From positions 1 through 64,000 of the forward strand of contig JAHIUA010000001.1 in NCBI GenBank assembly GCA_018817385.1: a stretch of DNA of 64,000 nucleotides. The letters run 5' to 3'. A program made the translations under genes and the position numbers. Shown here piece after piece: positions 1 to 64,000 of the stretch. The DNA is from Pseudomonadota bacterium (GTDB lineage Bacteria > Desulfobacterota > Desulfobulbia > Desulfobulbales > Desulfocapsaceae). The notes under the pieces are model-generated. The model had not been told where the DNA came from. It ran no database searches and worked only from the letters and a program-made list of their open reading frames with translations. The stretch's first letter is position 1, and every line of letters starts with the position of its first letter.

Positions 1-2
1 AG

Positions 3-137
3 TTATATGCATTGGCATATTGCCGGATTTCAAGTTACTTGCAAACCATGGCCAGTCAAGGAGTCAATCCGCTTGTTGCTATTCAGATAGCTTTGACAGG
101 TAAGGCTTTGGAAGTTGAATCGGATAGGGGTGAGTAG
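3..137 (+). CDS. C-terminal fragment of a transposase-like protein (partial at window edge)
   Basis: The frame starting at base 3 is open for 44 codons up to the TAG at 135-137 and enters from outside the window. Visible motifs are RISSYLQT followed by a G-V-N-P-L-x-A-I-Q-x-A-L-x-G-K-A-L stretch. That is the kind of ending I associate with IS66/ISNCY-type transposases, where a short helix and an N-x-L-x-A-I segment close the protein. The assignment rests on the overall look only. It could equally be the end of another host protein. The start and catalytic domain are not visible, so it cannot be said whether the element is intact. Confidence 0.45.
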   Translation, partial: LYALAYCRISSYLQTMASQGVNPLVAIQIALTGKALEVESDRGE

Positions 138-179
138 TTACTAAAAATTAATAGTTACCTTTCTCTATTCTTTAATATA

Positions 180-2018
180 ATGAATATCAAAAAGATACAG
201 GTTTACAGAAATGCTCATAGCTTAATATTGTTACTCCTCATTTCCTGCTGGGTAGGACCAAGTCAAGCCAAAATCTGCTCAAAAGATAACTGGTGCTGGG
301 AGAATCCTCTTCCTCAAGGAAATAATCTTGAGGCTGTTTGGCTAAGCAATGATAATGAAGCCTATGCTGTAGGGCATTCGGGAACGATACTTCGTTTTGA
401 TGGTAAGAATTGGAATAAGATGACATCGGAGACCTCACAATCATTACGAGGTGTGTGGGGTAGTGGAAGCAATGATGTCTTTGCGGTAGGAGAATGGAGT
501 ACTATCCTCCATTTTGATGGCAGCAAATGGTCGCCAATGTCACCACCATATTATGATCATTTTACCGCTGTTTGGGGGAGTAGCAACAGTGATGTATTTG
601 CTGTGGGTGAAGATGGTGCTATCCAACATTATGACGGCTCAACATGGACTAAGTTTATACTGCCAAGACGTGGAGATTTACAGGGGATTTGGGGGAGTAG
701 CAGTACCGATGTTTATGCTGTGGGTTCTGGTGTTGTTTTACACTATGACGGTAGCAGTTGGACTGAACTATTTGACGAAGGCTTTTATTCTGCTGTTTGG
801 GGTACTAGTGCTAATAATGTTTACGTCACTTCTAACTTTGGCTCTTTGATGAGATTTGACGGAACCAACTGGACTAAGATTCGAACAAACGAACGTTATT
901 CTGGTACATTAGCAGGGATATGGGGCAGCAGTGAGAATGACATTTTTTGTGTAGGGACAGATAGTTACGGGTATGATGGCTATATTTTGCACTATGATGG
1001 TAGCGAGTGGTCACAGGTGATCACAAATGCAACTGGTACTATAGTTGGTATTTCAGGAAGCAAAGTGGACAATGTTATAGCAGTAAGCCAATATGGAACC
1101 ATCCTCCACTATAATGGTTCAAGCTGGCCTGATACATTTCCTGAAACCCATAATCAGTCTAATCAGGTATGGGGAAGTAGTGAAAACGATATCTATGTAG
1201 TGGGGCTCAGGGCCGCTGCAGTTAAACATTATGATGGAAAAACATGGTCAACGGTATTTACACCTAACATTGACTATCTATTAGGAGTTTGGGGAGGCAG
1301 TAGTAACGATGTGTACGTTGTTGGCGTAAAGAACCCAACTTGGGAGCAACCCAGTACAGGTTTCATTTACCAATACAACGGCAATAACTGGTCGAATATA
1401 TTAACTTTATCCAACCAGAGTTTCCATAGTGTTTGGGGAGTGGACAATACTGATATATTTGTGCTTGGAAAGCCAGGCACTATACTGCATTATGATGGTG
1501 ATAGGTGGTCCTTACAGGACTCCGGAACCACTGATTATTTGGCTGGCATATGGGGCTATAGCAGCAACGATGTTTTTGCTGTAGGGGATCATGGCTCAAT
1601 AGTGCACTACGATGGACATACATGGTCAAAAATGGAATCTGGGACCTTAGAGCTGATCAACGACGTTTGGGGTACAAGTAGTAGTAATGTTTATGCTGTG
1701 GAGAATGATGATGGGATCGTTTTTCACTATAATGGTTCTGATTGGTCTAAGTTGAATACTGGTAAAGCAGTTAACTATAGAGGGATTGGAGGTAGCAGTG
1801 CAAATGATGTGTATGCCGTTGGTTGGTATGGCACTATCATGCACTATGATGGCACAGGATGGTCGAACAAAGTATCTGGGACAGGACAGTACTTGCAGGA
1901 CGTTTGGTGTGAGTCAGAATATGATTGTGTCGTAGTGGGAAATAATGGAGCTATTCTCCATAGAAAGATGCACGCAGGCCCAAGTATTGTGCCTCCCCTG
2001 ATGATTCTCCTGAATTAG
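180..2018 (+). CDS. Secreted WGSSxxDVYAVG-repeat (beta-propeller-like) protein
   Basis: This is a 612-residue protein with an N-terminal hydrophobic signal segment (about residues 13-30, ending near SQA). The body is about a dozen degenerate repeats of roughly 45 residues. Each holds a W-G-S-S-x-x-D-V-Y-A-V-G strand, a G-x-I-L-H-Y-D-G turn and a W-S/T strand. Such repeats are expected to fold into beta-propeller blades, so the protein is probably a secreted or outer-membrane-exposed structural or adhesive protein; no catalytic residues are evident. No good ribosome binding site precedes the ATG, but the signal peptide starts there. The gene is visibly more A/T-rich than most of the window and lies next to a transposase-like fragment, which fits acquisition by transfer. 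Confidence 0.8.
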   Translation: MNIKKIQVYRNAHSLILLLLISCWVGPSQAKICSKDNWCWENPLPQGNNLEAVWLSNDNEAYAVGHSGTILRFDGKNWNKMTSETSQSLRGVWGSGSNDVFAVGEWSTILHFDGSKWSPMSPPYYDHFTAVWGSSNSDVFAVGEDGAIQHYDGSTWTKFILPRRGDLQGIWGSSSTDVYAVGSGVVLHYDGSSWTELFDEGFYSAVWGTSANNVYVTSNFGSLMRFDGTNWTKIRTNERYSGTLAGIWGSSENDIFCVGTDSYGYDGYILHYDGSEWSQVITNATGTIVGISGSKVDNVIAVSQYGTILHYNGSSWPDTFPETHNQSNQVWGSSENDIYVVGLRAAAVKHYDGKTWSTVFTPNIDYLLGVWGGSSNDVYVVGVKNPTWEQPSTGFIYQYNGNNWSNILTLSNQSFHSVWGVDNTDIFVLGKPGTILHYDGDRWSLQDSGTTDYLAGIWGYSSNDVFAVGDHGSIVHYDGHTWSKMESGTLELINDVWGTSSSNVYAVENDDGIVFHYNGSDWSKLNTGKAVNYRGIGGSSANDVYAVGWYGTIMHYDGTGWSNKVSGTGQYLQDVWCESEYDCVVVGNNGAILHRKMHAGPSIVPPLMILLN

Positions 2019-2358
2019 TAGTACTGAAAGGTATTCATTTCAATAGGTTCGGCCTCATTACGGGATAATGGAATATCCAACATATAAATACTGAGGCTTC
2101 TTGACTACCACTGCACGCTTTCAAGACCCCAAAAGAGAAGAGAAAGCACACTCCGATATACAAAGCGACACGAGAGCGGCTGTAGATTCTCTTTCCCAGC
2201 TGAAAGGAGTCAACTGACCCTTTGAAGAACGATCAGAGACCAAGCCGGGCAGAGGCTTCACGGGTATTTTAATCTGGACAATACGATCACGCTGAAGAAG
2301 CTTACCCAACAATACAGTCCGGGTGCTCCTCCTTCACCCCTTTAGTGGCCCTCAAGAC
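2019..2358. other. Geneless interval
   Basis: This is about 340 bases between two convergent genes. The short frames here have no ribosome binding site or recognisable motif. I see no strong terminator hairpin. Confidence 0.5.
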
Positions 2359-3261
2359 TCAACCGATGGTCAAACAATTTCTACCACTTGTTTTGCTCTG
2401 GTATAACAGTTTATCAGCTCTTTTTAACAGGCTGTCCATGGTATCATTTTCACTGGCGATAGTCGCTCCAAGGGAAATGGTGACCTGCAGCTTTTTATCA
2501 TCACGAGTTAAGTATGAATTTTTCACAAGATGCCGCATTCTATTTCCCAGGTTTTCGAGGTCAGAAGCACCTATATTAGGGATCAGGCCAATGAACTCTT
2601 CGCCTCCCCAACGGCCATAGAGATCAAAGGGTCTGGCGTTGGCAACAAAAGTATTTGCCACAAATTTGAGGACATCATCCCCTAGATAATGGCCATAGTT
2701 GTCATTAAATTTTTTAAAATGATCAATATCTATGAACAAGACACCAAAAGGGAGATTAAAACGTTTTTTCTCTTCGAATTTGATCCGGAGTTCTCGATCG
2801 ATATAATTTCGATTGGCTAACTGGGTCAGACTGTCAAGAAGGGCCAGTTTTTCAAGCTCTTTGACCCGCAAGGCATTGGTGGTCTGGTTACTGATATCTG
2901 TAAATAATTCTATGCCGCCGATCACATGACCGCTTGCGTCGGTTAAGGTGCTGACACGAATAGAAACAGGTATTCTGTGACCGTCCTTGTGGTGCATATA
3001 CACTTCAGCCTCACGAGGCGTTCCATCACCTATCGTTGCTGCAAGGGGGCACAATCCAGTGCAAAGCCTCTGTCCCTCACTGTCAACGTGGGCGAGTATG
3101 TCATCAGAACAGGATTTTCCAATAACCTCGCTGGCAGTGAAACCGGAGATCTTTTCAGCTGCCTTGTTCCAATAGGCAATGACCCTGTTTTTATCGACAA
3201 AATATAAGCCGTCATGGAGATTTTCAATTATCCTTACATAGGATTCTTTTTCCAATCTCAT
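2359..3261 (-). CDS. PAS-GGDEF diguanylate cyclase
   Basis: About 300 residues, predicted soluble. An N-terminal PAS domain (about residues 5-125) contains a Y-F-V-D-K-N-R-V-I-A-Y-W-N core and a C-terminal PAC-like stretch. A GGDEF domain (about 140-300) shows the intact active-site loop GGEEF and the D-I-D-H-F-K-K-F-N-D motif. It should make c-di-GMP from GTP in response to a ligand or redox signal sensed by the PAS domain. No RxxD inhibitory site stands out before GGEEF. I chose the ATG at 3261 over an in-frame GTG at 3276 because AGAGGAAA lies 7 bases upstream of the ATG. The gene is monocistronic, ending against a geneless gap. Confidence 0.9.
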   Translation of the reverse strand: MRLEKESYVRIIENLHDGLYFVDKNRVIAYWNKAAEKISGFTASEVIGKSCSDDILAHVDSEGQRLCTGLCPLAATIGDGTPREAEVYMHHKDGHRIPVSIRVSTLTDASGHVIGGIELFTDISNQTTNALRVKELEKLALLDSLTQLANRNYIDRELRIKFEEKKRFNLPFGVLFIDIDHFKKFNDNYGHYLGDDVLKFVANTFVANARPFDLYGRWGGEEFIGLIPNIGASDLENLGNRMRHLVKNSYLTRDDKKLQVTISLGATIASENDTMDSLLKRADKLLYQSKTSGRNCLTIG

Positions 3262-3557
3262 AGAATTTCCTCTCACATTTCCTTGAAATAATCATATCTC
3301 AGCAGACGGGTCTGCAGTCAAACGCTGCGTTCAGTTGAACCCATATTCAGAGTACCGCGTGTCAGGATATCCTGCAAACCCCATTTGCAAAAATCCCCCC
3401 ACAACAACACGCCTCCACCAAGGACACACTCTCTTTTTCTTCCCGTTCATGTGGCCAAATGAAGGAATAGGGTTCTGAAACTTCTCAAAATCTACAATAT
3501 CAACACGTCCAAGCCTGGCATTCCAACCCTGTCTTGGTGGCCCAAAAAGCCCCCCCT

Positions 3558-4220
3558 TCACTTTGTCCCGAATCCGGGAATGGCAAGACGTTTTTCTACT
3601 TTTTTAAGGAGATAGGTGGCAATGCTTACCAGCAAGAGATAGTAACAGGCCACAACAGTGAACGCCTCAGTAAAACGAAAACTCTGGGCAGCAATGGCAC
3701 GGGCCTCACCGGTCAGTTCAATACAACTGACAATATAGGCAAGGGATGAATATTTAATCAGATAGATCATCTCATTCCCGCATCCGGGAAGGGCCCGCCG
3801 GAATGCCTGAGGAATGATAATCCAGACAAGCGCCTGTGTTTTACTCATGCCAAGTGCAGATGCAGCTTGTAACTGCCCGGATTTAATGGCAAGCAAGGCA
3901 CCTCGGATATATTCCGAATTATAGGCAGAACTGCAAAGGATAAAGCCAATCACAGCAGCGGTATATGCTTCAAAATAAATGCCTATATTAGGCAACCCAT
4001 AGTAAAGAATAAAGAGTTGCACCATAAGTGGTACACCTCTAAAAATCGCGGTATAGGCATTAAAAAGACGTTGTATCGGCTTGGGACCAAATACACGAAA
4101 CGTTCCAACAAGAATACCTCCAAGCAGACCAAAAAAAGCCGACGGAATGATGAGCATGGTGCTCATCACCAATCCTCGATTGAGGGCTGGAATAAGTTCG
4201 TTCGTGTAAAAGGGATCCAT
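3558..4220 (-). CDS. Polar amino-acid ABC transporter permease (second permease)
   Basis: A 220-residue integral membrane protein of the HisM/GlnP family with about five transmembrane segments. The conserved cytoplasmic EAA loop is visible as A-A-S-A-L-G-M-S-K-T-Q-A with a following P-Q-A-F-R-R-A-L-P. With the permease at 5000-5671 it would form the heterodimeric channel of a polar amino-acid importer. It starts 6 bases after the stop of the ATPase gene and is the last gene of a four-gene minus-strand operon. Substrate cannot be told from the permease. Confidence 0.93.
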   Translation of the reverse strand: MDPFYTNELIPALNRGLVMSTMLIIPSAFFGLLGGILVGTFRVFGPKPIQRLFNAYTAIFRGVPLMVQLFILYYGLPNIGIYFEAYTAAVIGFILCSSAYNSEYIRGALLAIKSGQLQAASALGMSKTQALVWIIIPQAFRRALPGCGNEMIYLIKYSSLAYIVSCIELTGEARAIAAQSFRFTEAFTVVACYYLLLVSIATYLLKKVEKRLAIPGFGTK

Positions 4221-4226
4221 TTTTGC

Positions 4227-4985
4227 CTACCGTTTATCGTCAATGGCTGTTACGAGTCGCGCACAAAAATCACGGGTACGGGAAGATGTCCCTTCCTGGA
4301 GGAGCTCCTCGGGACTGCCCTGCTCTATAATTTCTCCGTCCTGCATAAAGACTATCTCATGGGCCAGGGCACGGGCAAAATCCATCTGATGAGTTGCCAT
4401 TACCATGGTAAGGCCATCACGGGTGAGATCACGGATAACAGCCAGCACCTCACCAATCAACTCCGGGTCAAGTGCAGAAGTCGGTTCATCGAGCAGGAGG
4501 ACTGTAGGGTCCATGGCCAGGGCCCGAGCTATGGCAACTCGCTGTTTCTGGCCACCAGAAAGTTCTGCCGGATAGAGTGTTGCTTTGTCTTCCAGCCCCA
4601 CTCTTTTCAGCTCCTGCATGGCACGATTGTGAGCCGTCTGCCTCTCGACTCCCTTGACCTTGCGCAAAGCAATAGCAACGTTATCAAGAGCATTCAGATG
4701 ATCAAACAAATTAAAATCCTGGAAAATCATCCCCACCTGTTGCCGGTAGGCGTACAACTCCCTTTTATTGTTGAGATTAATTTCTTTTCCGTTCAGTTCA
4801 AGACACCCACTGTCATGGGGAATCAAGTGATTTAAGGTTTGGAGAAATGTCGATTTCCCTGCTCCAGATGGGCCAATAAGCACCTTCAAAGAGCCTTTTG
4901 GCAGAGAGAGTGAAACATTTTTTAAGATCTCATTACTACCGATGGTAACACAGATATCACGAGCAAAGAGGATGGGTACCGTCAT
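4227..4985 (-). CDS. Polar amino-acid ABC transporter ATP-binding protein
   Basis: A 252-residue ATPase of the GlnQ/HisP type. Walker A is GPSGAGKST, the Q-loop is in G-M-I-F-Q-D-F-N-L-F, the signature is LSGGQKQR, Walker B is V-L-L-L-D-E-P-T-S-A-L-D-P, and the switch histidine is in M-A-T-H-Q-M. Length is normal and all catalytic residues are present, so it should power the two permeases on either side. It begins 14 bases after the upstream permease stop, with AAGGCG about 10 bases before the ATG. Confidence 0.95.
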   Translation of the reverse strand: MTVPILFARDICVTIGSNEILKNVSLSLPKGSLKVLIGPSGAGKSTFLQTLNHLIPHDSGCLELNGKEINLNNKRELYAYRQQVGMIFQDFNLFDHLNALDNVAIALRKVKGVERQTAHNRAMQELKRVGLEDKATLYPAELSGGQKQRVAIARALAMDPTVLLLDEPTSALDPELIGEVLAVIRDLTRDGLTMVMATHQMDFARALAHEIVFMQDGEIIEQGSPEELLQEGTSSRTRDFCARLVTAIDDKR

Positions 4986-4999
4986 AATTTTTTACGCCT

Positions 5000-5671
5000 T
5001 CAGGCAGTATAACCGGGTATACGCAACTTTTTTTCAAGCCGGGCAAGAAAGTAAACACCAATAACAGTGATGAAGAAGTACAGGGCACCAACTAACATAA
5101 AGAGGGTTAAATGTTCGTAAGTACGAGAGGCGACAAAATGGGTGCGGGTAAACATATCCAAGGCACCTACGACATAGGCAAGAGCCGAATCCTTGAGGAT
5201 AATCGAATACTCATTGGACCAGGCAGGAATCGACATCCGTAATGCCTGGGGCAGCACAATCGAGCTCACTGTCTGCCAGCGACTCATGCCAAGGGCCTTT
5301 GCAGCCTTTAGTTGCCCTTGCGGCAGCGACTGAATTGCCCCGCGGAACAGCTGTGACTGATAGGCTGCACTCGTCATACCAAGAACCAGAGCAGTTGTCG
5401 TCAGAGGCGAAAGATTCAGCCCTAACAGGTCAAAAATTCCGAAGTAAAAGAGAAACATCAGAATAAGAATAGGAACGCCACGAAAAAACCATACATATAG
5501 GCCTATGGCTCCCCGTATCAGGGGCGGCCCGTAGACCTGTCCAAGGGCAAAAGGAACCCCCAGGCAGAGGCCAAGGACCATAGCCCCTGCCACAATGATA
5601 AGAGTTATGCCTGCCCCTTGTAAAATGTAGGGCAATGCATCACTAATGACGATCAGCTTTTCAAGTATCAC
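5000..5671 (-). CDS. Polar amino-acid ABC transporter permease (first permease)
   Basis: A 223-residue HisQ/GlnP-family permease with about five membrane spans. Its EAA-loop motif is A-A-K-A-L-G-M-S-R-W-Q followed by L-P-Q-A-L-R. It begins with GTG; the ribosome binding site is weak. Between the binding-protein gene and this gene lies a stem-loop (5693-5736) that probably lets the binding protein be made in excess. It forms the membrane channel together with the permease at 3558-4220. Confidence 0.93.
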   Translation of the reverse strand: MILEKLIVISDALPYILQGAGITLIIVAGAMVLGLCLGVPFALGQVYGPPLIRGAIGLYVWFFRGVPILILMFLFYFGIFDLLGLNLSPLTTTALVLGMTSAAYQSQLFRGAIQSLPQGQLKAAKALGMSRWQTVSSIVLPQALRMSIPAWSNEYSIILKDSALAYVVGALDMFTRTHFVASRTYEHLTLFMLVGALYFFITVIGVYFLARLEKKLRIPGYTA

Positions 5672-5692
5672 GTTCCGTTCCCGGGAAAAAAG

Positions 5693-5736
5693 AAGAGCAG
5701 AAACCCAAGGAAACCCTTTGAATAATTTCTGCTCTT
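5693..5736 (-). terminator. Intra-operon stem-loop after the binding-protein gene
   Basis: An 11-base perfect inverted repeat (AAGAGCAGAAA at 5693-5703 and TTTCTGCTCTT at 5726-5736) is separated by 22 bases. On the minus strand it is followed by a C-T-T-T-T-T-T run. This is typical of a leaky terminator or mRNA-stabilising hairpin that raises periplasmic binding-protein levels over the permeases. Confidence 0.65.
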
Positions 5737-5771
5737 TTTACCAATATGCTCGTCTTTGCAGTCGGTTTTTT

Positions 5772-6521
5772 TTATTTCTTCTCGTCGATGTATGTTGCCT
5801 GAAGCTCTTCCCAGTAAGGATCTGCCATCAGTTTTTTCAAACCTTCATTGATGGTTTTTTCGAGTTCTTTATCATCATAGCGAATAGCAACAGCAAAATC
5901 CTCCCGCTCACCAAATATACCAGCAATCTTCACATTTTTTCCCTTGGCTATGGCATCTTGAGCAGGGCTCATATTCATACCACCGGCAAGGATACGGCCG
6001 TTGAGTATTTCCGCTATAATCTGAGGTGCAGAATCATACTGACGAAGTTCAAGCCCCCAGGCCTCTTTTTCGTTGGCTTCCTTCAGCCATTTTCCATCAC
6101 TGGTACCAGCCTGATAGCCGACACGCCCCTTGGACGCGAAAATAGCCTCGGGAGTCAGATCGCTGTCGTTTTTGACCACAAAAACATTTTCAACAGTCCA
6201 ATAGACCATGGAGAAGTTAACCTGTTTTTTGCGTTCTTCCGTAATAGTCATACCAGACATGACAGTATCAATTTTTTTGGCTGCCACAGCTTGAACAATA
6301 GTAGACCATTCCATGGGCTTATGAACAACTTCAAAACCCATTTCCTTAGCAATCCAATTCATTGCATCCACATCAAAGCCTGCGGGGGTACCATTCTTGT
6401 CTACATAGGCAAATGGAGGGTAATTTGCATCTATTCCGTTGACAACCGTACGGGCAAATGCGCTGCCAGTGAGACTCAAAACGAGAACTACAACAGACGC
6501 AACGAGATTTTTTCCTAACAT
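5772..6521 (-). CDS. Periplasmic amino-acid-binding protein of ABC transporter
   Basis: A 249-residue family-3 solute-binding protein. The signal peptide covers about residues 1-23 (ends G-S-A-F-A). The mature part starts with the typical Y-P-P-F-A-Y-V-D-K-N-G strand, then G-F-D-V-D-A-M-N-W-I-A, and the hinge motif D-T-V-M-S-G-M-T-I-T-E-E-R. It captures a polar amino acid in the periplasm for the permease pair downstream. The ATG is preceded by AAGGAG. It is the first gene of the operon, and two palindromes lie in its upstream region. The exact ligand is not predictable by eye. Confidence 0.93.
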   Translation of the reverse strand: MLGKNLVASVVVLVLSLTGSAFARTVVNGIDANYPPFAYVDKNGTPAGFDVDAMNWIAKEMGFEVVHKPMEWSTIVQAVAAKKIDTVMSGMTITEERKKQVNFSMVYWTVENVFVVKNDSDLTPEAIFASKGRVGYQAGTSDGKWLKEANEKEAWGLELRQYDSAPQIIAEILNGRILAGGMNMSPAQDAIAKGKNVKIAGIFGEREDFAVAIRYDDKELEKTINEGLKKLMADPYWEELQATYIDEKK

Positions 6522-6574
6522 ATTTACTCCTTCTAAATTTTATTGCGTGCTCTCCAACTTAGCACAATAATGAA

Positions 6575-6622
6575 GTCACACCTCCCGTGTGACAAGAACT
6601 GACAATTTTGTTTGACGTCAAA
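6575..6622. promoter_or_regulatory. Two palindromes in the amino-acid transporter promoter region
   Basis: GTCACAC-N5-GTGTGAC (6575-6593) and the perfect 12-base palindrome TTTGACGTCAAA (6611-6622) lie 54-101 bases upstream of the binding-protein start. They are candidate operators for a dimeric regulator of the transporter operon. No regulator gene is adjacent, so the protein is unknown. Confidence 0.45.
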
Positions 6623-6899
6623 ACAAGTAGCAAAACTCCCCCCCTTTAGCAAGTAAAGTCCACTCCTATTTGATTATATTTCTCAAGAATACAATCCACT
6701 GCAGAAAGGGTTTTGGGAGGAAAAAAGGTCTATGTTCTGGAAGTATTGGAATTTTGTGGCATCCCCTGTGATCCCCCCCATTGCCAACATTGTATAAGCA
6801 AACAGTTGGGAAGGTTCAGCGGCTCACTCTGCTGATACAGGATGCGCAGCAGAGAGATCACCTCCCACCGCCCAGGCTGTATAGTATAAAGTAAAAGAA

Positions 6900-6913
6900 T
6901 TGACCTAGGTCAT
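6900..6913. promoter_or_regulatory. TTGACC-TA-GGTCAT palindrome upstream of the Cys-rich protein
   Basis: A near-perfect palindrome, with the 12 core bases TGACCTAGGTCA self-complementary, lies about 105 bases before the gene at 7018. The half-sites TTGACC/GGTCAA resemble what I recall for HcpR, a CRP/FNR-family regulator of nitrosative stress genes in anaerobes. That likeness is from memory and unchecked. An AT-rich TATAGTATAAA run sits 10 bases upstream. Confidence 0.4.
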
Positions 6914-7017
6914 TTGCAGAAGGCAATGAAGAAGGTAAGCTCCTCCCAGATACATTCCAGCGGGTTGATGGAGCAGTGCTTTGTCACCTGCATAATCTGA
7001 TTTTCAGGAGGTGAGTC

Positions 7018-7305
7018 ATGTCAGAATGCGGATGCAGCAATACCAAGGGTACTGGAGTGGGTGGGCCTTTGTCTAAAGGAAAAGTACTGGTTGAATTTGT
7101 CTACAATGCCCACGGTGGAGCTGTCAGAGATCAACTGATCTCGGCTGGAGCCCTTACAATAGTCTGTCAAGGATGTCAGACCCAGTTTACCCTGAAAACC
7201 TATTTGGGCACCTGCTCGAATTGTGGTGGCGTGCATGCGGTGGCACCAATGAATCCATGTGCAGAGAATGTCCAGTTTGCCGGAAAAGGTTTCGAACTGC
7301 CATAA
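7018..7305 (+). CDS. Small Cys-rich zinc-ribbon-like protein, function unknown
   Basis: A 95-residue protein with a strong ribosome binding site (CAGGAGGTGAG, 5-6 bases before ATG). A CxxC pair (CQGC) and a second pair (CSNC) are 14 residues apart, forming a zinc-ribbon-like knuckle. Further Cys residues lie at the N-terminus (CGC) and near the C-terminus. No membrane segment or signal peptide is seen, so it should be cytoplasmic. It stands alone between divergent and downstream genes. Its upstream palindrome hints at control by a redox or nitrosative regulator. Binding of zinc or another metal is inferred from Cys spacing only. I do not recognise a named family. Confidence 0.75.
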   Translation: MSECGCSNTKGTGVGGPLSKGKVLVEFVYNAHGGAVRDQLISAGALTIVCQGCQTQFTLKTYLGTCSNCGGVHAVAPMNPCAENVQFAGKGFELP

Positions 7306-7658
7306 CAACAGAAACCGAAGAAGGCCTCGTCCGCTTCAAGGATAGGGGCGACAAAGGGACTCATCTCAGTCTCCGTGACGACAGCAAGCTTTTCACCCTC
7401 GAGGAGAACAAAAAGAAGAGACCGGGCAAGACTGTTCCCTTGAGAAAGCTGGCCTAGGAATGATCTCTGTATCCATATTTCAAAGGACGTATGATTCATG
7501 ATCCACAGCGGCCAGCGAAAATTACTGACTATTGACGGTAGTGACAAAAAACTATATAAATCTATAGAGGTAACTGTTCGGCAATACGCTTGTATCTTCT
7601 TTTTGCATCTCTGCTTGCAGGGTATTGCGACATGATCATATCTACAACGGAGAAAAAA
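7306..7658. other. Geneless interval
   Basis: About 350 bases between two plus-strand genes. An overlapping frame at 7173-7457 has no ribosome binding site and was not accepted. No clear terminator is seen. Confidence 0.4.
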
Positions 7659-8318
7659 ATGTCCCATACTACACAAACGGTTCGCACCTTTTTCATCCTC
7701 CTGTTGCTTGGTCTTCTGGTAGGTGCTTGTTCAGGCACCTACTATTCGGCCATGGAAAAAGTCGGAGTCCACAAGCGTGACATCTTGATTGATCGGGTTG
7801 AAGGGGCCAGGGATTCGCAAACAGAGGCCCAGCAACAATTCAAATCCGCCCTGGAACAGTTTGGCTCTGTGGTCGCCTTGAAGAACACAGATTTAAAAAA
7901 TGCCTACGACACCCTGGAAAAGGAATATACTGACTGTGAAAAGGCAGCCGCAGAGGTCTCTGATCGAATCAACAAGGTTGAAAACGTCTCTGAGGCCCTG
8001 TTTAATGAATGGGAAGATGAGCTCGAACTCTACGAGAACAAGGATTTGCGTCGAGCCAGCAAAAAACAGATGCAGGAGACCAGATCCCGCTACAGCAAAA
8101 TGCTTGCTTCCATGCATACGGCTGAAAGAAGTATGGAGCCTGTCCTGAAAACATTCCGTGACAATGTCCTGTTCCTCAAACACAACCTCAATGCCCAGGC
8201 CATTGGCTCGCTCCAGTCTGAATTTTCATCGCTTGAAAAAGATATCGATATTCTTATCGAGAAGATGAATTCAGCCATAGAACAGTCCAACACCTTTATT
8301 GCTCAGATGAAGGTGTGA
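7659..8318 (+). CDS. DUF2959 family lipoprotein
   Basis: About 219 residues. The N-terminus is a lipoprotein signal ending in a lipobox-like L-V-G-A-C, so the mature protein is probably lipid-anchored. The rest is almost entirely helical and charged, starting with Y-Y-S-A-M-E-K-V-G-V-H-K-R-D and R-V-E-G-A-R-D-S-Q. I recognise these as the opening of DUF2959 proteins; long coiled coils are expected. Function of the family is unknown. The start is the ATG at 7659, with GGAG 6 bases upstream. A longer TTG-initiated frame from 7590 would bury the signal peptide. It is monocistronic. Confidence 0.85.
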   Translation: MSHTTQTVRTFFILLLLGLLVGACSGTYYSAMEKVGVHKRDILIDRVEGARDSQTEAQQQFKSALEQFGSVVALKNTDLKNAYDTLEKEYTDCEKAAAEVSDRINKVENVSEALFNEWEDELELYENKDLRRASKKQMQETRSRYSKMLASMHTAERSMEPVLKTFRDNVLFLKHNLNAQAIGSLQSEFSSLEKDIDILIEKMNSAIEQSNTFIAQMKV

Positions 8319-8679
8319 CCAGGCCATAGAGAGTTCCACCCGCTTTGGTAGTTACACCATCCATATCATTCCAATGGCCCCCCCAATAGAGGGGATTGGT
8401 ATGGATGGGTATATCGTCTCAAAGAGAACTCTTTTCCCAATCTACGCTCGGAATCTGCATTGCCCTCTCTCCCAAGCCCACATACCCTTTATCTTTTTTT
8501 CGACCTTATCACCTTTGATCATGACCTAGAATTATTAAGCACTCAGGCTGTTCGTGTTTCCTGAGATAGTTCATACCGTTGCCTGGGAGACGAACTCCGT
8601 TTTGCGCAGCGTTTGTTAGTTTGCGCTGTGGGGAGTGATGTTTGCGAGAAGCGGGTAAAAGGAGTTGAGCCTTTTTGGG
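8319..8679. other. Geneless interval with an imperfect hairpin
   Basis: A long imperfect inverted repeat lies at about 8357-8410 (CCATCCATA ... TATGGATGG arms with an inner C-C-A-A-T/A-T-T-G-G pairing). It could end transcription of the DUF2959 gene, although no T-run follows. No coding frame here carries a convincing start. Confidence 0.4.
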
Positions 8680-8767
8680 GGAGCCGGCTTCAGCCGCGAA
8701 TGGAGGTCTTGCGGGCCACTTTCCTCTTTCATGAGCATGGTGGCTGTTCGCGGCTGAAGCCGGCTCC
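8680..8767. repeat. REP-like inverted pair, copy 1
   Basis: The 21-base element GGAGCCGGCTTCAGCCGCGAA (8680-8700) is repeated as its exact reverse complement at 8747-8767. Together they can form a long stem with a 46-base loop. The sequence class matches REP/BIME elements of many bacteria. No REP-associated transposase is in the window. Confidence 0.8.
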
Positions 8768-8963
8768 TACCTGGCTGGGCGATCACTTGTCGTTTGTGGG
8801 TTATACTTTTCCTGGTGTTAAGAAACCGGCTGAAAATCGGTGGACGGTTTGTGTTTTTGGAGAGGGGTTAAGTCGGTGTCTGAGAGGCAAACTCTGTTTT
8901 GCAGTGCATGGCTACTGGGTACGGTACAGCTGCACTTATCGGTTTGCAAGAAGTGAGTGGCTG

Positions 8964-8984
8964 TTCGCGGCTGAAGCCGGCTCC
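8964..8984 (-). repeat. REP-like element, single copy 2
   Basis: One exact 21-base copy in the reverse orientation. It is flanked by the same C-T-A-C-(C/T)-T-G-G-C-T-G-G-G downstream bases as the second arm of copy 1, so it looks like half of a duplicated module. Confidence 0.8.
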
Positions 8985-9105
8985 TACTTGGCTGGGTGAT
9001 CACTCGTAGTTTGGGGGGCAGGCATTTTTTTTTGGTTGTTGCTTGGCGCTGGTGGGGAACGATGTTTGGGCGAGATGGGGAAAAGGAGTTGCGCTTTTTT
9101 TGTTG

Positions 9106-9191
9106 GAGCCGGCTTCAGCCGCGAATGGTGGTGTTGCGTGCCCCTCCTGTATGAGGGGGACGGGGTTGGTTCGCGGCTGAAGCCGGCTCCT
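9106..9191. repeat. REP-like inverted pair, copy 3
   Basis: Exact 21-base arms at 9106-9126 and 9171-9191 in opposite orientations. The flanks resemble copy 1 on both sides (an A-A-A-A-G-G-A-G-T-T-G stretch about 20-25 bases before the left arm and a G-G-G-C-G-A-x-C-A-C-T-x-G-T-C-G-T-T-T-G stretch after the right arm). This suggests that a unit of roughly 150-200 bases was duplicated, not just the arms. The pair lies just beyond the 3' end of the AOR gene. Confidence 0.8.
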
Positions 9192-9261
9192 GCTTGGATG
9201 GGCGAGCACTCGTCGTTTGAGTTGCGCTTTTTCGTGGGCTGCTTCTCTGAATGTTCAAGCC

Positions 9262-11013
9262 TCACTGCTCGTTCTCTGCAAGTTCACTGATCCGGCGTCC
9301 GTATTCACTTTTCAGCGCATCGAGATAGACTGCATCAATAGGTCCCTTCCAGGTGGAGACCTTGTAGAAGCGTTTGGGGAGAATGATTTCTTCGGGCTTA
9401 AAACCGGTGGCGCAACGGAGCTGCCAACGATGGCGTTGGATTTTTTCGCCCAGCACTCCCAGATTGGAGGCCAACTCCGGGTAGCCCGTTACTGCCAGGC
9501 ACTCTGCCAGCATCTCCTTACTATACACGGAACGGGCAAAGAGACAGGAGACCATGGAAGTCAGGAGGCAGCGGTCCGGCTCATCTGCCAGAAGAAAACT
9601 GACCGCTGCATCCACATCTTTTTCCTTATGGCCCTGGTCGTAGGAATAGCCGCCGGTATCGAGGTGGGAATGCCTGAAGCCAAGGGCCTGGGCAGCGAAA
9701 AAGACCTCACCAGTGGCGTAACCGGCCATCTCCTGACCGAGTACGCAGGCAAAATCTGCTCCACCGTAACGATCGGCCGCAATCAAGGTTCCCTGGCCAA
9801 GTAAGCGATAAAATTCATTGGCCCCTGTACCGAGGTGCATGGCCGCAGCCATGTAACTGGTGGCATCACCAAACGTGAGGGGAACCAGGGTCTCTTGCCG
9901 TGAAAGAAGGCCACGGTCAACGGCCTCAGTGGCCCAGGCCAGGGCCACACCAGCGGACATGGCATCCAGGCACACCTTTTCCAGGATGTCGAGGATACGG
10001 AGGACATCAAAGGTCTTGGTCACCCCGAGCATGGAACCCACGGCGAAGATCGGTTCATAGTCGTAGGCCACCTGGCGATAGAGGTATCTGTTATCCTTTT
10101 CCTCAAATCGTTCCCGCACATAACCAATATGGATACAGCCCACAGGACAGCCGGAACAGGCTCCATTGCGCAGCAGGGTGTCATCGGCAAAACGCTCCCC
10201 CGTGATTCCCGTAATCTCGGGATCCGCAGTCTGCTGCAGGTTACGCCAGGGCAGTGACTGCAGTTCATTCAGGCTCTCGAGATTCGCCGGGGTACCAAGA
10301 TTGTGATACTTGCGAAGCATGTCGGTGGCAGTCACCATCTCATGTACCTTTTTAAAGAGCAGAGGATAGTCTTTACCCTCCGGCAGGGGATAAGTACTGT
10401 CCCCCTGGATGACGATGCCCTTGATGTTCTTATTGCCAAGGACTGCCCCACCGCCAAGCCGTCCGAAATGACGGTAGGTATCCACATTGATACAGGCCAT
10501 GGCCGATCCGATCTCCCCGGACTGGCCGATACGAAGCATGGAACGGTGCCCTGAACTCCCCTTGAACATACGGCGCATCACCTTGCCCGCGGTCAAGGCA
10601 TTCATCCCGGCCATGAAACCGGCCTCTTTGAGTTCAAGATGGCTACGGCCGATATTGAGACAGGAGAGCGTTGCCGCCCTGCCCTTCAAGACCAGGGCAT
10701 CATAACCGGAAAAGCGCAGGGCCAAGGCACTGCGTCCCCCTGCATGGCTCTCGGTATACTGATTGTGGTAGGGAGATTTAAAAGCACTGACCGTCTTACT
10801 CATCAGGGGAAAGAGGCCGGTGAGGGGACCGACGGCCAGAACAAAGGGCTGGTCCGGATCATTCCAGGGCCGGACCACATCGCCGTAGGTCTCGAACAGC
10901 AGGGCCGCCAGGCCTGAGCCGCCAATGGCAGTACTGCGTCCAGGTATCAGTTCCACCCTGCCCTTGCCGGTAGCAAGGTCCACCACCAGTACGCGAAACA
11001 TATCCTCGTTCAC
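9262..11013 (-). CDS. Aldehyde:ferredoxin oxidoreductase (tungsten/molybdenum pterin enzyme)
   Basis: About 583 residues, the usual AOR length. The N-terminal domain shows the family's G-G-S-G-L-A-A-L-L-F and the P-L-T-G-L-F...K-S-P-Y segment. The iron-sulfur ligands appear as CSGCPVGC (C-x2-C-x3-C), with a fourth likely Cys in S-M-V-S-C-L-F. It should oxidise an aldehyde to the acid in the cytoplasm using a bis-pterin W or Mo centre, passing electrons to ferredoxin. I chose the GTG at 11013, which overlaps the stop of the upstream ferredoxin gene (GTGA) and follows GGAGGAG. The longer frame to 11073 would lie wholly inside that gene. Substrate range is unknown. Confidence 0.9.
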   Translation of the reverse strand: MNEDMFRVLVVDLATGKGRVELIPGRSTAIGGSGLAALLFETYGDVVRPWNDPDQPFVLAVGPLTGLFPLMSKTVSAFKSPYHNQYTESHAGGRSALALRFSGYDALVLKGRAATLSCLNIGRSHLELKEAGFMAGMNALTAGKVMRRMFKGSSGHRSMLRIGQSGEIGSAMACINVDTYRHFGRLGGGAVLGNKNIKGIVIQGDSTYPLPEGKDYPLLFKKVHEMVTATDMLRKYHNLGTPANLESLNELQSLPWRNLQQTADPEITGITGERFADDTLLRNGACSGCPVGCIHIGYVRERFEEKDNRYLYRQVAYDYEPIFAVGSMLGVTKTFDVLRILDILEKVCLDAMSAGVALAWATEAVDRGLLSRQETLVPLTFGDATSYMAAAMHLGTGANEFYRLLGQGTLIAADRYGGADFACVLGQEMAGYATGEVFFAAQALGFRHSHLDTGGYSYDQGHKEKDVDAAVSFLLADEPDRCLLTSMVSCLFARSVYSKEMLAECLAVTGYPELASNLGVLGEKIQRHRWQLRCATGFKPEEIILPKRFYKVSTWKGPIDAVYLDALKSEYGRRISELAENEQ

Positions 11014-11435
11014 AGCTCCTCCTCCATATTCTTTTTCTCTGCAGAGCCCATCTCCAGGCAGCCATGAGGACAAAAATCAACACAGCGCCCACAGTGGAGG
11101 CAGACATAGATATCACCTGTTTCATCAGCGGCTATGGCATCCACGGGGCAGACATCGACACAATCGCCACAACGGATACAGAGCTTGCGACGAATGGTTA
11201 CCCCGCCACCTGGCCGTTGTTTGAGACAGCCGGTGGGGCAGGCAGCAACACAAGGTGCCGGATCACAGGCAAGGCAACGTTTGGCAAGAAATCCCGAAGA
11301 AAGTCCTCCCGAACTCTCGATCCGGATGCCTGCGGTCTCCCAGGAAAACCTTTTATTGACCAGACGAGCGCAGGCCAGGGAGCAGGAATGACAGCCAATA
11401 CAGCGATCCATATGCGGGGTTGTAAGAATTTTCAT
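11010..11435 (-). CDS. Polyferredoxin partner of AOR
   Basis: 141 residues with four Cys clusters: C-I-G-C-H-S-C-S-L-A-C near the start, C-L-A-C-D-x3-C-V-A-A-C-P, C-I-R-C-G-D-C-V-D-V-C-P, and C-L-H-C-G-R-C-V-D-F-C-P. These could hold up to four [4Fe-4S] clusters. No signal peptide is seen, so it is cytoplasmic. The start codons of the downstream AOR gene and the stop of this gene overlap by four bases, so the two are translationally coupled. The likely role is immediate electron acceptor of AOR. Such AOR-associated ferredoxins are known in anaerobes. Confidence 0.9.
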   Translation of the reverse strand: MKILTTPHMDRCIGCHSCSLACARLVNKRFSWETAGIRIESSGGLSSGFLAKRCLACDPAPCVAACPTGCLKQRPGGGVTIRRKLCIRCGDCVDVCPVDAIAADETGDIYVCLHCGRCVDFCPHGCLEMGSAEKKNMEEEL

Positions 11436-11518
11436 AAGAAAGAGCCTGTAAACATCCGCCCACCATTACTGGATAGCCAATAGTCGAGAACCAGCATGAG
11501 TGAACAGTTTGAGAATGG

Positions 11519-13591
11519 TTAATTGGACTGGGTCGGAGACTGGGTCTCTCCACTGTCTGTTGCAGAATCTGCAGCGGTGTCGGCCTGTTCCGGAAAGAAC
11601 ATCAAAGTGACATCTTTATTGTTGGCAAACACCTTCCCTTCCTGATTCATCTCAGCATTGAGGCGATCCACAACCTTCCCCTTCTCATTACTCCGAGTGG
11701 ACAATGCCGATATCGTCGTCAATATCTGCTGCGTGTTTCCATCCACACCGCATTCCCTTGCAATCCGCATGAACTCATCAGGATTTTCCATAACCATTTT
11801 CATGGATCCGGTGGACAGGTATTTGGCAGCGTTATCCATATTGGCCGTAAGATCGAGATTGAGACGAGATGTCGGGAAAACCAGAAAAGAATCAGTCAAT
11901 GAAAAGAGGAGCGGACTGGTCAAGAAGGTACTCACCCCATTCATCACCACCTCTCCTTTGACCTGTTCCATATCACCCGCTGCGAGAATCTCCGGATCTG
12001 AAATCAGATTCAGGAGAGAAGGAATGTTTTCCAGGGACATATTCAACCTGGCTGCCTGCGGGGTGGGAGTATTGCCCTGGTCCATGCCCTTCAAATCAGA
12101 AAAGTCCGCCAGCACATTGACCTTTCCTCCTTTTCCGCTTCCGGTGACAAATCCACCGCCAAGTGCCAGCGCTCCCAGGGTCACTGGCTGCTCCATAAGA
12201 TTGGTCACATTCACATCATTGAGGCGAACATCCAGGGAGCTTTTGGCGATCAAGGGCAAAATTTTCCTGGCAAAACTCAAGCTTGTGTCGGCAACATACC
12301 GATCCACCGCCTCTTCGTCTTCTATGAGTCCCACCTGCTCAAGAGCCGCACCCATGTCAGTAAAGAGGGTTGGCGGAATGGGGTTCAACTCGACACTGTC
12401 ACTCAACTCTATCTGCTTCACTTTGACAGACAGAGGTCGCGGGTTATTTTCATTGACCTGCTCCATAAGGGTAACCCCTCGCCCATGAGCCTTTCCACCC
12501 ATCTTGAAGGTATTGGTCTGCAGATTCTTTTGCAACTGTCCGGAAACCTCCAGACCATCCAGTTGAAGTGTATCGCCCGCATTGAGAACAACTCCTTCAA
12601 GGCTCAGCCGGCTCGCCGATGATATGAACAACTGGAGATAGGTATCAGCCATGGCCAGAAAATCCCTGGCCTCGGAAAGTTCCATTTCCGCGAAGGTGTC
12701 CGCTGCATGGAGATATTTTTTCTTAATATCTTTGTAGGTCTCATAGTTATCTCCCCTCAGTTCAGAAAAGAATCCTATTTTGGCCACGGCAAGGCTCAAC
12801 CCAGGATCAACAAAAGACACTCTCTTGAGACCCCCCTGGTATTTTTCATGCCAGAGCCCCTTGCCATCATGGGTTGTCAGTAAACCGAGAACAAGCTGCT
12901 GCAGGGATAGCCGAACCTTGCTGTCCATATCTCTTAGCACCACCTCGTCAAATTTCAAATCGGCATGGTCAAAAAATTCCATACTCCGATCCCAGACCCC
13001 GGAAATCTCCTGACCGGTAAGGCTGATTTCCGCCTTGCCCTGGCCACTCCTGAGTATGGGCAACTTCGCCGGAAGAAGTATCTGCACCCCGAGTTTGTCT
13101 TTTCGCCGGGGTTGACAGACAAAGACCAGTGGACTGAAATTCACAGCTACTTCATCATCGACGTGGAGGAGAAAAGGATCAAGACGCACTTCGTATTGTT
13201 TCCCAACTCTGGTAATGAAATAATTGTCATCAACTTCCAGGAACATCCCCATCCCTTCAGCCATACGGACAAAAGAATCCACTAGCCAGTCAACAACGTC
13301 ATAGACAAGCTCCTCTTCCGGACTCACAGGGGCATGCGCTGGTGCAACCACCTTTGGCTCACCAGGAACCGCTTTTGCTTCAGTCACTACGGCTTCCGAC
13401 ACTGGTGGCGGTGGTATTTTCTCCAAGATGGTCTGAACCATAGGCTTTGCGGCCAGCCCAGGCGATGGTTCAGAAAACGAACAAAGCACTACAAAACAGA
13501 AGAGAGCTGATGCCAGTAGCCAATGAGGAGGATATTTTTTCCGGACAATACTTTTAATCTTCTCCTCGTGTCTCCTGCAAATCTTTGCCAT
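11519..13591 (-). CDS. Large secreted protein of unknown function
   Basis: 690 residues. A positively charged N-terminus is followed by a hydrophobic stretch (about 24-38) and a cleavage-like G-L-A-A, so export is likely. A Pro/Ala/Val-rich linker follows to about residue 90. The rest alternates beta-rich segments (for example L-D-V-R-L-N-D-V-N-V-T-N-L) with helical ones and has no Cys-based or catalytic motif I recognise. The layered 'D-V-x-L-x-N-V' segments faintly recall AsmA/DUF945-like periplasmic lipid-trafficking proteins, but this is weak. The ATG is preceded by AGAGGA. The C-terminal tail is Ser/Thr/Asp-rich. Confidence 0.75.
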   Translation of the reverse strand: MAKICRRHEEKIKSIVRKKYPPHWLLASALFCFVVLCSFSEPSPGLAAKPMVQTILEKIPPPPVSEAVVTEAKAVPGEPKVVAPAHAPVSPEEELVYDVVDWLVDSFVRMAEGMGMFLEVDDNYFITRVGKQYEVRLDPFLLHVDDEVAVNFSPLVFVCQPRRKDKLGVQILLPAKLPILRSGQGKAEISLTGQEISGVWDRSMEFFDHADLKFDEVVLRDMDSKVRLSLQQLVLGLLTTHDGKGLWHEKYQGGLKRVSFVDPGLSLAVAKIGFFSELRGDNYETYKDIKKKYLHAADTFAEMELSEARDFLAMADTYLQLFISSASRLSLEGVVLNAGDTLQLDGLEVSGQLQKNLQTNTFKMGGKAHGRGVTLMEQVNENNPRPLSVKVKQIELSDSVELNPIPPTLFTDMGAALEQVGLIEDEEAVDRYVADTSLSFARKILPLIAKSSLDVRLNDVNVTNLMEQPVTLGALALGGGFVTGSGKGGKVNVLADFSDLKGMDQGNTPTPQAARLNMSLENIPSLLNLISDPEILAAGDMEQVKGEVVMNGVSTFLTSPLLFSLTDSFLVFPTSRLNLDLTANMDNAAKYLSTGSMKMVMENPDEFMRIARECGVDGNTQQILTTISALSTRSNEKGKVVDRLNAEMNQEGKVFANNKDVTLMFFPEQADTAADSATDSGETQSPTQSN

Positions 13592-13931
13592 GGATTGTGT
13601 CCTCTTTTCAATAACGGAAAGTGTCTTTGACCAACTTCAAATAACAACTAACAATTTTATCTCCTCTCCATTTCACTTCAAAGCCTCCAACAAAGCTATC
13701 GTGACAAAGGGCGGAGAGCTCCATTTCCCTAAGCACGGGAACATTTTTCTTCCAGGCAAGTTGGAAAAGGCGACCTGCTGATGCATTTTTTTATGAATAA
13801 AAGTCAAAAAAATGACGATAAGAAAGATGAAGAAAAAAAATGCCGCCCACACGGAACAACAAAACAATCTGCTTCCGAATGGTTACACATATGGCGTAAA
13901 AATTGCTACAAGAAAGAACAGGAGGCGGATT
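13592..13931. other. Divergent intergenic region
   Basis: About 340 bases separate the starts of two divergent genes, so both promoters must be here. It is A-rich near 13800-13850. I see no distinct operator or sigma-54 element. Confidence 0.4.
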
Positions 13932-14705
13932 ATGTTCACATATCAAGTACAAAAAGGCGACACCATAGCCCAGGTAACCAGGCAGCTTGGTACCAACTGG
14001 GAGACCCTGCGCGAGAAAAATCCCGAGGCCATCGGCCGTTCGAGAAAAAACGGGAACTGGTTTTTAAAAGAAGGGGCCACCTTAAAAACGGAAAACTCCT
14101 TCCAAGACTCTCTCCAGCAGGCCAAACAACAAAGAAAAGAATCGAGTGCCCAGGCAAGCACCCCTCTCTCCATTCCTCTGCCCCAACCCAGCCCCCTCTT
14201 CATGACTGCTATAGAACAAGACAGCACACGACCCGAGCCAAGCCCATCCGATTCAGGGGTTGTGGAACATACGATCCAGGCCGGAGAAACCCTGTGGGAA
14301 TTAGCAGTAAAAAAGTACCATGTCCATGTGGATGATATTATGAAAGATAACGGAATCACCGATGCAAAGACTCTACAAATCGGGCAGACAATCAAAATCA
14401 ATCTTCCTGAAAAAACTGGAGAAGAGCAGGTGGTGGCCAGCTGGTACGGAAAAGACTTTCACGGTAAACCCATGGCCAATGGTGACATCTACAACATGTA
14501 CGGAGCCACCATTGCCCATAAAGAGATCCCTCTGGGAACAAAGGTGGAACTCAAAAACAAAGACACCGGCCAAACAGTTCAGGCAGTGGTCACAGATCGC
14601 GGCCCTTACATAGAAGGCAGGGACGTAGACCTTTCTTATGGACTTGCCAAAAAACTCTCCCTCTTAAATCAGGGTGTTGGTAGCCTGGTAATGCGTATCC
14701 TGTGA
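13932..14705 (+). CDS. LysM-LysM-RlpA (double-psi beta-barrel) protein
   Basis: About 257 residues. A LysM-like domain (about 1-55, Y-Q-V-Q-K-G-D-T-I) is followed by a Pro/Ser/Gln-rich linker and a second LysM (about 107-155, T-I-Q-A-G-E-T-L-W-E-L). A C-terminal RlpA-like domain (about 165-257) shows A-S-W-Y-G-K-D-F-H-G-K-P-M-A-N-G and V-T-D-R-G-P-Y-I-E-G-R-D-V-D-L-S. RlpA proteins bind or cleave naked glycan of peptidoglycan. The ATG at 13932 follows AGGAGGCGG by 6 bases; a longer frame from 13812 has no such site. Neither start gives a signal peptide, which is odd for a cell-wall protein. Confidence 0.85.
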   Translation: MFTYQVQKGDTIAQVTRQLGTNWETLREKNPEAIGRSRKNGNWFLKEGATLKTENSFQDSLQQAKQQRKESSAQASTPLSIPLPQPSPLFMTAIEQDSTRPEPSPSDSGVVEHTIQAGETLWELAVKKYHVHVDDIMKDNGITDAKTLQIGQTIKINLPEKTGEEQVVASWYGKDFHGKPMANGDIYNMYGATIAHKEIPLGTKVELKNKDTGQTVQAVVTDRGPYIEGRDVDLSYGLAKKLSLLNQGVGSLVMRIL

Positions 14706-14814
14706 GACCTCCAGTCTGAGACAAGCATCACTGCTCCAACTCACCACAGAGAGATGTTCTCGTCAGCCAGAGACAAAACGAGCAAAAGCAGGCAGCGACG
14801 GATGCACACTGCTG

Positions 14815-15915
14815 TCACTTTTGCTGCCAATCTTCCTCTTCCTGCTCATCTATCCATTGTACCCCCTCCATTATCAAGCCCATGAAACCACCCAACGGCG
14901 GCTGATCATTCATTTTCGTAGGAATTCCTTTGGTGTAGGTAAAATGTCCGCTCTTCTGTGCCAGCAAAGCAAAGAGGGCATCTTTGCCGACAAGGTTTCT
15001 GTACTTCACCTGTATCAGTTCCCCATCGCGAAAGAGGACCGTGGCCTTGGCATCATCCAGGATCAACTCAATGATGCCTGTTTTCTGACTGGAATTGATA
15101 AGTTGCAAGAGCTCCACCATATTGATCTCGTCAAGCTCACCGGACATGCCAGAGGTGATATTACCAGATCGCAGGGCCATGGCCTGGGCCCGATCCACCA
15201 GCATCTTTAACAGGAAAAGCTGCAAGACAGGGTATTTTTTCAGTACATATTTAAAATTCTTGATACTCAGGGTTGCGACTTCTGTTTCCTGGAGCGAATA
15301 AATGGAACAGGAAACAGGTTCGCCAGAAAGGAGGCTCATCTCGCCAAAGATCTCCCCCTTGCTCATCTCGGCAAGCCTGTGGCCATCATCAGCAATAACT
15401 CCCACCTGCCCCTGAAGAAGAATAAAAAGATGGGTACCGGGGTCTCCTTTTTTGAGGAGGACCTTATTGGCGGGATATTTTTTCAACTCCAACAGGGCCG
15501 TGAGGTCAGCCAAGGCATCGTCGTCAAGAGATTCAAAGAGATGAAAATTGCGTAATCGACCATAAAATTTATCAAGATGCATTCTCCTCCGCCGGGCTTC
15601 AGTCTCAGACAACAGCTTCATCTGCAGGGTGGCGAAACCCTTTTCCTTCTTGTACTCAAAACGGATCATGCCCTGGCAGCCGCCGCAGTCAAAATTAGAT
15701 TTCTGAACACCAAGCTGAGAGAAACGTTCAAACGTCTGTTTTTTGGTCGTTATCGAGACCAGTTTCTCCACCAGAATCATACAGGTGGCTTTCGCCGCTG
15801 GAACGACAACACTGTGTGCCTCCACCTTCAGTTCTTCACCGACATTATAGAAAGGGCAGGATCGCTCTTCCGTAATAACAAAGATGGCATCACTGAACTT
15901 TTTTTCCTGTCGCAC
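14815..15915 (-). CDS. Cyclic-nucleotide-binding / DUF4388 (PATAN) signalling protein
   Basis: 366 residues, soluble. The N-terminal ~110 residues carry Cys positions (S-C-P-F-Y, T-C-M, D-C-G-G-C) that could bind metal. A cyclic-nucleotide-binding domain (about 125-245) shows L-L-K-K-G-D-P-G-T-H-L-F-I-L-L-Q-G and G-E-I-F-G-E-M-S-L-L-S-G-E-P. The C-terminus (about 258-350) is a DUF4388/PATAN domain: I-N-M-V-E-L-L-Q-L-I, then T-G-I-I-E-L and L-F-R-D-G-E-L-I. No DNA-binding domain is seen, so it probably relays a signal by protein contact. Start GTG at 15915 has GGGAGG upstream. It converges on the RlpA gene. Confidence 0.85.
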   Translation of the reverse strand: MRQEKKFSDAIFVITEERSCPFYNVGEELKVEAHSVVVPAAKATCMILVEKLVSITTKKQTFERFSQLGVQKSNFDCGGCQGMIRFEYKKEKGFATLQMKLLSETEARRRRMHLDKFYGRLRNFHLFESLDDDALADLTALLELKKYPANKVLLKKGDPGTHLFILLQGQVGVIADDGHRLAEMSKGEIFGEMSLLSGEPVSCSIYSLQETEVATLSIKNFKYVLKKYPVLQLFLLKMLVDRAQAMALRSGNITSGMSGELDEINMVELLQLINSSQKTGIIELILDDAKATVLFRDGELIQVKYRNLVGKDALFALLAQKSGHFTYTKGIPTKMNDQPPLGGFMGLIMEGVQWIDEQEEEDWQQK

Positions 15916-16591
15916 AGTGCCTCCCAGATAAATGAATTAAAATTGGTAACCATTCAGCAGCACTTCATCTTCGTCCATTGAGGTCTTCCCGAATAACACT
16001 CGTGTGTTTCGAAGTCCTGACTGAACAAATAGAAAGCGCTGCTAAACAGGTACAGAGCGGTTGTTTGCCAATCATTGGCTATTACCTGAATAATTAAATA
16101 GTTACTACCACAGGTGGTGAACGGTAAGCCGGCACTCAGTACAGCCCCCCCCTTAAGGGGTGAAAGTACCTTCACGAATTTCTCCTCAAAAAAGCACGAA
16201 AAGAATTTCTAAGGCAATAACATTGTAGTTTTTGCTTGAACGATCGCTGGAAGTCAACACTTCCTCCTAACCAAGAAACAGATAATACACTGAATTATCT
16301 GTTTCATATTCACACTATATCGCAGATAAGAAAGAGAAACAAAAAAAAGAAGAGCCAAGGTCTCAAAAAGAAGGATAAAAGATTCCTGCCTCCCAACCCC
16401 TGACACGCCAGTCCTGCACCAGCAAGGGACACAATAGCCTCAGACATCAAAACTGACAAAACAAACAAGCCTTAATCTCCTGTTATTTTTTCTTAAAAAA
16501 ACATACAATTCACAATATATCTCGCTGATATCTCAAATCCGAACGTGGAAAATTCGACTCCTTTTTTTGAGGAATCTTGACATTTCCCTTA
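15916..16591. other. Divergent intergenic region with a long inverted repeat
   Basis: About 675 bases between divergent genes, strongly A/T-rich in its right half. It holds the inverted repeat listed at 16275-16305. No protein-coding frame is convincing here. Confidence 0.5.
16275..16305. promoter_or_regulatory. 12-base perfect inverted repeat upstream of PP2C gene
   Basis: GAAACAGATAAT and ATTATCTGTTTC are separated by 7 bases. The arms are perfect and no T-run follows, so an operator for a dimeric repressor or activator is more likely than a terminator. It lies about 290 bases before the phosphatase start. Confidence 0.5.
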
Positions 16592-18442
16592 ATGAAAACA
16601 GCTCAGTGGAAGATTGCTATGTTTTACCCTAAGAGTCTGCAGCAACGAACCATTCTCTTTATTCTCCTGCCAATCTTTCTCTTTCTCAGCGGTGCCGGCC
16701 TCGTTGGCTATCGTGCTGTGAGAAAAGTTCTGCTTGATCAATGGGGAGAGACAGCCTTAGCGAATCTGGAAAGGGCAGCCCACCATATAGACATGCAGCT
16801 CAATAGCCCCAAGCAGATAATCTCATTACTGGAAGGGCTCTCTGAACAAGATTCAACTTCCAATCTTCATGAATTTATCATCGATCGCCTGAACAGGATC
16901 GATGGTGTAGTCAGCGTAACAGTGGACTGGCCGGAGCATGGGGTGAAACGCGGAATAGAGCAGCCAACGCCACACATGAATGCAAGCGCTCACAGGCATG
17001 AAAAAAGCCGCAAAGGAGCGCTTGAGATAACGACACCGGTCTATAATGTCGCCCACAACAGCAAAACAGTCTCTATGCTTACCGATCTAGTCGACAATGA
17101 TGGCTACAAGATTGGCCAAATAGAAGTAACCCTTGATTTCGAATTCCTTATCTCCCAAACCGTTCAAGCTCCGTGGTGGAATGTAGACAAGGCCTATATC
17201 GTTGATTTAAATGGCAACATCCTTGTCGGAACCATCACTGCGGGAAATACTCTTCCCGGCCAAAACAGGGAATCATTTACCACCCCAGGAACCCTTGAAC
17301 AAAAAACCCTGAATGCCATGCGGGATAAGGAATTCGGAACTGTCTTCGGCCCCGGCACGCCAGCCCACGAAATCAGTGGCTTCTACCGCCTTAAAGAAGC
17401 CCCCTGGACCATGATTGTCATCACTCCAGGAAAAAAAGTCCTGCAACCGATTATTCACTTTCGCTCTGTGTATTTTTTGGCAGCCATTGCCTGCATTGGC
17501 GTCATTCTCCTGTTTATTCGCGTAATGCTCAGCCATACCACCGAGGCCATCAGAAAGGTATCGCAAACTGCAACGAATCTTGCTCGAGGGGTATTCAGCG
17601 CCCCCCTTGAAGTAACCACAACCGATGAAGTCGGAGATCTCACCAGAAACTTTAATACCATGACCAGCCAGCTACAAAAGGGCGTTCAATTACAAAAGGC
17701 GATGAACATAGCGCGAGAAGTCCAACTAACCCTCTTGCCGCAAAACGACTACTCGGAAGAGGGGCTGCTAGCCAGTGGCTTGAGCGTCTACTGCGACGAA
17801 ACCGGTGGAGATTATTTTGATTTTATTCAATCAGATCTTCATCCCGGAAAGCTCCATGTTGTTGTCGGGGATGTAGTAGGTCACGGAATTGGGGCAGCAC
17901 TGCTCATGGCAACCCTTCGGGCATTGGTCCGGGCCAAAGTTGACCAGCCGGGAATCCCGGAGGAAATGATTTCCGGCGTCAATCAACAATTGTACCGGGA
18001 TACTGCTCAGTTTGGGAATTTTGCCTCGTTATTTTATCTTTGTATTGATAGAGCAGGACAAGAGTTGCAATGGGTTCGGGCCGGCCACGATCCTGCTATT
18101 CTTTATTTTCCGGAATCTGGCGAGTTTATTGAAATAAAAGGAAAGGGCCTGGTCCTTGGTCTTGACGCCAGCTATCAGTATCAAACCAACACCCGTGCCC
18201 TGGCAAAGGAACCTGTTGTTCTCCTTATTGGGAGTGATGGGGTATGGGAGACAGAGAATGAAAAGAGGGAACAGTTCGGCAAGCAGCGGGTAAGAGATAT
18301 CATGGCAGCAAATTATCATCTGCCACCAAAGGCTCTCCTCCGTTGCATAATCGAATCCATTGAACAATTCAGGGGCAGCACTCCCCTGCAGGATGATATC
18401 ACGTTGGTTGGGATCGCTCTTAACAGCGGCATTTCCACTTGA
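16592..18442 (+). CDS. Membrane HAMP-PP2C (SpoIIE/RsbU-like) serine phosphatase
   Basis: About 616 residues. The first membrane helix is at about residues 22-44. An extracytoplasmic sensor region (about 45-285, cache-like) follows, then a second helix (about 290-310), a HAMP domain with L-E-V-T-T-T-D-E-V-G-D-L, and a C-terminal PP2C-type phosphatase (about 390-610). The phosphatase keeps its metal-ligand motifs: D-E-T-G-G-D-Y-F-D, V-G-D-V-V-G-H-G-I-G-A-A, S-D-G-V-W-E and D-D-I-T-L-V. It should dephosphorylate a STAS-domain antagonist, most plausibly the one at 21552. Starts at 16577 (TTG), 16592 (ATG) and 16619 (ATG) are all possible. Confidence 0.9.
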   Translation: MKTAQWKIAMFYPKSLQQRTILFILLPIFLFLSGAGLVGYRAVRKVLLDQWGETALANLERAAHHIDMQLNSPKQIISLLEGLSEQDSTSNLHEFIIDRLNRIDGVVSVTVDWPEHGVKRGIEQPTPHMNASAHRHEKSRKGALEITTPVYNVAHNSKTVSMLTDLVDNDGYKIGQIEVTLDFEFLISQTVQAPWWNVDKAYIVDLNGNILVGTITAGNTLPGQNRESFTTPGTLEQKTLNAMRDKEFGTVFGPGTPAHEISGFYRLKEAPWTMIVITPGKKVLQPIIHFRSVYFLAAIACIGVILLFIRVMLSHTTEAIRKVSQTATNLARGVFSAPLEVTTTDEVGDLTRNFNTMTSQLQKGVQLQKAMNIAREVQLTLLPQNDYSEEGLLASGLSVYCDETGGDYFDFIQSDLHPGKLHVVVGDVVGHGIGAALLMATLRALVRAKVDQPGIPEEMISGVNQQLYRDTAQFGNFASLFYLCIDRAGQELQWVRAGHDPAILYFPESGEFIEIKGKGLVLGLDASYQYQTNTRALAKEPVVLLIGSDGVWETENEKREQFGKQRVRDIMAANYHLPPKALLRCIIESIEQFRGSTPLQDDITLVGIALNSGIST

Positions 18443-18517
18443 ACAAAAAAAAGAATGTGTTGAGTAATATCCACGATCGTTACTCTGCCAACAGAGAATA
18501 GTTACCTGATAAAATGA

Positions 18518-21049
18518 ATGCGCAATCTATCTTCTCATAGCCGCATCACCCAGAAATCGTTGTTCTTCTGGGCAATGAAGGGCAACTTGGGCATGCAGTT
18601 ACTGCTCTTGTTACTGATAGTGACAATGGTCTTTTCCAGAGTTATTCCTCTGGAAATGCAGAAGAGAATTGTCAATGAATCCATAGCGCTGGGCAAGCTT
18701 GACAGTTTACTCATATATTGTGCCATTTACCTCCTGGCAGTCACAACCACTGCTGGCATAAAACTGGCTATTAACTATCTCCAGGTTCTCATTGGTGAGC
18801 GGGCAATGCTTGCCATGAGAAGAGAATTATACGCTCACATCATTAGCCTGCCGCTCCAGTTTTTTCGTAGCACCCAGCCAGGAATGGTCGTCAGCTCCCT
18901 GATGACGGAGTTAAGCACTGCCGGGTCCTTTGCCGGAATGGCATTAGCGGTTCCAATATCGAACATTCTCACCTTGCTGGCCTTTGCCGCTTACCTGCTC
19001 TGGTTGAATCCGAAATTAGCCATGGCAACCCTCGGCATCTATCCGATTGTTGCCTTTCTCATCCCCTACCTACAGAAAAAAGTTAACCGTTTAAACAAGC
19101 AAAGGGTAGATCAATCACGACTGGTATCGAGTCAGATTGCCGAGTCCATCACCGGGGTAACGGAAATCAGTGTCCATGGTGCCTATGCCCAGGAAAAAAG
19201 CAAATTTAATTCTCTGGTGGAAGGGTTACGGAACATCAGAACGACATGGTCCCTGTTACGTTTCAGCATCAAAACCATCAATAACTATTTTTCGAGCATC
19301 GGCCCCTTTGTGGTATTCCTTTTTGGAGGCTACCTGGTAATGCAGGGTCAACTTGAGCTTGGTTCTCTTGTAGCATTCCTCTCTGCACAAGAGAAATTAT
19401 ATGACCCCTGGAAAGAGCTTATTGAATACTATCAAGTTTATGAGGATGCTTCAGTTCGATATTACCGAACCATGCACTCTTTTGATATAGCTGCTGAGCA
19501 TCGGCCGGAAATCGCTCTCGACTCGATACCCGAATTAAAAGGCAACCTGAAAGTGACAAACCTGGGGTATACAACCAGAAATGGAACTGTTCTCCTCAAG
19601 GGGGTCACATTTTCCTTGGCAGCTGGGGAGAATCTGGCCCTGGTCGGTTTTTCCGGGAGCGGCAAGAGCACACTGCTTAACTGCATTGCCAAGATGTTTG
19701 ATTATAACAGCGGTTCGATTTTGCTGGATGATCGCGAAGTAAAAGAGATCCGCAAAAACGAAATCATTCAACACATCGGTTATATCTCCCAACATCCCTT
19801 CATCTTTTCCGGTACGATGCGTGAAAATTTACTCTACACCCATCGTGCTGCCAACACGAACGGGCCCGCCTCCAAGGAAGAGTATCATCCTCCTGAACTT
19901 GACCAACTCATTCTTGCTTTGCAACAGGCTGGGATCTTTGTCGATGTTATACGATTTGGCCTCAACAGTTTCCTTACAACAAAGGAAACGGAAATGATTG
20001 CCAAGATCATTCGCATCCGGAAACAATTCAGAAAGGACTACAGTCAATCTCTGGAAAAATACATTGAGTTTTACCGGGAAGACCGATACATGTACCACTC
20101 TGATATTGCAGAAAATATAGTTTTTGGTACTCCACTTGATAGCTTACTTCCACTTTCTTCTCTGGCCACATCCCTCCTCTTCAGGACCTTTCTGGATAGA
20201 ACGGATCTAACTGAGCCCTTGCTGTCTCTTGGTGTGGATCTGACAAAACAATACGTGGATAACCTATCCGGATTGGGCGATCTTGATCCTTTTTTGCCCA
20301 CCATCCCGATTACCGGTGAAAAGGGGAATACATATCGAATACTCTTAGAACGTCTTGGAGAAAGCAGCCCGAACCACCTTCCACCTGCAGACCAAGCCTC
20401 TCTCTTAACCCTTGCCCTGCTATTCACCCCCGGTAGCCGGCGGCCCTATAGTATTCAGCCAACACTTGAAAAAAATATCCTCCAGGGCAGAAAGTCCTGG
20501 AAAGAATGGCGCGAAAAAGTATTCCCAGGCAAATTCAACTCGTTTCAGGAAACTGCGTACATCCATGGCCAATCAATCCTCAACAACATCCTTTTTGGAA
20601 GGATAAAAACGGAACAGATCTCTGCTCAAGAAGAAATAAGTCAGAACATCATCCGCTTGTTGATCGAAGAAGACTGCCTCGAATCTATCGCCGAGGCAGG
20701 GATGGACTATCATATAGGAAGCATGGGCAACAGGCTTTCCGGGGGCCAAAAACAAAAACTGGCCATTGCCAGGGTCTTGTTGAAAGACGCCAAAATCATT
20801 CTCATGGATGAATCAACGTCAGCGCTCGACAATCAATCACAGTCTCGAATCCAACGACTCATTGAACATCGGTGGCAAGGCGAGCGAACGGTTATCGCCG
20901 TTGTTCATCGGTTAGACAGTATTGAAGGGTTTAATAAGATAGGTGTTATGAAAGATGGACAACTTATGGAATACGGGGAGTACCCTCAGCTGATCTCCCA
21001 AAAAGGGTTACTCTATGAACTCGTCTTCGGAAAAAAGGAGTGGAGATGA
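18518..21049 (+). CDS. ABC exporter half-transporter with large insertion in its ATPase domain
   Basis: 843 residues. About 5-6 membrane helices lie in residues 22-290 (exporter-type fold). The ATPase domain starts near 345 with Walker A GFSGSGKST (about 377-385) and Q-loop G-Y-I-S-Q-H-P-F-I-F-S-G-T. Normal exporters reach the signature about 100 residues later. Here RLSGGQKQK comes only at about 739, followed by Walker B I-I-L-M-D-E-S-T-S-A-L-D and switch H in V-V-H-R-L-D. About 275 extra residues contain three echoes of the post-Q-loop strand (ENLLYT, ENIVFG, NNILFG). All catalytic motifs are kept, so ATP-driven export is likely; the substrate is unknown. The ribosome binding site is poor. 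It is downstream of the phosphatase and upstream of the kinase. Confidence 0.9.
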   Translation: MRNLSSHSRITQKSLFFWAMKGNLGMQLLLLLLIVTMVFSRVIPLEMQKRIVNESIALGKLDSLLIYCAIYLLAVTTTAGIKLAINYLQVLIGERAMLAMRRELYAHIISLPLQFFRSTQPGMVVSSLMTELSTAGSFAGMALAVPISNILTLLAFAAYLLWLNPKLAMATLGIYPIVAFLIPYLQKKVNRLNKQRVDQSRLVSSQIAESITGVTEISVHGAYAQEKSKFNSLVEGLRNIRTTWSLLRFSIKTINNYFSSIGPFVVFLFGGYLVMQGQLELGSLVAFLSAQEKLYDPWKELIEYYQVYEDASVRYYRTMHSFDIAAEHRPEIALDSIPELKGNLKVTNLGYTTRNGTVLLKGVTFSLAAGENLALVGFSGSGKSTLLNCIAKMFDYNSGSILLDDREVKEIRKNEIIQHIGYISQHPFIFSGTMRENLLYTHRAANTNGPASKEEYHPPELDQLILALQQAGIFVDVIRFGLNSFLTTKETEMIAKIIRIRKQFRKDYSQSLEKYIEFYREDRYMYHSDIAENIVFGTPLDSLLPLSSLATSLLFRTFLDRTDLTEPLLSLGVDLTKQYVDNLSGLGDLDPFLPTIPITGEKGNTYRILLERLGESSPNHLPPADQASLLTLALLFTPGSRRPYSIQPTLEKNILQGRKSWKEWREKVFPGKFNSFQETAYIHGQSILNNILFGRIKTEQISAQEEISQNIIRLLIEEDCLESIAEAGMDYHIGSMGNRLSGGQKQKLAIARVLLKDAKIILMDESTSALDNQSQSRIQRLIEHRWQGERTVIAVVHRLDSIEGFNKIGVMKDGQLMEYGEYPQLISQKGLLYELVFGKKEWR

Positions 21050-21132
21050 AGCATCCAAGAACCCTATCTGGCAGCAAGGTCCGAATGAACGTACCAGAAA
21101 CAATTCCTCGAACTTTTTTGGCAAAAAAATGA
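21046..21132 (+). CDS. 28-codon mini-ORF linking the ABC and kinase genes
   Basis: Its ATG (21046) overlaps the ABC stop as ATGA and is preceded by AAGGAGTGGAG. Its TGA (21130-21132) overlaps the kinase ATG at 21129, again as ATGA. It encodes MKHPRTLSGSKV... and ends ...FLAKK; basic, with no hydrophobic segment. It fills exactly the gap between the two genes, so its translation could deliver ribosomes to the kinase start, which lacks its own ribosome binding site. It may be a coupling device instead of a functional peptide. Inference from overlaps only. Confidence 0.45.
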   Translation: MKHPRTLSGSKVRMNVPETIPRTFLAKK

Positions 21133-21536
21133 CGAAAGAGTTTCAAATAATAGGCTCTCTAAAAGGCTTAGACGATCTAAGGGTACACCTGGAGAAAACA
21201 GCCTTGGCCTGGAGTCTCTCCCAAAATCAACTAGTTGAAATAAATTTAATCCTGGAAGAGATTTGTTCGAATTACATTGAACATGGAGAAAGTAATGCCC
21301 TCAATTCTATTAAAATACAACTGATTCTGGAAAATTCTCTCCTCTCGATACGTATCACAGACGAAGGGCCGGAATTTGATCCAACAACAGTATCAGACCC
21401 TGATGTGCATCTGCCAATTGACAAAAGAAAGGCAGGTGGCCTTGGCTTATATTTTGTAAAACACTACACAGACAGTATCTCCTATAGAAGGATAAATAAT
21501 ACTAACAATCTCTTTATTGAAAAAAAGATAAAATAA
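21129..21536 (+). CDS. RsbW/SpoIIAB-like serine kinase (anti-sigma-factor type ATPase)
   Basis: About 135 residues, a minimal HATPase_c domain. The N-box is N-L-I-L-E-E-I-C-S-N-Y-I-E-H-G, the G1 box is T-D-E-G-P-E-F-D-P, and the G2 box is G-G-L-G-L-Y-F-V-K-H. Such proteins phosphorylate a Ser of a STAS antagonist and, when free, bind a target, often a sigma factor. No sigma factor is nearby; the phosphatase and the STAS protein are. The in-frame start at 21015 would overlap the ABC gene by 35 bases, so I prefer the ATG at 21129. The gene is clearly A/T-rich. Confidence 0.85.
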   Translation: MTKEFQIIGSLKGLDDLRVHLEKTALAWSLSQNQLVEINLILEEICSNYIEHGESNALNSIKIQLILENSLLSIRITDEGPEFDPTTVSDPDVHLPIDKRKAGGLGLYFVKHYTDSISYRRINNTNNLFIEKKIK

Positions 21537-21551
21537 CTGAGCGGAGAAAAT

Positions 21552-21878
21552 ATGTACATCACTGTTGAAAATAAAGATGGGTCAATGATTGTTTCTATTG
21601 AAGGCAGGCTTGATTCTATAACTTCAAGTAAATTAGAGAAATGGGCGGATGAAGCTATTACTCCGCCTAAACACAATGTTGTAATGGACTTTTCTCAGTT
21701 GGAGTATATTTCGAGTGCAGGAATGAGGGCAATATTGAATATCTCAAAACTCATAAATAAACATTCCTATACATTTTCAATTTGTAGTGCCCATGACCAC
21801 ATAAGAGAGATATTTGAAATTTCAGGTTTTGATTCGTTTATCCCCATCTACAGGTCAGTAGAGGACTCTTTACCATAA
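21552..21878 (+). CDS. STAS-domain anti-anti-sigma factor-like antagonist
   Basis: 108 residues, the size of RsbV/SpoIIAA. The core strand and phosphorylation site read D-F-S-Q-L-E-Y-I-S-S-A-G-M-R-A; the Ser just before A-G-M is the expected target of the upstream kinase and of the PP2C phosphatase at 16592. CGGAG lies 5 bases before the ATG, and the gene starts 15 bases after the kinase stop. With its neighbours it completes a partner-switching module. A/T-rich like the kinase gene. Confidence 0.9.
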   Translation: MYITVENKDGSMIVSIEGRLDSITSSKLEKWADEAITPPKHNVVMDFSQLEYISSAGMRAILNISKLINKHSYTFSICSAHDHIREIFEISGFDSFIPIYRSVEDSLP

Positions 21879-22279
21879 GAGACACCTTTCAATGCACCAA
21901 CTGCAACGACTGCACGCGTACTTTCTTTGCCTACCCAAAACAATAAAAGCAGTGCAACTACTGGAAGAAACCGATGAAATTCAGGCTCAAATTACCTAGG
22001 CATTCGGTTGGGAAATCAGCGGTGGGGTCTTACAAGAATCATGGCTCCATCACTTTGAAATAACATATTTTTTTCGTCATTTCAGGACCTTATCCATAAA
22101 CTCCTGGCAATGAACAAGAACCTTCTCTTGCAATGAAACGAACAGGTCCATCCTGTTCTTCTTGCCAGCAGGGGATGGGAAAGCAGCAGGAATCCTTTTT
22201 CAACAAGAGTGAGGAGAGGCACAACTCCTCACTCTTGTGCGTCCCTGAACATTCCACCGCGCACAGGAACGAGGCTGAA
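21879..22279. other. Convergent intergenic region with a 13-base hairpin
   Basis: A perfect inverted repeat, CAAGAGTGAGGAG (22204-22216) and CTCCTCACTCTTG (22225-22237), has an 8-base loop and lies 43 bases beyond the cytochrome stop. It probably ends the minus-strand operon, although a run of A rather than T follows on that strand. Nothing else is recognised. Confidence 0.6.
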
Positions 22280-24085
22280 TCATTCAGAGAGTGCTCTCTC
22301 CCCCTTCTCCATCCGGGAACAGATTGTTTCCTTACTGAAATCCTTCCACATGGGATCGGTGTACTGACTGTGGCAACCAACGCAAAGGCCAACACGAAGG
22401 ATACGCTGCAGCTCGTCTTTATTAAAAGGACGGAGGTCAGGACGGGAACCATGCTGCAGGGCTTCACCCTCGATATTGACAAAGGCATCAAAGGGGACAG
22501 TCTGACCCACCAGGGTATCCACGCCCTGATCCAGGGAAGCGAACGACCAGTTGCCATCCTTGTCCACAGCCACGGTTCCCTCGCCCAGACCAACGGTCTT
22601 GGTGGACTGGTGACAGTCAGCACAGTCTCTGCCCCTGGCCTGGGTGGTATGGGGATTGATGGCGGCCATGGTAAAGCGATTAAAGCCGCCTTCGACCTTT
22701 CCGTCTTCATCAAGCATGGTCACAATGTCCTGGCAACCGGGAGTAACGATCACCACCTCGTCCTTCCACAGGGCTAGCATGGGTCTCTCATAGCGGATAT
22801 AGGACCTGCCTTCTTCCCACATACCCGGGGTCTCTTTCAGAGTCAACTTATCCAGATGTTTTTCTGCAGCGTCGCGTTTGGCATGACAGCCATAGCACTG
22901 GGGTACCCAGGTGGAGTGACAGGCCTCACAGGTCATCCGTTTGTGACCACTGAAGTCGCAGACTCCTTTTTTAGGGACAGCCAGAGGATACACCTTGCCA
23001 TTGACCTTCCCTGTCAGCTCAAATTTCTCTGCATTCTTGCTGATATTGATAACCTGATCCCCCTTGCGGGTTATTCCGGGGTTTTCCGAATGACACATCT
23101 CGCAGGAGATCTCCAGCTGATCCTCATAGTGGGCATAACTGGTGCCGTCACCCATGATCTCATTACGGGTATGACAGTCAATGCAGGCCATCTCCTTCTT
23201 GTGGTGAATATCCTCGGCAATCTCCAGATAGAAACGCTGCCCCGGCAACTGCTTTGAGGTCATCCCCCCCTTTTCATAGGGAGTGCCATAGCCTTCAGAC
23301 TCGAAGATACCGGTATAGGAGATGCCGATCCTGCCGGAACGATTATGACAGCGGATACAGTTATCCTCTCCCACTTTTTTAAGGATCAGGGGATGGACCT
23401 TTTTCTTTTCACTCTTGGTCCTATCATCAAAACCGGCAACCCCTTGGCGATCTTCTCCTTCGGGAAGAAGATAATGACAGGCAGAACAGCCACCGCCCTT
23501 TTCATTGAAAAAATCCGGGGCCCCGGGGAGATCGTTTTTCTGTTTCCACAGATGGCAGGTCGCACAGAGTTTACGAAAATAATCGAGGGCCAGTGAGGTC
23601 TCACCACTGTCCATGAGATCTTTGACAGTGAGTTCCGTATCCTGGGAGTCCGTTTCTCCCCAGTAATAGAGGAGGGTGCCGAGGATCCCGCGGTTGGTGG
23701 CCATGAGGGAGTTCATCACCTTTTTCACGTCCGTTGGATGGCAGCCTTCGATGCCACAGGTTTTTTCCACCACCCGCAGGTCGCCCGGATTGATCACCAT
23801 CCCCTTATGCGCCTGATCCTTCTCAAGGGCAAGCCCGTCACCGAGATGGCAGGAAGCACAGCCAATCACTCTGGGATCATGGGCAGGGTCAAGTTTTTCA
23901 TCCTGGTGGCACGAAAGACACATATCGATACGACCACTGGTGGTCATATAAACCTGATCCGGGCGTTTAATAAGCATTTCCCGAGTGATGAGCAGGGCGA
24001 CAACTATCAGGAGAAACAGGAGGAGCAGTTGTTTTTTGACTGCTCTGCCCTCACCAGTCCTGGCTGTTTGCGATTGCTTGGCCAT
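22280..24085 (-). CDS. Membrane-anchored multihaem cytochrome c (11-12 haems)
   Basis: 601 residues. One N-terminal membrane helix (about residues 18-38) anchors the protein facing the periplasm. I count eleven CxxCH motifs: CLSCH, CASCH, CATCH, CSACH, CIRCH, CIDCH, CEMCH, CEACH, CYGCH, CADCH and CVGCH. There is also one CX4CH-type site (C-G-I-E-G-C-H) that may bind a twelfth haem. It should carry electrons across the periplasm; whether it reduces a substrate itself cannot be told. Start ATG is 3 bases after the NAD synthetase stop, so it is the third gene of an operon. No porin partner or NrfD-like subunit is adjacent. Confidence 0.92.
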   Translation of the reverse strand: MAKQSQTARTGEGRAVKKQLLLLFLLIVVALLITREMLIKRPDQVYMTTSGRIDMCLSCHQDEKLDPAHDPRVIGCASCHLGDGLALEKDQAHKGMVINPGDLRVVEKTCGIEGCHPTDVKKVMNSLMATNRGILGTLLYYWGETDSQDTELTVKDLMDSGETSLALDYFRKLCATCHLWKQKNDLPGAPDFFNEKGGGCSACHYLLPEGEDRQGVAGFDDRTKSEKKKVHPLILKKVGEDNCIRCHNRSGRIGISYTGIFESEGYGTPYEKGGMTSKQLPGQRFYLEIAEDIHHKKEMACIDCHTRNEIMGDGTSYAHYEDQLEISCEMCHSENPGITRKGDQVINISKNAEKFELTGKVNGKVYPLAVPKKGVCDFSGHKRMTCEACHSTWVPQCYGCHAKRDAAEKHLDKLTLKETPGMWEEGRSYIRYERPMLALWKDEVVIVTPGCQDIVTMLDEDGKVEGGFNRFTMAAINPHTTQARGRDCADCHQSTKTVGLGEGTVAVDKDGNWSFASLDQGVDTLVGQTVPFDAFVNIEGEALQHGSRPDLRPFNKDELQRILRVGLCVGCHSQYTDPMWKDFSKETICSRMEKGERALSE

Positions 24086-24088
24086 CTG

Positions 24089-25738
24089 TCAGTCCTGAAA
24101 ATTCTGGGCATTGGGATATCTGCGCCCATAGCCAAAGGCCTTGCTCGTCACTTTCAGTCCCATGGCTGCCTGTTTACGCTTGTACTCGTTAATCCGTACC
24201 CGACGCAGAATATCATGAACCAGTTGTTTCTCAAAACCACGGGCCACAATGTCTTCCCCTCCCAGTCGCTCTTCCAGGTGCAGCTCCAGGATCTGATCGA
24301 GAATCTCATAGTCGGGCAGATCATCCTGATCGCACTGGTCGGGTTTCAGCTCTGCCGTTGGTGCCTTGGTGATGGTACGGACAGGAATGATTTCCCTTTC
24401 CTGATTGACAAAGTGAGCGAGCTCATAGACCAGCTGTTTGGGAACATCAGAGATAACGGCCAATCCGCCGTTCATATCTCCATAAAGGGTGCAGTAGCCA
24501 ACGGCCATCTCACTCTTGTTACCTGTGGAAAGGAGAAGATGACCAAATTTATTGGACAGGGCCATGAGCAGATTGCCACGAATTCTGGCCTGGAGGTTCT
24601 GTTCCGTCAGATCGGAGGGGAGACCGGCAAAGATGGGCTGAAGACTCTCCTGAAAGGCCCTGAAAAGGTCACTGATGGGGATCACCTCAAACCGACAGCC
24701 AAGATTGCGCGCCAAGGCCCTCGCATCTTCCATGGAATCATCCGAGCTGTAGGGAGAAGGGAGGGCCACTCCCAGGACATTTTCCGGCCCCAGGGCCTTG
24801 ACGGCGAGGGCTGCGGTGAGGGCGGAGTCAATCCCACCGGAAAGGCCGAGAACCACGGAACGAAATCCGCATTTTCCGATATAATCCCTGATACCCATGA
24901 CCAAAGCGTCGTGAACGGCTGCCATGCAGTCTTCCTCTGCCGGTTCATGGAGAAGACCGCTCCAGTCCTCGCTGTCGACGACAAGCAAATCCTCATCAAA
25001 TCCTCGACACTTGGCGCTGACTTCGCCCTCATTGTTCATGAGCAGGCTGCGCCCGTCAAAGAGGAGAGAATCCTGCCCGCCCACCTGATTGATATAGAGC
25101 AGAGGGACCTGATAACGAATGCAGAGGGAGCGAAAGATACCATGGCGCACCCCTTCCTTATCCCGCTGAAAGGGAGAGGCCGAGATATTGATCAGGCAAT
25201 CAATACGCCGCCCCTCTGCCTTTTCCTCGGCAAAGAGTTCTTCCACTGGATCCTTACCATACTCACCAATCACCGAATGCCAGATATCCTCACAGATAGT
25301 AATGCCAAAACGGAGGCCGTTACACTCAACAACTTCTGCCTGACCACCCGGTTCAAAATAACGCTTCTCATCAAAGACATCATAGGTTGGTAACAACTGT
25401 TTGCGTACCCGATGAACAATAGCCCCCTTACGAATAAGGAAAGCGCTATTATACAGACGCTTGCCTCCTTGCGGCTGCTGACGCTGCTCGATACAGCCAA
25501 GCAGGACATCCAGATTCGGCAGTTCCCGACAGAGCTGTTCCAGAGCCCGATCCTGGGCGGCAAGAAAGGATGGGCGTTCTAACAGATCCTGAGGAGGATA
25601 GCCGGACAGGACCAACTCCGGGAATACGACCAGACCACAGTTCTCTTCTTCAGCCTTGAGGCTGGCAGCAAGGATTTTCTGACTGTTGACTGCAAAATCA
25701 CCAATCACCGGGTTTATCTGGACCAGGGCTATTTTCAT
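24089..25738 (-). CDS. nadE: Glutamine-hydrolysing NAD+ synthetase
   Basis: About 549 residues, two domains. An N-terminal nitrilase-type glutaminase (1-260) has its Glu in V-F-P-E-L-V-L-S-G-Y-P-P, Lys in R-V-R-K-Q-L-L-P-T-Y and Cys in G-I-T-I-C-E-D-I-W-H. The C-terminal NAD synthetase domain (about 280-549) has the pyrophosphate loop SGGIDSAL and S-T-G-N-K-S-E. It converts deamido-NAD+ plus glutamine and ATP to NAD+. The start is set at M-K-I-A-L-V-Q-I-N-P; the longer frame to 25843 adds a non-conserved extension. Second gene of a minus-strand operon. Confidence 0.95.
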   Translation of the reverse strand: MKIALVQINPVIGDFAVNSQKILAASLKAEEENCGLVVFPELVLSGYPPQDLLERPSFLAAQDRALEQLCRELPNLDVLLGCIEQRQQPQGGKRLYNSAFLIRKGAIVHRVRKQLLPTYDVFDEKRYFEPGGQAEVVECNGLRFGITICEDIWHSVIGEYGKDPVEELFAEEKAEGRRIDCLINISASPFQRDKEGVRHGIFRSLCIRYQVPLLYINQVGGQDSLLFDGRSLLMNNEGEVSAKCRGFDEDLLVVDSEDWSGLLHEPAEEDCMAAVHDALVMGIRDYIGKCGFRSVVLGLSGGIDSALTAALAVKALGPENVLGVALPSPYSSDDSMEDARALARNLGCRFEVIPISDLFRAFQESLQPIFAGLPSDLTEQNLQARIRGNLLMALSNKFGHLLLSTGNKSEMAVGYCTLYGDMNGGLAVISDVPKQLVYELAHFVNQEREIIPVRTITKAPTAELKPDQCDQDDLPDYEILDQILELHLEERLGGEDIVARGFEKQLVHDILRRVRINEYKRKQAAMGLKVTSKAFGYGRRYPNAQNFQD

Positions 25739-25900
25739 ACTTTTCCAAACTACGATAAATGAAACTGAATTCTCTCTTAGAAAAACTCTCCAGGAGCCAC
25801 AACACCTTGGCGATGTGTTTACCACATTCTCGATTGTTGTCAATTACAAGGGAAGAAAAAGCCGCCGAACACTGCTTGAACATCACAGATTGCCAAGACC

Positions 25901-27559
25901 TCAGCGCATTGCACCTATTTTGGTCTCGCCGACATAGTCCCGACTTTCAAAACCAGTCATCGTTGTCATTTTACGCGTCAGCACCCCGATATCTTTAAGA
26001 TTTCTAATAATAGTTTTCACTTCTTCAATCAATTCCTGCTCTTCCAGGTCCTCTTCAAGTAACTGCGCCGTTCCTAAAGCAGCAAAGAGAGGGGTATTGA
26101 TCTCATGGGCCACAGTTCCGGCCAGCTCAACAACTCCTTGCAATTTGACTCGTTCCAACTGTTCTTCTTCCAGCTGTCGCTTGTCAGTAATATCACGAAT
26201 CACCTCTATAACATACTCAACCTCTCCGTCCGAACCAAGCATGGGAGAGGCTGTACGCTCATACCAGCGTATTCCGTCTTCCTGGAAGGTTTTGTGGGTG
26301 TAGGTGTATGCATTTCCTGTCGCCAGGACCTTGCTCACCGGACAATCCCTTTCATCACAGTCCTGATTCTGCCAGAGCTCATTATAATCACAGCCGAGAA
26401 GATCGTTTTCTGAACGATTCATCACCTCCTGAAAAACCTTATTCACCAGCACCAGATGCTTTTCCTTATCCAACACCAGTAGTTGCGGTCTGATACAATT
26501 CAGGATGTTGGTAAGGAAGCGTTCATTTTCTTCGATCTGGTTAAAAAGCAGAGTAATCTGTTGATAGGTCTTGGCATTACGGATGGCAGCCCCTCCAGCC
26601 TCAGCCACGGTCACGGCAAAGTTGATTTCACTGCTGGTGAAGCAGCGAGGCACATCAGAGAGGATCCGGAGCACTCCGATGACATCTTGTTCCGCCTTGA
26701 TGGGAACAGAAAGAAGTGATTGAATCCCTTCCTCTTTCATATATTCTTTGTAAAATATGCGAACGTCGCGATTGACGTCATAGATAGAAGCCGGAGAACC
26801 TGACAGGGCTGCGGCGACATTCTTTTCATTCTCCACCCGACCCCGTCGGAGATAGCGCTCTGACAGGCCGTGGGAGGCCACCAGTTCCAGATGATTGGTC
26901 GTGCTATTGATCAAACGGATGGTGCAGCCCTTACACCCCAGAGACATGGGCAGGCGCTCAACAATGGTATCAAGTACTGCCGAGAGGTCGAGACTGGTGT
27001 TGAACAAGGTGGAAATCTCCTGAACCTCCTTCATAAAATCCACCTGATTCTCCATTTCTTTGAACATCCTGCTATTGGATATGGCAATTCCCACCTGTTC
27101 GGCAAGGGCCATGGAAAAAGAAATCTCCTCCTCCGCAAAGGTTCTGTTTTTCCGAGTCAAGAGACGGAGAATACCAATGATAGAATCCTGAAAAAGGATG
27201 GGGAGGGTAAGGACGCTTTTCACGCCCTCACTTTGAACCAGGTGCTGATCACCATATCCTGTTTCCTTATCCACATTGGTTTTGGCCACTGGATAGCCTG
27301 AACGGATCATCTCCATGGTCTCTTCCGTATCAATGCTGTCACGGGAAAGATACTCCATAGAAAGCCCATGCGCAGCCCCCATGACGAACTGACCGGTCTC
27401 GGCATCCAGCAAACGGATGGTTGCTGCATCTACGGCTAAGAGATCAGGCAGACTGTGGACGATGGTATCCATCACCTGTTGATGGTCAAGCACCATAGAG
27501 GTCAGCTTCGTTACCTTCTGGAAGACCTTGAGATACTCCTGTTCTTTTCTTGGCGTCAT
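25901..27559 (-). CDS. GAF-GAF-PAS protein with HisKA box but no ATPase domain
   Basis: 552 residues, soluble. Two GAF domains (about 15-170 and 185-345) are followed by a PAS/PAC domain (about 350-470). Then comes a dimerisation/phosphoacceptor helix with an intact H box ([11 protein letters not shown]). The protein stops about 65 residues after that histidine, so no N, G1 or G2 box exists, and the sequence up to NadE does not encode one in another frame that I can see. It could accept phosphate from another kinase or act as a pure sensor. First gene of an operon with NAD+ synthetase and the cytochrome. Confidence 0.85.
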   Translation of the reverse strand: MTPRKEQEYLKVFQKVTKLTSMVLDHQQVMDTIVHSLPDLLAVDAATIRLLDAETGQFVMGAAHGLSMEYLSRDSIDTEETMEMIRSGYPVAKTNVDKETGYGDQHLVQSEGVKSVLTLPILFQDSIIGILRLLTRKNRTFAEEEISFSMALAEQVGIAISNSRMFKEMENQVDFMKEVQEISTLFNTSLDLSAVLDTIVERLPMSLGCKGCTIRLINSTTNHLELVASHGLSERYLRRGRVENEKNVAAALSGSPASIYDVNRDVRIFYKEYMKEEGIQSLLSVPIKAEQDVIGVLRILSDVPRCFTSSEINFAVTVAEAGGAAIRNAKTYQQITLLFNQIEENERFLTNILNCIRPQLLVLDKEKHLVLVNKVFQEVMNRSENDLLGCDYNELWQNQDCDERDCPVSKVLATGNAYTYTHKTFQEDGIRWYERTASPMLGSDGEVEYVIEVIRDITDKRQLEEEQLERVKLQGVVELAGTVAHEINTPLFAALGTAQLLEEDLEEQELIEEVKTIIRNLKDIGVLTRKMTTMTGFESRDYVGETKIGAMR

Positions 27560-28864
27560 AGACCTAACTGCTCCGATTCAGATTCTCATGGTAGTGCAGG
27601 ACTCCTGGATTTTAGGTATCTACTCTAAAATAATTCTTTCCTGTCCTTTTCATGCAGCGACTCAAGGCAACGCCTGGCGCAAGAGAGATAATCCATCTCA
27701 CACGACTTCCCATCCAGCTCCAATCTTTGCACTTTTGCAGCCTACCTCAGGCTGGCCAGGAGCGAAATGGCCAGCTCGTCTCTTTTCCTCTATGAGAGAA
27801 CATCCTGCCCCCTTCTGGCTCACAAAGGAAGATACTCCCTAAAGGGTATCCTCCGCCCCCTGGGAAACCTGAGAAAAATCCCCTGCGCACTTCCTCCTCG
27901 TAATTGCAGAGAGAGTGTGCCCGCCTAGGCGTAACAATAAAGAAGAAGGAAGAAAAAGGTGAAGGGAGTTCGAACCAGAGACAAGAATCCACAATTTCAT
28001 GATGCCAGAAGGATCCTGCAAAAAATACCACACCTAAGGAAGTCATGAAGACTCAAAAGATCTGGATAAGGCATACCATTTAATTGAAAAACACTCCGTC
28101 AAGCGCCTCATAAGAGGTGACATATGCTACAACAAGAGGTGACATATGCTACAACAAAAAAAGACATGGGCCAGTTGCAGGATATACAGATCTTCCGGAG
28201 TGCCTTGACCATAACGACCCAGGCAGTTCCCGAAGACACAGTCAGTTCCAAAAGGAGGAGAAACTGGGACATTCTGTGTGCATTGTTACCAAAATCCGTA
28301 CAGTGCCATACAACGTACTGAGACTTCCCACTAAAGCCATAACGACCTGTCCCTCCACAAGGACAGTGGCCCATGCCACAACCATACGTGCAATCCTGGT
28401 GCCAAAAAAGAATTATCACTGGCAGATAATATTTTATAACAATAGCATCAGCTAGTTAGGCCAAAAACAGCACAGCGTAGCACCGTACTGATTTGGCCCA
28501 ACACCCAACTCAAATCGCAACACAAAAGCTGCACTGCAACATTTTTTTTGCACTAAAGCGAACCACCGGTCAGCAGAACAACGCTGAGAAACCGCTTTGA
28601 AATTGTGAATAAAATTAGAATCTAAGGCGTGGTCAAAACGGAATCCCTCCGGAAATCATGCCCAGCGCTCGAAGGTAAAGGTGTTGTGTGTGCCTGCAGC
28701 CAAGCAGAGCAACAACAAAGAGGCACTGAAACTTTTATGTTGCACTTTCAGCATTGATCCGAGCTTTCTTTTTCTCTCTTGCCTTCCCCAAGCCCCCAGC
28801 CATTCAGCCAGTAATCTCCCGATACAACACTACAATTATATTTTCCACCTTCATGGATAATTTT
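27560..28864. other. Long geneless region
   Basis: About 1.3 kb up to the sigma-54 promoter. Several short frames exist on both strands but none has a ribosome binding site plus a recognisable protein. The only obvious structure is the tandem repeat at 28112-28155. Activator sites for the promoter at 28865 may lie in the right part. Confidence 0.5.
28112..28155 (+). repeat. 22-base direct tandem repeat, two exact copies
   Basis: AAGAGGTGACATATGCTACA plus A-C is present twice head to tail (28112-28133, 28134-28155). It lies in non-coding DNA about 0.7 kb upstream of the sigma-54 promoter. It might be a slippage product or a pair of protein-binding sites. Confidence 0.75.
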
Positions 28865-28881
28865 TGGCACTGTCTATGCAT
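28865..28881 (+). promoter_or_regulatory. Sigma-54 (-24/-12) promoter
   Basis: TGGCACT-N4-ATGCAT keeps the invariant GG (28866-28867) and GC (28878-28879) exactly 10 bases apart and matches TGGCAC fully. It lies 143 bases before the membrane protein/histidine kinase operon, on the same strand. Confidence 0.7.
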
Positions 28882-29023
28882 AACATCCCTGCAGATGTGG
28901 GCTTGCCGAATAAAAACACGTAGATGCGACAGCAGCCTATTTTGGGAAATTCATTTGAAATCATTAGGTTAACGTGCAAAGGCAAGCTACGGAACCTACC
29001 TCAATACTGTTCACAGGTGCTCG

Positions 29024-29494
29024 ATGCTTCTCCTCATAAAAACAAACATAACGCTCTGTCTCCTCCTCTTAGTGCTGCTTGTTTATCCAGATCAGCTATG
29101 GGCCTTCCAGTCCCATGCCGCCCCCGAGGGTATCTATGTCCATCAGATGGCCCACGTCTTTTTTTTGGCTGCCCTCTGTTATCTCTTCTGGGATATACGG
29201 AGAAGCTCGTTTCCCAGCAAGGGATGGCGTTTCCTCCAGATATTCTGCGTTTTTATGGCGCTATGGAACATTATGGCGTTCACCGGCCACTGGTTGGGAA
29301 CCTTTATTGACACGAGTGTTTTTATCACGGAGTCAGGCTATCTTTCAGCCAAAATGGTCGGACCGATCGACATGACCAAAATGGTCTATTATTTTACCAA
29401 GCTTGATCATATTTTCAGCGTTCCAGCCTTATTTTTTCTGTATCTCTGCATGCGTTCTCTCTATAAGACTTCCTGTGAAGAGGAGAAGGCATGA
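29024..29494 (+). CDS. Small multi-spanning membrane protein, partner of histidine kinase
   Basis: 156 residues. A signal-like first helix (about 8-24) is followed by about three more hydrophobic helices (about 41-60, 70-90 and 125-145). Several His residues lie in or near membrane segments (H-Q-M-A-H-V-F, F-T-G-H-W, L-D-H-I-F). The stop overlaps the start of the histidine kinase gene (ATGA), so the two are translationally coupled and probably form one sensory complex. I do not recognise a named family. His-rich membrane helices raise the possibility of haem or quinone contact, which is speculation. Confidence 0.8.
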   Translation: MLLLIKTNITLCLLLLVLLVYPDQLWAFQSHAAPEGIYVHQMAHVFFLAALCYLFWDIRRSSFPSKGWRFLQIFCVFMALWNIMAFTGHWLGTFIDTSVFITESGYLSAKMVGPIDMTKMVYYFTKLDHIFSVPALFFLYLCMRSLYKTSCEEEKA

Positions 29495-31059
29495 ACGGGC
29501 TGCCCATGTTCCCGGCAAACGTTACCGACATGGCCGGGTCTGTACTCATAATTGTTTTTTCTTTTCTTTCTTTTCGTTACGCCTACCTCTTAACCAAAAA
29601 GCAACCGGATAATTTCCTATGGGGATTTCTTTTCTATTTCTGCATGACACTGGCTGCCTTTGCCATATCCAGGGCCATGGGCCATCTGGTCAAGCAAGTA
29701 CTCTTTATCAGTGGCAATGAGGAAGAATGGAAAATTCTGGCGCCCTTGGCCGGTGGTTTCAACACCCTGCTCATGACCTCCCTCGCAGCCGTAACTTTTT
29801 ATTACCATAAGGGCATCGAGGGCTTTCGGGCCATTGAAGAAAAGGCCAGAAGCCTGAAGACTGCTAACAAAAAATTAAAACGGACAGCGACCCAACTCTA
29901 TGAAATAAACATTCATCTGGAAGAAATGGTTGAGGATCGTACCAGGGAACTATCTGCCTCGGAAAAGAAATTCCGCAACTTCTTCACCAATTCAAAAGAC
30001 ATGGTCTTTTTTTGTGATGGAGAAAACAGACTGGTAAAGATGAATGCCTCCGGACTCAAGATGCTCGGCTATCCCGTCCTGAATACCCCCCCCCTTACTC
30101 TCCACGATATGTTTCAAAATGAGGTTGACCTGGATAACTATCTCGAAGAAATCCGGTCCCGCCATTTTGTCCAAGACCTTGAGATCGAGTTTGCCATGGC
30201 TGATGGTACGGTCATCAACATTCTTCTCTCTGCAACCGCTGTCTATGACGATGTTGGTGAATTCATTGGCTGTGAGGGTATTGCCAAGGACTTGACCCGG
30301 TTAAAGACCATGATGAGCCAATTAGCCTCCAGCGAAAAAATGGCCTCCATAGGACAGATGGCAGCCGGGGTTGCCCATGAAATCAACACACCACTGGGGG
30401 TAATCCTTGGCTACTCGCAACTCCTGATGGATGACTTCCCTCCTGACACCGAAGAAGGACAGAACCTGCAGGTGATCGAACGACAAACCAAGACCTGCCG
30501 TAAAATTGTTGCAGACCTGCTCAAATTTTCCAGACAGGCAGAAAGTGCCAAGGAAGATATTTCACTCAATGAGGTTATGATCGATGTCCTGGCCGTGAGC
30601 GAACATTCCCTGAGCATGGATCATATCCGGGTCCACCAGGATCTGGCAGCAGATCTACAATCCATTGTTGGTGATGCGGGGAAATTACGCCAGGTTTTTA
30701 TCAATCTTATAAATAATGCCCATCACGCCATGGAAGAGCAAGGTGGCGGCGAACTCTTTATCTCCACCCACAACCAGCAGGACAGCAAAAAAATCATGGC
30801 CACTGTTCGGGATACGGGACATGGCATACCAGACAAGGTTCGCCCCAATATCTTTGATCCATTTTTCACAACCAAGACGGTGGGCAAGGGAACCGGCCTT
30901 GGCCTCTCTGTTTCCTATGGCATTATCCAGGAACATGGCGGCCGGATTGAGGTAGAAAGTCCGGTGGTTGACAATACAACTGGAGAGACCACAGCAGGGA
31001 CAGCATTCCATGTGATTCTGCCAACTGCCTTAGACGAATCACAAGTTATAAAACAATAA
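29491..31059 (+). CDS. Membrane PAS sensor histidine kinase
   Basis: 522 residues. Three hydrophobic helices occupy about residues 8-100, then a coiled coil (about 110-160), a PAS domain (about 165-285), HisKA with H in V-A-H-E-I-N-T-P-L, and a complete ATPase domain. The latter shows N box [11 protein letters not shown]1 D-T-G-H-G-I-P, F box F-D-P-F-F-T-T-K and G2 G-K-G-T-G-L-G-L. Because it has no periplasmic sensor domain, sensing is likely through the membrane helices and the partner at 29024, or by PAS. Its likely substrate is the single-domain regulator 29 bases downstream. Confidence 0.93.
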
Positions 31060-31088
31060 AATTCATTTTGTAGATTCTGGAGGAAATA

Positions 31089-31457
31089 ATGGCTGCCATT
31101 ATAGCGCTTGATGATGTCCTGGATGCAACAGTTCTCATTGGTAAGATCTTAACCAAGAAAGGGCATACCGTGCACACCTTCACAGAAGAAGATGATGCCA
31201 TCGCCCATGCAAAAAGCAATAAGATTGACCTGGCTATCCTTGATATCAAGCTGAAAAAAATGAGTGGCGTTGAAGTGCTGGCTATTTTGAAAAATATTGA
31301 TCCGGCCATGCGGGCCATCATGCTCACAGGATACCCCACCATTGAAACTGCACGTGAAGCCATCAGTCTTGGAGCAGATGAGTATTGCGTAAAGCCAATT
31401 GATCGCGATGAACTTGAAGAAAAAGTGGAGAAAGTCCTCCTTATTTCGAAAGAATGA
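31089..31457 (+). CDS. Single-domain response regulator (CheY-like receiver)
   Basis: 122 residues, receiver domain only. Acid pocket D-D near the start, phosphoacceptor Asp in L-A-I-L-D-I-K-L, Thr in I-M-L-T-G-Y-P and Lys in C-V-K-P-I-D are all present. The start follows GGAGGAAATA closely. There is no output domain, so it must act by protein contact or feed a phosphorelay; the HisKA-only protein at 25901 is one conceivable partner. Third gene of the operon behind the sigma-54 promoter. Confidence 0.92.
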   Translation: MAAIIALDDVLDATVLIGKILTKKGHTVHTFTEEDDAIAHAKSNKIDLAILDIKLKKMSGVEVLAILKNIDPAMRAIMLTGYPTIETAREAISLGADEYCVKPIDRDELEEKVEKVLLISKE

Positions 31458-31614
31458 AGGACATGACGTAACAATTCGAAAATGCATAACAAAAATGGAG
31501 GAATAGCCATACCGATAAGCAGTGTTGAGACGAGTCAATGGAATGCATTGACCAATTGGCTACCTGTTTTCCAGGGTAACCTACTTGTATTAATCCGAAC
31601 GAAGGAGTGCAATT

Positions 31615-33312
31615 ATGATGAAAGGTAAAAGACTATCAATTGCCTTAACGGTGATGTCGATTTTTCTTTTTGCCTGGCAGAGCAGCTGTTTTGCCGAAGC
31701 AAAAATCTCTGCAGCAAACTATAAGGCAGGAGATACAGTCACCATTGAAGGACAGATCCCCCCTGGGCAAGAACTTTATATCGCTGTTGCCCAGCAGAAA
31801 ATGTTCAAAAGTGCAGACACAGAGGGTATATTTGAGAAAAAGAAACTGCCCGAAAAAGGAGAAAAGGCTGGATATTCTCCAGAAACTGCAATCCCGCCTC
31901 TCTATTACCTGATCACCAGCAATCGTGCTGCCTTTGGTACGGATGTAGATAAAAAATTTGGTGGACCCTCATTCCTGTTCAAAAAAGGAAGCGGTCTCTA
32001 CAACACCACCATGTTCAAGCTGAAAAAAAGTTTTGATGATGTAGATGCCAAAGAGATGATGGGGCCTATCAAGACTGCTGAGCAATGGAATTTTCTCAAA
32101 TTTGCCCACGAAGACTCATATGGTATTGATACCATAGTCAAAGAGGGGAACAAAAAGGGTAAAGTTGTCATCTTTGCCAGAAGTGTCATTGGAGATGAAT
32201 CCAGTGGAAATTACTGGGATAAAGGCACTTCCGTAAAACTTGACAAGGAGACCGGTCAATTCATTGCTTCTTTTAAGTCATTTCGCCATACCGCACCTGA
32301 CACTGCCTTTGATGTCTATGTAAATGGCGCCAAAGCCGGTTCATACAATATTGAGAAAAATGGCTTTTGGCTTGCGAAAGGGTATCGCTACATGAACCCC
32401 TTGATCATTGTCATTGGGGCCATTCTTGTCGGTACCTATTTCTCTATGATTGGCGCTGCCGGTGGTATGCTGATGGGTGCTTTTCAGGCCCTGTTCGTTC
32501 AGACTGCCGGTCCTGTCGGTATCAATGCTGCAAATGTTCTCCGTCCTTCAAATATTGCCCTGACTCTTTTCTCCCCCCTTGGTTCCTTTTATCGTTTTGC
32601 CGTGGTTGAGAGACGTGTGGCCTGGCCTGTTGGCCTTTCTTTTGGTGCCGGTATTTTTATCGGTTCCATCTGGCTTGGTAGCTATGTCACCCAATATATC
32701 TCCATGCAGGCTTACAAGGAGTGGTTGGGTGTTCTGGTGGTGATCATGGGTATCAAGACCCTCATGGAACTGACTCCAGGGGCCATGAACAAGCGGAAAA
32801 ACATCAAGGCAATGACCCAGAAATTCAATGCTGCGGTCAAGAAGGCAAAAGAGACCGGCGGCGCTGTTGAAATGGGTTCCATTGAACCGGTTAAGAGCGG
32901 TCTTACCGATTACCGTTTTAAATTCTGGGGCGAGGAGTTCAGAATCAATCCCCTCCTCTTTGCCTTTTTAGGAATTATTGTCGGTATTGTTTCCAGGGCA
33001 TTTGGTATTGGCGGCGGTTTCCTGCTGGTGCCGATGATGACCACCATTGCCGCTCTGCCGATGTATGTCGCCGTACCGATTTCTTTGATCGGCACCTGTT
33101 TTTCCAGTGTCGGCTCTTTTATCGGTTACGTCTTAAATGGCTACCTGCCTGATATGGTTCTAGCCGGTGCCATTATTATTGGTGGGTTCGTCGGTGGTAT
33201 GCTCGGTTCCCGCTGTCAGAAGATGTTCAGTGAAAGAACGCTGAAGATCGTTCTGGCCTGTACACTGTTCTTCCTGTTCTTCCGTTTCATGAAAATTGAA
33301 TACTGGATCTAA
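31615..33312 (+). CDS. TauE/SafE-family transporter with N-terminal periplasmic domain
   Basis: 565 residues. A signal peptide (about 1-28) is followed by a ~220-residue exported domain with no recognised fold. A membrane part from about residue 262 has roughly eight helices. Two glycine-rich repeats typical of TauE/SafE are seen: G-A-A-G-G-M-L-M-G-A-F and G-I-G-G-G-F-L-L-V-P. Family members export sulfite or organosulfonates. A soluble insertion (about 390-440) separates the halves. AAGGAG precedes the start. A terminator follows; a sulfur-type molybdoenzyme operon lies just downstream, which supports a sulfur-oxyanion role without proving it. Confidence 0.88.
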   Translation: MMKGKRLSIALTVMSIFLFAWQSSCFAEAKISAANYKAGDTVTIEGQIPPGQELYIAVAQQKMFKSADTEGIFEKKKLPEKGEKAGYSPETAIPPLYYLITSNRAAFGTDVDKKFGGPSFLFKKGSGLYNTTMFKLKKSFDDVDAKEMMGPIKTAEQWNFLKFAHEDSYGIDTIVKEGNKKGKVVIFARSVIGDESSGNYWDKGTSVKLDKETGQFIASFKSFRHTAPDTAFDVYVNGAKAGSYNIEKNGFWLAKGYRYMNPLIIVIGAILVGTYFSMIGAAGGMLMGAFQALFVQTAGPVGINAANVLRPSNIALTLFSPLGSFYRFAVVERRVAWPVGLSFGAGIFIGSIWLGSYVTQYISMQAYKEWLGVLVVIMGIKTLMELTPGAMNKRKNIKAMTQKFNAAVKKAKETGGAVEMGSIEPVKSGLTDYRFKFWGEEFRINPLLFAFLGIIVGIVSRAFGIGGGFLLVPMMTTIAALPMYVAVPISLIGTCFSSVGSFIGYVLNGYLPDMVLAGAIIIGGFVGGMLGSRCQKMFSERTLKIVLACTLFFLFFRFMKIEYWI

Positions 33313-33341
33313 GGGAAGTCAGGCTTTGTAAAGCTACAACC

Positions 33342-33405
33342 CGAAGTGGAACAGAGGTCCAGAACATCTTCTCATGTTCACCCTCGTTCCACTTCGTATT
33401 TTTTT
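33342..33405 (+). terminator. Rho-independent terminator after the TauE gene
   Basis: CGAAGTGGAAC (33342-33352) pairs with GTTCCACTTCG (33385-33395), extended by G-A-G-G/C-C-C-T bases. It is followed by T-A-T-T-T-T-T-T-T. It lies 30 bases after the stop. Confidence 0.8.
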
Positions 33406-33519
33406 AGGGCTCTTTCGGATTTGTTCTGAATTTCGACAAAACGATTGAGCAAAAATACAAGATGACCAGGCAAAACAGGCAGTCACTTGTGGAGCGAACC
33501 TTAAAGTTGATAGATTATC

Positions 33520-34182
33520 ATGGAAACTTTTTTGGATGTGGTCTGGGACAAATTATACACAACAGTTCTGTTGCTGGCTGAAAACATGGATCATCTGCTG
33601 TCCCCGGTCCATACTGTTGCAGGCCCGGGAGCAGTACTGATTTTACTTGCCTTGGCCACAGTAGTTACGACAAAATTTCTAGGCAAGGTGTGTCGAACCA
33701 AACGTCACGCCAGGCTTGAGAAAGACTTTAATTACTGGCTCAGTGTTCGCGAAGAGGCGTTGCAATGCGAAGATCGGGAAAAAGGGAAGCGAATGGCAAA
33801 AAACATAGACCAGGCAAAACTCAATCGCTCATATTATGATTATTTCTTCGAGGGATTGCTGCTCAGTCTGATTACCGTGTACATGCCGATCTTTGCGGTA
33901 TTGTCCTATGTCAACACCTTTTATCGAGCTGAAAGGCTCATGGTTCTCACTGGCAAAGACTATATCACGAGCTTCAACTCATCCGGCAATGAAACCACGC
34001 TGATCGGCGCCGTGTTTTTCTTTTTAGTTTCTCTCTTCTCCCTCTATTTGAGCTGGTTTATTCTGCAAAAGGTTTTTGCCCACCTGGGCAGAAAAAAAGA
34101 GGCCAAGGAAGAAAAGCAGACAGCAACGACACCGTACCAAGTGAAAACTAAACGCTTTTTTTTAGCGGAGGAACTCAAATGA
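33520..34182 (+). CDS. Three-helix membrane protein with coiled coil (EMC3/DUF106-like topology)
   Basis: 220 residues. Helix 1 lies at about 33-53. A charged cytoplasmic helical hairpin (about 58-108) leads into helix 2 (about 110-130). A short polar loop and helix 3 (about 160-183) follow, then a basic tail. This order (helix, coiled coil, two helices) is that of Oxa1-superfamily proteins such as EMC3/DUF106; the match is by topology and not by motif. The stop overlaps the start of the molybdoenzyme gene (ATGA), suggesting they work together. It might tether that cytoplasmic enzyme to the membrane. Confidence 0.7.
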   Translation: METFLDVVWDKLYTTVLLLAENMDHLLSPVHTVAGPGAVLILLALATVVTTKFLGKVCRTKRHARLEKDFNYWLSVREEALQCEDREKGKRMAKNIDQAKLNRSYYDYFFEGLLLSLITVYMPIFAVLSYVNTFYRAERLMVLTGKDYITSFNSSGNETTLIGAVFFFLVSLFSLYLSWFILQKVFAHLGRKKEAKEEKQTATTPYQVKTKRFFLAEELK

Positions 34183-36293
34183 CAAAATCTGTATTCTCCA
34201 TGTGTGGAATGTGCACCGTGCGCTGCCCCATCCGCGTGGAGTCGGAAGATAATAAAGTAACCTGGATTGAAGGGAACCAACACCTTCTTGGCGGTGCGCT
34301 TTGTGCAAAGGGATCTGCAGGACCGGCCTTGGTTGCCGACAAAGAGCGCCCCCAACAGCCACTTATCCGGGTTGGCGATCGCGGCGCTGGTCGCTGGAAA
34401 AAGGTGAGCTGGGACACGGCCCTTGACTATGTCACCGACAAACTGAAAAAGATCAAAGAAGAACATGGACCCGAGTCTGTGGTCCTTTCATCACGAGGTG
34501 GACCATGGCAGAATATGTACAAAACCTTTATTCACGCCTTTGGTTCACCCAATTACACAAACCATGACTGCACCTGTGGACGGAACACTCACCATGCCAG
34601 CCTTTCGCTCAATGGTGTGGGAAGAAAAGGTTTTATTTATGATATAAAAAACGCTAAACACCTGATTCTTTTTGGTCGTAACATGTTCTCATCTCTGCGT
34701 ATTGCTGAGAATCTGCAAACCCTGGACATGCTGGATAATGGCGGAAAGCTGACCTATGTGGATGTCCGTCAAACCATGACTGGGCTCAAAGCAGACCGAT
34801 TTTTCCAGGTGCGTCCGGGAACAGATTACGCCCTCATTCTGGCTATGATTCATGAGATTATCAAAAGAGATGTCTATGATCATGATTTCGTCAAGCAGTA
34901 CGTGAGTGGCTTTGAAGAACTGAGCACGTTTGTAGAACAGTATACTCCGGCATGGGCCGCAAAAGAATGCGGTATCAAGGAGAAGGCCATCCATGCCTTT
35001 ATTGATGATATTATCCCTGTCATGCCCAAGGTTATTTTTCATCCTGGCTGGAATCTGTCACGTTATAAAGATTCTTTCTATGCCAGTCGCGGTCTCCATA
35101 TCCTCAATGTGCTGATGGGAAACATTGAGCAAAAAGGCGGGCTGATTATCCCAAAAGGTCCGGGGGACTGTGGAGTAAAAGGTATTCGTAGTCTTGACTG
35201 TGCAAAGCCTGATATTAAGCGGGCAGATGGTGTCGGCTGGAAATACAAACATTTTGACAAAGGCCCAGGTCTTGCTCACTTGTTTTTTGAGGCCATGGAA
35301 AAAGAAGAGCCCTACCCCGTTAAGGCCTGGATAACCATGCGGCATGATCCTTTCAGCGGTATGCCGGACCCACAACGGCAAAAAGCTTCCTTTGATCACT
35401 GTGACCTTCTGGTCGCCATTGATACCCACTACGGTGAGTTCAGCTGGTATGCCGATGTGATTCTTCCCGAATCCACATACCTGGAAAGGGAGAGCACCAT
35501 TTGCGTCCAGAAGGGATTAAAACCTCGTCTGGCCGTACGCAAGAAGGCAATAGAAGCTGAGGCCGATACCAAACCGGCCTGGTGGATCTTCAAGGAGTTC
35601 GCCAAGCGACTCGGTATCGATGAATATTTCCCTTACGACACCATAGAAGAACTGTGGAATTGGCAGCTTGAGCCAACCGGCTTTTCCATAGAAGATTTTG
35701 ACGAGAAAGGGTTTATCTCGCTCACTGATGATCCAATCATGTATGACCCCAAAAATCTGGAAGGAAAATTTGCTACTCCTTCCGGCAAAATAGAGATGAT
35801 CAGTAAAAAACTGACCGATGCCGGCCTCCCCTCTTTAAAGGAATACGAATCTCCCCTTAAACCAGAAAAAGGCATGTTCAGGCTGGTCTATGGCCGCTCT
35901 GCAGTCCACAGCCATGGACATACAACCAACAATCCTCTCCTCAATGAATTGATGCCAAAAAACAGTCTTTGGATAAATACCAGGGTCGCCAACAAACTTG
36001 GTATTGCCAACGGCGACCTGGTGGATGTGGCAGCGGAAGACAACAGCTACACAGGGACCATGAATGCCCACGTTGTCGACTATATCCATCCGGAAGCGGT
36101 CTACATGGTGCATGGGTTCGGCAAGCATATTCCCCTGCAATCAAGGTCATATCATGCTGGGGTCAGTGACCAGAAGCTGATGGTTGGAAAACTTGACGAC
36201 TGGGATCAGGCTGGCGGTGCCATCAATCTTTGTGAGTCTTTTGTCCATGTGCGGCGCAGTGTCCAGAATCTCAAGAGGAGGGTCGAATTATGA
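34179..36293 (+). CDS. Cytoplasmic molybdopterin oxidoreductase, PsrA/PhsA-like
   Basis: 704 residues. The N-terminal [4Fe-4S] ligands are C-G-M-C-T-V-R-C and the later A-L-C-A-K-G. A conserved H-D-C-T-C-G-R-N-T-H places a Cys as the likely Mo ligand, as in polysulfide/thiosulfate reductases. Later blocks (F-G-R-N-M-F, H-P-G-W-N, A-D-V-I-L-P-E-S-T-Y-L-E-R and the C-terminal P-L-L-N-E-L) fit the bis-MGD fold. There is no twin-arginine signal, so unlike PhsA/PsrA it should be cytoplasmic. It is coupled by ATGA overlaps to the membrane protein upstream and the ferredoxin downstream. Substrate (thiosulfate, sulfite, polysulfide or other) is not decided. Confidence 0.9.
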   Translation: MTKSVFSMCGMCTVRCPIRVESEDNKVTWIEGNQHLLGGALCAKGSAGPALVADKERPQQPLIRVGDRGAGRWKKVSWDTALDYVTDKLKKIKEEHGPESVVLSSRGGPWQNMYKTFIHAFGSPNYTNHDCTCGRNTHHASLSLNGVGRKGFIYDIKNAKHLILFGRNMFSSLRIAENLQTLDMLDNGGKLTYVDVRQTMTGLKADRFFQVRPGTDYALILAMIHEIIKRDVYDHDFVKQYVSGFEELSTFVEQYTPAWAAKECGIKEKAIHAFIDDIIPVMPKVIFHPGWNLSRYKDSFYASRGLHILNVLMGNIEQKGGLIIPKGPGDCGVKGIRSLDCAKPDIKRADGVGWKYKHFDKGPGLAHLFFEAMEKEEPYPVKAWITMRHDPFSGMPDPQRQKASFDHCDLLVAIDTHYGEFSWYADVILPESTYLERESTICVQKGLKPRLAVRKKAIEAEADTKPAWWIFKEFAKRLGIDEYFPYDTIEELWNWQLEPTGFSIEDFDEKGFISLTDDPIMYDPKNLEGKFATPSGKIEMISKKLTDAGLPSLKEYESPLKPEKGMFRLVYGRSAVHSHGHTTNNPLLNELMPKNSLWINTRVANKLGIANGDLVDVAAEDNSYTGTMNAHVVDYIHPEAVYMVHGFGKHIPLQSRSYHAGVSDQKLMVGKLDDWDQAGGAINLCESFVHVRRSVQNLKRRVEL

Positions 36294-36742
36294 ACAAATA
36301 TATGATCTACCTCAATTCCAAAAGATGTATCGGCTGTCACGGATGTGAGGTTCACTGCAAATCAGTTAAAGGATTGCCGGTGGGCCCCTTTCTCTGCGAA
36401 ATAGACCACAAGGCCGTACCCAGCGTGAAAGGCTTTCCGAAAACCGAATTCACCTTCCGCTCCTGTTATCACTGTGACAATCCTCTCTGCGTACCGATCT
36501 GTCCAACAGATGCCATGATCAAACGAGCAGATGGTATCGTCTACATTGATCAGGAAAAATGTATCGGCTGCATGGCCTGTGCAACTGCCTGTCCATGGGC
36601 AATTCCGGAGATGAATCCAGATACGAACAAGGCAGTAAAATGTGACTACTGCATGGATCGGGTTGATGCCGGGCTGAAACCTGCCTGTGTCACCAAGTGT
36701 ACGACCCATGCCCTGAAATTTGTCACGATGCAGGAAGTGTAA
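36290..36742 (+). CDS. PsrB/DmsB-type iron-sulfur subunit
   Basis: 150 residues with four Cys clusters: C-I-G-C-H-G-C-E-V-H-C, C-Y-H-C-D-N-P-L-C-V-P-I-C-P, C-I-G-C-M-A-C-A-T-A-C-P, and C-D-Y-C with a later A-C-V-T-K-C. This is the typical four-[4Fe-4S] electron-transfer subunit of molybdoenzymes. The start overlaps the molybdoenzyme stop as ATGA. No NrfD/PsrC quinone-reactive subunit follows, so electrons must go to or from a soluble carrier or another membrane protein such as the one at 33520. Confidence 0.93.
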   Translation: MNKYMIYLNSKRCIGCHGCEVHCKSVKGLPVGPFLCEIDHKAVPSVKGFPKTEFTFRSCYHCDNPLCVPICPTDAMIKRADGIVYIDQEKCIGCMACATACPWAIPEMNPDTNKAVKCDYCMDRVDAGLKPACVTKCTTHALKFVTMQEV

Positions 36743-36750
36743 TGCAGTGT

Positions 36751-36783
36751 ACAATCGAGAGACCAACTTGGTCTCTCGATTGT
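36751..36783 (+). terminator. 14-base perfect hairpin after the ferredoxin gene
   Basis: ACAATCGAGAGACC and GGTCTCTCGATTGT are separated by 5 bases. The stem is perfect but no T-run follows, so it may be a partial terminator or an mRNA-stabilising structure between the ferredoxin and the small gene at 36832. Confidence 0.6.
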
Positions 36784-36831
36784 CATTGTATTTAATATAC
36801 ACATTGCAAAATTACCCAGGTGAGAGACTAA

Positions 36832-37044
36832 ATGCAGAAAGAAATTGAGATGATTTGCGTTTCTGATATTGAAGGATTTGATCGCGAGGTTTACGAGGCA
36901 TCTAAAATAAAACTCACCAAACATCTGGCAAGATTCGGTTGGGCATTTGAAGATTGCGTGATCGAAGAAGGTGACAAGGTCTGGTCCTGTAAACCAGCAG
37001 CCATCTGGTTTCTGACACCGGATCTCGAAGATAACGACTCATAA
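36832..37044 (+). CDS. Small acidic protein of unknown function
   Basis: 70 residues, acidic, with two Cys (E-D-C-V and W-S-C-K) and aromatic residues in the C-terminal half (A-I-W-F-L-T-P). CAGGTGAGA lies about 6 bases before the ATG. There is no signal or membrane segment. It follows the molybdoenzyme operon after a hairpin and runs in the same direction. I do not recognise the family; a maturation or carrier role for the molybdoenzyme is only a guess. Confidence 0.6.
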   Translation: MQKEIEMICVSDIEGFDREVYEASKIKLTKHLARFGWAFEDCVIEEGDKVWSCKPAAIWFLTPDLEDNDS

Positions 37045-37306
37045 GTAGCTGAAAAAGAAGACACCCTTCTCAGAGCCACAGGAGAGACGCATCGCCTCTA
37101 CAGGCCAATGCTCAATTTCGACCAGGATGTCGAGGGTTCCTTTTTCATGGCCGTCTTCCCCCTTGCCCTGTCAGTACAGACCAATATTTTTTTCTGCACA
37201 GTATGTCTCTTTTCCAAGAACCACTCTCCATTTCATAAGGCAATCGATGGCGTTTGGCGGAACCTATTTCGGACTTAGAGAATCGACAGGCCATCCCAAA
37301 AGAAAC

Positions 37307-37340
37307 GGAGTGATGGATCTCGTTCAAGATCCATCACTCC
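37307..37340 (-). terminator. Terminator of the repeat-protein gene
   Basis: GGAGTGATGGATCT and AGATCCATCACTCC form a perfect 14-base stem with a 6-base loop. On the minus strand it is followed by G-T-T-T-C-T-T-T-T. It lies 13 bases after the stop of the minus-strand gene. Confidence 0.8.
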
Positions 37341-37353
37341 CTATGGTTCCCCT

Positions 37354-40300
37354 TTACGGTGTCCCCTTATTGTTCAAAAGATGATTAAACAGTACCCAGG
37401 AAAAAGGGGAAGGTTCTTTGAACTCAACCGTCACCGTACAATCTCCGGTAATGGTGGCCGTGGTGTAAGTGTCGCCGACAAGTGTACCTCCACAGGTACC
37501 GCCAACAGAAGCCCAGTAACCCGGATCTGCCGTTACAGTGAAGGAGGTCGTCGAGCCATAGTCCACAATCTGTGCCATTACAGGAGAGATGCTCCCGTTG
37601 GCACCAGCTGAAGGCATTACCGTATAGCTGTTCAGGCTGAAACCGGCAACAACTGTACAATCACCGGTAATGGTACCGGTGGTATAGGGCGAGTTCCCGG
37701 TCCAGGTGCCGTCGCAACCACTTACGGTGTCGATGGTATAGCCAGACTCAGCGGTTACAGTAAAGCTGGTTGTCTCTCCATGGTTGACCGTCTGCGATGT
37801 GGGGCTGAAACTGCCCTCGCTGGCAGGGGCTGAAGTGCTCACCGTGTAGCTGTTCAGGGTAAAGGTGGCCATCACCGTACAGTCATCGCCTATGGTACCG
37901 GTGACATAAGGATTGCTCCCGGTCCAGGTGCCGTCGCAACCACTTACGGTGTCGATGGCATAGCCAGACTCAGCGGTTACAGTAAAGCTGGTTGTCTCTC
38001 CATGGTTGACCGTCTGCGATGTGGGGCTGAAACTGCCCTCGCTGGCAGGGGCTGAAGTGCTCACCGTGTAGCTGTTCAGGGTAAAGGTGGCCGTCACCGT
38101 ACAATCACCGCTAATGATACCGGTGGTATAAGGATTACTGCCTGTCCAGTTACCGCTGCAACCGCTCACGGTATCGATGGCATAGCCAGACTCGGCACTT
38201 ACGGTAAAGGTGGTTGTTCCACCACTGCTAACCGATCGCGAGGTGGGGGTAAAAGTCCCTTGACCAGCAGCTGCCGAAGTGTCAACTGTAAAAACTTGGA
38301 CAAAATTTGCTATTACCGTACAGTCACCGGTTATGGAACCTGTGGTATAAGGATTGCTGCCTGTCCAGCTACCGCTGCAACCGCTTACATTGTCGATGGC
38401 ATAACCAGGTTCGGCCGTGACAGTAAAGCTGGTTGTCTCTCCATAATTGACCGTCTGCGATGGAGGACTAAAACTGCCCTCGCTGGCAGGGGCTGAGGTG
38501 CTCACCGTATAGCTGTTCAGGGTAAAGTTGGCCGTCACCGTACAGTCACCGGTAATATTGCCAGTTGTGTAGGGACTAGTCCCTGTCCAGGTTCCGTCAC
38601 AGCCACTTACCGTGGCTATTGAATAGCCGGGCTCGGCGGTAACGAAAAGAGTGGTTGTATCCCCTTCGGTCACTGTTCGCGAAGTGGGAGTAAAACTTCC
38701 CTCGCCGGCAGGGGCTGAGGTACTCACCGTATAAACGTTCCGCGTGTCGATTTTAATGACAAAGGCGTCCCATCCGCCTGCATATGCCCTTATCGAAGAC
38801 AAGCCTAAACTCGCAGAGCTGTAGCCGGCCAGATAAACAGTCGAGGCACCATATGCCGCTATTGCTTCACCAGAGTCATTGTTGAATGAGCCTCTAAACA
38901 AGTTCCACTGCAGCGCTCCTGCGGCATTCAGCTTAGCAGTGAAGGCATCATCACCGGCAACATAGTTATATATCGGTATCCCCCAGGTTGCCCTGCTGTA
39001 ACCTGCGACGTAGACATTGCCTGATCCGTCAATCGTAATAGCATTCCCCCTATCATTAGGTGTTGCCCCCATGAAAGTATGCCACTGCCGTGCCCCATCG
39101 GTATCTAATTTGGCAGCAAAGGCGTCTTGACCACCGGCATGGGCATTTATGGGCGTCCCCCAACTTGCTTCGGCATAGCCGGTAATAAAGACGTTACCGG
39201 AACCATCAACCGCTATGCCACGACCTTCATCATACCCTGACGCCCCCATAAAAGTGTTCCACTGGAGAGCACCTGTGTTGTTCAGCTTGGCTACAAATAC
39301 ATCACAGTTATTCCAACCGTAATGTGGAGTTAGAGGTACACCCCAGGTCGCATAACTGTACCCGGTAGTATAGATATTGCTCGAACTGTCCAAGGCGATG
39401 GCATAGCCTTCCTCTGAAGCTCCGGAGCCCAGGAAGGTGTTCCACTGGAGTTGACCAACATTATTTAATTTGGCCACAAAGGCATCCCAATCGCCTTGAT
39501 ACGCCCTTAGCGGCGCACCCCAGGCTGCCCAGCTCATACCAACAACATATGTATTCCCAAAAGCGTCTGCGACAATGCCTCTGCCGCGATCAATACTTGC
39601 CGATCCCATAAAGGTGTTCCACACCAATGAACCGTTGGTCGCCTGAACTTTTGCCACAAAGGCATCAAGGTTCCCCGAATGGGTGATTGTTCCCCCCCAA
39701 CTTGCGCCACTGGTACCTGCTACATAGACGCCACCAATACCATCCAGGGTAATGGCATGACCATAATCGTCCTCACCGTATACGGTACTTGACGATCCCA
39801 GAAAAGTGTTCCACAAGAGGGAGCCGTCGGCATCCAGTTTAGCGACAAAAGCATCCAAACCACCACCATACGCCCTTGCCGGCGTGCCCCAGGTAGCCTC
39901 ACTGGTGCCAGCCACATAGATATTACCAGCACTGTCCACAGCAATGGCATGGCCAGCATCTGTCCCTGCCGATCCCAAATGGGTATACCACTCAAGAACA
40001 GGATCAATCAGCACGGGATAAGATGTATCGTATTGTCCGAGCTCGAAGGTAATGACTTCTTCACCATTTGCAGTTTCGACTCGATTAAAGGCCACCTGAA
40101 CCGGAATACGGTGAGCATCGATCTGCTGCCAGGCAATCGGAGCTGATTCGCGCATCCAGCCACTCCCATAGTGGATCTGCAGGCTACCATCAGAGGCAAT
40201 TTTCACCGGTGCATTGTAGCGCAGGCTTATTTGTTCCGGAGCCGCACCGGCTGCTATCCGCCAGGTACTTTCAACAATACCAGCGGTCGTTGCCTCATAA

Positions 40301-40635
40301 ATAAGGTCAACGCCCGGCCATAAATCCCTGTAGCTCACCTGCTTGAGGGGCTGCGTTCCATTCTCACCTTCTGTGGATTGCCCAGCTGTCGGTGCCCCTC
40401 CTGTCGTCCCTGCAAACTCGACTTTCAGTACATGATCACCACCTGCAACATAGACACTGTTATGTTCAAATCCAAGCACATGGCCGCTGGCACGAAACTG
40501 GAGCAATTCCACCTGGGTTCTCGGCAGAGAAGCCTGGGCAGCATGGAAAGGTATCAGCACTGTAAAAAGAAGCAGCACGAACAAAGTAAGACGACACCTG
40601 ACTTGATAATGGGGGGGGGACAAACGGCAATCCAT
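37354..40635 (-). CDS. Secreted SBBP beta-propeller / InlB-like repeat protein
   Basis: About 1093 residues. The signal peptide ends near A-A-Q-A. An N-terminal domain (about 30-215) is followed by 7-8 SBBP repeats of about 60 residues (pattern G-N-x-Y-V-A-G-x-S-x-A-T-W-G ... D-A-F-V-A-K-L ... W-N-T-F-G), which form beta-propeller blades. Then come about six copies of a 74-residue repeat with S-F-T-V-T-A-E-S-G-Y, V-S-G-C-x-G-x-W-T-G and G-D-C-T-V, like Gram-negative InlB-B/bacterial repeat domains. Each carries two Cys. A surface or extracellular adhesive role is likely; no cell-wall anchor or secretion tag is obvious. Start ATG at 40635 has AAAGGAAAAGG upstream. Confidence 0.88.
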   Translation of the reverse strand: MDCRLSPPHYQVRCRLTLFVLLLFTVLIPFHAAQASLPRTQVELLQFRASGHVLGFEHNSVYVAGGDHVLKVEFAGTTGGAPTAGQSTEGENGTQPLKQVSYRDLWPGVDLIYEATTAGIVESTWRIAAGAAPEQISLRYNAPVKIASDGSLQIHYGSGWMRESAPIAWQQIDAHRIPVQVAFNRVETANGEEVITFELGQYDTSYPVLIDPVLEWYTHLGSAGTDAGHAIAVDSAGNIYVAGTSEATWGTPARAYGGGLDAFVAKLDADGSLLWNTFLGSSSTVYGEDDYGHAITLDGIGGVYVAGTSGASWGGTITHSGNLDAFVAKVQATNGSLVWNTFMGSASIDRGRGIVADAFGNTYVVGMSWAAWGAPLRAYQGDWDAFVAKLNNVGQLQWNTFLGSGASEEGYAIALDSSSNIYTTGYSYATWGVPLTPHYGWNNCDVFVAKLNNTGALQWNTFMGASGYDEGRGIAVDGSGNVFITGYAEASWGTPINAHAGGQDAFAAKLDTDGARQWHTFMGATPNDRGNAITIDGSGNVYVAGYSRATWGIPIYNYVAGDDAFTAKLNAAGALQWNLFRGSFNNDSGEAIAAYGASTVYLAGYSSASLGLSSIRAYAGGWDAFVIKIDTRNVYTVSTSAPAGEGSFTPTSRTVTEGDTTTLFVTAEPGYSIATVSGCDGTWTGTSPYTTGNITGDCTVTANFTLNSYTVSTSAPASEGSFSPPSQTVNYGETTSFTVTAEPGYAIDNVSGCSGSWTGSNPYTTGSITGDCTVIANFVQVFTVDTSAAAGQGTFTPTSRSVSSGGTTTFTVSAESGYAIDTVSGCSGNWTGSNPYTTGIISGDCTVTATFTLNSYTVSTSAPASEGSFSPTSQTVNHGETTSFTVTAESGYAIDTVSGCDGTWTGSNPYVTGTIGDDCTVMATFTLNSYTVSTSAPASEGSFSPTSQTVNHGETTSFTVTAESGYTIDTVSGCDGTWTGNSPYTTGTITGDCTVVAGFSLNSYTVMPSAGANGSISPVMAQIVDYGSTTSFTVTADPGYWASVGGTCGGTLVGDTYTTATITGDCTVTVEFKEPSPFSWVLFNHLLNNKGTP
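37701..38700 (-). repeat. Tandem 222-base coding repeats in the secreted repeat protein
   Basis: The anchor tccagg/tccag at 37701, 37923, 38145, 38364 and 38586 recurs with spacing 222, 222, 219 and 222 bases. The copies beginning near 37701 and 37923 are almost identical over about 160 bases, so recent duplication or gene conversion is likely. Confidence 0.85.
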
Positions 40636-41302
40636 AACCTTTTCCTTTATTTTACGGACAGATACATCCATTAATAAGAAATGCCTCGTACTGATAGCAT
40701 TGAATTCCGAGGAAGATTTATTGAAAAGACAGGTAAACTCAAGGCGTTGGCTCAAAAGCGAGATGAGACGAATTCGCTTTCCAGTGGAAAAGCAGAACTG
40801 ACAAAAACAGGTATTCCCTTGCCCAACCGGTATTGGATATGCTCTGGATTGCTCTTTGAAGACGAGCGTTACTTTCCTTCTACTGCCACCACTCTCTCAG
40901 CACTAAGAAGGCAACAACCACACCTCACTCCACCTCCGACCCAAACCAGCAAAAACATACAATACAACCACCGATACAGCAAGTTAAAAAACATAGCTCC
41001 ATCAAAGCCTTGAGAAAGAACAGAGTTATTCAATTCCTCTCCTGAAGGTAACCGCAATCACGGCTTGGCCAGACATGGCTGGCCCTGAACGAGTGAGGTG
41101 GTATAGAAAAAGTGGAGACAAAATTAAGAGCAGATAGAATACGCTGAAGAAGTGTTCATATGAAAAAGACTAACCGGGAAAGGTATCTGTGTAAGGTTTC
41201 CACATCAGCCCTTAAGGGAGAGGCGGCAGCGAAGGGAAGAGAGGGGATAAGGCAATGTTCAACAAACTAGCAAGATGCTGCAAGAGGTCAGCCGTTCTTC
41301 AA
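40636..41302. other. Geneless interval
   Basis: About 670 bases between two minus-strand genes. A plus-strand frame at 40681-41013 lacks a ribosome binding site and has low-complexity content, so I do not accept it. The promoter of the repeat-protein gene should be in the left part. Confidence 0.5.
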
Positions 41303-43765
41303 TCACATCATTTGAAAATAGGACTCAACCAGTTGTTCAACCATATCGACATCCTGGAGTCGCATGTCCATCTGTTTTGTGACTCCCAGGAGCTTGCCAA
41401 GGGACTCGATACGTTCCAGGAGTACCTGCGATGAGATACCGCTTATTCGGGCATCGAGGAGATCGCCTTTGCACTCCACAGCGAAACCAAGGCGGGTCAA
41501 CACCTTGGTCAAAAAGAGGATACGCAGCTCACGGCCATCAAAAGCCCCCCCGCCTCCGGCAAAACGCATCGTACAATAACTGGTAGCAAGCTCTGGTTCA
41601 CAAAGGGCATCCACCACGGTGAAGTGATAGCCAAAACGAATATTCATGTTCAAATAGTCTTTTCCCAGGACGGCATAACTGGCAGAATCCGCACTGCTCT
41701 GGAAGGCAAAGGCATCACTCATAGCCAGTCGGTCATAGCCTTTCCAGTCGTAATAGACCTGATCACCCCAGCTGATATCAGAATGACTCAGGCCCTTCCA
41801 CAGAGCCTGAAAAGGAGTTGAACACACCTGATCAACAGTGAGACTATCAAGACCGGCCGCACTTTTTTCCAGACCGCCATCCACATCCACAAGGTAAACC
41901 TCAAAGGGCAAAGAGGTCTGCAACTGTTTCTTTCTCCCTCCCCTGCTCCCCTGCCGCCCACCAATGGAAAACATGGTTTGCACTGCCATTTCATGGGCAA
42001 AGCGAATAATGTCGTGGAAGGAACGACAGGATTCAGGGGTAAACTCCTTGGCGTGCGGATCAACAAGTTTCAGGGGAGTGATAAAATCCAGAACAGATCG
42101 TAGTTTGCGATAGAAAGGAAGATCCTTCTCACGCTCATATGCCGGAACCGTTTTCTCCAAGGCAATATTTTCGCCGGGATATACCGCCAGGCCATCTGCA
42201 GAGACGGTCACCACCTTTCCGTGTTCAAGACAGTTGATATCCTGGCCGACACCAAGCAACAGCGGCACGCCAAACTCTCTGCAGACAGTAGCAAAATGTC
42301 CTGCCGCACTGCCCAGTTCTGCCACCACAGCATTGACCTGATGCAGTACACTCACATACCCCGGCAGGGTTTCGCGAATAACCAGGACAGAACCTGGAGT
42401 CATTTTTTCCAGGGAATGCTCCGAATCAAGACACCAGGCCTTGCCGCTCCCGACTCCGGATGCAGCCATGACACCGCCACAGAACAGTGGCTCAACAGGA
42501 CTCTTCATGGATGGTGAAGCTGATCTTTCCTTTGGCCTATAGACCTTTAAAGGCCTGCTTTGGAGGAAGACAAAAAAGCCATCGTCCTCCATGGCCCACT
42601 CAATGTCCTGTGCCCTTGCAAAATATCTTTCAATCGCAAGTCCCTTTTCACTGAGGTTGAGCAACTGCGACTCTGTCAATGATTGGTCCTTGCTTTCCCT
42701 GCTGCTGGTACTGCAATGGAGGAGACGATTTCTGCTCTTTTCAACAGTAAAAACATCCGGAATCAAGGTTCCGCTGACCACAGAATCTCCCAGGCCCCTT
42801 GCCGCATGGACAAACAATTTTTCCTCCTCGACACCTGCAGGATCAGCGGTATAAATCACCCCAGCCGACCGGGCTTCAACCATCTCCAAGACCATCACCG
42901 CCATTGGTGTCTCTTCATCACTGAGCCCGCAATGTATCCGATAAGCCAAGGCTTCCGGGCTGTATTTACTGCTGAGAACTTCAAGATATGCAGTGAGAAG
43001 GCCCTCCGCTTTCACATTCAGACAGCTCGTATACTGACCTGCAAAGGAACAGTGCCCATCCTCACTGAGCGCACTGGAGCGTACGGCGAGGAGCTGACCT
43101 CCCCGCTGTTCTTTCATCAGCCTGGCAAGGGCAATGTGGATACCATTTTCTATATCCTGCGGGACATCAGCCGCCCTGATCAAGGCGACAAGCTTTGCCG
43201 AAATCTGCTGTAAGGAGTCGACTGCCTGCAGATCTATTTCGCTGAGCAACACATTAATGTCCGAACGGAGATCGTTGTACTCGATCAGATAGGAAAAGCT
43301 ATTCGTTGTAATGACAAAACCGGAGGGAATCGTCAGGTCAAGGAAACGGGCCAGCTCGACCAGGTTGGTCGTTTTGGAACCTGCAATTTCAGGAGGAATT
43401 GTTTCTTCTGTCAACAAAAGGACAAAGGGAGGCCCAAAACTGAGTGCTGGAGGGGCCATGAGAAAACGGCAATAAAAATCAAACTTGCGAAAATATGCCG
43501 CCAAGGTGACAAAAGAGCCGGGCGCCATCTCGCCAAGGCTCCTGACCATCCCTTCTACACTCTCAGCCAAGGCATCATATCTCAAAGCAATTCTGGCAAA
43601 GTCCTCCTTCTTCCCCTGATAGTAGAGGCTTTCGAACTCTGCCATCAACTCATGACTGCGACTGTCAAAGGCCAACAGCCTCTGAAAGGCGTCATAGGTT
43701 TGCCGCAGTACCGCACCCGGTGCGAAAAACCTGTACGTCCAATATGTAAAAAGATTCATTGACAT
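41303..43765 (-). CDS. PEP synthase-like protein with atypical C-terminus
   Basis: About 820 residues. Following a ~100-residue helical start, a PPDK/PEP-synthase ATP-grasp domain (about 125-420) shows G-S-K-T-T-N-L, L-A-V-R-S-S-A-L-S-E-D and a C-terminal F-L-Q-S-R-P-L. The swivelling phosphohistidine domain (about 450-540) has the His in A-A-G-H-F-A-T-V-C-R-E-F-G-V-P. The C-terminal ~280 residues do not look like the PEP/pyruvate-binding TIM barrel of PEP synthase. It may therefore phosphotransfer to another substrate. The start is uncertain: 43846, 43765 and 43759 are possible and none has a good ribosome binding site. Confidence 0.8.
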   Translation of the reverse strand: MSMNLFTYWTYRFFAPGAVLRQTYDAFQRLLAFDSRSHELMAEFESLYYQGKKEDFARIALRYDALAESVEGMVRSLGEMAPGSFVTLAAYFRKFDFYCRFLMAPPALSFGPPFVLLLTEETIPPEIAGSKTTNLVELARFLDLTIPSGFVITTNSFSYLIEYNDLRSDINVLLSEIDLQAVDSLQQISAKLVALIRAADVPQDIENGIHIALARLMKEQRGGQLLAVRSSALSEDGHCSFAGQYTSCLNVKAEGLLTAYLEVLSSKYSPEALAYRIHCGLSDEETPMAVMVLEMVEARSAGVIYTADPAGVEEEKLFVHAARGLGDSVVSGTLIPDVFTVEKSRNRLLHCSTSSRESKDQSLTESQLLNLSEKGLAIERYFARAQDIEWAMEDDGFFVFLQSRPLKVYRPKERSASPSMKSPVEPLFCGGVMAASGVGSGKAWCLDSEHSLEKMTPGSVLVIRETLPGYVSVLHQVNAVVAELGSAAGHFATVCREFGVPLLLGVGQDINCLEHGKVVTVSADGLAVYPGENIALEKTVPAYEREKDLPFYRKLRSVLDFITPLKLVDPHAKEFTPESCRSFHDIIRFAHEMAVQTMFSIGGRQGSRGGRKKQLQTSLPFEVYLVDVDGGLEKSAAGLDSLTVDQVCSTPFQALWKGLSHSDISWGDQVYYDWKGYDRLAMSDAFAFQSSADSASYAVLGKDYLNMNIRFGYHFTVVDALCEPELATSYCTMRFAGGGGAFDGRELRILFLTKVLTRLGFAVECKGDLLDARISGISSQVLLERIESLGKLLGVTKQMDMRLQDVDMVEQLVESYFQMM

Positions 43766-43999
43766 TGGCTGGCCACTGAGACAATCGAAATCGAGGATGG
43801 AGAGACAAGCTCTCCAAATGATATCGTTTCCCATAAAGAATAGCAAGGCATCTCACCGGCGCCATTTGTTTTGCTGGCAGCTCAAGCAACACAGCAAAAG
43901 AGGATGGAGAAATTGCTATTGGCCCCGGGAACAAAAATCTGATACCATACCTAAAAGTGCAAAAAAGGTGGCAATCGTGAAAAGATTTTTTAGGTTTTT

Positions 44000-45757
44000 A
44001 TGAAAATAACTTCTGGACTGAACAAACAGATCTTTCTGGCCATGGCCGTGGCCGGGCTTTTCCCTCTGTTGGTTATGGCCTTTCAAAATAACTATTTTGC
44101 CCGACAAACCATTGAAAATGGTGAGAAAGATCATCTTGCCTTTTCCCTGCGCTCCCGCCAGCTCTGGCTGCGAACCTGGGTGAGTCATACCCGCCAGGAT
44201 TTTTATCACCTGGCCTTTGATACTGATGCCAGCAAGGACCTGAGGGACGAAGAGATGTTTCTTCAGACGGCCAAGAAACTTTTCAAGGGCCATCTCACCT
44301 ATCGCTCCATCAGCCTCTATCGACCCGACTGGTCACTGATCATTCGCTATCCCGAAGGCTTCAAGGAGGAGGTGCAATCCCCTTCGAAGGCGTATCGGAA
44401 AAAACTCCAGGCTCCAGGTTCACTGTTTGTTGTGGATGAAGACTATCTCAATGTCGGCAAGGAGGTTATCCTGCCGGTGGGTCAGGGAATACTCAACCAG
44501 CAAGGCAGGATCGGTGCATTCCTGGTAGCCGAAATCAACCTCAGCCGGTCTCTGAACCGCATTCTGGCTGACAACTCTGATCTCAATTCCGGAGGCAGCT
44601 ATATTCTGGCCTCAGAGGCAGGAAAAATCCTCTATCGGGCACCACTCTCCGGCAATGAGACTGCGTCAACGGAGTGCACCTGGAACAGTGTCCCCATCCA
44701 GGTACTGACCAGTCCTTCCTGGGAAGTACACAAAATCAAGAATTGTTATGAAAATGAGGCCTATTTCATCACTGCTCCCATCCCTGAATTCAAATGGCTG
44801 CTCATAAGTCAGTTCGAAACCGGCAGCGCCCTCCAGCAATTTAAAAAATATATCTATTATGGGCTCGTCACGGCCTTTTTTACCTTAATGATCCTTATGC
44901 TGCTAGCTCAGAACCTCTCAAGACGTCTCGCCGCCCCTCTTGATGAACTCACCCGAGTTGCCCGACAAATCAGTGTTGGCCAAAACAATGAGCGACTGCC
45001 ACCCTTTAAGGAAGAATATGTCCAGGAGGTGGGCGTGGCCTTTAACGCCATGATGGATGCTCTGGAGAAACAGCAACAATCCATCATCCAAAGCACCACC
45101 CTCAGTACGGTTGGCAAGATGAGTTCAAGCCTGGTACACGAGATGCGCAACCCTCTCTCCTCCATCAAAATCAACCTCCAGGCCATAGCCAGAAAGCTCA
45201 AAAAGGACGAGGCCTATAGCGAGATGGCAACTATTTCGCTTATGCAGGTCAGTCGCCTGGAACAGATGTTTAAAGACCTCCTCCAGTTCAGCAAGCCCAT
45301 TGAGATACACAGGCGACAGATCACTTTTGCCGAGCTCATGGAAGAGACACTGCCCACCGTAACACCTGAGGCAATGAAGAAAAACATTGAACTGCAGGTA
45401 AAGGATGGACTCCAGGATCTCCCCTTCCAGGCTGACAAGGAAAGCTCCTGTCGGGCCCTTATTAATCTAGTCCAAAATGCCATCCAGTGGTCTGAACCGG
45501 CAAGCATCGTTACCATAAGCGGCGAGCGTCCTCCTGGAAGTGAAGGCGTAACAATCATTCGAGTGGCCGACACAGGACCCGGCCTGCGACCGGAACAGAT
45601 GGAACGAGTATTTCAGCCCTTTTTCACCACCCGTGACCTGGGCACCGGCCTTGGACTGGCAAATGTAAAAAAAGTTATGGATTACCAGGGTGGATCAGTT
45701 CTTGCTAGAAACAACCCCGATGGGGGAGCAAGTTTTTCACTTATCTTTAAGGATTAA
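44000..45757 (+). CDS. Sensor histidine kinase with periplasmic domain (NtrB-like)
   Basis: 585 residues. Membrane helix 1 (about 10-27), a ~250-residue periplasmic sensor, helix 2 (about 288-308), HAMP, HisKA with H in S-L-V-H-E-M-R-N-P-L, and a full ATPase domain (N box N-L-V-Q-N-A, G1 D-T-G-P-G-L, F box Q-P-F-F-T-T, G2 G-T-G-L-G-L). It is 6 bases upstream of the NtrC-type regulator, which should be its partner. Together they probably sense a periplasmic compound related to the barrel and binding protein encoded downstream. Confidence 0.93.
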   Translation: MKITSGLNKQIFLAMAVAGLFPLLVMAFQNNYFARQTIENGEKDHLAFSLRSRQLWLRTWVSHTRQDFYHLAFDTDASKDLRDEEMFLQTAKKLFKGHLTYRSISLYRPDWSLIIRYPEGFKEEVQSPSKAYRKKLQAPGSLFVVDEDYLNVGKEVILPVGQGILNQQGRIGAFLVAEINLSRSLNRILADNSDLNSGGSYILASEAGKILYRAPLSGNETASTECTWNSVPIQVLTSPSWEVHKIKNCYENEAYFITAPIPEFKWLLISQFETGSALQQFKKYIYYGLVTAFFTLMILMLLAQNLSRRLAAPLDELTRVARQISVGQNNERLPPFKEEYVQEVGVAFNAMMDALEKQQQSIIQSTTLSTVGKMSSSLVHEMRNPLSSIKINLQAIARKLKKDEAYSEMATISLMQVSRLEQMFKDLLQFSKPIEIHRRQITFAELMEETLPTVTPEAMKKNIELQVKDGLQDLPFQADKESSCRALINLVQNAIQWSEPASIVTISGERPPGSEGVTIIRVADTGPGLRPEQMERVFQPFFTTRDLGTGLGLANVKKVMDYQGGSVLARNNPDGGASFSLIFKD

Positions 45758-45763
45758 GGAATA

Positions 45764-47110
45764 ATGATCAAAATTCTTATCATCGATGATGATCTGGCCC
45801 TGGCCAGATCCCTGGAAATTCAACTCAAGGCAGAAAGTCACCTGGTCGCTGTGGCCCATAATGTCTCGGATGGCATGGTCGCGCTGGGAGAGATGGTTCC
45901 TGACCTGGTACTCCTGGACCTCAACCTTCCTGATGAACACGGTCTGAAGGCGTTACCGGCTATTCTGAACAATCTGCCTGGCGTGACAGTGGTTATCATG
46001 ACAGGGAACACGGAGAACAGTGAGGCCGTTGATGCCATGCGTGACGGGGCCTTTGACTATCTGCGCAAACCCTTAGACCTTGACGAACTGTTGCAGATGG
46101 CCGTCAAAGTGGAATCATTAAAGAAAAAAAAAAGCTGCAAAGAGGAGACAGAGGAAGAGCCAGCCACCAACGTATTCCCTTTGCAAATGATCGGTTCTGA
46201 CCGAAAAATCATCAATGTCCACAAGCAGATAGGCCTCCTGGCTCGCAACAAAATAACTGTTTTGATCACCGGCGAATCAGGCACCGGTAAAGAGCTGGTG
46301 GCCCGTATTCTCCATGAAGCCTCGGCTCCTGATCAGCCATTCGTGGCCATCAACTGTTCCGCCTTTGTTCCCACCCTCCTTGAAAGCGAACTCTTCGGTT
46401 ATGAAAAAGGGGCCTTTACCGGTGCGAATCAGGCCAAGGAAGGAAAACTGGAATTTGCTGCTCAGGGGACGGTTTTTCTCGATGAGATAGGGGACATGTC
46501 TCTTGATCTGCAGAGCAAACTGCTTCGAGTCCTTCAGGAGGATGAATTTGTCCGGGTGGGAGGGCTCAAGACCCAGACGTTGAGGGCACGGATCGTGGCG
46601 GCAACCCACCGTAATCTTGAGAAAATGGTCAGAGAAGCCACATTCCGAAAGGATCTCTTTTACCGGCTCAATGTGGTAAGCATCGAAGTCCCTCCCCTGC
46701 GAGAGCGACGGGGCGATATCGACCCTCTGGCATCTCACCTTCTGGCCAAGATTGCCCACAAGATGAAATGTCAACCGCTGCACCTGAGCACTGCCAGCCG
46801 TCTGAAGCTCCGAAGCGGCAATTGGCCTGGCAACGTCCGTGAACTCGAAAATACCCTGATTCGGGCCACGGTTCTGGTCCATGGTCAGGAGATCGATGCC
46901 GATGACCTGCTCATGCAACAGGAGGACAATCAGGAGCAAGCGCTCAAACCTGTAAGCGGCACCCTGGCTGCCACCGAAAAGATGTATATAAGCCAGGCCC
47001 TGGCCGAGCATAACTGGAATATTACCCATACCGCCCTCACCCTCGATGTTTCCCCCACCACCCTCCGAAAAAAAATCACTGATTATCACCTGAAACGGGC
47101 TGAATGCTGA
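45764..47110 (+). CDS. NtrC-family sigma-54-dependent response regulator
   Basis: 448 residues. Receiver (1-120) with Asp in L-V-L-L-D-L-N-L-P and Lys in L-R-K-P-L-D. AAA+ domain (about 140-370) with Walker A GESGTGKE, the sigma-54 contact loop GAFTGA, and V-F-L-D-E-I-G-D-M. C-terminal Fis-type helix-turn-helix (about 405-445). It should activate sigma-54 promoters when phosphorylated by the upstream kinase. The nearest candidate is the promoter at 50734-50750, just past this operon. The end overlaps the barrel gene by 7 bases. Confidence 0.95.
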   Translation: MIKILIIDDDLALARSLEIQLKAESHLVAVAHNVSDGMVALGEMVPDLVLLDLNLPDEHGLKALPAILNNLPGVTVVIMTGNTENSEAVDAMRDGAFDYLRKPLDLDELLQMAVKVESLKKKKSCKEETEEEPATNVFPLQMIGSDRKIINVHKQIGLLARNKITVLITGESGTGKELVARILHEASAPDQPFVAINCSAFVPTLLESELFGYEKGAFTGANQAKEGKLEFAAQGTVFLDEIGDMSLDLQSKLLRVLQEDEFVRVGGLKTQTLRARIVAATHRNLEKMVREATFRKDLFYRLNVVSIEVPPLRERRGDIDPLASHLLAKIAHKMKCQPLHLSTASRLKLRSGNWPGNVRELENTLIRATVLVHGQEIDADDLLMQQEDNQEQALKPVSGTLAATEKMYISQALAEHNWNITHTALTLDVSPTTLRKKITDYHLKRAEC

Positions 47111-48321
47111 TGACGTTCTCCCCTTTCCCCTCTATAAAGGCACAGATCTTCTCCCTTGCATTCCTCTTATGGATGCTCTTCCCCTCCCTTCTTTGTGCTA
47201 TTAATTTGGCAAGTGATAAGGTACAGTTACATGGATTTCTAACCCAGGGATACATGGAGAGCAAAGAGAATAATTTTCTCGGGGATAGCGAAGATGGCAC
47301 CTTTCGCTTCACTGAAATAGGCCTCAACATCAATGCCCATCTGACAGATAACTTTCGTGTTGGCGGACAGGCCCTGTATTGTCATCTGCCGGCCGACGAC
47401 AAGGGCAAGGTCCGTGCCGACTGGCTGGTGGCGGAGTATCATATTATCGACCCCTTTGGCCTGCGACTGGGCAAGATCAAAATGCCCATGGGCCTCTACA
47501 ATATGGAGCGTGATTCCGACTTCCTCCGCCCTCTCATCTTTCTTCCGCAATCCATCTATGACGAAACCCGCCGAGATTCCTGGCAGGCTCATTGGGGGGG
47601 GGAAATGTATGGCAATCTGCTCCTGAGCAAATGGGGAGACCTTGATTACCAGCTCTTTGGCGGCCGCATTCAATATGACGATGATTCCCTGGCCACCCTT
47701 GCTGGCAGCGAGATTGTCAATCGCTACAACAAGGAAAATTCACTGCATCTCAGTACAGATGATCTGAGCCGACAGAATAATTATGTGTATGGGGCGGCAC
47801 TGTTTTTCAACCCCTCACTCGAAGGATTGCGCGGTGCCTTGACCTTTCTGGCCCTGGATGACGAGTTGTGGCTCCATGAAACCCTGGTGAACAGCCTGCA
47901 GGTCAGAAGCAAACTGGTCGCCTCTGTGGAGTATTCCTGGCAACAGCTCAGTATGGCTGCCGAATACAGTGAAACTGACCGCAGGCAGGAGCAGTTCAAT
48001 ATCGTGACCCTGGATGGCGCCTCCCAAGCCTGGTATCTGCTCCTGAGTTACTCTCCCACAGAGACCTTGACCGTTTCCCTACTCTATGACGAGTACTATC
48101 GACTCAAAAACAGCCGTCACGAGCCAGCGGGTCCCATGAACCTCTACCCCTGGCGTAAGGACCTGGGTGTTTCCTTACGCTATGACATTTCTGAAAGCTG
48201 GACCTTTAAGGCCGAGTGGCACACCATCGACGGCACGGCCTTCTACATGGGGTATTTCAATCCTCAGGGTGCTGAACGCTACTGGCAGTATGGGGCCCTG
48301 AAACTCTCCTTTAATTTTTAG
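47104..48321 (+). CDS. Outer-membrane beta-barrel protein (porin-like)
   Basis: 405 residues. Signal peptide (ends near L-L-C-A); then Q-L-H-G-F-L-T-Q-G-Y and alternating amphipathic strands rich in aromatic residues, ending in F-N-F, as outer-membrane barrels do. Length suits a 16-stranded porin-like channel. It overlaps the response-regulator stop and lies 2 bases before the small binding-like gene, so it is co-expressed with both. The likely role is a channel for the signal or solute read by the operon's sensors. Confidence 0.85.
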   Translation: MLMTFSPFPSIKAQIFSLAFLLWMLFPSLLCAINLASDKVQLHGFLTQGYMESKENNFLGDSEDGTFRFTEIGLNINAHLTDNFRVGGQALYCHLPADDKGKVRADWLVAEYHIIDPFGLRLGKIKMPMGLYNMERDSDFLRPLIFLPQSIYDETRRDSWQAHWGGEMYGNLLLSKWGDLDYQLFGGRIQYDDDSLATLAGSEIVNRYNKENSLHLSTDDLSRQNNYVYGAALFFNPSLEGLRGALTFLALDDELWLHETLVNSLQVRSKLVASVEYSWQQLSMAAEYSETDRRQEQFNIVTLDGASQAWYLLLSYSPTETLTVSLLYDEYYRLKNSRHEPAGPMNLYPWRKDLGVSLRYDISESWTFKAEWHTIDGTAFYMGYFNPQGAERYWQYGALKLSFNF

Positions 48322-48323
48322 AT

Positions 48324-48770
48324 ATGACAATGAATTTAAAAAGGAGAATAGGCGCCCTCGTTCTGGCAATATGGCTCATTGCCGCAGGGGCAGAGGGGGC
48401 TGAACCCCTTGCTGGTTTTGTGATGGTGGTCAATGTTCAGAATGAGATCAGCACCATCAGCCGTAAGGAGGTAGAACTCATCTTCCTCAATAAAAAACGA
48501 AGCTGGCCCGATGGGACAAAAATAAGCGTCCTGATTAACGAAAATCTCACAGTCGCCGACTCTTTCTGTCAGACGGCCCTGAAAAGATCAGCACATCAAT
48601 TTCTGATCTTTCGCAAAAAAATGTTATTCCGCGGCCAGGGAATGCCGCCCCCCACCCTCAATACGGACAAAGAGGTGATCGCATTTGTGGTCGGGCATTC
48701 GGGGAGTATCAGCTACGTCAGTCCAGAGGCCGTAACGCCGGCAGTGAAGGTTGTCCCGATTACCCAATAG
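48324..48770 (+). CDS. Small periplasmic phosphate-binding-like (PstS-type) protein
   Basis: 148 residues with a signal peptide (ends A-G-A-E-G-A). The mature part resembles short PstS-like proteins: E-V-E-L-I-F-L-N-K-K-R-S-W-P-D-G and a final G-S-I-S-Y-V-S. Such small proteins often sit between a porin and a HAMP signalling protein, as here, and probably present a ligand to the neighbouring sensor. No ABC permease is nearby, so transport is unlikely. Confidence 0.8.
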   Translation: MTMNLKRRIGALVLAIWLIAAGAEGAEPLAGFVMVVNVQNEISTISRKEVELIFLNKKRSWPDGTKISVLINENLTVADSFCQTALKRSAHQFLIFRKKMLFRGQGMPPPTLNTDKEVIAFVVGHSGSISYVSPEAVTPAVKVVPITQ

Positions 48771-48778
48771 GTCCCGGC

Positions 48779-50452
48779 ATGAATATTCTCCGTAACATTC
48801 GCAGTAAAATATGGGCCTGTGGCAGCGTAGCACTCCTCAGTTATCTTACTGCCACCCTGGCTACCACCTGGGTGAATTACGAGACAAAAAGATCCATCAT
48901 CCATGTGCAACAGATCGACCTACCTCTCTCTTCAAAAGGGGTTCTTGTACACAGCCTCTTTAACACTCAGAGTGAAGAATACGAAAACGGCCTCCTCACC
49001 GGCGAACAGGGAGATGTTCAACAGGCCAATATACTCCACGAGCAGATAGCACCCCTCCTGGATGAGCTGGTGCGACTGGTAAATACCAGGCATAATGACC
49101 TCTATCCTACTATCATTTCTCTACGGGACGACTACAATAATTACTTCGTCATGGCCTCTCAGTATTATATGGAAGCGGTACAGAAGGGTGATATCTTTGC
49201 CTCCCGCAATGAAGTGCATCAACTTGGAAAACTGCAGGCCGACCTTATTACCCAATTCCAAGAGATTACCGGCAAGCTGCAGGAGATGATTGTCACTGAT
49301 CTTGAGAGAAACAACGACCGTATCGATCGTTACACCCACTTACTCCATATCTTTTTCATCCTCTTTCTCATTCTCACTGTTGTGGTGAGTAACTGGCTAG
49401 CCAATAAAGAAATCATTGCCCCTCTGGGGAAGATCAAAACGATGATAAGTGAGTTCAGTCGTGGCCAAACGATCGAAAAGCCACAGAGCAGTGCCAGGGG
49501 TGACGAGATCCAGGAACTGGCACGCTCTTTCTGGGAGATGACTCGCGAACTGCGACTCATAACTGTCTCTCGGGACTATGTAGACAACATCATCAACAAC
49601 ATGACAGATTCACTTATTATTTTAAACCCAGACCTGACCATTGAAACAGCCAACCATGCAACGTTGGAGCTCCTTCATTTCTCAAAGGAGGAATTGGCAG
49701 GGTGCTCCTTCCTCAATATTTTCAGCCATCCTGAGGAGACCATTATTGATTCCCTCTTTCATGGCTTTCTCGAGGGCAAGGCCGTTACCAATCTTGAGGC
49801 CCTTTACATTGGCTACGATGGTCAGGTAATTCCAGTCCTGTTTTCGGCCAGCGCCCTCTACCTCCCCGACGGCAGCCTCCAGGGTATTTCCTGTATGGCC
49901 CGCGACATCAGCGAACTCAAAGAACAACGTGATGAGTTGCAATTTCTGGCCAATTTTGACAAACTTACCGGTCTGCCGAACCGTAATCTCTTTTTTGACC
50001 GCCTGACCTCGACCATAAACGAGGCCAGACGCTACGGTCATCTCTTTGCCCTGTTCTATCTTGATCTCGACAATTTCAAACCCCTCAATGATACCCATGG
50101 CCATGAGGCCGGAGACCTCGCCCTGCAGGAGGTGGCAAGACGCCTGCAGGCGACAGTGCGTGAGTCTGACACTGTCTCCAGACTTGGTGGCGACGAGTTC
50201 ACCATCATCCTGAACAGGGTTCAAAGCACTCATGACGCCACAAAGGTGGCCACCAAGATCCTGGAGGTCATTGGCAACCCATTCATAATCCATGGAAAAG
50301 AGAATTTCCTCAGAGTCAGTATCGGCATCTGTCTCTCCTCCCCGAAGCTCAACTCTGCGGACAAGCTGATAAAAAACGCCGACACAGCCATGTATGCCGC
50401 CAAGGCTCAGGGCCGTAACCGTTTCATCTTTTCCTCTCCGGATCAGACATAA
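48779..50452 (+). CDS. HAMP-PAS-GGDEF membrane diguanylate cyclase
   Basis: 557 residues. Membrane helix (about 13-30), a helical periplasmic domain (about 35-180), a second helix (about 188-208), HAMP, a PAS domain (about 275-380) and a GGDEF domain (about 390-555). The active-site loop is GGDEF with D-L-D-N-F-K upstream. It should make c-di-GMP in response to a periplasmic signal, perhaps the ligand of the small binding-like protein 8 bases upstream. Last gene of the five-gene operon; a terminator follows. Confidence 0.93.
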   Translation: MNILRNIRSKIWACGSVALLSYLTATLATTWVNYETKRSIIHVQQIDLPLSSKGVLVHSLFNTQSEEYENGLLTGEQGDVQQANILHEQIAPLLDELVRLVNTRHNDLYPTIISLRDDYNNYFVMASQYYMEAVQKGDIFASRNEVHQLGKLQADLITQFQEITGKLQEMIVTDLERNNDRIDRYTHLLHIFFILFLILTVVVSNWLANKEIIAPLGKIKTMISEFSRGQTIEKPQSSARGDEIQELARSFWEMTRELRLITVSRDYVDNIINNMTDSLIILNPDLTIETANHATLELLHFSKEELAGCSFLNIFSHPEETIIDSLFHGFLEGKAVTNLEALYIGYDGQVIPVLFSASALYLPDGSLQGISCMARDISELKEQRDELQFLANFDKLTGLPNRNLFFDRLTSTINEARRYGHLFALFYLDLDNFKPLNDTHGHEAGDLALQEVARRLQATVRESDTVSRLGGDEFTIILNRVQSTHDATKVATKILEVIGNPFIIHGKENFLRVSIGICLSSPKLNSADKLIKNADTAMYAAKAQGRNRFIFSSPDQT

Positions 50453-50596
50453 CGGTTCCAGCTGGCAACACCTTTCCCCAAAAATAACTCTCCATTTTTC
50501 CATCCACACTCGCTTCTCTACTCCCGAAATTCACCTTTCAGCCACCTGAGTTGCGAAGCTGTTTTTTTCCCAAAAGCACTGCCCAGTTTCTAGGGA

Positions 50597-50642
50597 GTTG
50601 GTGACCAGTTTCTGGTCACCAACACAATTTTCTCTTTTTTTT
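50597..50642 (+). terminator. Rho-independent terminator of the kinase-to-cyclase operon
   Basis: A perfect 11-base stem, GTTGGTGACCA (50597-50607) and TGGTCACCAAC (50613-50623), has a 5-base loop and is followed by A-C-A-A-T-T-T-T-C-T-C and a run of T. It lies 144 bases after the cyclase stop. Confidence 0.85.
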
Positions 50643-50700
50643 CCAGTCAATCCTTTTTTTTAAAAAAAGTTATTAGTGTCATTGCAATGAATTGACGTTT

Positions 50701-50727
50701 CGCAGACAACAAAGATAGTTGTCTGCG
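50701..50727 (+). promoter_or_regulatory. 10-base perfect inverted repeat abutting the sigma-54 promoter
   Basis: CGCAGACAAC and GTTGTCTGCG are separated by 7 bases and end 7 bases before the -24 element. It is a candidate site for the activator or for a repressor; it is unusually close for a classical enhancer. Confidence 0.6.
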
Positions 50728-50733
50728 CCCTTC

Positions 50734-50750
50734 TGGTACGCTCTCTGCAT
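50734..50750 (+). promoter_or_regulatory. Sigma-54 (-24/-12) promoter of the secreted-protein operon
   Basis: TGGTACG-N4-CTGCAT has GG at 50735-50736 and GC at 50747-50748, exactly 10 bases apart. It lies 54 bases upstream of the ATG at 50804, the right range for a short leader. Confidence 0.75.
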
Positions 50751-50803
50751 ACATAACCCAAACAAAGAGTAGTATGCTTATTAACTTTGAGGGAGGAGAC
50801 ACT

Positions 50804-52246
50804 ATGAAACGAAACAGAAATTTGATGACTGCGGCTGCGGCCCTGAGTCTGGTGAGCGCCGTGGGCGTTGCCCAGGCGGATGTTGTCAAACAATGGGATA
50901 TGTCCCTGACAGCTGCAGCCCAATCACAACAAGAGATCTCGCTACTATCCGGTATCCCTTATGACGGATTTGACATCTTTAACTATATAGAGCCAGACTC
51001 TCTGATGGACCCGAATACCGGCGCCCTTGCCACTGACGGGTTCATGCCCAGTGGCTGGGTCCTGTTTTCCGGGGGAGCGACAAATATCTTCACCGATAGC
51101 TCGATGACCGCCAAAAACGGTGCCATGACCTGGAAGGAGAGAGACACCCAAGGACCTGGTATAAGCGTGGTTACCGCTGATGATGTGGATGGCACGAACT
51201 GTATCATGTCTGCCGGCTGGGATCCCTACGCCAGCACGGGCTGGGGAACGGACATCAAGCAATGTAGCGATGACTGGCAGTCAAGCAAGCGCTTTAAGCT
51301 GGTAAGTTATGTACTGGACGGCCCTGTTGATCTGACCTTTACTGTCAGCGCCACCGGGACCACCGATATCTATCGTATCCTGCAGAAGTATGGCAACCAG
51401 ACAGGAAATCGAGCCACCGGCTACAGCCAGGAGCTTGGATTTATCGTTGATGGTCAATTCCAGAAGGCCAGCTCCGGCACTGGTATTGCCTTCTGCGGCA
51501 AAAACGGTATCCCCTATGACGATACTGCGCCAACTCCCAGTTCGGTTATGAACCAGGGTGAGCTTGATGCCCTCATGGCCCACGGACTCTTTGGTGCCCC
51601 TGATAAACATCACACCTCTGCCGGCTATTTCAACCCCTATGTACGCGGGACCTTCGGCCTCCTGGCTGGCGAAACTTCCATCATCACCACCGGCCTTGCT
51701 GCAGTCCATCGCGACCTGTTTGGAGAATGGCTGCCATCCAACCAGATGAAGGGTGCCTTCTACTACGATGACGACGGCAACCCATACACCGACAACCTCC
51801 TCACCGCCAGCTGCGATGGTGCCTTTGATGAAGAAGCGGCCCTGGCCGGCGACCCCAATGCCGGTTGTGACGGACAATGGGTGACCTACCGCGAGGATTA
51901 TCAACTCCGTGATGCCGATGGCGACGGTATTGTCAATGAGATTGCCCCTGCCGTGGGCACCGATATTCGTCCTCCCATTCCCGTTGACGATGCCACCATC
52001 GCTGCCTGGATAGCCGATCCCATGTGGATACCCGGCTACATCGACGATCTGGCCAATGTCAATATCAATGCCTTCATCTCTGTGGCCAATGCCAATTACT
52101 GGCCTACCGCAGATGGAAACGGCAATGCCAGCTTTACCATCAGGATGATACCGACCTTTGATACTGCAGTGGCCCAGGCTGAACCAGGCCTCACCAGCCC
52201 TGAAGCATTCGTTGTCAGCATCAATGCTCCGAACACAGTTTACTAA
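50804..52246 (+). CDS. Secreted choice-of-anchor-like protein, function unknown
   Basis: 480 residues. Signal peptide (ends G-V-A-Q-A-D). The middle reads S-S-K-R-F-K-L, D-L-T-F-T-V, Y-R-I-L-Q-K-Y-G-N-Q-T-G-N-R and then H-G-L-F-G with a later G-Y-F, a run I associate with 'choice-of-anchor F' exported proteins. No C-terminal sorting tag is visible here. Several Cys (N-C-I-M, Q-C-S-D, F-C-G-K, S-C-D-G, G-C-D-G) may form disulfides. GGGAGGAGA precedes the ATG. It is under the sigma-54 promoter at 50734, so it is probably made in quantity under one specific signal. Confidence 0.75.
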   Translation: MKRNRNLMTAAAALSLVSAVGVAQADVVKQWDMSLTAAAQSQQEISLLSGIPYDGFDIFNYIEPDSLMDPNTGALATDGFMPSGWVLFSGGATNIFTDSSMTAKNGAMTWKERDTQGPGISVVTADDVDGTNCIMSAGWDPYASTGWGTDIKQCSDDWQSSKRFKLVSYVLDGPVDLTFTVSATGTTDIYRILQKYGNQTGNRATGYSQELGFIVDGQFQKASSGTGIAFCGKNGIPYDDTAPTPSSVMNQGELDALMAHGLFGAPDKHHTSAGYFNPYVRGTFGLLAGETSIITTGLAAVHRDLFGEWLPSNQMKGAFYYDDDGNPYTDNLLTASCDGAFDEEAALAGDPNAGCDGQWVTYREDYQLRDADGDGIVNEIAPAVGTDIRPPIPVDDATIAAWIADPMWIPGYIDDLANVNINAFISVANANYWPTADGNGNASFTIRMIPTFDTAVAQAEPGLTSPEAFVVSINAPNTVY

Positions 52247-52300
52247 AGTAAAGCGACGATCAGTTGAAACGACGATTATCCTGAATAATGGAGAAATATA

Positions 52301-52687
52301 ATGAAAATAGCAAAAATAATTCTTTTGGCGATGGTTTTCGCCTTGGCATGCACCAGCCTGGGCATGGCAGCCGGCGCAGTGCAGATAAATAAGTCCGTGT
52401 ATATATCTGCGGACGTTAAAAATACAGTTGACTATGATCTGCAGGCCTCCGTCAAACTGTTAGGCTATGACAATGTCGGCAATGCAGTGGGCCATGTCTG
52501 CCGTGAAGTGACCCTGCCGGCAAACGACACCATCACCGTCAACTATCGCTGGCGGGCTCCTGCCTATCAGACTGGTCTCTACTGGTCATCCCAGGTCACA
52601 ATCGACGGAAACTGCATCAACCATGATGGTGACGACAGTGACAGCGACAGTGACAGCGATGGGGACAGTGACGACAGTGATGATTAA
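52301..52687 (+). CDS. Small secreted protein with Asp/Ser-rich C-terminal tail
   Basis: 128 residues. Signal peptide (about 1-23; it contains L-A-C, so a lipobox is possible, but A-A-G-A is also a cleavage site). Then comes a beta-rich domain with two Cys (H-V-C-R-E, G-N-C-I-N) and a tail of alternating Asp and Ser (D-S-D-S-D-S-D-G-D-S-D-D-S-D-D). Such tails can bind calcium or act as flexible spacers. GGAG precedes the ATG, 54 bases after the choice-of-anchor-like gene, and a terminator follows, so the two form one transcript. Confidence 0.75.
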   Translation: MKIAKIILLAMVFALACTSLGMAAGAVQINKSVYISADVKNTVDYDLQASVKLLGYDNVGNAVGHVCREVTLPANDTITVNYRWRAPAYQTGLYWSSQVTIDGNCINHDGDDSDSDSDSDGDSDDSDD

Positions 52688-52720
52688 CTGAGATCATTCA
52701 TGAGAGTTCCTTCATACTTA

Positions 52721-52766
52721 CCCCTTTTCGGTCTGCAGTGGCCGGAAAGGGGGCTTCTTATTTTCT
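52721..52766 (+). terminator. Terminator after the small secreted protein
   Basis: CCCCTTTTCGG pairs with CCGGAAAGGGG around a 10-base loop, followed by G-C-T-T-C-T-T-A-T-T-T-T. It lies 33 bases after the stop. Confidence 0.8.
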
Positions 52767-52820
52767 CTGTATTGTATGCCAAAGCTTCTTACCCTGAACG
52801 TCAAGTGAAAGGAGGGTGCC

Positions 52821-54131
52821 ATGAGTGAACCGAGGAGGAAGATAACACCTTGTCCAGAAAAGAGTGGAGCGTTGACAGCCACTCTTATTTTTGCAGCAGT
52901 TGCCTCCCTCTTTATTATTCTGGCAACAGAATTTCCGCAGCTCTATATCCTCGCCACCTATGAGGATCTGCCCGGAGAATGGACCCAGGCCTTCTTCTTT
53001 ACGGCAACCCTCATCACATCGCTTCTCCTGGCCAGAAAGTCACATCCATACCGCCTCTTTTTTGCCCTCCTGGCCCTGGCCTGTTTCTATGTGGTGGGTG
53101 AGGAAATATCCTGGGGCCAGCGCCTGTTTTCCTTTACCAGTCCGGAATTTTTCCAACGCCATAATCTGCAACAGGAATTCAACCTCCACAACTTTCTCAC
53201 CGGTCCAACGGCCACCTGGCAAAAGAGAGCAATTGAGCTTGGCCTGGTCGCCGCTTTGGTAGGATATGGTCTGCTCTACCCTCTCCTGCAGAGGAATGGC
53301 AACAGGCTGGCACGGTGGTTTAAAGAACACGGTCTGCCTGTCCCGCCGCTCTCCCTCAGCCCCTATTTTGTCACAGGAGCACTTTGTGAACTCCGCCTCT
53401 TTTCATTTAACGAAGCCGAGATTGCAGAGCTCCTCATTGCCATGGCCCTGGCCTTCCTGACCCTCCACCATTTCCTCCTGACCCAGGAAGACCGGGGCCG
53501 TACTCCTCCCTGGCTAGAGGCAACAGCTATGGTCGGAGTCGTTCTGGCCTGTCTGGCTGGAGCAGGCTCCGTAAGCTGGTATTGCTGGACCGCGCCGGAA
53601 CTGCATAAACAAATGGCAAAGCGCATCACGGCCGGTCAAAAAAAATTTGGCCAACGCTATTATCGTTATGGTGATTGGCAGAATTCGGCCATCCTCTATA
53701 AGGCCCTTCTCGTCAAGACTCCTGAAGACAGGGTCCTGTTACGCAGTCTGGCCAGTACGTACAAAGAGATGGGAGACGAGCAGAGCTTTCTTAGCACCAA
53801 TGTCAAGGCCATTCGCCTGGACATGATACAGTATGGTCGGAATCCTCGCCAGATTGCCGTCAATCTCTCACTCTTTGAGAGCTTTCAGCAAAACGGCAGG
53901 CAGGAGAAGGCCCGCTTACATCTGACAAGGGCCATGGAAGAGAGCCGCAACAAGGTCCTGTTGGAGCCCTATAACGCTGGCAGTTTCTACTGGTATGGCA
54001 AATGCCTGCAGGCCAAAGGGGAAACAAACGCCGCAAAAGAACAGTTTGCTCGGGCCGTGTCCATGAAACCCACCTCCAAAAGGTATCTCCAGGCCTATCG
54101 GAAAAGTCTGCACGAGCTAAACAACAGTTGA
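52821..54131 (+). CDS. Membrane protein with C-terminal TPR-like helices
   Basis: 436 residues. About six hydrophobic helices lie in residues 15-270, including motifs F-Y-V-V-G-E-E-I-S-W-G-Q-R and H-N-L-Q-Q-E-F-N-L-H-N. The C-terminal third (about 285-430) is a soluble helical region with TPR-like spacing (Y-R-Y-G-D-W-Q-N-S-A, A-K-E-Q-F-A-R-A). A Glu-Glu and His-rich polar loop is conserved in a family of membrane proteins I cannot name. GAAAGGAGGG precedes the ATG. It comes after a terminator and so may have its own promoter. Confidence 0.8.
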   Translation: MSEPRRKITPCPEKSGALTATLIFAAVASLFIILATEFPQLYILATYEDLPGEWTQAFFFTATLITSLLLARKSHPYRLFFALLALACFYVVGEEISWGQRLFSFTSPEFFQRHNLQQEFNLHNFLTGPTATWQKRAIELGLVAALVGYGLLYPLLQRNGNRLARWFKEHGLPVPPLSLSPYFVTGALCELRLFSFNEAEIAELLIAMALAFLTLHHFLLTQEDRGRTPPWLEATAMVGVVLACLAGAGSVSWYCWTAPELHKQMAKRITAGQKKFGQRYYRYGDWQNSAILYKALLVKTPEDRVLLRSLASTYKEMGDEQSFLSTNVKAIRLDMIQYGRNPRQIAVNLSLFESFQQNGRQEKARLHLTRAMEESRNKVLLEPYNAGSFYWYGKCLQAKGETNAAKEQFARAVSMKPTSKRYLQAYRKSLHELNNS

Positions 54132-54697
54132 CAGGATGAATACAAAGCAAAGGGGAACGAGACCAAAATCGGAGTGAACGAAGACTGAACTCCAGCTGTT
54201 AACAGATAAACGCCGCAGAAAGACGAAAGATTGTTTTCACAGGTAAGGAACACATCGACGCCGCCCCCCCATAGCCCATTCGGACCTGTTCAGCTCAAGG
54301 GCCTCTTCCCCTGAGAATTGGACAAAGCGTTGTATTGAACGAGACCCTGTAAGCCAATAGCTGTTTTTAGCGCAGCATGAACATTACACTTCAGGCTCTC
54401 CTCCTCTCCCTTGCTCTACCGCTTACCACAAAAGAAATAACATCCTTCTCTTTGTTAACAAGACAAATGTTGAACATCTTGATATAATTCTTGCAAAGAC
54501 GGTCGTTGGCAAGAGATACCACAAATGCGAGAACCGAAATGGCTCCTTTTCGCTCTGTGGCCCGCCTGCAAGAACGAGAATCAAGCATTGCCGTGAACGA
54601 CATGTTATCTAAGCGGTCCCATTGCCACGACGAGGGGAGTCCACGCCAGGAAGGACTGAGCTTCAGCAAAGACCGATCAAAAAACAATGGTGATTCC
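54132..54697. other. Geneless interval
   Basis: About 570 bases before the SulP start. An in-frame extension from 54491 has no conserved content and is judged non-coding. The interval must contain the SulP promoter, but no clear box was picked. Confidence 0.4.
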
Positions 54698-56467
54698 ATG
54701 TCTGCACCCGATCAGAAGTCAAAGCCTTCATCACTCTGGATCCGTTTCTTTCCTTTCCTGCTCTGGCTCAAAGGGTATGGCCCCTCTGAATTTCGTAGCG
54801 ATGGCCTGGCTGGTTTGACCGTTGCCGTGGTCCTCATCCCCCAGGCAATGGCCTATGCCATGCTTGCTGGTCTGCCCCCGGTCTACGGACTCTATGCAGC
54901 CACCATAACTCCTGTTATCGGAGCACTCTGGGGGAGCCTGCGACAACTCGCAACCGGCCCTATCGCCATTATGAGCCTCCTGGTATTAACGACCTTAAGC
55001 CCATTGGCCGAACCGGGATCAGGAGAATATGTTTCCCTGGCCTTTGTTCTTTCATTCATGGTCGGAGGACTTTACTTTCTTCTTGGGGTCCTGCGGATGG
55101 GTCTGATAATGTCCTTTATTTCCCACTCCTCTGTCAAGGGTTTTACCGCCGCCGCAGCCATCATCATCATTTCCACCCAACTCCCGCACTTCCTGGGCAT
55201 TACCGTTGAAAAACATGAGTATACCCTCCCGATGTTAATCAATATCGTTCGTGAATTGAGACATCTGAATCCATACACATGTGCGCTGGGGATTGTTTCC
55301 TTCTCTATTATTTACATCATCAAACGTCTCAGCAAAACCATACCGGCAAGTTTAATCGCACTGGCGACAGCCACTGCGGCATTGATGGTGTTCGGTCTTG
55401 AGCAACAGGGTGTTGCCGTCATAGGCGAAATCCCCATTGGTTTGCCGAGCTTCACCCTGCCTCAGCTCACGTTTCCAATGCTCAGTAACCTTGCAGGCCC
55501 AACAGTGGTTATAGCCCTGGTCAGCTTTGCAGAAACCTATTCGGTGGGTAAGGCTATCTCCACCCAAAGCAAGCAAAAAGTAGATGTTGATCAGGAGTTT
55601 ATTGGCCAGGGACTTGCTAATCTCATTGGCTCCTTCTTTCACTGTTATCCGGTCAGCGGATCTTTTTCACGTTCGGCGATCAATTTTGCCGCCGGTGCCA
55701 AAACAGGTGTCTCCAGTATTATATCCAGCCTTTTTGTTATTCTCTCCCTGCTTTTTCTGACACCGCTTTTTACCAATATTCCCAAAGCCGCCCTTGCAGC
55801 ACTTGTTATCAATGCAGTGCTGCTCCTTTTTAACCCCAAAGAGGTTTTTGCCCTTTTAAAGAAAAATCGCCATGATGGTGTCGTTGCCGTCACGGTTTTT
55901 AGCATGGGCCTTGTCATCAAGCCCGATTACGCCTTGCTCCTTGGAGTCATGATGTCTCTCATTTTTTTCCTCTGGAAAACCATGCACCCGAGTATTGTCA
56001 GGATAACCAGAGATCCGGAGCTGAACATGTTTGTTGATGGTGACCTGAGCAACAAACCTGATTGTCCGCAAATACTGCAGTTACGGATAGACAGTGAGAT
56101 TTATTTCGGGAATGCCCAGTTTTTGGCGGAACACATCCTTGAACGAGTCAAAGAATCGCCCTCTTCTGTTAAATTTCTCCTGCTTGATTTTCAGGCAGTG
56201 AGCTTTATAGACATTACCGGTATTGATGAACTGCGGATACTTATGGACGACATGAAAAGCAGAGGGATTCGACCTGCGTTTATAAATATCACTCCACCCG
56301 TGAAGAACGTTTTCATATCTTCCGGTCTTCTGGATGATATTGATCCTGCCCTGATTTTTGACGGCAAGGGCACCGCAACCAACTCTCTTTTTATGCGCAT
56401 TGATCAGGACTACTGCAAAAACACCTGCCCCAACAGCCTGTTTCTCGAGTGTACCAGTCTAAAATGA
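54698..56467 (+). CDS. SulP-family anion permease with STAS domain
   Basis: 589 residues. About 12-14 membrane helices with the SulP signature P-Q-A-M-A-Y-A-M-L-A-G-L-P-P-V-Y-G-L-Y and F-F-H-C-Y-P-V-S-G-S-F-S-R-S-A. A C-terminal STAS domain (about 445-560) has D-F-Q-A-V-S-F-I-D-I-T-G. The protein ends with a Cys-containing tail (C-K-N-T-C-P-N-S-L-F-L-E-C) that is not usual for the family. It may import sulfate, bicarbonate or a carboxylate by proton or sodium coupling. It precedes acyl-CoA synthetase genes by 49 bases, which hints at an organic-acid substrate. The ribosome binding site is weak. Confidence 0.88.
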   Translation: MSAPDQKSKPSSLWIRFFPFLLWLKGYGPSEFRSDGLAGLTVAVVLIPQAMAYAMLAGLPPVYGLYAATITPVIGALWGSLRQLATGPIAIMSLLVLTTLSPLAEPGSGEYVSLAFVLSFMVGGLYFLLGVLRMGLIMSFISHSSVKGFTAAAAIIIISTQLPHFLGITVEKHEYTLPMLINIVRELRHLNPYTCALGIVSFSIIYIIKRLSKTIPASLIALATATAALMVFGLEQQGVAVIGEIPIGLPSFTLPQLTFPMLSNLAGPTVVIALVSFAETYSVGKAISTQSKQKVDVDQEFIGQGLANLIGSFFHCYPVSGSFSRSAINFAAGAKTGVSSIISSLFVILSLLFLTPLFTNIPKAALAALVINAVLLLFNPKEVFALLKKNRHDGVVAVTVFSMGLVIKPDYALLLGVMMSLIFFLWKTMHPSIVRITRDPELNMFVDGDLSNKPDCPQILQLRIDSEIYFGNAQFLAEHILERVKESPSSVKFLLLDFQAVSFIDITGIDELRILMDDMKSRGIRPAFINITPPVKNVFISSGLLDDIDPALIFDGKGTATNSLFMRIDQDYCKNTCPNSLFLECTSLK

Positions 56468-56516
56468 AAGGACAGGGTGAATATTATTTTTAATAGAATC
56501 AACCAAGGAAGAGTCT

Positions 56517-57884
56517 ATGGATCTTAACCCTCTGTTTGCCCCTGCAAGCCTGGCTGTATGCGGTGTTTCCCTTAGCAATGACAGGCATCCGGCCAATGTA
56601 ATCTATAATAAAAATCTGCTGCGTTTCCCAGTTACTGTCTATCCCGTAAATCCTCGGGGAGGAACACTCCGGGGGGAAAAGGTTTATACGGCTATTGATC
56701 AGATAGAAAACGATATTGATCTGGCGGTAATCGCCCTCCGGGCAGAACTCGTTCCGGAAACACTGCAACAATGCATATCAAAAAAGGTTAAAGGCGCTGT
56801 TGTTATATCAGGTGGATTTGCCGAGGCAGGAAGACAGGATCTTCAAGAGCAACTCCTTACCATAGCCACCCGGGCCGATTTTCCCTTTATCGGCCCGAAC
56901 TGTCTGGGGATATATGCTCCCTCCCAGGTAGATACTTTTTTTCTCCCCAGTGAGCGCATGATCTACCCGGACAAAGGCAACGTGGCCGTAATCAGCCAGA
57001 GCGGTGGTATCCTGGTTGATCTTCTGGTAAAATTCGCCGGAGAAGGAATAGGACTCTCTCTGGCCGTCAGTATAGGCAATAAAGCTCTGGTGAAAGAGGA
57101 ACAACTCCTCCAGTTCCTGGCTAATGATCCAGCAACCTCGGTTATAGCCTTTTACATTGAAGGATTCGGCGAGAATGAGGGCCGCAAGTTTGTAAACGCA
57201 GCCCGAAAGTGTCAAAAGCCGGTTATCGTGATGAAGGCGGGCAAAACCCACGGCGGCCAGAGAGCAGTTTCAAGCCATACAGCCTCTTTAGCCGGAGATT
57301 ACAAGGTGCTCTCCGACATCTTTGCTCAATACGGTATCGTCGAGGCAAAAAACGAACTGGAACTGCTTTCCTTTTGCGAATCCTTAAGCAGCTATCAGAA
57401 TTCTTCGGCCAAAAAGATCGGTATCATTACCAGCAGCGGTGGACACGGAGCCATGGCAGTTGATGCATGTCTGGCCCACGGCCTGGAGGTGCCGATGTTG
57501 CCGGAAGCTGACCAGCACTCGTTACGAGAGTCTCTGTCCCCAAGTATTCGCACCATTGCAGCTCTAGGCAACCCCATCGATCTGACCGGAAGCGCCGTGG
57601 AAGATGATTTTGCCACTGCCACATCATCCCTCTTCGAATCAGTACAGGTTGATTGCGTTCTCATCCTCCTCCTCCCCTATCTTCCCGGAATTTCCTCTGA
57701 TCTCAGCGCCCGCATAAGCCAGCTGGCAAAAAAAGCCGACAAACCGCTCATCGCCTATGTCCCTCATGTGGAGAAGTACCGCATGCTTATTGACGGATTC
57801 GAGTTCAACCAGGTACCTGTTTCACCATCAATCGAAGGTGCAGTCTTGATGGTAGAAGCACTGCATAGGAGATCATCATGTTAA
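56517..57884 (+). CDS. ADP-forming acyl-CoA synthetase, alpha subunit
   Basis: 455 residues. A CoA-binding Rossmann domain (1-130) starts L-F-A-P-A-S-L-A-V-C-G-V-S. Two succinyl-CoA-ligase-like domains follow, with I-S-Q-S-G-G-I-L-V-D and the phosphorylated His in S-S-H-T-A-S-L-A-G. It converts acyl-CoA, ADP and phosphate to acid, CoA and ATP (or the reverse) together with the beta subunit, which overlaps its end by 7 bases. AAGGAAG precedes the ATG. Acetate is the usual substrate, but others are possible. Confidence 0.92.
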   Translation: MDLNPLFAPASLAVCGVSLSNDRHPANVIYNKNLLRFPVTVYPVNPRGGTLRGEKVYTAIDQIENDIDLAVIALRAELVPETLQQCISKKVKGAVVISGGFAEAGRQDLQEQLLTIATRADFPFIGPNCLGIYAPSQVDTFFLPSERMIYPDKGNVAVISQSGGILVDLLVKFAGEGIGLSLAVSIGNKALVKEEQLLQFLANDPATSVIAFYIEGFGENEGRKFVNAARKCQKPVIVMKAGKTHGGQRAVSSHTASLAGDYKVLSDIFAQYGIVEAKNELELLSFCESLSSYQNSSAKKIGIITSSGGHGAMAVDACLAHGLEVPMLPEADQHSLRESLSPSIRTIAALGNPIDLTGSAVEDDFATATSSLFESVQVDCVLILLLPYLPGISSDLSARISQLAKKADKPLIAYVPHVEKYRMLIDGFEFNQVPVSPSIEGAVLMVEALHRRSSC

Positions 57885-58564
57885 GGAACATCAGAGAGAT
57901 TCTCTCCCTGTCAGCCAGCCAATACGGCTGGGTAATGGAACCAGACGCCAAGGACATTCTCCGACTGGCCGGAATCGATGTCCCTCTCTATCGCTGGGTC
58001 AAAACCCCGGATGAGGCGCTGGAGTTCGCCCGAACACAGGGATATCCCTTAGCGATGAAGATTGTTTCCCCTCAAGTGCTGCATAAGTCAGATGTGGGGG
58101 GCGTGATTGTCGGAATCAACACCCAGGAAGCATTGCTTGCCGGCTTTGAAAAAATGACCCACTTAACTGGCTTTACCGGCGTACTCCTTGAGGAAATGTG
58201 CCAAGGAATTGAACTCATCGTAGGCGCCAAAATCGACTTTCAATTCGGGCCGGTGTGTATGTTGGGTATTGGTGGGGTAAGCGTTGAAATCTATCAGGAT
58301 ACTGTTATTCGCATGGCACCAGTCGAAAAAAAAGATGTCGAATCAATGGTGGCCCATCTCAAGGCACACAGCCTTCTCCAGGGATTTCGGGGCACAAAGC
58401 CGATTAATATGGCAGCTCTGAGCCAGCTGCTGATCACCTTTTCCAGTCTGGTGACTGAGTTATCTGATGCTATTGAATCAATCGATCTGAACCCGGTTAT
58501 CTGTAACGAAGAACGGTGTGTTGCTGCAGATGCGAGGATAATACTGCCCCCGACAAGGAGTTAA
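57878..58564 (+). CDS. ADP-forming acyl-CoA synthetase, beta subunit (ATP-grasp)
   Basis: 228 residues. ATP-grasp subunit with M-K-I-V-S-P-Q-V-L-H-K-S-D-V-G-G-V (active His) and a C-terminal D-L-N-P-V-I. It supplies the nucleotide-binding half of the enzyme whose alpha subunit is directly upstream. Split subunits are common in archaea and some anaerobic bacteria. A hairpin follows the stop, ending the SulP-alpha-beta transcript. Confidence 0.92.
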   Translation: MLRNIREILSLSASQYGWVMEPDAKDILRLAGIDVPLYRWVKTPDEALEFARTQGYPLAMKIVSPQVLHKSDVGGVIVGINTQEALLAGFEKMTHLTGFTGVLLEEMCQGIELIVGAKIDFQFGPVCMLGIGGVSVEIYQDTVIRMAPVEKKDVESMVAHLKAHSLLQGFRGTKPINMAALSQLLITFSSLVTELSDAIESIDLNPVICNEERCVAADARIILPPTRS

Positions 58565-58571
58565 GCACCTG

Positions 58572-58597
58572 TTTCGCCAGCGGTGGCGAAATCATTT
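58572..58597 (+). terminator. Hairpin after the beta subunit gene
   Basis: TTTCGCCA (58572-58579) pairs with TGGCGAAA (58584-58591) around GCGG, followed by T-C-A-T-T-T-T. Short but perfect; it starts 8 bases after the stop. Confidence 0.6.
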
Positions 58598-58786
58598 TCA
58601 GCCTGCCCGGAGTGCGGCTGCATCTGCTTTCCTGGCCTTGCAGGTTGCCGCGTGATGTCGTCTTCTCTAGTGAATTCAAGCAGACAAAAATAATCTTTGG
58701 CAGATGTATCAAGAAGGGCTTATAACTCTCAGAGAGTTCGTCTTTTTCTATGAACGGCTGTGTTATGCGATGGAGAAAAATATATA

Positions 58787-60625
58787 ATGATTACAGATAA
58801 GGCCTTACTCCTTTCCCTGGTGGTCTTTGCCGGTATTTTTTGTCAATGGCTGGCCTGGCGGGTAAAGCTGCCTGCCATTCTCTTTCTCCTCTGCACCGGC
58901 ATTCTTGCCGGGCCAGTCTTTGGCTGGCTGGATTCTGATGCCCTCTTTGGCGACCTGCTCTTTCCCTTTATCTCACTTTCTGTTGCCATCATTCTTTTTG
59001 AAGGCAGCCTTACCCTCCAGTTTCATCAAATTGCCGGGCTGAGACGGGTAATCCGAAATATGGTATCCGTCGGAGCGCTTCTCACCTGGCTGATCACCAC
59101 AGTGACGACCCATTACGCCCTGGCCTTTTCCTGGGAGCTTTCCTTTCTTTTTGGTGCCATAACCGTAGTCACCGGACCGACTGTGATCGTACCTCTCCTG
59201 CGTACGGTCAGACCAAGTGCAGCGGTGGCCAATATCCTGCGCTGGGAAGGGATCGTGATTGATCCCATCGGTGCCATCCTGGCTGTTTTGGTCTATGAGT
59301 TCATTCTCCTGGGTAGCGCTGGCAACGCCATGAGCCATACTTTTTTGGCATTTGCCAAAATGCTTGCCACTGGTCTTGCCCTGGGCTCAGTATCCGCCTA
59401 TCTCTATGCCACCTTACTTCGCCGCCACTGGTTGCCCGAATTTCTCCACAACGTCAGTACCCTGGCCCTGGTCATCATGGTCTTTTCCCTGTCAAACATC
59501 CTCCATCACGAATCAGGACTACTGACAGTAACCATAATGGGCATATGGCTGGCCAACAGCAGGGACGTGCCCATCAATGAAATTATTAATTTTAAAGAGA
59601 GCCTCAGTGTTCTCCTGATCTCCGTCCTTTTTATCGTCCTGGCCGCCCGCCTGGATTTCGAAATGATAGTCAAACTCGGCTGGCCAGCACTCTTTGTCTT
59701 TCTTTCCATCCAGTTTCTCTCTCGCCCCCTCAGCGTCATCATCTCGTCCTTTGGCTCAAGTCTGAGCTGGCCGGAGCGCCATCTCCTGGCCTGGATCGCT
59801 CCCCGAGGTATAGTAGCAGCCGCCATTTCAGCACTTTTCGCCATCAAACTGGAGGAGTCCGGCCATGCTGAGGCATCCCTTCTGGTCCCCTTAACCTTCA
59901 TGGTGATTATCGGCACCGTGGGACTGCAAAGCACCACTGCCGGTTTTATTGCCAGGTGGCTGGGAGTGGCTGAGCCAGATCCAAAAGGATTTCTCATTAT
60001 AGGTGCCAATCGCGTTGCCAGGGCGATTGCCCATGCCCTGAAAACGGCGGAATTTCGGGTAGTACTGGTTGATACCAGCTGGGAGAAGATCAGAATGGCA
60101 CGGATGGAGGGTTTGAATACCTATTATGGCCAGCCCGTTTCCGAACATGCCGATCGCCATCTTGATCTGGTCGGTATCGGCAGGATGCTGGGATTATCCC
60201 CTCATGATTCGCTTAACTCATTATCCTGTATGTATTATCGGATGGAACTGGGCTATAATGCTGTTTACGCCCTGCAGACCGAGCAAGAAAAGGATATTGC
60301 CGAGGACAGAAAGACCGCCTCGGCCCAGAAATGGGCCACCCTCTTTGGATCCGAGGTGACCTTTTCCTCTTTGGTGGCCGGCCTGCACAAAGACTGGTCT
60401 ATCCGCAGTACTCTGCTGACAGAAAGTTACACCTATGAAAAATATCTCCGCAACTACCAGGAACGGGCAATTCCCCTCTTTGCTCTCAGTCCCAATGGAA
60501 CCCTGGAAATTTTCACCGTGGAAAAGCAGCCTCTTCCCGGAGCCGGCTGGACCCTGCTCAGCTTTATAGCTCCGGAAGAAGCAACGGAACCAAGCTCAAA
60601 AACAGAGCGCATTAAGGATGCATAA
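58787..60625 (+). CDS. CPA-family cation/proton antiporter with TrkA-N-like domain
   Basis: About 612 residues. Twelve or so membrane helices in residues 5-400, with motifs T-G-P-T-V-I-V-P-L-L and W-E-G-I-V-I-D-P-I-G-A (the N/D-containing ion site of NhaP-type antiporters). A C-terminal cytoplasmic region (about 400-610) starts F-L-I-I-G-A-N-R-V-A-R and resembles a TrkA-N nucleotide-binding domain with a degenerate Gly motif. It should exchange Na+ or K+ for H+. Start ATG at 58787 has GGAGA about 10 bases upstream; a GTG at 58760 is possible. Confidence 0.9.
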   Translation: MITDKALLLSLVVFAGIFCQWLAWRVKLPAILFLLCTGILAGPVFGWLDSDALFGDLLFPFISLSVAIILFEGSLTLQFHQIAGLRRVIRNMVSVGALLTWLITTVTTHYALAFSWELSFLFGAITVVTGPTVIVPLLRTVRPSAAVANILRWEGIVIDPIGAILAVLVYEFILLGSAGNAMSHTFLAFAKMLATGLALGSVSAYLYATLLRRHWLPEFLHNVSTLALVIMVFSLSNILHHESGLLTVTIMGIWLANSRDVPINEIINFKESLSVLLISVLFIVLAARLDFEMIVKLGWPALFVFLSIQFLSRPLSVIISSFGSSLSWPERHLLAWIAPRGIVAAAISALFAIKLEESGHAEASLLVPLTFMVIIGTVGLQSTTAGFIARWLGVAEPDPKGFLIIGANRVARAIAHALKTAEFRVVLVDTSWEKIRMARMEGLNTYYGQPVSEHADRHLDLVGIGRMLGLSPHDSLNSLSCMYYRMELGYNAVYALQTEQEKDIAEDRKTASAQKWATLFGSEVTFSSLVAGLHKDWSIRSTLLTESYTYEKYLRNYQERAIPLFALSPNGTLEIFTVEKQPLPGAGWTLLSFIAPEEATEPSSKTERIKDA

Positions 60626-61005
60626 TGGCGACAACAAAAAGATATTCACCTGACGAGAGTAAGAATAGTGCTCTGGACAATGCCCTCCATGAACGGGAAA
60701 TCAGACAGAAAACTTACAGAGAACAGGCCCTGAAAATTTTCCCATGGGTCTGCGGCAAGTGCGGCCGCGAATTTAGTGGTAAGAAAATCCGCGAACTTAC
60801 CGTCCATCATAAAGACCACAACCATGACAATAATCCACCTGATGGCAGCAACTGGGAACTCTTATGCCTCTACTGCCACGACAATGAACATTCTCGATTT
60901 CTTGACGTCGAATGGTGTGCCACTCCACCTCCTGGCAAGACGGATGATCCTGTCGCAACCCATACTCCTTTCTCGGCGCTCAAGGACATGTTGAAAAAAA
61001 AATGA
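60625..61005 (+). CDS. YajD-type HNH nuclease family protein
   Basis: 126 residues. The Cys pair C-G-K-C-G-R-E-F, the V-H-H-K-D-H-N-H-D-N-N core and a second pair C-L-Y-C-H-D-N-E-H make a zinc-bound HNH fold as in YajD. The family's nuclease activity is mostly unproven. The ATG shares its first base with the antiporter stop (TAATG), so it is co-translated. It converges on the regulator gene at 61068. Confidence 0.9.
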   Translation: MATTKRYSPDESKNSALDNALHEREIRQKTYREQALKIFPWVCGKCGREFSGKKIRELTVHHKDHNHDNNPPDGSNWELLCLYCHDNEHSRFLDVEWCATPPPGKTDDPVATHTPFSALKDMLKKK

Positions 61006-61067
61006 ATAGCATCGCTGCCCAAAAATGGAGGCAAAGAGAGTGCTGTTGAAGAGTTCCCAGGTTGATT

Positions 61068-62498
61068 TCAAGAAGAGGGCTCTCTGAAATCATAGGATTG
61101 GATATTACAACGTCGCAACAGGCGTTGAAAGGCCTGACGTTCCATGCCGCTGGCCCGGGCTGCAGCAGAGACATTGCCGTTGCTTTTGCTCAGGGCCGTT
61201 CTCAAATACTGAGAAGTGAACTGGGTAATTACTTCTTCTTTGGCCTCTTTGTAGGAAAGATCTGGGACAAAAACAGGAACTTCCATTCCTGCCTTCCCTG
61301 AACAGCCCTCCTCTAACTCTTCAGGATTGAGCAGGTCACTGGGAGTGATGATATGAGAGGTGGTGAGAAGTACCGCTCGGTTGATACGGTTCTGCAACTC
61401 ACGGACATTCCCCTTCCACTCCCGGCGCATAAGACATTGCAGGGCTTCCTGGGAAATCTCCATCCCCTGACGCTGATACTCCTCCGCATATTTCTTCAGA
61501 AAATTAAGGGCCAGCAGGGGAATATCCTCCCGCATTTCATTCAAACCCGGCATGGTAACGGTCATCACGTTCAAACGATAAAAAAGATCCTCCCGAAATT
61601 CCCCCATGGCCATCTTTTTTTCAAGATCCTGATTGGTGGACGCCAGGACGCGGACATCCACCTTGACGGTACTGGTCTGGCCCAGAGGTTGAATCTCCTT
61701 TTCCTGAAGTACCCGCAACAACTTAGTTTGCAGGGAAACCGGGATGTCGGCAATCTCATCAAGGAGAATAGTAGAGCCTGCTGCTTCCAGAAAGAGCCCA
61801 TCCTTGTCGTGATCGGCGCCAGTAAAGGCTCCTTTAGCATAGCCAAAGAGTTCACTTTCCAGAATCTGCTCAGGAAGGGCCGGACAGTTGACCGTGATCA
61901 TCTTTCTCTTGCCACGGTTACTCATCTTATGAATCGTCCTGGCCGCAACCTCCTTTCCTGTACCCGATTCCCCCCGGATAAGGACAGTCGCATCACTCTG
62001 GCCAAGACGGGTCAAAAGCTCTATGGCCTGACACAGGGGGCGACTCTGTCCCACAAATTCAGTGGGCCGGTCAGATTTTTCCAGTTCTTGGTGGAGCTGA
62101 AAATTTTCCCGAAGCAGCTGCGTCCGCTCAAAGGCACGAAGAACGACCTGGCTGATTTTCGTGTTATCAAAGGGTTTTTCCATGAAATCATAGGCCCCGT
62201 TTTTCAGGGCCATAACCGCCATTTCAATGGTCCCGTAGGCGGTCATGACAACAACACTGATGGTACCATCGACCACCGACACCTTTTCCAGAAGCTGCAG
62301 GCCATCCATATCCGGCATGACGATATCGGTAAGAATCACATCAGGACGCCAGGAATCAAGCACAGTTATGGCCTCAAGTCCAGATTGGACGATAGACACC
62401 TCGCAACCACAATTCTTGGCAAGAACCTTGCGGAGAAGAATGAGGAGATCCAACTCATCATCCACAATCAGAAGCCGTTTTGGAGAAGTATTCACCAT
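61068..62498 (-). CDS. NtrC-family sigma-54-dependent response regulator
   Basis: 476 residues. Receiver (about 5-120) with Asp in V-I-L-T-D-I-V-M-P and Lys in M-E-K-P-F-D; AAA+ domain with GESGTGKE, GAFTGA and I-L-L-D-E-I-A-D; C-terminal Fis-type HTH (G-N-V-S-A-A-A-R-A-S-G). No histidine kinase gene is adjacent, so its kinase is elsewhere. It is 5 bases downstream of a dual-specificity phosphatase gene, with which it shares a transcript. Confidence 0.95.
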   Translation of the reverse strand: MVNTSPKRLLIVDDELDLLILLRKVLAKNCGCEVSIVQSGLEAITVLDSWRPDVILTDIVMPDMDGLQLLEKVSVVDGTISVVVMTAYGTIEMAVMALKNGAYDFMEKPFDNTKISQVVLRAFERTQLLRENFQLHQELEKSDRPTEFVGQSRPLCQAIELLTRLGQSDATVLIRGESGTGKEVAARTIHKMSNRGKRKMITVNCPALPEQILESELFGYAKGAFTGADHDKDGLFLEAAGSTILLDEIADIPVSLQTKLLRVLQEKEIQPLGQTSTVKVDVRVLASTNQDLEKKMAMGEFREDLFYRLNVMTVTMPGLNEMREDIPLLALNFLKKYAEEYQRQGMEISQEALQCLMRREWKGNVRELQNRINRAVLLTTSHIITPSDLLNPEELEEGCSGKAGMEVPVFVPDLSYKEAKEEVITQFTSQYLRTALSKSNGNVSAAARASGMERQAFQRLLRRCNIQSYDFREPSS

Positions 62499-62503
62499 TT
62501 TTT

Positions 62504-63463
62504 CTAAACCCCTTTTCCGTCCCGCATAAGCTGGAAATACTGCTGTACAAAACGACCGGAGACGGTATTGGAAATGGAAAAGTGCAAGGCACCTTGAGGC
62601 GGGAAAGAACCGGTCAGGGCAAGGAAGATATCACGAGAAAGCCCGGCCGTTGTCCTGTCAAGGAGAGCCCTTTGGGCACTGTCCCCAACCTGACGGCAGC
62701 GCAGTGGGCGTTGACTGCAGATGAGACAGGTTCCTTCTCCAAAAAGCGGGCAAAGATATTCCTGGGTACTCTCTTCACCTTCCCGTGTTCCTGCCTGAAG
62801 AGCGAGCTCCAGGACATGGTGACGCTTTTTTTGAGTTAATCTTGAATTCATAACATGACTGACATGGACCGCCTCAACCAACTGCAGCTCAAAAGAATAA
62901 CGACAGATCGCAACATCAAGGTCTGCAGTCCCTGCCTTCTCCAGAAGTGAGGCGTAATCCTGGAGAAAGGGAATCAAGTTCACAGTTTCGGGATTTTCGA
63001 TAGTCGCTGCCCGGGCATCCAGTTGCCCCTGCCGCTTACCGTATTTCCTGAGAAGCTTCCACTGACTGTAATTACTAGGATTGGCCCGGGTACCTTTCAA
63101 TCGCTTTTCCGTATACTTGAGACCAAGCCCACGTCGCAGGAGATAGGCGGAGACAAAGGTGCCAGTACGACCAATGCCGTGACGACAGTGAACGAGGACC
63201 TTTTTCTTCAGGTAAAGAGCCTCATCCAGCCACTGCAGGGCCTCTTCCATACGTTCCATATCCGGGGCACACTCATCGGGGATGGGGAGAAAATAGACTT
63301 CGAAACCCGATTTTTCTTCAAGCTCATGCAGATCGCAAAACTCTCCACACAGATTGACGATGGATCCGATCCCCTCCTCCTTGATGGAATCAAGTTCTTC
63401 ATAGGACATCGGGGCAGAGCCAACGGCCAGCTGATTCGTTATCCAAGTAATAATATATGACAC
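62504..63463 (-). CDS. Dual-specificity protein phosphatase with YkgJ-like Cys-rich C-terminus
   Basis: 319 residues. An N-terminal tyrosine/dual-specificity phosphatase domain (1-150) has the P-loop V-H-C-R-H-G-I-G-R-T-G and general-acid Asp in the preceding I-P-D-E segment. The C-terminal half contains Y-L-C-P-L-F-x4-C-L-I-C-x-Q-R-P-L-R-C-R, like the zinc- or iron-binding YkgJ family. This fusion-like layout next to a sigma-54 activator is unusual. Start GTG at 63463 has only a weak ribosome binding site. A MITE-like element begins just upstream. Confidence 0.85.
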   Translation of the reverse strand: MSYIITWITNQLAVGSAPMSYEELDSIKEEGIGSIVNLCGEFCDLHELEEKSGFEVYFLPIPDECAPDMERMEEALQWLDEALYLKKKVLVHCRHGIGRTGTFVSAYLLRRGLGLKYTEKRLKGTRANPSNYSQWKLLRKYGKRQGQLDARAATIENPETVNLIPFLQDYASLLEKAGTADLDVAICRYSFELQLVEAVHVSHVMNSRLTQKKRHHVLELALQAGTREGEESTQEYLCPLFGEGTCLICSQRPLRCRQVGDSAQRALLDRTTAGLSRDIFLALTGSFPPQGALHFSISNTVSGRFVQQYFQLMRDGKGV

Positions 63464-63479
63464 TTCTTTCTCTTTTGTT

Positions 63480-63637
63480 AGTGCCTGTCCGGAACTGGCA
63501 ATTTTTAGTAACCCACGAAGCCTCCACTTGCCTCGTTGCTCTCAAAATCTATTTTTTTTCATATCAGACTGATGCCTGCAGTTCAATTCTTTGAGCGCCT
63601 CAATTGAGGAAAAACTCTCTCACTTCTGGACAGACAC
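63480..63637. mobile_element. MITE-like element with terminal inverted repeats
   Basis: Left end GTGCCTGTCCGGAACTGGCA (from 63481) matches the reverse complement of the right end (63618-63637, GTGTCTGTCCAGAAGTGAGA) at 15 of 20 positions. TTGTT occurs just outside both ends (63475-63479 and 63638-63642), consistent with a 5-base target duplication. About 157 bases, no coding capacity. No second copy was seen in the window. Confidence 0.5.
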
Positions 63638-63642
63638 TTGTT

Positions 63643-64000
63643 GGGGAAAGACTCGAGAATTCTCCATTAATCCTTTTATCATTATCTCATTTTTGAGACG
63701 CATGTCCATTACTTTTGTCCCCCCCAGGCAACAGCCCTCGACCTGCAGCCCTTGCCAACAGAAGTTTTCAGGCACCCCTGCAGGTTTTCACCGAAACCCA
63801 CCTAATTATGGTCAGGCAGCAGCATAACGGTCTGAAACAAAGGCAGATCATAGACGACAAGGTTCCTTCCTCCTCCAAAAGAAGAAGAACAGATTGGGAA
63901 TGCCACAATTTTTTTTCTCTTTCAGCCGAAAAATGACCAAAGCCAAAAGCCTTCTCCTTGATTTAACTCCATGGCCCTATAAAAAAGACCTGTAAAGGCC
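63643..64000. other. Geneless end of window
   Basis: Short frames only, without ribosome binding sites or recognised motifs. No terminator or RNA gene was identified. Confidence 0.4.

Follow-up and report, generated by a model that had tools for sequence, protein, structure and literature searches.

A partner-switching gene set linked to an ABC exporter, with a proposed STAS contact on the helical subdomain

The locus described here is probably a partner-switching module with an ABC exporter as its output, in which a STAS protein would dock on the helical subdomain of the exporter's ATPase while its Ser55 cycles between phosphorylated and dephosphorylated states. Most partner switches described so far act on sigma factors; a few have an enzyme such as SiaD as their output. 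The exporter is the best candidate target because its linkage to the switch appears to have a single origin; no sigma factor was found in the module. Partner switches with an enzyme output (SiaABCD; available text of PMC7647112) and a contact between a STAS protein and an ABC ATPase (MlaFB) are already known; new here is a partner switch with an ABC exporter as the proposed output. The module corresponds to a widespread STAS-ABC pair encoded together with its own kinase and often a phosphatase, and post-translational switching of an ABC exporter would be directly testable with the four proteins.

Organization of the locus

In the window, the 64,000-nucleotide stretch of DNA that was analysed, an ORF check places the genes for a PP2C phosphatase, an ABC exporter, an RsbW-like kinase and a STAS protein in one direction. 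The first of them (16592..18442, plus strand; alternative start TTG at 16577) encodes a membrane PP2C phosphatase of the SpoIIE type with a HAMP domain (HAMP 1.3e-10, SpoIIE PF07228 1.3e-42), presumed to be the sensor and the phosphatase of the STAS protein. It bears a weak resemblance to the NCBIfam model of SiaA (53.9 bits; cut-off 700). The second gene (18518..21049, plus strand) encodes an MsbA-like type IV ABC exporter of 843 aa (ABC_membrane 9e-30; ABC_tran 3e-29 in two stretches with an insertion between them), the presumed target of the switch. It is followed by a mini-ORF of 28 codons (21046..21132, plus strand), which shares ATGA overlaps with the ABC gene (21046-21049) and with the kinase gene (21129-21132). 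As none of the four relatives inspected (L075, L076, L088, L151) has a counterpart, the mini-ORF was rejected as a fifth protein and is treated as a coupled spacer that probably serves translational coupling.

The kinase (21129..21536, plus strand; HATPase_c_2 PF13581 8.9e-20) is RsbW/SpoIIAB-like, and its closest solved sequences are those of RsbW and SpoIIAB (RsbW match in the PDB, 7e-15). Its N-box residues E44 and N48 are kept in all 78 aligned sequences. The STAS protein (21552..21878, plus strand; PF01740 5e-21) belongs with RsbV and SpoIIAA, and SpoIIAA-like STAS proteins are its closest solved sequences. Ser55, which is kept in 79 of 79 aligned sequences and, in the alignment with SpoIIAA, coincides with the first serine of 'DSSG', is the predicted phosphoacceptor. 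The ORFs and Pfam domains bear out the initial annotation, which had described four genes in one direction, the two ATGA junctions and a complete set of RsbU, RsbW and RsbV parts. Fusions of the kinase or the STAS protein with other domains were considered and rejected: the long STAS ORFs appear merely to have been extended upstream, and a kinase ORF of 372 aa in L080 crosses a masked stretch.

A domain scan of the flanking genes returned cNMP-binding/DUF4388, LysM/lytic-transglycosylase-like, multihaem cytochrome, NAD synthase and GAF/PAS histidine kinase proteins. The cNMP-binding and DUF4388 protein (14815-15915, minus strand), encoded divergently from the PP2C gene, has an architecture unlike that of the cNMP gene found at other loci. 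Downstream of the STAS gene and on the opposite strand lies the gene of the multihaem cytochrome (22280-24085, minus strand; 601 aa; PF14537 and related).

The three signalling proteins belong to the same families as RsbU-RsbW-RsbV and SpoIIE-SpoIIAB-SpoIIAA (available text of PMC8256260), comprising a PP2C phosphatase, a kinase with an intact N-box and a STAS protein with a conserved phosphoacceptor position, but the locus has a transporter in the place of the sigma factor, and no linked sigma factor was found. SiaABCD of Pseudomonas aeruginosa is similar in that the HAMP-PP2C protein SiaA, the kinase SiaB and the phosphoprotein SiaC act on an enzyme and not on a sigma factor (PMC7647112 and PMC8457831, in the portions available). 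Its output differs, being the diguanylate cyclase SiaD, and a scan of the four genes and of six neighbouring proteins found no GGDEF domain. A search of the open-access literature by titles and abstract openings, with preprints and subscription papers outside its scope, yielded no partner switch joined to an ABC exporter; in the accessible part of PMC9237108, ABC transporters appear only as regulated iron-uptake proteins.

Conservation of the gene set

Switch and exporter are encoded together in many bacteria of a large group, most of them sulfate reducers. With the ABC insertion as query, matches were obtained in 56 of 93 genomes of the window's family, and the window-type ABC gene is usually accompanied by kinase and STAS genes in several gene orders. 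Most homologous loci have a fifth gene, for a cNMP-binding protein of ~170-195 aa, that adjoins the ABC gene, mostly after it, and that is absent from the window operon. A scan of named genomes, with search patterns drawn from the query, confirmed 119 loci, 80 of them among the matches listed; the titles of these 80 name Desulfo- taxa, Syntrophobacterales, an Olavius symbiont and unclassified Deltaproteobacteria. Of the 80, 58 are well flanked, with 2 kb or more to either side; counting genes within 5 kb, we found the kinase at 53 of these, the STAS protein at 56, both at 52, the cNMP gene at 54 and the PP2C gene at 28. Over all 80, kinase and STAS were each found at 70. The six well-flanked loci without the complete pair are L128, L139, L142 and L154, with STAS only, L134, with neither, and L080, which is masked after the kinase. 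The kinase/STAS/ABC linkage recurs in many genomes and in several gene orders and is therefore not due to chance. The gene set that the initial annotation proposed to look for in other genomes is thus conserved in its linkage, with a varying gene order.

The kinase and the STAS protein belong to families with a wider distribution than the insertion-bearing ABC. In a phylum sample of 395 genomes, the ABC was found in 28, the kinase profile in 127 (threshold 1e-15) and the STAS profile in 98 (threshold 1e-20). Among the best 15 STAS matches, 14 have an insertion-ABC match no more than about 3 kb away, a ranking that favours ABC-linked copies because the kinase and STAS profiles were built from ABC-linked rows. 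The initial annotation had named a mostly unlinked kinase/STAS pair as an outcome that would speak against it; this holds for the broad families and not for the nearest STAS subfamily. In trees that took in every second of the named loci, ABC-linked sequences account for 58 of 74 kinase rows, with 6 label changes where shuffling gave a mean of 14.7, and for 68 of 82 STAS rows, with 5 changes where it gave 13.2. The ABC-linked kinases and STAS proteins are clustered in these trees and do not form one clade.

Kinase-STAS pairs without an insertion-bearing ABC occur in L158-L164, L167, L168, L170, L171, L173 and L174, most of them with a PP2C gene in the stretch. L057, L060, L062 and L063 share the order kinase-STAS-PilZ-ABC-cNMP-c8 and adjoin a gene for a protein of ~730 aa with metallo-beta-lactamase and cNMP-binding domains. 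At two loci (L067, 2432-4311, and L147) the ABC gene is split into at least two ORFs while kinase and STAS are kept, which may reflect a frameshift or an assembly error.

A probable single origin of the linkage

The ABC tree, built by a quick method with a midpoint root and taking in every third of the named loci, has 78 rows, with a STAS gene within 4 kb in 54, none in 19, and 5 at contig edges. A branch with an SH-aLRT value of 99 separates 59 rows, which include all 54 STAS-linked exporters, three at contig edges and two without an adjacent STAS gene, from the remaining 19, of which 17 are without STAS and two are at contig edges. The two exporters without adjacent STAS (G369, G480) come from genomes that have a kinase-STAS pair elsewhere, in G369 together with the c8 gene, which accompanies the ABC gene in other genomes. 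Since all STAS-linked exporters fall on one side of this well-supported branch, the tree points to a single recruitment of the partner switch to the exporter. Of the 78 exporters, 68 have a cNMP gene nearby, and so do most of those without STAS. Exporter and cNMP protein thus appear to be the original pair, to which the partner switch was added later and stably; the window's lineage would then seem to have lost the cNMP gene from the operon.

Distant relatives (23-25% identity among the 20 rows listed) are found on plasmids of Sinorhizobium, Rhizobium and Methylobacterium (L197, L198, L199), with a cNMP-binding gene after the ABC gene in L197 and L198 and not in L199. In total 244 plasmid records, nearly all from Rhizobiales, match the insertion-bearing ABC. 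The window genome has a second exporter of the family (L072, G000:C24:44341-44955), with cNMP and PP2C genes nearby and neither kinase nor STAS.

The exporter and its insertion

The exporter is a fused TMD-NBD protein in which the residues of Walker A, Q-loop, LSGGQ, Walker B and H-switch are conserved. Its AlphaFold model (mean pLDDT 78) has the exporter fold and matches TAP1, MsbA, ABCB1 and others in the PDB with Z about 30. Fold and motifs are those of MsbA-type type IV exporters, from which the protein differs by an insertion of about 200 residues in the helical subdomain of the ATPase. Membership of the NCBIfam family CphA_assoc_ABC was rejected (231 bits, cut-off 880).

The insertion is helical and spans ABC residues 485-680 (about 196 residues; 19970..20557, plus strand). 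An 'I-x-x-N-I-x-F-G' element stands after the Q-loop; it opens the third helical segment, and a second, extra copy lies inside the insertion. Modelled alone with AlphaFold, the insertion is again helical (pLDDT 82). Comparison of its repeats by hhalign gave a probability of 93 for R2 and R3 (22 columns), and of 32 and 25 for R1 with R2 and R3, respectively. Its profile matches PDB sequences weakly, the best being PglK (E 0.004), over the Q-loop/helical region of that protein. A Foldseek search of the PDB with the insertion alone returned no match at E 0.001; the VIA structural search listed CFTR NBD1 (Z 5.3), LptB and an MlaFEDB chain (both Z about 3). The weak PglK match and these weak structural matches indicate one and the same part of the ABC protein. 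We read the insertion as having arisen by duplication of part of the helical subdomain; it is common to exporters with and without STAS.

The initial annotation had suggested that the kinase or the STAS protein might act on the transporter through this insertion, a proposal that found no support. The insertion was rejected as the distinguishing part of the STAS-linked exporters because sister exporters without STAS or kinase keep it, and because almost none of the clade-specific residues fall in it (1 of 196 positions).

Clade-specific residues in the helical subdomain

Positions that are conserved in the STAS clade and specific to it were determined from 59 distinct STAS-clade exporters and 17 others, with near-duplicates removed. 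They are concentrated in the two parts of the helical subdomain that flank the insertion, ABC residues 431-484 (19808..19969, plus strand) and residues 681-745, up to LSGGQ (20558..20752, plus strand), which together form the proposed STAS contact. With region boundaries and thresholds chosen by the analyst, 13 of 118 positions qualify in the helical subdomain and 9 of 721 elsewhere (p 7.5e-7, a nominal value because the positions share one tree). Besides the one in the insertion, the latter comprise five of the 335 TMD positions and three of the 190 NBD-core positions. Across five thresholds the odds ratio ranges from 4.4 to 9.8; an earlier run with duplicates kept (66 rows against 17) had 12 of 721 positions elsewhere and odds ratios of 4.1-7.3. 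Neither the reverse comparison nor a split among the exporters without STAS gave an enrichment in the helical subdomain. Two control splits inside the STAS clade gave 0-2 qualifying positions, too few to be informative, with an odds ratio of 6.2 and p 0.26 at two thresholds. By analogy with MlaB, the residues specific to the STAS clade suggest a STAS contact on the helical subdomain, although a different partner or a change in the ATPase cycle could also account for them.

Of the two possible contacts, STAS accompanies the exporter more constantly than the kinase does. In eight loci (L128, L139, L142, L154, L166, L169, L172, L204) STAS is kept, and a search of all reading frames of the stretch gave no kinase match at E 1; L215 has a kinase and was left out of this set. 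Those of the eight that are included in the ABC tree fall in a few related groups, which means two or three losses, not eight. Ser55 is intact in seven of the eight, namely those present in the alignment. Among the 80 named loci there is no clean case of a kinase without STAS (L080 is masked; L083, L115 and L125 end soon after the kinase).

Comparison with MlaFB and proposed mechanism

According to the available text of PMC7367683, the site to which the STAS protein MlaB binds on MlaF has the helical subdomain at its centre, and Thr52 lies close to the midpoint of the contact surface. There, a T52E exchange in MlaB weakens MlaF binding, while the T52A variant is non-functional though still bound, for which reason MlaFB is not a clean precedent for a phospho-switch. 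The same text raises phosphoregulation of Thr52 as a possibility that its authors leave open, reporting no experimental evidence of phosphorylation, and states that no second STAS-ABC pair was found among the structures solved by 2020. Ser55 of the window's STAS protein aligns with Thr52 of E. coli MlaB; the overall similarity of the two proteins is weak (hhalign probability 13.8). The two systems have in common that a STAS protein is paired with an ABC ATPase. They differ in that MlaF, as described in the accessible literature, is an ATPase subunit of its own that bears a 'handshake' extension at its C terminus, whereas the window's ABC protein is a fused exporter, and in that the window operon encodes a kinase and a PP2C phosphatase alongside the STAS/ABC pair. 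An operon of the mlaFEDCB type was not found, with no MlaC, MlaD or MlaE among the scanned window neighbours.

In the proposed mechanism, the membrane PP2C protein would sense an outside signal and dephosphorylate Ser55 of the STAS protein. Dephosphorylated STAS would then dock on the helical subdomain and set the activity of the exporter, up or down. The RsbW-like kinase, judging from its intact motifs, would rephosphorylate STAS with ATP and reset the switch, phospho-STAS being unable to dock. Against this mechanism count the presence of the PP2C gene near the ABC gene in only 28 of the 58 well-flanked loci, the wider distribution of the kinase and STAS families, the scatter of ABC-linked copies over more than one clade in the kinase and STAS trees, and the nine Sigma70_r2 proteins encoded elsewhere in the genome. 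That a complete switch gates the exporter by direct, phosphorylation-dependent docking of STAS is a reading to which we give even chances. If it is correct, the MlaB site on MlaF would be one case of a general regulatory site on ABC transporters, with the kinase and the phosphatase of such a site identified in the present module.

Alternative targets of the switch

The initial annotation had the kinase or the STAS protein control the transporter. The conserved linkage, apparently of single origin, upholds the exporter as the best candidate, and direct control is what the sequences suggest. Regulators are often encoded together with their own regulon, and the kinase might accordingly sequester an unlinked sigma factor or another transcription regulator, the ABC operon merely belonging to the regulon and being autoregulated. 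In favour of this, all three Rsb-type parts are intact and the window genome encodes nine Sigma70_r2 proteins, all off the window's contig. On the 86-kb contig itself, a Sigma70_r2 search found no sigma factor. With these nine proteins as queries (E 1e-3), none of the 8923 ORFs examined matched; these came from 116 stretches, of which 95 are distinct since 21 of the 35 stretches L035-L069 recur among L075-L154. Distant ECF factors could escape this search because, in a control, six of the nine queries retrieved one another, the two ECF-like queries retrieved nothing but each other and the remaining one retrieved none. The absence of a sigma factor noted in the initial annotation extends to these stretches, and homologous loci do not carry one in place of the ABC gene as far as the search reaches. 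STAS also stays with the exporter where the kinase, the would-be holder of the sigma factor, is not adjacent, and conservation of the helical subdomain in the STAS clade is not predicted by a sigma factor acting in trans, an explanation that we regard as unlikely.

Still less likely is that the target of the switch is the cNMP-binding protein, which has been with the exporter for longer, and that the exporter is affected only through that protein. The cNMP gene is near the ABC gene in 54 of the 58 well-flanked loci, in most rows without STAS and in two of the three Rhizobiales plasmid loci looked at (L197 and L198, not L199), but the window and L035, L036, L038, L065, L068, L069 and L151 have STAS without a nearby cNMP gene of the family. 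Supply in trans is possible in the window genome, whose second family exporter (L072) has a cNMP gene adjoining. Least probable, in our judgement, is a direct contact between kinase and exporter, as RsbW binds sigma B, with STAS as the antagonist that frees the kinase. The canonical layout does place the target on the kinase (PMC8256260, in the part available), against which stand the eight loci that keep STAS with no kinase in the stretch and the lack of a clean case of the opposite kind among the 80 named loci. STAS docking on the exporter is the preferred reading.

Genes adjoining the exporters

Some exporters of the family are adjoined by a conserved cluster of genes encoding a PqqD-like protein (PF05402), a c9 protein of ~295 aa, a c8 protein of ~200 aa and often a protein of ~652 aa without a Pfam match. 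The PqqD-like/c9/c8 cluster is present in L127, L133 and L150, which have the switch, and in L071-L074, which are without it, and it may hint at a peptide-related substrate of the exporter.
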